14,242 nt of DNA. Source: Candidatus Omnitrophota bacterium. Its GTDB lineage: Bacteria > Omnitrophota > Koll11 > JAHIPI01. The notes under the pieces were generated by a model. It did no database searches and was not told the origin of the DNA. It saw only the letters and a list, made by a program, of their open reading frames with translations. This document shows, one piece after another, positions 1 through 14,242 of this stretch. Both the position numbers and the translations under genes were made by a program. Each line of letters begins with the position of its first letter. Within the stretch, counting starts at the first letter, position 1. The stretch spans positions 1-14,242 of the forward strand of contig JAQUMG010000022.1 of assembly GCA_028718265.1 (NCBI GenBank), read 5' to 3'.

Positions 1-945
1 CAAAAAACTTACGATTCCCGAAATAAAAGGAGTGGCCAGCCAGCACAAGATCATATCTTTTGCGATGCGCATATTCAGGACATGCATACCCCTCACCAGG
101 CCCACCCCGAAAATAGCGCCGACTATTGAATGGCTCGTGGAAACCGGTATTCCGAAAACTGTGTAGACGTGTACATTGATCGCGCTGGCAAACTGTGCGG
201 AAAACGCCATGATGGGTAAAAGATGGGTTATTTCGGAACCTATTGTCTCTATTACCTTATATCCCCACGTTACGATGCCCAGGACTATCGCGGCACCTCC
301 CAAAATAATTGCTACATTCGTCGGAAGTATGCCTGCTCCGACAATTACGCCTATGGAATTTGCGACATCATTAGCGCCCCACGTATAAGCTACATAACAG
401 CCGCTGATAATTATCAAGACCGTAAAAGTAGTTTTCAGGTATTTTCGCTGAACGATGCGGTAAAACGAATTCTGAAAAGCCCTGTAGAAGATATACCCTA
501 AAATAGCGGCACCCAGAGGAGTAAAAATCCAGCAGGCAAATATATCAAAAAGCACTTTCCATTTCACCGGCGCGCCGATGGCCAGTCCTGCGCCGGCGAC
601 CGCGCCGACTATAGAGTGACTGGTCGAGATGGGCATCTTCCAATACGTTGCCAAAACTACCCAGACACATGCAGCGAAAGAAGCTACCAGCGCTAAATAC
701 AATCCGACGGTCTTGTCCAGCTTGTCAATAGGCACAATGCCTTTGCCTATTGTCGCAGATACATGGCCGCCCTGAAGAAATGCTCCCAAAAAACCGAAGA
801 TAGCTATTAAAACAATGGCCTGCTTTAAAGTCAACACGCGCGAGCCGACAGCCGTACCCATTGAGTTGGCAGCATCGTTCGCGCCGATCGACCAACCGAC
901 CGCGATGCTCATCAATACAGTAATAAAAATTAATATAAGATACAT
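1..945 (-). CDS. pit: PiT-family inorganic phosphate transporter (C-terminus cut by window edge)
   Basis: This is an inner-membrane carrier of the PiT family, which imports inorganic phosphate with a cation and often lets arsenate through as well. I translated it by hand: 315 codons stay open from ATG at 945 to base 1. The family signature is duplicated, as expected for PiT: GANDAANSMG near residue 22 pairs with GANDVANSIG near residue 190, and STSHSIVGA occurs near residues 108 and 275. Most of the rest is hydrophobic membrane helix. The 3' end lies outside the window. It follows the cupin-like gene by 20 nt but has its own promoter-like sequence and no Shine-Dalgarno. Met12 would cut into the first helix, so Met1 is preferred. 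Arsenate entry through PiT would fit the nearby arsenic operon, but that link is inference. The family call is firm. Confidence 0.93.
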   Translation of the reverse strand, partial: MYLILIFITVLMSIAVGWSIGANDAANSMGTAVGSRVLTLKQAIVLIAIFGFLGAFLQGGHVSATIGKGIVPIDKLDKTVGLYLALVASFAACVWVVLATYWKMPISTSHSIVGAVAGAGLAIGAPVKWKVLFDIFACWIFTPLGAAILGYIFYRAFQNSFYRIVQRKYLKTTFTVLIIISGCYVAYTWGANDVANSIGVIVGAGILPTNVAIILGGAAIVLGIVTWGYKVIETIGSEITHLLPIMAFSAQFASAINVHVYTVFGIPVSTSHSIVGAIFGVGLVRGMHVLNMRIAKDMILCWLATPFISGIVSFL

Positions 946-955
946 ATTTGGTTGG

Positions 956-984
956 ATTATATCATTTATGGGGACAAATGTAAA
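956..984 (-). promoter_or_regulatory. Predicted sigma70 promoter of pit, giving a near-leaderless mRNA
   Basis: On the minus strand, TTTACA (979-984) is followed by a 17-nt spacer and a consensus TATAAT (956-961). The expected transcription start is about 949, only about four bases before the pit ATG at 945. The promoter overlaps the end of the upstream cupin-like gene, whose stop codon is at 966-968. Confidence 0.55.
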
Positions 985-1391
985 GGCCGGAAGATGCATT
1001 TGACTTCGGCATTTTCCGTTATTTTTATTTCGGCTTCCGGCGTCAGGGTTATGACACCGTGCCATATGCCTTTTTTCAATATAACAGGTCTGTCTAAATA
1101 GAAGCGTTCTATTTTGGACGTCTTGCTGGCTGACAGATAAATAATGCTCCTGCCGCGCACAGGCTCAAAACTCTCAAAAGAGTCCGGATGTTGTTCAAGC
1201 CTGCTTATCACCTTGTCTCTTAGTACAAGATACGCTATTCTCCAGCCTATTTTTTTATTTTCCCTGAGGATTATGCGAAAAAGGTTTGCGTTCTTATCTT
1301 TGGGACGTTTTCCGGTATATTCTATAACCCAGCCGTATTTTTTGAAATTTTTGCCGGTTATTTTTTTGACAAACAACCCGAAACGTCCCAT
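966..1391 (-). CDS. Cupin-fold hypothetical protein, ureidoglycolate lyase-like
   Basis: A 141-residue protein of unproven function. The central and C-terminal parts look like the RmlC-type cupin fold of the ureidoglycolate lyase family. Residues about 45-60 (IGWRIAYLVLRDK) precede a 'QHPDSFESF.PVRGRSIIYL' stretch (about 67-87), then LDRPVILKKGIWHGVI (about 99-114), which has the usual 'proline, gap, G-WH' strand pattern. The typical metal-binding His set is incomplete: one His is in QHPDS and one in GIWHG. There is no signal peptide or membrane segment. It starts two bases after the PilZ gene stop, so it is probably co-transcribed with it, but no clear Shine-Dalgarno is visible. No purine-degradation gene is nearby, so a ureidoglycolate role is unlikely; a sugar- or small-molecule-binding cupin is equally possible. 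Confidence 0.6.
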   Translation of the reverse strand: MGRFGLFVKKITGKNFKKYGWVIEYTGKRPKDKNANLFRIILRENKKIGWRIAYLVLRDKVISRLEQHPDSFESFEPVRGRSIIYLSASKTSKIERFYLDRPVILKKGIWHGVITLTPEAEIKITENAEVKCIFRPLHLSP

Positions 1392-1393
1392 TT

Positions 1394-1792
1394 TTACTTG
1401 GGGGTTTGTATCAGGGTCTGGATATCCCTGGGAAGGCGATCTGATTTTGTCACAAAAGCCACGCCGACGTCATATATGCCGCTGTCTTTTTCCTCTATCC
1501 TTACTACTTTGCCGAGGACGCGGTTATTAACTATCAGGGCGTTTTTTTCTATCTCTTCACAGACTCTTGCGGTCTGGTAATCGAGATCTAAAACCAATAA
1601 GCTGGAAAGTTGCGGTGCCTCGGTCGTGCTGAAAAGCATGCCGGAACCGCTTAAATTTCTGGCAACGGCGCTGACCAGCGAAGACATGAATCTTTTATCT
1701 TTGGATAAATTTACAGTATTGTAATTAAAGAATTTCTCATAGTGGCACCTGAAGAACCTTCTTTTTTCCTCTCCCCTGTAACCTTCATCCAT
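1394..1792 (-). CDS. PilZ-domain protein, likely c-di-GMP receptor
   Basis: A 132-residue single-domain PilZ protein. PilZ domains bind cyclic di-GMP through an RxxxR motif and a later (D/N)xSxxG motif. Both are present: R11-R12-F-F-R15 near the N-terminus, and N46-L-S48-G-S-G51 followed by M-L-F, where the first strand of the barrel begins. The end (VLGKVVRIEEKDSGIYDVGVAFV) is the usual closing strand pattern. No output domain is attached, so it would act by binding a partner such as a motility, secretion or envelope component; the sequence does not say which. A perfect AGGAGG Shine-Dalgarno lies at 1798-1803, five bases before ATG. It has its own promoter and leads a likely PilZ-cupin unit. 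The domain call is good; ligand binding is inferred from the motifs. Confidence 0.8.
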   Translation of the reverse strand: MDEGYRGEEKRRFFRCHYEKFFNYNTVNLSKDKRFMSSLVSAVARNLSGSGMLFSTTEAPQLSSLLVLDLDYQTARVCEEIEKNALIVNNRVLGKVVRIEEKDSGIYDVGVAFVTKSDRLPRDIQTLIQTPK

Positions 1793-1821
1793 AATGGCCT
1801 CCTATTTTGATGGCACTTCAT

Positions 1822-1850
1822 AGTATACCTGCAAAAACACCAAACCGCAA
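1822..1850 (-). promoter_or_regulatory. Predicted sigma70 promoter of the PilZ-cupin unit
   Basis: The minus strand reads TTGCGG (1845-1850), a 17-nt spacer and TATACT (1822-1827). The predicted start is about 1815. This gives a leader of roughly 20 nt that contains the AGGAGG site of the PilZ gene. Confidence 0.65.
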
Positions 1851-1867
1851 GGGAAAAACTAATTTGA

Positions 1868-1898
1868 TAGAGAAAAATCAAGCTTTCTATTTTCTCTA
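1868..1898 (-). terminator. Possible weak terminator after greA
   Basis: A 9-bp perfect inverted repeat (TAGAGAAAA at 1868-1876, TTTTCTCTA at 1890-1898) encloses a 13-nt loop and begins ten bases after the greA stop. On the minus strand the stem is AT-rich and a TTTTT run follows only after about nine more bases, so it is not a classical terminator. It is listed because it lies exactly between greA and the next promoter. Confidence 0.35.
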
Positions 1899-1907
1899 CT
1901 ATAATTA

Positions 1908-2393
1908 CTAATCTTCATTTCCTCCATATTCAAACTTTACTATTTTATATTCCAACGCGCCTGCGGGAACCTGGACCTTAATCACCTCACCTGCCTTATG
2001 GCCGATCAATCCTTTACCTACGGGACAGGTAATTGATATTTTATTTTTTGCAAAATCGGCCTCATCCGTGCTGACCAGATAATATGTCATCTTTTCTTTT
2101 GTCTTCGGATTTTCCAGATAGACTTTTGCACCTATATTTATTTTAGTTGTATCTATATTCAGGCTTTCTATTATAGCAACGCGGGTGAGTTTATCTTCCA
2201 GCTCAGCTATCCGCTTCTCGATAAACCCTTGCCTGTCTTTGGCCGCGTCATATTCGGCGTTTTCGCTTATATCGCCTTTATCGCGCGCTATGCCTATCTC
2301 TTTAGCTATCTCGCGCCTGTCGACTTTTTTAAGCTTCTCCAGCGTTTTCATCAGCTCTTCGTATTTTTTCTGAGTAAGATATATGCGTTCCAT
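1908..2393 (-). CDS. greA: Transcription elongation factor GreA
   Basis: GreA inserts its N-terminal coiled coil into the RNA polymerase secondary channel and stimulates cleavage of backtracked RNA. The 161-residue length is normal for the family. Residues 1-75 form the helical hairpin, with the catalytic tip at G40-D41-I-S-E44-N-A-E-Y; D41 and E44 match the acidic pair that holds the metal. Residues about 80-161 form the FKBP-like domain, including CPVGKGLIGHKAGE and the terminal VPAG...YKIVKFEY. I chose ATG at 2391-2393: GGAGG lies five bases upstream at 2399-2403. An upstream in-frame TTG at 2405 would add four residues and absorb this ribosome site. The gene follows the MFS gene closely and probably shares its promoter. 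The identification is very secure. Confidence 0.97.
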   Translation of the reverse strand: MERIYLTQKKYEELMKTLEKLKKVDRREIAKEIGIARDKGDISENAEYDAAKDRQGFIEKRIAELEDKLTRVAIIESLNIDTTKINIGAKVYLENPKTKEKMTYYLVSTDEADFAKNKISITCPVGKGLIGHKAGEVIKVQVPAGALEYKIVKFEYGGNED

Positions 2394-2407
2394 TTTATCC
2401 TCCAAAC

Positions 2408-3739
2408 TTAATCTTCCGGCGGTACCGCAAGTTCTGCGGCCGCGTTCATGCCTTTTGCAACTTCAGGGGCAACTCTTATTCTCTCATATATGGGATGTAC
2501 CATATTTTTTAATAAAGGTATCTTTGCGGCGAAAAAGAGCGAGGCAAGGGCGCAGCATGAACCGCTTATCATCAGGGTGACCGGGGTACCGATATTATTC
2601 GCCAGATATCCCGCTATAAGGCTTCCCAGGGGCGTCATCCCCATAAATGCCATTGAATAAAAACTCATAACGCGGCCGCGTTTATCATCGTCGACTATCG
2701 TCTGCAGGACAGTGTTGCTAGCCGCCATCTGTACCATCAAGCCGAAACCGATTATTATCAATGTAAGCAATGATACCCATAACGTACGGGAGAACGAAAG
2801 CACAATCATGCCTACGCTGAAAATGGCCGAGGCAATCGGAATTATGGGGCCTAATTTTAACATGCCTTTACGCGATGCCAGATATAAAGTGCCTATCAGA
2901 GCACCGGCTCCGACGGCAGTCATTAAAAATCCCAGTGTTTTCGGGCCCCCACCGAGAACTTCTTTGGCAAAAACCGGCATCAGCACAACGTAAGATGTCC
3001 CCATGAGGCTTAGTATCCCCAGAAGTATCAATATGAATCTTATGGGGATAAATCCGAATGTGTAATTAAAACCTTCTCTTAAACCGTGTAAAACATTCTT
3101 ATATTGCATCTTCTGTTTTCTGGGTTTAAGTTTCATCGCCAAAAGACACCATATAACGGCGAAAAAACTTATGCCGTTAATAAGAAAACACATACCTTCG
3201 CCGGTTAAGGCGATAAGTATACCGGCTATGGACGGGCCGACCAGCCTCGCCATGTTAAACATCATGGAATTCAGGGCAATGGCATTACCCAGAGTCTCTT
3301 TCTTCTCCACCATGTCTATTACAAAAGATTGCCGCGCCGGTATGTCCAGCGAATTGACCGCGCCGAGGAATATCCCCATAACAATAATATGCCAGACCGC
3401 TACAGTGTGCGTTAGCACCAGATATGCCAGAATAAAAGCCTGAATCATCGCAAGTGTCTGGGTAACCAGAAGAATTGAGTGGCGGTTCCACCTGTCGGCG
3501 AGCACACCGGCAAAGGGGCTCAGAAGAAAAGCGGGAATCTGGCTTGAAAATCCGACTATTCCGAGGATCAGCGCCGAACCGGTAAGACGATATACGAGCC
3601 AGCTCATCGCTATCTGCTGCATCCAGGTACCGATTAAAGATATGCCTTGGCCTATAAAAAACAGACGGTAATTCCTGTATTCCAGCGCACGGAATATTGT
3701 CTTGAGTAAAGACGGCTGTGCGGTTTTGCTGAATTTCAT
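2408..3739 (-). CDS. MFS transporter, MFS_3 (EntS-like) type
   Basis: A 443-residue major facilitator with about 12 predicted membrane helices. The start (ALEYRNYRLFFIGQGISLIGTWMQ) is typical of the MFS_3 group, which includes the enterobactin exporter EntS and many drug or siderophore exporters. Motif A between helices 2 and 3 is clear: GVLADRWNRHSILL, about residues 78-91. Another conserved MFS_3 stretch, LDIPARQSFVIDMV, is near residues 131-144, followed by NAIALNSMMFNMARLVGPSIAG. The substrate cannot be read from the sequence; efflux is likely. It has its own promoter and an AAGGAT ribosome site about eight bases before ATG, so it is probably not part of the arsenic operon that ends just upstream. 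greA starts 14 nt after its stop. Confidence 0.9.
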   Translation of the reverse strand: MKFSKTAQPSLLKTIFRALEYRNYRLFFIGQGISLIGTWMQQIAMSWLVYRLTGSALILGIVGFSSQIPAFLLSPFAGVLADRWNRHSILLVTQTLAMIQAFILAYLVLTHTVAVWHIIVMGIFLGAVNSLDIPARQSFVIDMVEKKETLGNAIALNSMMFNMARLVGPSIAGILIALTGEGMCFLINGISFFAVIWCLLAMKLKPRKQKMQYKNVLHGLREGFNYTFGFIPIRFILILLGILSLMGTSYVVLMPVFAKEVLGGGPKTLGFLMTAVGAGALIGTLYLASRKGMLKLGPIIPIASAIFSVGMIVLSFSRTLWVSLLTLIIIGFGLMVQMAASNTVLQTIVDDDKRGRVMSFYSMAFMGMTPLGSLIAGYLANNIGTPVTLMISGSCCALASLFFAAKIPLLKNMVHPIYERIRVAPEVAKGMNAAAELAVPPED

Positions 3740-3769
3740 CGGGATTATCCTTCGGTAATAATTCTAACG

Positions 3770-3798
3770 ATTATACCGCAGGCGTCATATTTCCTCAA
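3770..3798 (-). promoter_or_regulatory. Predicted sigma70 promoter of the MFS-greA unit
   Basis: The minus strand shows TTGAGG (3793-3798), a 17-nt spacer and a consensus TATAAT (3770-3775). The predicted start is near 3763, about 24 nt before the MFS ATG. No clear terminator is visible between acr3 (stop at 3836) and this promoter, so read-through from the arsenic operon is possible. Confidence 0.7.
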
Positions 3799-3835
3799 GG
3801 AAAAACCGGCTCTTGCTTTAGCTAAAATATAACCT

Positions 3836-4876
3836 CTAAAAATATCTCCCTTTAAAATACAAGGCGACATTAACAAGCGAGATTAACACCGGAACTTCTA
3901 CCAACGGTCCGATAACCGCAGCAAAAGCCGCGCCCGAGTTAATCCCGAACACAGCCACCGCGACGGCAATCGCCAGCTCAAAATTATTGCTTGCCGCAGT
4001 AAACGCCAACGTTGCCGTCTTTGCATATCCGGCGCCGGATCTTTTGCCCATGTAAAAAGAAACTAAAAACATAAGCACAAAATAAATCAAAAGCGGAATT
4101 GCGATTCTGACCACATCAAGCGGTATCTTAATAATATATTCGCCCTTCAGCGAGAACATGACCGCGATGGTAAATAGCAACGCTACCAGGGTTAGTGGGC
4201 TTATTCTCGGTATAAACTTTTCCTCATACCATTTTTTACTCTTTAGTTTCAGAAAGGTTAAGCGTGTAATAATTCCTGCGAGAAAAGGGATGCCGAGATA
4301 GATGAAGACGCTATTAGTAATCTGGACAATGCTGATATTGACCTCGGTCCCCTTAAGTCCAAAATATGGCGGAAGAACGGTAATAAAAAACCAGGCGTAA
4401 GCCGAATAGAAGATAACTTGAAATAAAGAATTGAAAGCTACCAGGCCTGCGCAATATTCAGTATCGCCCCTGGCAAGGTCATTCCAGACAATGACCATGG
4501 CAATGCAACGCGCCAAGCCAATCATGATCAGGCCAACCATATATTGCGGGTAATTCCGCAAGAATATCACTGCCAGCAGGAACATTAAAATTGGGCCGAT
4601 AATCCAGTTCTGAATAAGTGACAGCGAAAGAATCTTGGCATTTTTGAAAACACCCCCCATCTCTTCATACTTTACCTTCGCCAGTGGCGGATACATCATA
4701 AGAATCAGGCCGATAGCGATAGGGATATTGGTTGTGCCTACCTGAAACTTATTCCAGAATCCGGCAATTTGCGGATATAAATATCCGGCTCCGACTCCGA
4801 TTGCCATGGCAAGGAAAATCCATAGAGTTAAAAAACGATCTAGAAAGGACAATTTTTTAGCTATACCTTCTCTCAT
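3836..4876 (-). CDS. acr3: Arsenite efflux carrier Acr3
   Basis: Acr3 is a ten-helix inner-membrane carrier of the bile/arsenite/riboflavin transporter superfamily that expels arsenite using the proton gradient. This 346-residue protein has the normal length. The hallmark [19 protein letters not shown] is at about residues 120-138, with the single conserved thiol Cys124 that corresponds to the essential Cys of characterised Acr3 proteins. Further family motifs are LIQNWIIGP near residue 87, [13 protein letters not shown] near residue 294 and GPLVEVPVL near residue 323. The second-to-last motif holds Glu300 and the last Glu327. Its ATG shares one base with the stop of the arsG-like gene (TAATG), so translation is coupled, and it closes the ten-gene unit. 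The call is secure, and it anchors the reading of the whole cluster as arsenic resistance. Confidence 0.96.
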
Positions 4877-5571
4877 TACGGCCTCCTTATTGCCAGAATG
4901 AAGATCACGGCATAATAACCGCCGATGATAACAAAAATTATGCCGGTAATCTTTCGCGTATGATGCTCTAATCTTGTCAGTCTATGAAACCAGCGGCTTA
5001 ATGACGTTACTCCCGCGGCAATCGCAACAGCAAAAACTAAAACCGGAAGCCCTGTACCGATCCCGTAAATAAACGGCAGGATTGCTCCGAGCTTATGATT
5101 GATCGCTAGCGGAATAAGGCTTCCGAAAAAAAGAGCTGCGGATATCGGGCAGAAGGCAAGCGCGAATATCGCTCCTAATAAAAACGCTCCGGGGGCGCCT
5201 GCTTCAGCAAGTTTATTGTGATATTTCTGGAAAAGCGATACTCTCGGCAAATTTATCTTAATTACATCCAGTAGTATTAATCCGGTAATAATCAGAATGG
5301 GGCCGATGGCTTTGGCCGTATATTTTTGAAGAAACTGCGCTACTTGAGGAACGCTCAGGATTGAATTGATGAGAATAAATCCGAGTGCCGCATAAGAAAT
5401 CATTCTTCCGGCCGTATAGGCGACGCCGGAGAGTAAAACAAAAAAAGGATGAGTTATCTTTTTAGCAATAAAAGATACGGCTGCTACATTAGTAGCTAAA
5501 GGGCAGGGGCTTATTGAAGTCAATATGCCCAGCCATAACGCCGATATAAAACCTATGACTATCTCTATCAT
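4876..5571 (-). CDS. arsG: ArsG-like permease of the DsbD/CcdA membrane family
   Basis: A 231-residue membrane protein with about six helices and the DsbD/CcdA transmembrane fold. The two family cysteines are present: Cys23 in SISPCPLAT (helix 1) and Cys141 in AFCPISAAL (helix 4). These are the positions that form the thiol pair moving electrons across the membrane in CcdA. The gene is adjacent to an ArsF-like gene and acr3. That order matches the arsEFG type of locus, in which ArsG was described as an efflux permease for trivalent aromatic arsenicals. Two readings remain open: arsenical exporter, or transmembrane electron carrier for the exported ArsF-like partner. It overlaps the ArsF-like gene by four bases (ATGA) and acr3 by one base, so all three are translationally coupled. 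The fold is secure; the ArsG name is by resemblance and context. Confidence 0.78.
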
Positions 5572-5996
5572 TCGGCTTCCTCCAAGAAATCAGCGACTCC
5601 GGCCTTAACATAGTCGATGAATTTTTGCTTGTTACCTACATATTCCCAAATCTTATCGAGATTTTTCCATTTTGCTTCTTTACCGCCTTTGATCAATGAT
5701 AAAACAAGTGATTTGGTGTAAAGCTGGTAGTCTTGAGTGTAATGTTCGTTGCCCTTATCCTCTACGTTAACAACTTTAAGTTCAAGCTTGCCTGCGGAAA
5801 TAGCATCCTTGAAGTTCATTTCTATCGCTTCCTTGGAATATTGCTCCAGCTTATAGCAGGTAGGGCAGCGAAACGTGCCATGGAAATAGTACGCAATAAC
5901 ACGGCCGGTTGGTTTATTGTCGGCATCCTGCGCATTAGCAAAGCTACCGCAAAGAAAAACCGATAAAATAAAAAACAACGTGAAAACCTTACGCAT
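5568..5996 (-). CDS. arsF: ArsF-like exported thioredoxin-fold protein
   Basis: A 142-residue protein with a Sec signal peptide: a basic MRK start, a hydrophobic stretch to about residue 19, and a likely cleavage after Ala-Asn-Ala22. The mature part opens with a strand, RVIAYYFHGTFRCPTCYKLEQ, which places a thioredoxin-like CxxC (Cys44-Pro-Thr-Cys47) where the active site is expected. Cys16 is in the signal region without a good lipobox. It resembles the family named ArsF, reported as a subunit reducing the nitro group of nitrophenyl arsenicals together with ArsE. It starts 15 nt after the HdrA-like gene and overlaps the ArsG-like gene by four bases. The pair suggests a periplasmic (or outer-face) thiol protein served by the membrane partner. 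The fold and export are well supported; the arsenical substrate is inferred from context. Confidence 0.75.
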   Translation of the reverse strand: MRKVFTLFFILSVFLCGSFANAQDADNKPTGRVIAYYFHGTFRCPTCYKLEQYSKEAIEMNFKDAISAGKLELKVVNVEDKGNEHYTQDYQLYTKSLVLSLIKGGKEAKWKNLDKIWEYVGNKQKFIDYVKAGVADFLEEAE

Positions 5997-6011
5997 TCTA
6001 ACTCCTCTTGG

Positions 6012-6371
6012 TTACGGATTATTTCTGATGACTTCCTTTATAGCGGTTACCGCTTCTTCGGTAGTTTTATTCCTGATATCAAAAGCAATATGTTTTGATC
6101 TATCAAACCCCACCGCCTCAAATGAATCGCGGAACATTTTCTGCTGCATTAATGGGTCGCATGCCGCAACATACAACTTATCTATATCTTTGTTATCCAG
6201 CAAAATCTTAAGATATTGATCGCCGTCATCCGCGCAAAGCTGAGGATGTAAGGAAACAAAGTCTACGAGCTTCTCCCTGCGGATGGCATTCAAAACCTCC
6301 ATTGTATCCATCTTATTAAATGAAGGGCAGGTGCCCTGGCAGACACAAAGGATCAAGCCTTTCTTAGCCAT
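6012..6371 (-). CDS. Free-standing HdrA N-terminal-like domain protein
   Basis: A 119-residue soluble protein that resembles only the N-terminal domain of HdrA (heterodisulfide reductase subunit A) and related proteins. It begins GLILCVCQGTCP (Cys9, Cys11, Cys15), where HdrA has its first cysteine motif. It continues with QLCADDGDQ near residue 45 (Cys46), comparable to HdrA's CSDPGQ. It then has LYVAACDPLMQQKMFRDSFEAVGF at about 67-90 (Cys71), the counterpart of VVAACSPRMHE.TFR. The FAD-binding and ferredoxin domains of real HdrA are absent. The next gene upstream encodes a ferredoxin one base away, so the two together look like a split iron-sulfur electron-transfer unit. Five cysteines could hold a cluster, or bind arsenite directly. 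The likeness to HdrA is motif-level and the role is unknown. Confidence 0.65.
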   Translation of the reverse strand: MAKKGLILCVCQGTCPSFNKMDTMEVLNAIRREKLVDFVSLHPQLCADDGDQYLKILLDNKDIDKLYVAACDPLMQQKMFRDSFEAVGFDRSKHIAFDIRNKTTEEAVTAIKEVIRNNP

Positions 6372-6372
6372 T

Positions 6373-6588
6373 CTATTTGCCTCCTTTTTTATCGCCGAAA
6401 AATGTTATCGCCTTCTGGTCGCATATTTTACCGCACCCCTTGCAGAATTCTACGCAGTTTTCCGGATGCGCGATTTTCGATTTTCCGTCCGGGCCTATCT
6501 CAAATACCCCGTGGGGACAGAAATTATAACATTGCATGCATCCGGTGCATTTAGTGTAATCTATTATCGGATACCAATTCTTCGCCAT
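6373..6588 (-). CDS. Small 2[4Fe-4S] ferredoxin
   Basis: A 71-residue low-potential electron carrier with eight cysteines in two sets. The first is canonical, C14-x2-C17-x2-C20-x3-C24 followed by Pro (CTGCMQCYNFCPHGVF). The second is spaced C45-x3-C49-x2-C52-x3-C56 (CVEFCKGCGKICDQKAI), with one extra residue between its first two cysteines and no Pro after the last. The first half looks like HgcB and other PHGVFEI-type ferredoxins, but the C-terminal cysteine pair of HgcB is missing. It lies 11 nt after the thioredoxin-like gene and one base before the HdrA-like gene, so it is probably an electron donor for that neighbour. Iron-sulfur function is nearly certain; the partner is inferred. Confidence 0.88.
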   Translation of the reverse strand: MAKNWYPIIDYTKCTGCMQCYNFCPHGVFEIGPDGKSKIAHPENCVEFCKGCGKICDQKAITFFGDKKGGK

Positions 6589-6599
6589 TTATCGCACCT

Positions 6600-6836
6600 T
6601 TACTTTGCCAAGATCCATTTCTTTATTTCATCCGGCGTTGGGATCTTGCCCGCGGCTTTTATCTCGCCGTCTATCACAATTGCAGGAGTTACCATAAGCC
6701 CATAATCTATGATTTTCTGTATATCCTCGACTTTGATTATCTCTGCCTGAACGCCTGATTCCTTCACCGCGGCTTGCGCATTCTCGTATAGTTTTTTGCA
6801 TTTGGGACAGCCCATGCCCAATATTTCTATTTTCAT
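6600..6836 (-). CDS. Minimal thioredoxin-like protein with CPKC motif
   Basis: A 78-residue cytoplasmic protein of the 'redox-active disulfide protein 2' / mini-glutaredoxin type. The active site C10-P-K-C13 sits right after the first strand (MKIEILGMG), and the conserved cis-proline follows as V49-T-P51-A near the third strand. The ending GKIPTPDEIKKWI is usual for this group. Members often lie beside CcdA-like and arsenic genes and are thought to reduce disulfides or carry metalloids between thiols. Here it sits between usp and the ferredoxin, 14 and 11 nt away. It could pass electrons to the ArsG/CcdA-like membrane protein or serve as the ArsE-like partner of the ArsF-like protein; I cannot separate these. 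Confidence 0.85.
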   Translation of the reverse strand: MKIEILGMGCPKCKKLYENAQAAVKESGVQAEIIKVEDIQKIIDYGLMVTPAIVIDGEIKAAGKIPTPDEIKKWILAK

Positions 6837-6850
6837 TTCCTATTTCTCCT

Positions 6851-7321
6851 TTATAACGGTAAAAATTTGCATTTTTTATGCTTAACGATAAGTACCGCGC
6901 ATTCGGCTTTCCTGGAAACCTTGTCAGCAGTAGATCCTAAAAACGCATGTCTCAACTCGCTCCTGCCGTGGCTGGAGATTACAATCAAATCCATACACTT
7001 GCTTTTCGCGAATCTTACTATTTCTACAAAAGCATGCCCTTCCCTGATAACTGCTCCGGCGAATAATTTGCGGGGGATGTAAGATTTAAACGTCTCTAGA
7101 CTTCTCTTTTTCTCTACAATAAAATCTTTGTGGAACTTCGCGCAGATATTCTCAAGAGGAGGATGTATTTTGTGTATCTGGTTCATGTGAAAAATATCTT
7201 CTTCCACATGCAAAAGGTGAATTTTACCGTTACAGCATTCCGCTAACTCCACGGCAGTTTCCAGCGCCTTTTTGGAAAAATGCGAAAAATCAATAGGAAC
7301 TAATATTTTTTTAAATCGCAT
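6851..7321 (-). CDS. Universal stress protein, UspA family
   Basis: A 156-residue cytoplasmic protein with the Usp alpha/beta fold. The start [16 protein letters not shown] holds Asp11, the usual nucleotide contact. The C-terminal loop [21 protein letters not shown] at about 115-135 follows the ATP-binding pattern G-2x-G-9x-G-(S/T), with Ser116 in place of the first Gly and Gly119, Gly129 and Ser130 kept. ATP binding is therefore plausible. The central part carries extra His and Cys residues (HMNQIHKIH, Cys60, Cys109, Cys151). Its start overlaps the end of arsM by 11 bases, and GGAGG lies just before ATG, so it is clearly built into the arsenic unit. Usp genes do occur near metal-resistance genes, but no arsenic-specific role is visible in the sequence. 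Confidence 0.92.
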
Positions 7322-8162
7322 CGTGCCCTCCTTTAGCTTTTACCGCGCTAACCTTGACGCTTACCACTGAACATTCGATATCCTTTAAGTCCTTATCCTT
7401 AATAACAGGATTATTTTTAACTATCTGGGCGGTAATATCATTGGCCATGGCGGCTATAGGATACTCGGTTTGGCCAAGCACTTTGATATCCTGAAATCCC
7501 GCGAGCCTGATATAGTTCAAATAATCGTTTTTCTTACTGGCTCCCGCAAGACAGCCGACATAAGCCTCGATGGATTCTTTTACAATATCCGGCAAATCTT
7601 TAACTAAAACCAGGTCCGAAACCATAATCCTTCCTCCGGGTTTAAGCACTCTGAAAGCTTCCTCGAAAACCCTTTGCTTCTCAGGGGAAAGATTAATAAC
7701 GCAGTTCGAAATAATTACATCAACCGAATTGTCTTCTACGGGAAGTTTCTCAATTTCGCCGAGCCTAAATTCGACATTTGTATAGTCGCCTTTTTTGGCA
7801 TTCGCGCGCGCTTTTTTAACCATTTCCGGCGTCATATCGACACCTATGACCTTGCCGGTTTTCCCGACTCTTGGAGAGGCAAGAAAGGCATCAAATCCCG
7901 CGCCGGAACCCAAATCAAGCACCACATCGCCTTCTTTTAAGGATGCGATGGCTACCGGATTGCCGCAGCCCAGGCCAAGATTGGCCCCGTCAGGAACGGT
8001 ACTCATCTCTTTCTCGCCATATCCAACAGCCCTGCTTATATCTTTAGCCTGGTTTATGCCTCCGCAACAAGAACTTGTAGAACAACAAGAAATATTCTGC
8101 GTCGCTACCTTGGCATAACCTTGTTTGACAATTTTCTTTATCTCCTGCATTTTCTTTTTCAT
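7311..8162 (-). CDS. arsM: Arsenite S-adenosylmethionine methyltransferase ArsM
   Basis: ArsM transfers methyl groups from S-adenosylmethionine to arsenite, producing methylated trivalent arsenicals that are exported or lost as gas. At 283 residues it has normal length. The SAM site is [12 protein letters not shown] (about 80-91), with the following acidic strand end [10 protein letters not shown]. The three conserved arsenic-binding cysteines are recognisable: Cys66 in GLGCGNPVA, Cys154 in [10 protein letters not shown] and Cys204 in AYVGCLAGA. The N-terminus carries two extra CysCys pairs, at 26-27 and 32-33, that could take up As(III). It lies 16 nt after the permease gene and overlaps usp by 11 bases. 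The start at 8162 has only a weak AAGGCGG ribosome site; Met5 is a possible alternative. This is a very secure call. Confidence 0.96.
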
Positions 8163-8178
8163 ATACCGCCTTTTGTTA

Positions 8179-9351
8179 TTATTTAACCACCGCTCCGAAA
8201 ATCATTCCGCATATGGTCGCCATGACAACAACCAGACTCACGTAGACAACAGTTTTTTTAGTTCCCATAACACTACGTAATACAAGCATACTCGGTAAAC
8301 TTAAAGCCGGCCCGGCTAAAAGCAGCGCCAAGGCGGGCCCCTTGCCCATACCTGAACCGATTAAACCCTGTAAAATAGGCACCTCGGTTAGTGTGGCAAA
8401 ATACATGAACGCCGCAACGATAGACGAAAAGAAATTCGCCCGCAGGGAGTTGCCCCCTACAAGCATTTCGACAAATCTTGAGGGTATAATACCTTCATGC
8501 CCGACTCTGCCAAGCAAGAATCCCGATACAAGCACCCCCGCTAATAAAAGTGGCAGGATTTGCAATGCAAAACCCCACGCAGCAGAAACCCATTCTTTCA
8601 ACTCGTCTTTCTTGAACCATTTGAAAAGCATAATAACTAAACCCGCAAGCGAAAACCCAGCGATCCACCATTTATACTGATAAATTAATGACCAAATACC
8701 ATGGTCACCCTCAAGCGGTTTGCCCCAGTTAACAAAAACGAGGAACACTATCATTGAAGCGAAATAAAGAATCGTTTTACCTAAAGAACGGGTTTCTTTT
8801 ACCCCGCCGAGGGTAAAATCGCCGTTTGCGTGGCGCGCTCTTTCTTCCTTTAAGAATATAAGGTGCATTAATAGACCAATAACCACGCTAAATATAACCG
8901 CGCCTATCGCCCTTGCCAGTCCAAGCTGCCAGCCAAGAATACGTGCAGTAAGAATAATAGCAAGAACATTTATAGCAGGCCCTGAATATAGGAAAGCAAT
9001 CGCCGGTCCAAGGCCGGCTCCTCTCTTATATATACCAGAGAATAAGGGCAAGACTGTGCATGAGCAGACTGCAAGAATAGTCCCCGATACCGAAGCAACG
9101 CTGTAGGAAAGTAATTTATTCGCCTTGGCGCCGAAATACTTCATCACCGATGCCTGGCTGATAAATACCGAAATTGCGCCCGCGATGAAAAAAGCAGGAA
9201 CAAGACATAGCAGGACGTGTTCCCGCGCATACCACTTGACAAGAGCTAACGCTTCAAAAACCGCATTCGTAAAACGCAGGTTTTCAATGGGCAGATAAAA
9301 GCATGCCAAAAATGCCGCCACAATATATAGGAATTTTTTCCATTCTTTCAT
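8179..9351 (-). CDS. arsP: ArsP-type permease (DUF318/PF03773 family)
   Basis: A 390-residue membrane protein with about eight to ten helices in two related halves. The diagnostic stretch [40 protein letters not shown] at about residues 92-131 contains Cys96-Ser-Cys98, typical of the ArsP/YraQ permease family. The second half repeats the pattern in [36 protein letters not shown]. Characterised ArsP exports trivalent methylated and aromatic arsenicals, which suits a gene just before arsM; other family members have unknown cargo. I chose ATG at 9351 because it overlaps the DUF134 stop as ATGA, a coupling arrangement; an in-frame TTG at 9378 would add nine residues. The family is secure; arsenical export is inferred from context. 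Confidence 0.82.
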
Positions 9352-9653
9352 CGCTTTACTCGCTTTGTAACCCTGCAACAGCCGCCTTCGATTCTTATGG
9401 CTTTAATATTAACCAGCCCGTCGGCCACCTTATTGCGGCCCGAGGATATGATTCTTGAAAATGTGGAATGCGATATATTGAGTTTTTTTGCCGCGTCGAC
9501 TTGTTGCAGTCCTTCCAGATCGGCAAGTCTTATTGCCTCGAATTCGTCCAAGGTTAAACAAACGTTCTTCAGCTTATTCAAAGGCCTGCAAAGCGGCTTA
9601 AAACATCTTTCGCCGGGTAAACAGCTTATCCATCGGGTTTTCTTAGGGCGCAT
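9348..9653 (-). CDS. Cysteine-rich DUF134 (UPF0251) predicted DNA-binding regulator
   Basis: A 101-residue member of the DUF134/UPF0251 family, small proteins with a sigma-region-4-like helix-turn-helix. Family landmarks are LTLDEFEAIRLADLEGLQQVDAAKKLNISHSTFSRII at about 33-69, where the helix-turn-helix lies around residues 48-70, and RNKVADGLVNIKAIRIEGG at about 73-91. Six cysteines are visible (11, 17, 22, 32, 92, 93); the CysCys at 92-93 sits after the usual family end. It is the first gene of the arsenic unit, follows a strong promoter with a palindromic operator, and has an AAGGAT ribosome site about six bases upstream. An arsenic- or redox-sensing regulator that controls its own operon is the natural reading, but no experiment on this family is known to me that proves metalloid sensing. 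Confidence 0.85.
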   Translation of the reverse strand: MRPKKTRWISCLPGERCFKPLCRPLNKLKNVCLTLDEFEAIRLADLEGLQQVDAAKKLNISHSTFSRIISSGRNKVADGLVNIKAIRIEGGCCRVTKRVKR

Positions 9654-9664
9654 ATCGGATCCTT

Positions 9665-9686
9665 GTTATGAACATATGTTCATAAC
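9665..9686. promoter_or_regulatory. Perfect 22-bp palindrome, likely operator of the arsenic operon
   Basis: The half-site GTTATGAACAT is followed by its exact complement ATGTTCATAAC, centred between 9675 and 9676. It lies directly after the -10 box and covers the predicted transcription start, an ideal place for a repressor. The core TGAACA-TA-TGTTCA resembles the inverted repeats bound by ArsR/SmtB-type sensors. The binding protein could be the DUF134 protein or an ArsR-type repressor encoded elsewhere. Confidence 0.75.
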
Positions 9687-9688
9687 TA

Positions 9689-9716
9689 ATTATATCATAA
9701 CTCAATATGGATGCAA
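9689..9716 (-). promoter_or_regulatory. Predicted sigma70 promoter of the arsenic operon
   Basis: The minus strand shows TTGCAT (9711-9716), a 16-nt spacer and a consensus TATAAT (9689-9694). The predicted start, about 9682, is inside the 22-bp palindrome, leaving a leader of about 30 nt before the DUF134 ATG at 9653. Confidence 0.72.
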
Positions 9717-9717
9717 C

Positions 9718-9747
9718 AAAAAAAGTCCCAAACATCTATGTTTGGGA
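9718..9747 (-). terminator. Rho-independent terminator after tRNA-Leu
   Basis: On the minus strand a 9-bp perfect stem (TCCCAAACA at 9726-9734 with TGTTTGGGA at 9739-9747) with a 4-nt loop is followed by a C and seven U residues (9718-9724). It would stop transcripts coming from tRNA-Leu and the upstream genes, just before the arsenic operon promoter. Confidence 0.85.
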
Positions 9748-9778
9748 TTCGGTGGGTCTGCTTTTTGAAAGAGGAATA

Positions 9779-9817
9779 TTAAGGAGAAAACTTTTTAGAA
9801 AAAAGTTTTCTCCTTAA
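9779..9817. repeat. 18-bp perfect inverted repeat
   Basis: The left arm TTAAGGAGAAAACTTTTT (9779-9796) and its exact complement (9800-9817) are separated by AGA. It is AT-rich with no U-tract on either side, so it is not an ordinary terminator. Its last base is shared with the outer arm of the neighbouring composite repeat. Confidence 0.85.
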
Positions 9818-9916
9818 ACAAAGTTGGGCACTAGCCCCGCCTCTATTTACCCGTCTGCGGGTCGGAGGCGCAAAAAGAGTAAACCTTCCTTTTTGGCGCC
9901 GCAGACCAACTTTGTT
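9817..9916. repeat. Nested composite inverted repeat downstream of tRNA-Leu
   Basis: The outer arms AACAAAGTTGG (9817-9827) and CCAACTTTGTT (9906-9916) match over 11 bp. Inside, GTCTGCGG (9853-9860) pairs with CCGCAGAC (9899-9906), and GGCGCAAAAAG (9867-9877) pairs with CTTTTTGGCGCC (9889-9900) with one bulged G. A small ACCCG-TCTG-CGGGT hairpin lies at about 9849-9862 as an alternative to the second pair. There is no coding potential. It looks like a mobile-repeat remnant or a structured 3' trailer of the tRNA transcript. Confidence 0.7.
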
Positions 9917-9918
9917 AG

Positions 9919-10003
9919 TGGTGCGCGGGGCGGGATTTGAACCCGCAATCCGTGAGGAACTAGCTCCTCAAGCTAGCGCGTATGCCAGTTCCGCCACCCA
10001 CGC
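9919..10003 (-). tRNA. tRNA-Leu (anticodon GAG)
   Basis: An 85-nt class II tRNA read on the minus strand. The acceptor stem GCGTGGG pairs with CCCGCGC (one G-U pair), followed by discriminator A and an encoded CCA (9921-9919). The anticodon stem CTAGC/GCTAG encloses the loop TTGAGGA, giving anticodon GAG for the leucine codons CUC and CUU. The long variable arm and the T arm GCGGG-TTCAAAT-CCCGC are intact. It has its own promoter just upstream. Confidence 0.96.
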
Positions 10004-10015
10004 AATGCCTTTTAT

Positions 10016-10043
10016 ATTATACCATCAACTTTGTCAGACGCAA
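10016..10043 (-). promoter_or_regulatory. Predicted sigma70 promoter of tRNA-Leu
   Basis: The minus strand shows TTGCGT (10038-10043), a 16-nt spacer and a consensus TATAAT (10016-10021) in the short gap after the glnS stop. The predicted start is about six bases before the mature tRNA 5' end. Confidence 0.65.
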
Positions 10044-10048
10044 GAATT

Positions 10049-11734
10049 CTAGAGCTTCCGCTCGATTTTAGCCCATGTATCCCGTAATGTCACGGTGCGG
10101 TTAAAAACAGGCTTCCCGTCTTTTTCGCTTATGCTGTCAACGAAGAAATATCCCAATCTTTCAAATTGGTAATGACTGCCGGGAACCGCATTTTTAAGGC
10201 TCGGCTCGGCATAACACGAGCGGACAATTTCCAGCGAATTAGGATTCAGATTAACTGTGAAATCGGCACCAGCCGGCGTATCATTCGGATCGCGTTTTGT
10301 AAAAAGTGTATCATATAGACGTGCTTCGGTTTCTACTGCGTGGCGGCAGGATACCCAATGAATCGTGCCTTTGATTTTTCTGCCGTCGGGCGTATCGCCG
10401 CCGCGGGTTTCGGGATCATATGTACAATGTATTTCTTTTATCGCGCCGGTTTTTTCATCTTTGGAAACACCGACGCATTTCACAATATACGCATAACGCA
10501 GCCTTACCTCAGCGTCCGGGGCCATACGGAAAAATTGTTTCGGCGGCGTTTCGCGGAAATCATCTTCCTCAATGTACAGCTCGCGTGAAAAAGGTACTTT
10601 TCTCGTTCCCATCGCCGCATCTTCCGGATTGTTCACCGCATCGAATTCTTCGGTTTTATCGTCAGGGTAATTGTCGATTATTACTTTGACCGGGTGCAGC
10701 ACTGCCATGACACGCGGCGCTTTTTTATTAAGCTCCTCGCGGATACTGTTTTCAAGGAGCACCATATCGACGATACTGTCAACTTTTGCCACACCGATCC
10801 GGTCGCAGAATCTTCTGATGGACTCGCTCGTATAGCCCCGCCGCCTTAATCCTGAAATCGTCGGCATGCGCGGATCATCCCAGCCGCTGACGTGTTTTTT
10901 CTCGACAAGTTCCAGTAATTTACGTTTGCTCAAAATGGTATGGCTGAGGTTAAGCCGGGCAAATTCTATCTGCTGAGGATGGTGAACGTCTAGTTCTTCA
11001 AGAATCCAGTCATATAGCTGACGATGAACATCAAATTCGAGGGTACAGATTGAATGCGTTATCCCCTCGATGGAATCGCATATACAATGAGTAAAATCGT
11101 ACGTCGGGTAAATGCACCATTTGTCACCTGTCCGGTGATGCGCAGCCTTTCTGATCCTGTAAAATACGGGATCGCGCATCAATAAATTCGGGTGGGCCAT
11201 GTCGATCTTGCCGCGGAGGACTTTCCGGCCTTCTTCGAATTCGCCGTTCCTCATGCGCGCAAATAAATCAAGATTTTCATCGATACTGCGATTGCGGTAC
11301 GGGCTTTCTTTTCCGGGCTCCCTGATAGTCCCGCGGTATTTTCTCATTTCTTCCAGAGGCTGATCGCATACGAAGGCTTTACCGCTTTTAATAAGCTCAA
11401 CTGCATATTCATATAATTTTTCAAAATAATCCGATGCGTAATAGAGGCGGTTACCCCATTCGAACCCGAGCCAGCGGACATCTTCTTTGATGGAATCGAC
11501 GTACTCGACATCCTCGGTCTCCGGATTCGTATCGTCAAAACGCAGATTACACAACCCGTTATAATCGCGCGCGATTCCGAAATTCAGGCATATGCTTTTG
11601 GCGTGGCCGATATGAAGGTATCCGTTGGGTTCCGGAGGGAAGCGGGTATGGACGCGCCGGTCATGCTTGCCGGCAGCCAGGTCCCGGTCGATTATTTCAC
11701 GTATAAAATTAGTTGTTGGTTTGGGTGTTTCCAT
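10049..11734 (-). CDS. glnS: Glutaminyl-tRNA synthetase
   Basis: GlnRS charges tRNA-Gln with glutamine and ATP. The 561-residue protein is near the E. coli length. The class I signature is at about residues 33-44 ([15 protein letters not shown]), and the KMSKS-like loop reads HTILSKRKL at about 265-273. The N-terminus [17 protein letters not shown] and the [16 protein letters not shown] stretch are classic GlnRS, which sets it apart from GluRS. The C-terminal anticodon-binding beta barrels are present and end with [14 protein letters not shown]. The start at 11734 is required because the family's N-terminal block begins right after it. It lies only four bases after the tRNA-Gln CCA end, leaving no room for a normal ribosome site outside the tRNA. 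Its presence means Gln-tRNA is made directly rather than by amidation alone. Confidence 0.98.
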
Positions 11735-11738
11735 AAAG

Positions 11739-11812
11739 TGGTTGGCGGACTAGGATTTGAACCTAGACTAACAGATCCAGAGTCTGTGGTGCTACCGTTA
11801 CACTATCCGCCA
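11739..11812 (-). tRNA. tRNA-Gln (anticodon CUG)
   Basis: A 74-nt tRNA on the minus strand between gltX and glnS. The acceptor stem TGGCGGA pairs with TCCGCCA, followed by discriminator A and an encoded CCA (11741-11739). The anticodon stem ACAGA/TCTGT encloses CTCTGGA, giving anticodon CUG for the glutamine codon CAG. The weak U1-A72 first pair is typical of tRNA-Gln. It starts two bases after the gltX stop and ends four bases before the glnS ATG, so it is almost certainly cut out of a gltX-glnS transcript. A UUG-anticodon tRNA-Gln must exist elsewhere to read CAA. Confidence 0.95.
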
Positions 11813-11814
11813 AT

Positions 11815-13107
11815 TCATCGATTAATTTGTACCGCCGCTTCATCAATACGCCGAAAGACAGTCTCTTTGCCCAGAATTTCCATCATCTCAAAAAGGCCGG
11901 CGCCGGTTGTGGTTCCGCTTATCGCAACCCGCATGGGATGTATCAATTCGGCAGGTTTTATGTGTAATTCCGCTGCCGTGTTTCTGCAATTTTCTTCCAG
12001 ACTGACATTATCAAAAGATTTTATACCGGCCAGCCTTTTCTTCCACTCAATGAGATTGGCCTTTGATTTTTCATTCTCGAGATGCTTCTTAACCGCTTCC
12101 GGGTCACGGTTAATCTTATCGCTATAGAATATCTTAACGTGCCCCGCGAAATCGGCCAATGTCTTCATCCGGATTTTGTATAATTCTACCAGACGGAGCA
12201 ATTTTTCTCTATCAAAATCTTCGCCGATTATGTGATTTTCCCTGAGGTGCGGTACTAAAAGTTCTAAAAGCTCCTTTGAGTCCTTTTCCTTTATATATTG
12301 CCCGTTAAGCCAGTTCAGTTTATCTATACCGAATATGGCGCTCGTTTTATTAACTTTTTCAAGTGTGAATTCTTTTATAAGTTCTTTCGATGATAGTATC
12401 TCCCTGTTATCGCCCGGCGACCACCCCATTAACGCCAGGAAATTCACCAGTGCCTCCGCCAGATAACCCTGATTTTTGTATTCCATGATGCTGGTCGCGC
12501 CATGCCGTTTTGATAATCGCCCGCCATCCGGCCCCATAATCAGAGGTATATGGGCAAATTTCGGGATAGAAAACCCCAGCGCTTCATATATCGCTATCTG
12601 CTTCGGTGTATTCGATATGTGATCGTCTCCCCGGACTACGTGAGTTATCTTCATGCCAGCATCGTCGACAACACATGCAAAGTTATACGTCGGGAAACCA
12701 TCGGATTTTATCAATACTTCATCTTTCAGTACTTCGGAATCAAATTCTATATCGCCTCTGCATATATCGTGAAACCTGATTTTTTTCTCTGGCATGCGGA
12801 AGCGTATCGCACTATCCTCTTTATAAGCCTTATCTTCCTTGAGCAGTTTTTCTGCAATATCGCGGTACGTTTCTATCCGCTGCGACTGATACACCAATAT
12901 CTCGTCGGATTCCATTCCCAGCCATTTAAGGCTTGCCAGAATCTCGGTGAGAAATTCATCCTTGGAGCGGGTTCTGTCGGTATCCTCGATTCTCAGCAGA
13001 AATTTTCCGTTTTCATGGCGCGCAAAAAGCCAGTTGAAAAGCGCGCTTCTTGCGCTTCCTATGTGCAGAAAACCCGTGGGGCTTGGTGCGAATCTGACTC
13101 TTACCAT
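11815..13107 (-). CDS. gltX: Glutamyl-tRNA synthetase, short form lacking the Cys-rich insert
   Basis: GluRS attaches glutamate to tRNA-Glu. The class I HIGH motif is RFAPSPTGFLHIGSARSALF at about residues 4-23, and the KMSKS motif is GGRLSKRHGAT at about 197-207. RIEDTDRTRS and THVVRGDDHISNTPKQI are also diagnostic. At 430 residues it is shorter than the usual 460-490. The missing part lies between KEDKAYKED (about 90-98) and SAIRFRMPE, where the canonical protein has the CxC...C zinc-type segment of about 40-45 residues. The frame is intact and the flanks are normal, so this is a natural short form or a precise assembly deletion. It starts seven bases inside the end of dxs, and the tRNA-Gln follows its stop by two bases. 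The identity is certain. Confidence 0.96.
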   Translation of the reverse strand: MVRVRFAPSPTGFLHIGSARSALFNWLFARHENGKFLLRIEDTDRTRSKDEFLTEILASLKWLGMESDEILVYQSQRIETYRDIAEKLLKEDKAYKEDSAIRFRMPEKKIRFHDICRGDIEFDSEVLKDEVLIKSDGFPTYNFACVVDDAGMKITHVVRGDDHISNTPKQIAIYEALGFSIPKFAHIPLIMGPDGGRLSKRHGATSIMEYKNQGYLAEALVNFLALMGWSPGDNREILSSKELIKEFTLEKVNKTSAIFGIDKLNWLNGQYIKEKDSKELLELLVPHLRENHIIGEDFDREKLLRLVELYKIRMKTLADFAGHVKIFYSDKINRDPEAVKKHLENEKSKANLIEWKKRLAGIKSFDNVSLEENCRNTAAELHIKPAELIHPMRVAISGTTTGAGLFEMMEILGKETVFRRIDEAAVQINR

Positions 13108-14242
13108 TGCAGCTGCCTTTCAAACATTTCATTCGCCACTAAATTAGCTATGCCTTCCGGCGTAAGATTATATTTCCTCATGAGTTCTTCGCGTTTACCG
13201 TGCTCTATAAATTCATCCGGCAGGCCTATGGCTTTCAGCTCTATGCCTTTTATATTCTCCCTGTCTATGAATTCCAGAACGGCGCTTCCGAAGCCGCCGC
13301 TTACGATGCCTTCTTCGACGGTGACAAATTTTTTAAATTTTTTCGACATCTCTTCTATAAGTTCGCCGTCGAGCGGTTTGACGAACCGGGCATTTACCAC
13401 CACCGCATGTATGCCGGCTTTATCCAGAATCTCAGCCGCCCTGAGTGACACGCTGACCATACTTCCCAGCGCCATAATCACCAGATGTTTCCCGTCTCTC
13501 AACACTTCGGATTTTCCTATTTCGAGTTTTGACTGCGGCATGTTTCCGGCCAGCCCGAAAAGCTGCCCGCCTTTCGGATACCTTATGCCGAAAGGTTTGT
13601 TCGTAACCAATGCCAGTTCCATCATATCCTTCAATTCGTTAGCATCCTTAGGTGCGGCCAATATCATATTAGGAATATGTCTCAGGTATGCTATGTCAAA
13701 TATCCCGTTATGTGTCGCGCCATCCTCGCCCACTATCCCGGCTCTGTCTACGCACAGAACTACTCCTAAATTCTGCAGGCACACGTCGTGAATTATCTCA
13801 TCGTAGGCGCGCTGCAAAAAAGTAGAGTATATAGCGACAAAGGGTTTGAACCCGCCGCATGCCAAAGCGCCTGCGAATGTAACGGCATGTGCTTCGGCTA
13901 TGCCGACATCGAATATCCTGTCGGGAAACTTTTGTGCAAACTTGTCAAGTCCAGTACCTGCCAGCATGGACGCGGACACCGCCACAACTTTCTTATTCTT
14001 TTCCGCCAGCTCCATTATCTTCTCGGAAAAAGCACGGGTATAGCTGTCTCTCTTTGTAAAAATCTCCGGCTTTTCACCGGAATCCTTATCAAACGGGCAG
14101 CTGCCGTGGAAATCGGACGGCGCTGCTTCGGAATACTTATAGCCTTTGCCCTTCTTTGTTATGGCGTGTAAAATTATGGGCCCCTTAAGGTTCATAATAG
14201 ACCGTAATTTACGGACTAATTCATCGGTCGGATGGCCGTCAA
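13101..14242 (-). CDS. dxs: 1-deoxy-D-xylulose-5-phosphate synthase (N-terminus outside window)
   Basis: DXS condenses pyruvate and glyceraldehyde 3-phosphate using thiamine diphosphate, the first step of the MEP isoprenoid route. The visible 379 residues are the last two thirds or so of a protein of about 620. The reading frame is open from the window edge, beginning DGHPTDELVRKL, the family's DGHD segment; the Met at 14195 is internal. KGPIILHAITKKGKGY, FDVGIAEAHAVTFAGALA with the catalytic Glu of the pyrimidine-binding domain, FLQRAYDEIIHDVCLQ and DRAGIVGEDGATHNGIFD follow in order. After the GIAE Glu, Ala replaces the common Gln. The final domain (VVVNARFVKPLD...VTVEEGIVSGGFGSAV) is complete. 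It overlaps gltX by seven bases and is probably co-transcribed with it. Confidence 0.96.
   Translation of the reverse strand, partial: DGHPTDELVRKLRSIMNLKGPIILHAITKKGKGYKYSEAAPSDFHGSCPFDKDSGEKPEIFTKRDSYTRAFSEKIMELAEKNKKVVAVSASMLAGTGLDKFAQKFPDRIFDVGIAEAHAVTFAGALACGGFKPFVAIYSTFLQRAYDEIIHDVCLQNLGVVLCVDRAGIVGEDGATHNGIFDIAYLRHIPNMILAAPKDANELKDMMELALVTNKPFGIRYPKGGQLFGLAGNMPQSKLEIGKSEVLRDGKHLVIMALGSMVSVSLRAAEILDKAGIHAVVVNARFVKPLDGELIEEMSKKFKKFVTVEEGIVSGGFGSAVLEFIDRENIKGIELKAIGLPDEFIEHGKREELMRKYNLTPEGIANLVANEMFERQLQW

Follow-up and report, generated by a model that had tools for sequence, protein, structure and literature searches.

A ten-gene arsenic-resistance operon

The window, the whole stretch of 14,242 nucleotides that was analysed, comes from an uncultured bacterium and carries a genuine ten-gene operon for arsenic resistance, running from position 9653 to 3836 on the minus strand with intergenic gaps of 16 nt or less. 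The first gene (9348..9653) encodes a DUF134 (UPF0251) protein, the presumed regulator (PF02001, 74.9 bits against a cut-off of 27). A 4-nt ATGA overlap joins it to the gene for an ArsP_1-family permease of 390 aa with a CSC motif (8179..9351), whose start we placed by eye at the ATG at 9351, overlapping the DUF134 stop. The permease matched PF03773 (261.7 against 32.3); scores for SaoE (109.9 against 325) and SO_0444 (108.1 against 300) lay under the cut-offs and there was no ArsP equivalog match. After 16 nt comes arsM, for an arsenite methyltransferase (7311..8162; NF008823, 367 against a cut-off of 263), in which C66, C154 and C204, which we take to be the arsenic-binding cysteines, were kept in 16 of 18 sequences. 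It overlaps by 11 nt the universal stress protein gene usp (6851..7321; PF00582, 93.7 against 24), which is followed after 14 nt by a thioredoxin-like gene with a CPKC motif (6600..6836; TIGR00412 'MTH895/ArsE family', 106.9 against 62). Gaps of 11, 1 and 15 nt then set off a two-cluster ferredoxin (6373..6588; Fer4 domains, CxxCxxCxxxCP and CxxxCxxCxxxC), a stand-alone HdrA N-terminal domain, HdrA-N (6012..6371; C9, C11, C15, C46 and C71), and arsF (5568..5996; NF040494, 112.4 against 60), which has a CPTC motif and, by eye, an apparent signal peptide. The last two genes overlap what precedes them by 4 and 1 nt: arsG, for a membrane protein of the DsbD/CcdA type whose C23 and C141 lie in CP motifs (4876..5571; NF040495, 275.8 against 200), and acr3, for an arsenite efflux permease (3836..4876; TIGR00832, 464.8 against a cut-off of 282.8). 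An MFS gene follows 96 nt beyond acr3.

The tightly packed, one-direction arrangement of the original prediction was thus confirmed, as were the ArsF and ArsG assignments; the protein it had called a thioredoxin is ArsE. It follows that arsE-arsF-arsG is the known arsEFG set, all three members scoring over their NCBIfam cut-offs in that order. This is reportedly the roxarsone and nitarsone resistance set described by Chen, Zhang and Rosen in 2019 (doi 10.1021/acs.est.9b01187). The operon has the same three genes in the same order; unlike the arsEFG set alone, it adds arsP, arsM, usp and acr3, is interrupted by the ferredoxin and HdrA-N genes and is headed by DUF134. It resembles ArsR-controlled ars operons in having Acr3 and ArsM over cut-off and the presumed regulator first, but the regulator there is ArsR/SmtB, whereas here it is DUF134, with a helix-turn-helix (HTH) whose model gives weak fold matches (best E 0.08) to DeoR and sigma region 4. 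Family profile tests found no ArsR/SmtB-family match among the ten genes. The core arsP-arsM-arsE-arsF-arsG-acr3 recurs within Omnitrophota, and related layouts with the ferredoxin and HdrA-N (L001, L003, L005 and L081-L085, several with an added DGC gene) showed that this contig is not alone in its gene order.

The thiol cysteines of the set are highly conserved (ArsE C10/C13, 57/57; ArsF C44/C47, 41/41; ArsG C23, 41/41, and C141, 39/41), and we infer a redox role for the ArsG pair. Like DsbD/CcdA thiol transporters, ArsG matches DsbD_2 and DsbD_TM and keeps two CP-motif cysteines; it differs from them in that its partners would be ArsE and ArsF and in its reported function, a section of PMC9144182 describing ArsG as an efflux permease. 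Such an efflux function competes with a thiol-relay reading. Three in-house labels over-called: in the N67 branch of DUF134 described below, ArsM picked up small methyltransferases scoring 24-38 bits; ArsG marked CcdA-like proteins under 150 bits; and Usp seemed to take in Acr3 proteins by way of Acr3-Usp fusions. Counts given here apply score limits or exclude these labels.

The ferredoxin/HdrA-N pair

Both proteins of the pair have strongly conserved cysteines: each of the eight in the ferredoxin was kept in 80-81 of 81 sequences, and the five in HdrA-N were invariant in the 50 sequences of alignment A1 (of 81 available; L051, L052, L059 and L062 were dropped and others never entered). HdrA-N, at 119 aa, has profile and fold matches to the HdrA N-terminal Fe-S domain, which predict a cluster, and matches full-length HdrA models weakly, its 27 bits falling far short of the cut-off. 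It shares its fold and the Cys46/Cys71 positions with the N-terminus of HdrA of heterodisulfide reductase (PDB 5odc, 7bkb, 8rvu), but is too short to hold the FAD/thioredoxin-reductase and ferredoxin domains as well, and its five invariant cysteines include C15. In HdrA, according to a passage of PMC9012536, one of the cluster ligands, Cys197, is supplied by the other subunit.

The original prediction held that this pair is built into this kind of operon, which its distribution did not support. ArsG (E ≤1e-15) was found in 82 of 285 Omnitrophota genomes versus 5 with an HdrA-N ortholog, and the pair was present at 3 of 30 ArsG loci (taken from the 31 best of 91 matches, about 2.7 kb each). Outside Omnitrophota the pair spans bacteria and archaea. 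Among 74 HdrA-N loci (6 of 80, where an overlapping ORF had displaced the HdrA-N call, were left out), 30 had a strict ars marker and 32 had none, and Acr3 did not reach cut-off in 21 of 30 HdrA-N genomes, which were hand-picked and lean to loci with few ars genes. The pair looks like an optional add-on to the operon. The redox character predicted for the middle genes stood as far as their conserved thiol and Fe-S cysteines go; the ferredoxin and HdrA-N are nonetheless dispensable and not exclusive to arsenic. Two other ideas about the pair were rejected. Thioredoxin reductase (TIGR01292) was over cut-off in all six HdrA-N-bearing Omnitrophota genomes tested (G001-G004, G035, G120), and in 32 of the 37 genomes of the whole test; the pair is thus no stand-in for a missing reductase. 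HdrA-N as plasmid-borne cargo was dropped after a search of 72,556 plasmid records gave no match at E 1e-5.

What the pair does may have little to do with arsenic as such. It could be a general anaerobic module for thiol or Fe-S repair that ars operons acquired because arsenite attacks thiols and clusters, a reading to which we give slightly less than an even chance. It fits the neighbours of the pair, which besides ars genes include DGC and Nitro_FeMo-Co genes (Pfam) and OsmC-like and SufB-like genes (in-house labels), and the ArsR-family genes that accompany it without ars markers at several Thermotogota and Thermoanaerobacterium/Thermoanaerobacter loci; it fits less well with strict ars markers at so many loci of genomes in which Acr3 is rare, as judged from raw counts. 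The chain of the original prediction, in which the middle genes, ferredoxin and HdrA-N included, would form one dedicated route reducing pentavalent or nitroaromatic arsenicals before export, appears unlikely. Tight gene adjacency and the conserved Fe-S and thiol cysteines favour it, as do the position of all five Omnitrophota HdrA-N orthologs directly upstream of arsF-arsG and a CxC motif somewhere in the ArsR-family gene at 25 of the 31 HdrA-N loci with such a gene close by. The scarcity of the pair at ArsG loci, the HdrA-N loci free of ars markers and the genomes without Acr3 over cut-off all weigh against a dedicated chain, and no recognised reductase catalytic subunit was seen beyond the thiol and Fe-S proteins.

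DUF134 and its proposed palindromic operator

Ahead of the DUF134 gene, on the minus strand, lie a -35-like TTGCAT (9711..9716; relatives L001 and L005 carry TTGACA in that region), a 16-nt spacer and a -10 TATAAT (9689..9694). Over the expected transcription start is a perfect 22-bp palindrome, GTTATGAACATATGTTCATAAC (9665..9686), the proposed DUF134 operator, in a position common to the first three loci compared (this operon, L001 and L005). A near-invariant palindrome, TTATGAACATATGTTCATAA, directly follows the -10 ahead of many DUF134-headed ars operons, with the general form TTAT-NNNN-AT/AT-NNNN-ATAA, and shifted versions stand at the same position before non-ars DUF134 genes. It preceded 29 of the 30 best-matching DUF134 genes (L130-L159); the start of the thirtieth, L157, was mis-set, and its palindrome was recovered in a pattern scan. 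Allowing up to 2 mismatches, the scan found the palindrome in 77 of 285 genomes, and the reversed-pattern control gave 0. Among the matches listed there was one site per genome except in G045, and 66 of 75 sites were upstream of a listed DUF134 by no more than 150 bp; 5 more adjoined weaker DUF134 genes (L200-L204), and 4 (the second site of G045, G097, G211 and G231) had no DUF134 within 150 bp.

Covariation between protein and operator was examined in a main set of 111 DUF134 genes, comprising those 30 best matches, low-identity copies (L160-L179), copies mostly not beside ArsG (L180-L199), a mixed group with several beside ArsG (L220-L239), and L200-L219, chosen mostly for an operator match and so not independent evidence that operators exist. 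Under the rule used, 8 of the 111 loci had no operator; 99 DUF134/operator pairs had a palindrome score of at least 8 within 30 bp of the start. DUF134 genes of two other phyla were found by profile and, under a slightly looser rule, had an operator at 31 of 60 loci and none at 29. R67 occurred with G5 in 82/82 main-set pairs and 24/24 in the other phyla (106/106 in total), and N67 with T5 in 17/17 and 7/7 (24/24). Within the CC (ars) branch (n=72), H61 went with double GCA half-sites in 14/14 cases versus 1/58 where H61 was absent (p 5e-14). A GAGC half-site accompanied H51 in 5/7 cases, versus 1/65 (p 9e-6). By Fitch counting on the tree, protein and operator changed 1 and 1 times for N67/T5 and 1 and 2 times for H61/GCA, about one or two changes each, so the pairs counted are not so many independent cases.

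The H51/GAGC link recurs at four places in the tree by our own reading of leaf order, with exceptions inside the CC branch, where L184 and L188 have H51 but no G, and L001 combines Q51 with a G in one half. It fails outside that branch: at L201-L203, in the N67 branch, which has G7 with Q51, and in the other phyla, where GAGC sites mostly go with Q51 (L240, L241, L251, L268, L299; H51 in L248). A general rule linking residue 51 to base 7 was dropped, as it holds in the ars branch only. A C at base 6 is also found where H61 is absent (L290, L293), and the DUF134 of this operon combines S63 with GAAC sites. In the ars branch the code appears partly readable: base 6 varies with residues 61, 63 and 65, and base 7 with residue 51. 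Residues 51-67 sit in the confidently modelled HTH (helices 35-46, 51-57 and 62-77).

These correlations strongly support DUF134 as the protein that reads the palindrome ahead of its gene, and the regulatory role, which the original prediction gave to DUF134 as a bare label, is both the best supported and the newest part of the analysis. Our initial idea that the palindrome is an ArsR/SmtB operator, with DUF134 a bystander or coactivator, was set aside because operator bases covary with DUF134 residues, and is highly improbable also in view of the shifted palindromes at non-ars DUF134 genes and of the sites themselves, about one to a genome and almost always beside a DUF134 gene, despite a half-site resembling SmtB/ArsR operators and an ArsR-like gene near some relatives (e.g. 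L003:8648-9034, in-house label).

The DUF134/palindrome pairing heads ars operons across Omnitrophota. An ars-labelled gene was among the next three after 77 of 78 DUF134 genes ending in GGCC and after 3 of 33 with other endings, the latter count excluding the ArsM label because it marks small methyltransferases. Listed DUF134 genes lay within 9 kb upstream of at least 49 of 91 ArsG matches; the other 42 had none upstream among the matches listed, some being at contig ends. The protein here has cysteines C11, C17, C22, C92 and C93 (EGGCC). C17 (68/72) and C22 (66/72) are typical of the CC branch and both are absent from the N67 branch (0/17). From these branch-specific cysteines and the ars neighbourhood we infer an arsenical ligand; the metal site itself is a guess, as the HTH model is reliable but the cysteine arms have pLDDT <50, and 5 of 6 CC-type proteins of Margulisbacteria lack C17. 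DUF134 is probably an autoregulated, arsenical-responsive repressor unrelated to ArsR.

Proposed model and significance

We are fairly confident in the overall model, built from sequence comparisons, of a DUF134-controlled arsenical-resistance operon of Omnitrophota with an apparent ArsEFG relay and an accessory Fe-S pair. A DUF134 dimer bound to the palindrome, and so covering the -10/+1 region, would repress its own operon, and trivalent arsenic, inorganic or methylated, would bind C22, C92 and C93, plus C17 in Omnitrophota, and release it. The derepressed operon would yield Acr3 for arsenite efflux, ArsM for methylation, a permease of the ArsP family and the members of the ArsEFG set. A transmembrane thiol relay could consist of cytosolic ArsE with its CPKC motif, ArsG in the membrane with its pair of CP cysteines, and ArsF with its CPTC motif, which appears to be exported. 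The ferredoxin and HdrA-N would be accessory genes that a few lineages have gained between arsE and arsF; as a guess, their products might act as a flavin-free wire carrying low-potential electrons to the ArsE end. The broader proposition is somewhat less secure, though we favour it: DUF134 proteins would be autoregulatory repressors with a partly readable code (R67-G5 and N67-T5, in three phyla), of which the C22/CC-tail branch would be arsenical-responsive and replace ArsR in Omnitrophota and some Margulisbacteria, in operons that could take up HdrA-N and ferredoxin as an electron wire.

The analysis sets the new part of the operon apart from the known arsEFG set and draws attention to the ferredoxin and stand-alone HdrA-N as a highly conserved pair of bacteria and archaea for which we found no assigned role. 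DUF134, a widespread family of unknown function, gains a testable function, a binding site and a partial recognition code, which may be of use in annotating uncultured lineages and in arsenic biosensors. It also suggests that bacteria have a further, ArsR-independent means of sensing arsenic.

Operon layout and its recurrent core

The tight, same-direction run of ten genes named in the original prediction was borne out by gene calls on the window, which place it on the minus strand from 9653 to 3836 with four overlaps and no gap above 16 nt; acr3 and the MFS gene are separated by 96 nt. The window's ArsM, ArsE, ArsF, ArsG and Acr3 proteins each scored above the cut-off of curated models, and DUF134, ArsP_1, Usp, ferredoxin and thioredoxin were matched by Pfam. 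The gene read as a CPKC thioredoxin is present, with its identity refined to ArsE by TIGR00412. By eye, a terminator-like hairpin (TCCCAAACATAGATGTTTGGGA) with a T run was seen at 9747-9718, just upstream of the operon promoter and after a tRNA-Leu found by tRNA search (9919-10003). The best HdrA-N relatives and the named DUF134 relatives are from Omnitrophota.

ArsG was found in 82 of 285 Omnitrophota genomes (E ≤ 1e-15). Among 30 loci fetched as short stretches from the 31 best of 91 ArsG matches, ArsG was called in 29, each with ArsF directly preceding it and 20 with an Acr3 label downstream, while ArsE, ArsM, ArsP or a DGC gene lay further upstream. The ferredoxin and HdrA-N, the latter a stand-alone HdrA N-terminal domain of 119 residues, were present in just three of the 30 (L100, L105, L108). 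On these counts, arsP-arsM-arsE-arsF-arsG-acr3 recurs as a unit in Omnitrophota, into which the ferredoxin/HdrA-N pair has been inserted between arsE and arsF. A DGC-domain gene (PF08859 in L003) precedes the pair in three of five ortholog loci, is missing from the window, and can be found at loci lacking the pair as well (L112, L113, L122).

Near-invariant cysteines were found in ArsE (C10/C13), ArsF (C44/C47) and ArsG (C23/C141). By eye, ArsF seems to have a signal peptide; ArsG has matches to DsbD membrane domains. By analogy, ArsE would be a cytosolic thioredoxin, ArsG a CcdA-type conduit and ArsF an exported thioredoxin, together a candidate thiol relay. One paper describes ArsG as an efflux transporter and ArsE and ArsF as conferring organoarsenical resistance (PMC9144182). 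At L003:9075-11024, a 649-residue protein combines an Acr3-like SBF part with Usp domains, and such an Acr3-Usp fusion may account for the presence of the usp gene in these operons.

The ferredoxin/HdrA-N pair

Both a model-based fold match (AlphaFold model, pLDDT 93.4) and a profile search matched HdrA-N to the HdrA N-terminal domain, with C9, C11, C15, C46, C71 and H42 invariant across 50 aligned sequences. In HdrA, as described in PMC9012536, a partner subunit contributes one ligand (Cys197) to the Fe-S cluster of this domain, and the cluster sits on a proposed path from FAD to ferredoxin. The window protein differs in being free-standing, with five cysteines, beside a two-cluster ferredoxin, and we infer that the pair looks like the HdrA exit path minus the flavin. 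Existing names, where given, are 'heterodisulfide reductase subunit A-like' protein or polyferredoxin.

Orthologs of HdrA-N (81-93% identity) occur in five of the 285 Omnitrophota genomes; in each case arsF lies between HdrA-N and an ArsG gene some 450-470 bp downstream. Two more genomes have relatives at 39-40% identity, and nine further genomes gave weak matches only, nearly all in HdrA-size frames. A 39-40% paralog (L086, L087, L220) stands in another Omnitrophota layout, alongside two ferredoxins and a gene labelled ArsG; L087 and L220 are from one genome, which has ArsP, ArsE and an operator-bearing DUF134 ahead. A wider genome collection yielded 94 confirmed HdrA-N stretches, and hosts among the best 80 kept include Omnitrophota, Margulisbacteria, Geobacter and its kin, Thermoanaerobacter, Thermotogota, Caldiserica, Anaerolineae, Thermococcus and other archaea. 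In 64 of 74 loci, HdrA-N and a ferredoxin are immediate same-strand neighbours. A strict ars marker (ArsF, ArsG, Acr3, ArsM, ArsA or ArsD above score limits) was present in 30 of the 74, ArsE or ArsP alone in 12 and neither in 32, and Acr3 exceeded its cut-off in 9 of 30 HdrA-N genomes in a hand-picked set. By these raw counts the pair seems to favour ars loci without being restricted to them, since 32 loci lack markers and Acr3 is found in 9 of 30 genomes. An ArsR-family gene lies near HdrA-N in 31 loci, and in 25 of the 31 that gene contains CxC somewhere, the motif of arsenic/cadmium-type ArsR. In the arsenate-respiring Geobacter sp. OR-1, HdrA-N is present twice on one contig (L009, L023), at a spacing of about 13.5 kb and near arsD/arsA or arsF labels; its genome note reports two arsenic islands (PMC4319506).

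DUF134, its putative operator and its likely ligand

On the minus strand, a TATAAT (9694-9689) is followed by a perfect 22-bp palindrome (9686-9665), the putative DUF134 operator, whose 20-bp core ends 12 bp ahead of the DUF134 start; L001 and L005 carry it at the same position in less perfect form. Allowing up to two mismatches, the pattern matched 77 of 285 genomes and its reversed control none. Of 75 listed sites, 66 have a listed DUF134 gene no more than 150 bp downstream and five more adjoin weaker DUF134 genes. The remaining four have no DUF134 that close (G211, a second site in G045, G097 with one DUF134 about 430 bp away, and G231 at a contig end). In 99 pairs of a DUF134 gene with a palindrome scoring at least 8 within 30 bp of its start, operator and start codon are 10-19 bp apart in 94%.

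Predicted binding of DUF134 to the palindrome rests on covariation between residue 67 and base 5 of the half-site, where G accompanies R67 (82/82) and T accompanies N67 (17/17). By mutual information residue 67 ties with residue 4 at this base, as expected when one clade carries the change. In the branch with a CC tail (72 pairs), C at base 6 on both sides occurs in 14/14 genes with H61, usually with S63 and V/I65, versus 1/58 without, and the three highest mutual-information ranks for base 6 among 101 columns go to residues 65, 63 and 61, in that order; GAGC accompanies H51 in 5/7 versus 1/65. The covarying residues map to the modelled HTH. At 60 DUF134 loci from the phyla of Geomobilimonas (G009) and a Margulisbacterium (G007), the palindrome was found at 31, with R67-G5 in 24/24 and N67-T5 in 7/7, and was absent under the rule used from 29; the links of residues 51 and 61 had no general validity in these two phyla.

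DUF134 lies within 9 kb upstream in at least 49 of the 91 ArsG matches. All 30 best DUF134 loci encode EGGCC near the C-terminus, and ArsP comes next in 29, sometimes after a small ORF, with ArsM and Acr3 instead in L136. Between DUF134 and arsP, a conserved ORF without a label (roughly 50-65 residues) was seen in L134, L138, L139, L143, L147, L153, L158, L159, L182, L205, L210, L221, L222, L225 and L226 and is absent from the window. It has a lysine-rich stretch and cysteines clustered towards the C-terminus as CC(C)...CC, and is possibly an arsenic-binding peptide or chaperone. A second conserved ORF (54 residues, INLTxDDLLxVExI...) follows arsP near arsM or arsE in L137, L151 and L235. DUF134 proteins ending in EGGVV, EGGTV or similar are encoded at the start of a different operon with the operator TTATTRGCATATGCYAATAA instead, comprising by eye a small methyltransferase, a 121-residue Nitro_FeMo-Co-like protein and a ferredoxin; many of the non-ars copies at L160-L178 lead this operon.

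No description of DUF134 as an arsenic regulator, or of this operon, was found among the titles and abstract openings listed from a mainly open-access literature, which is weak evidence of novelty. The one paper that has both DUF134 and arsenic, PMC10434189, mentions DUF134 once.

The CC tail (GGCC; GDCC in L275) is found in six Margulisbacteria DUF134 proteins; every one also has C22, and one has C17. The palindrome accompanies two of the six (L270, L295) under the rule used, and L270, L271, L274, L275 and L295 adjoin ars-labelled genes, L273 not, the label in L274 being 'Usp' alone, which the profile gives to Acr3-Usp proteins. Among the 72 CC-branch pairs, C11 and C17 are each conserved in 68 and C22 in 66, the CC tail being present by definition; in the 17 N67-branch pairs C11 is found in 14, and C17, C22 and C93 are all absent. 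Because 77 of 78 GGCC-ending DUF134 genes lie near an ars-labelled gene, together with these branch cysteines, trivalent arsenic is likely the ligand of CC-branch DUF134.
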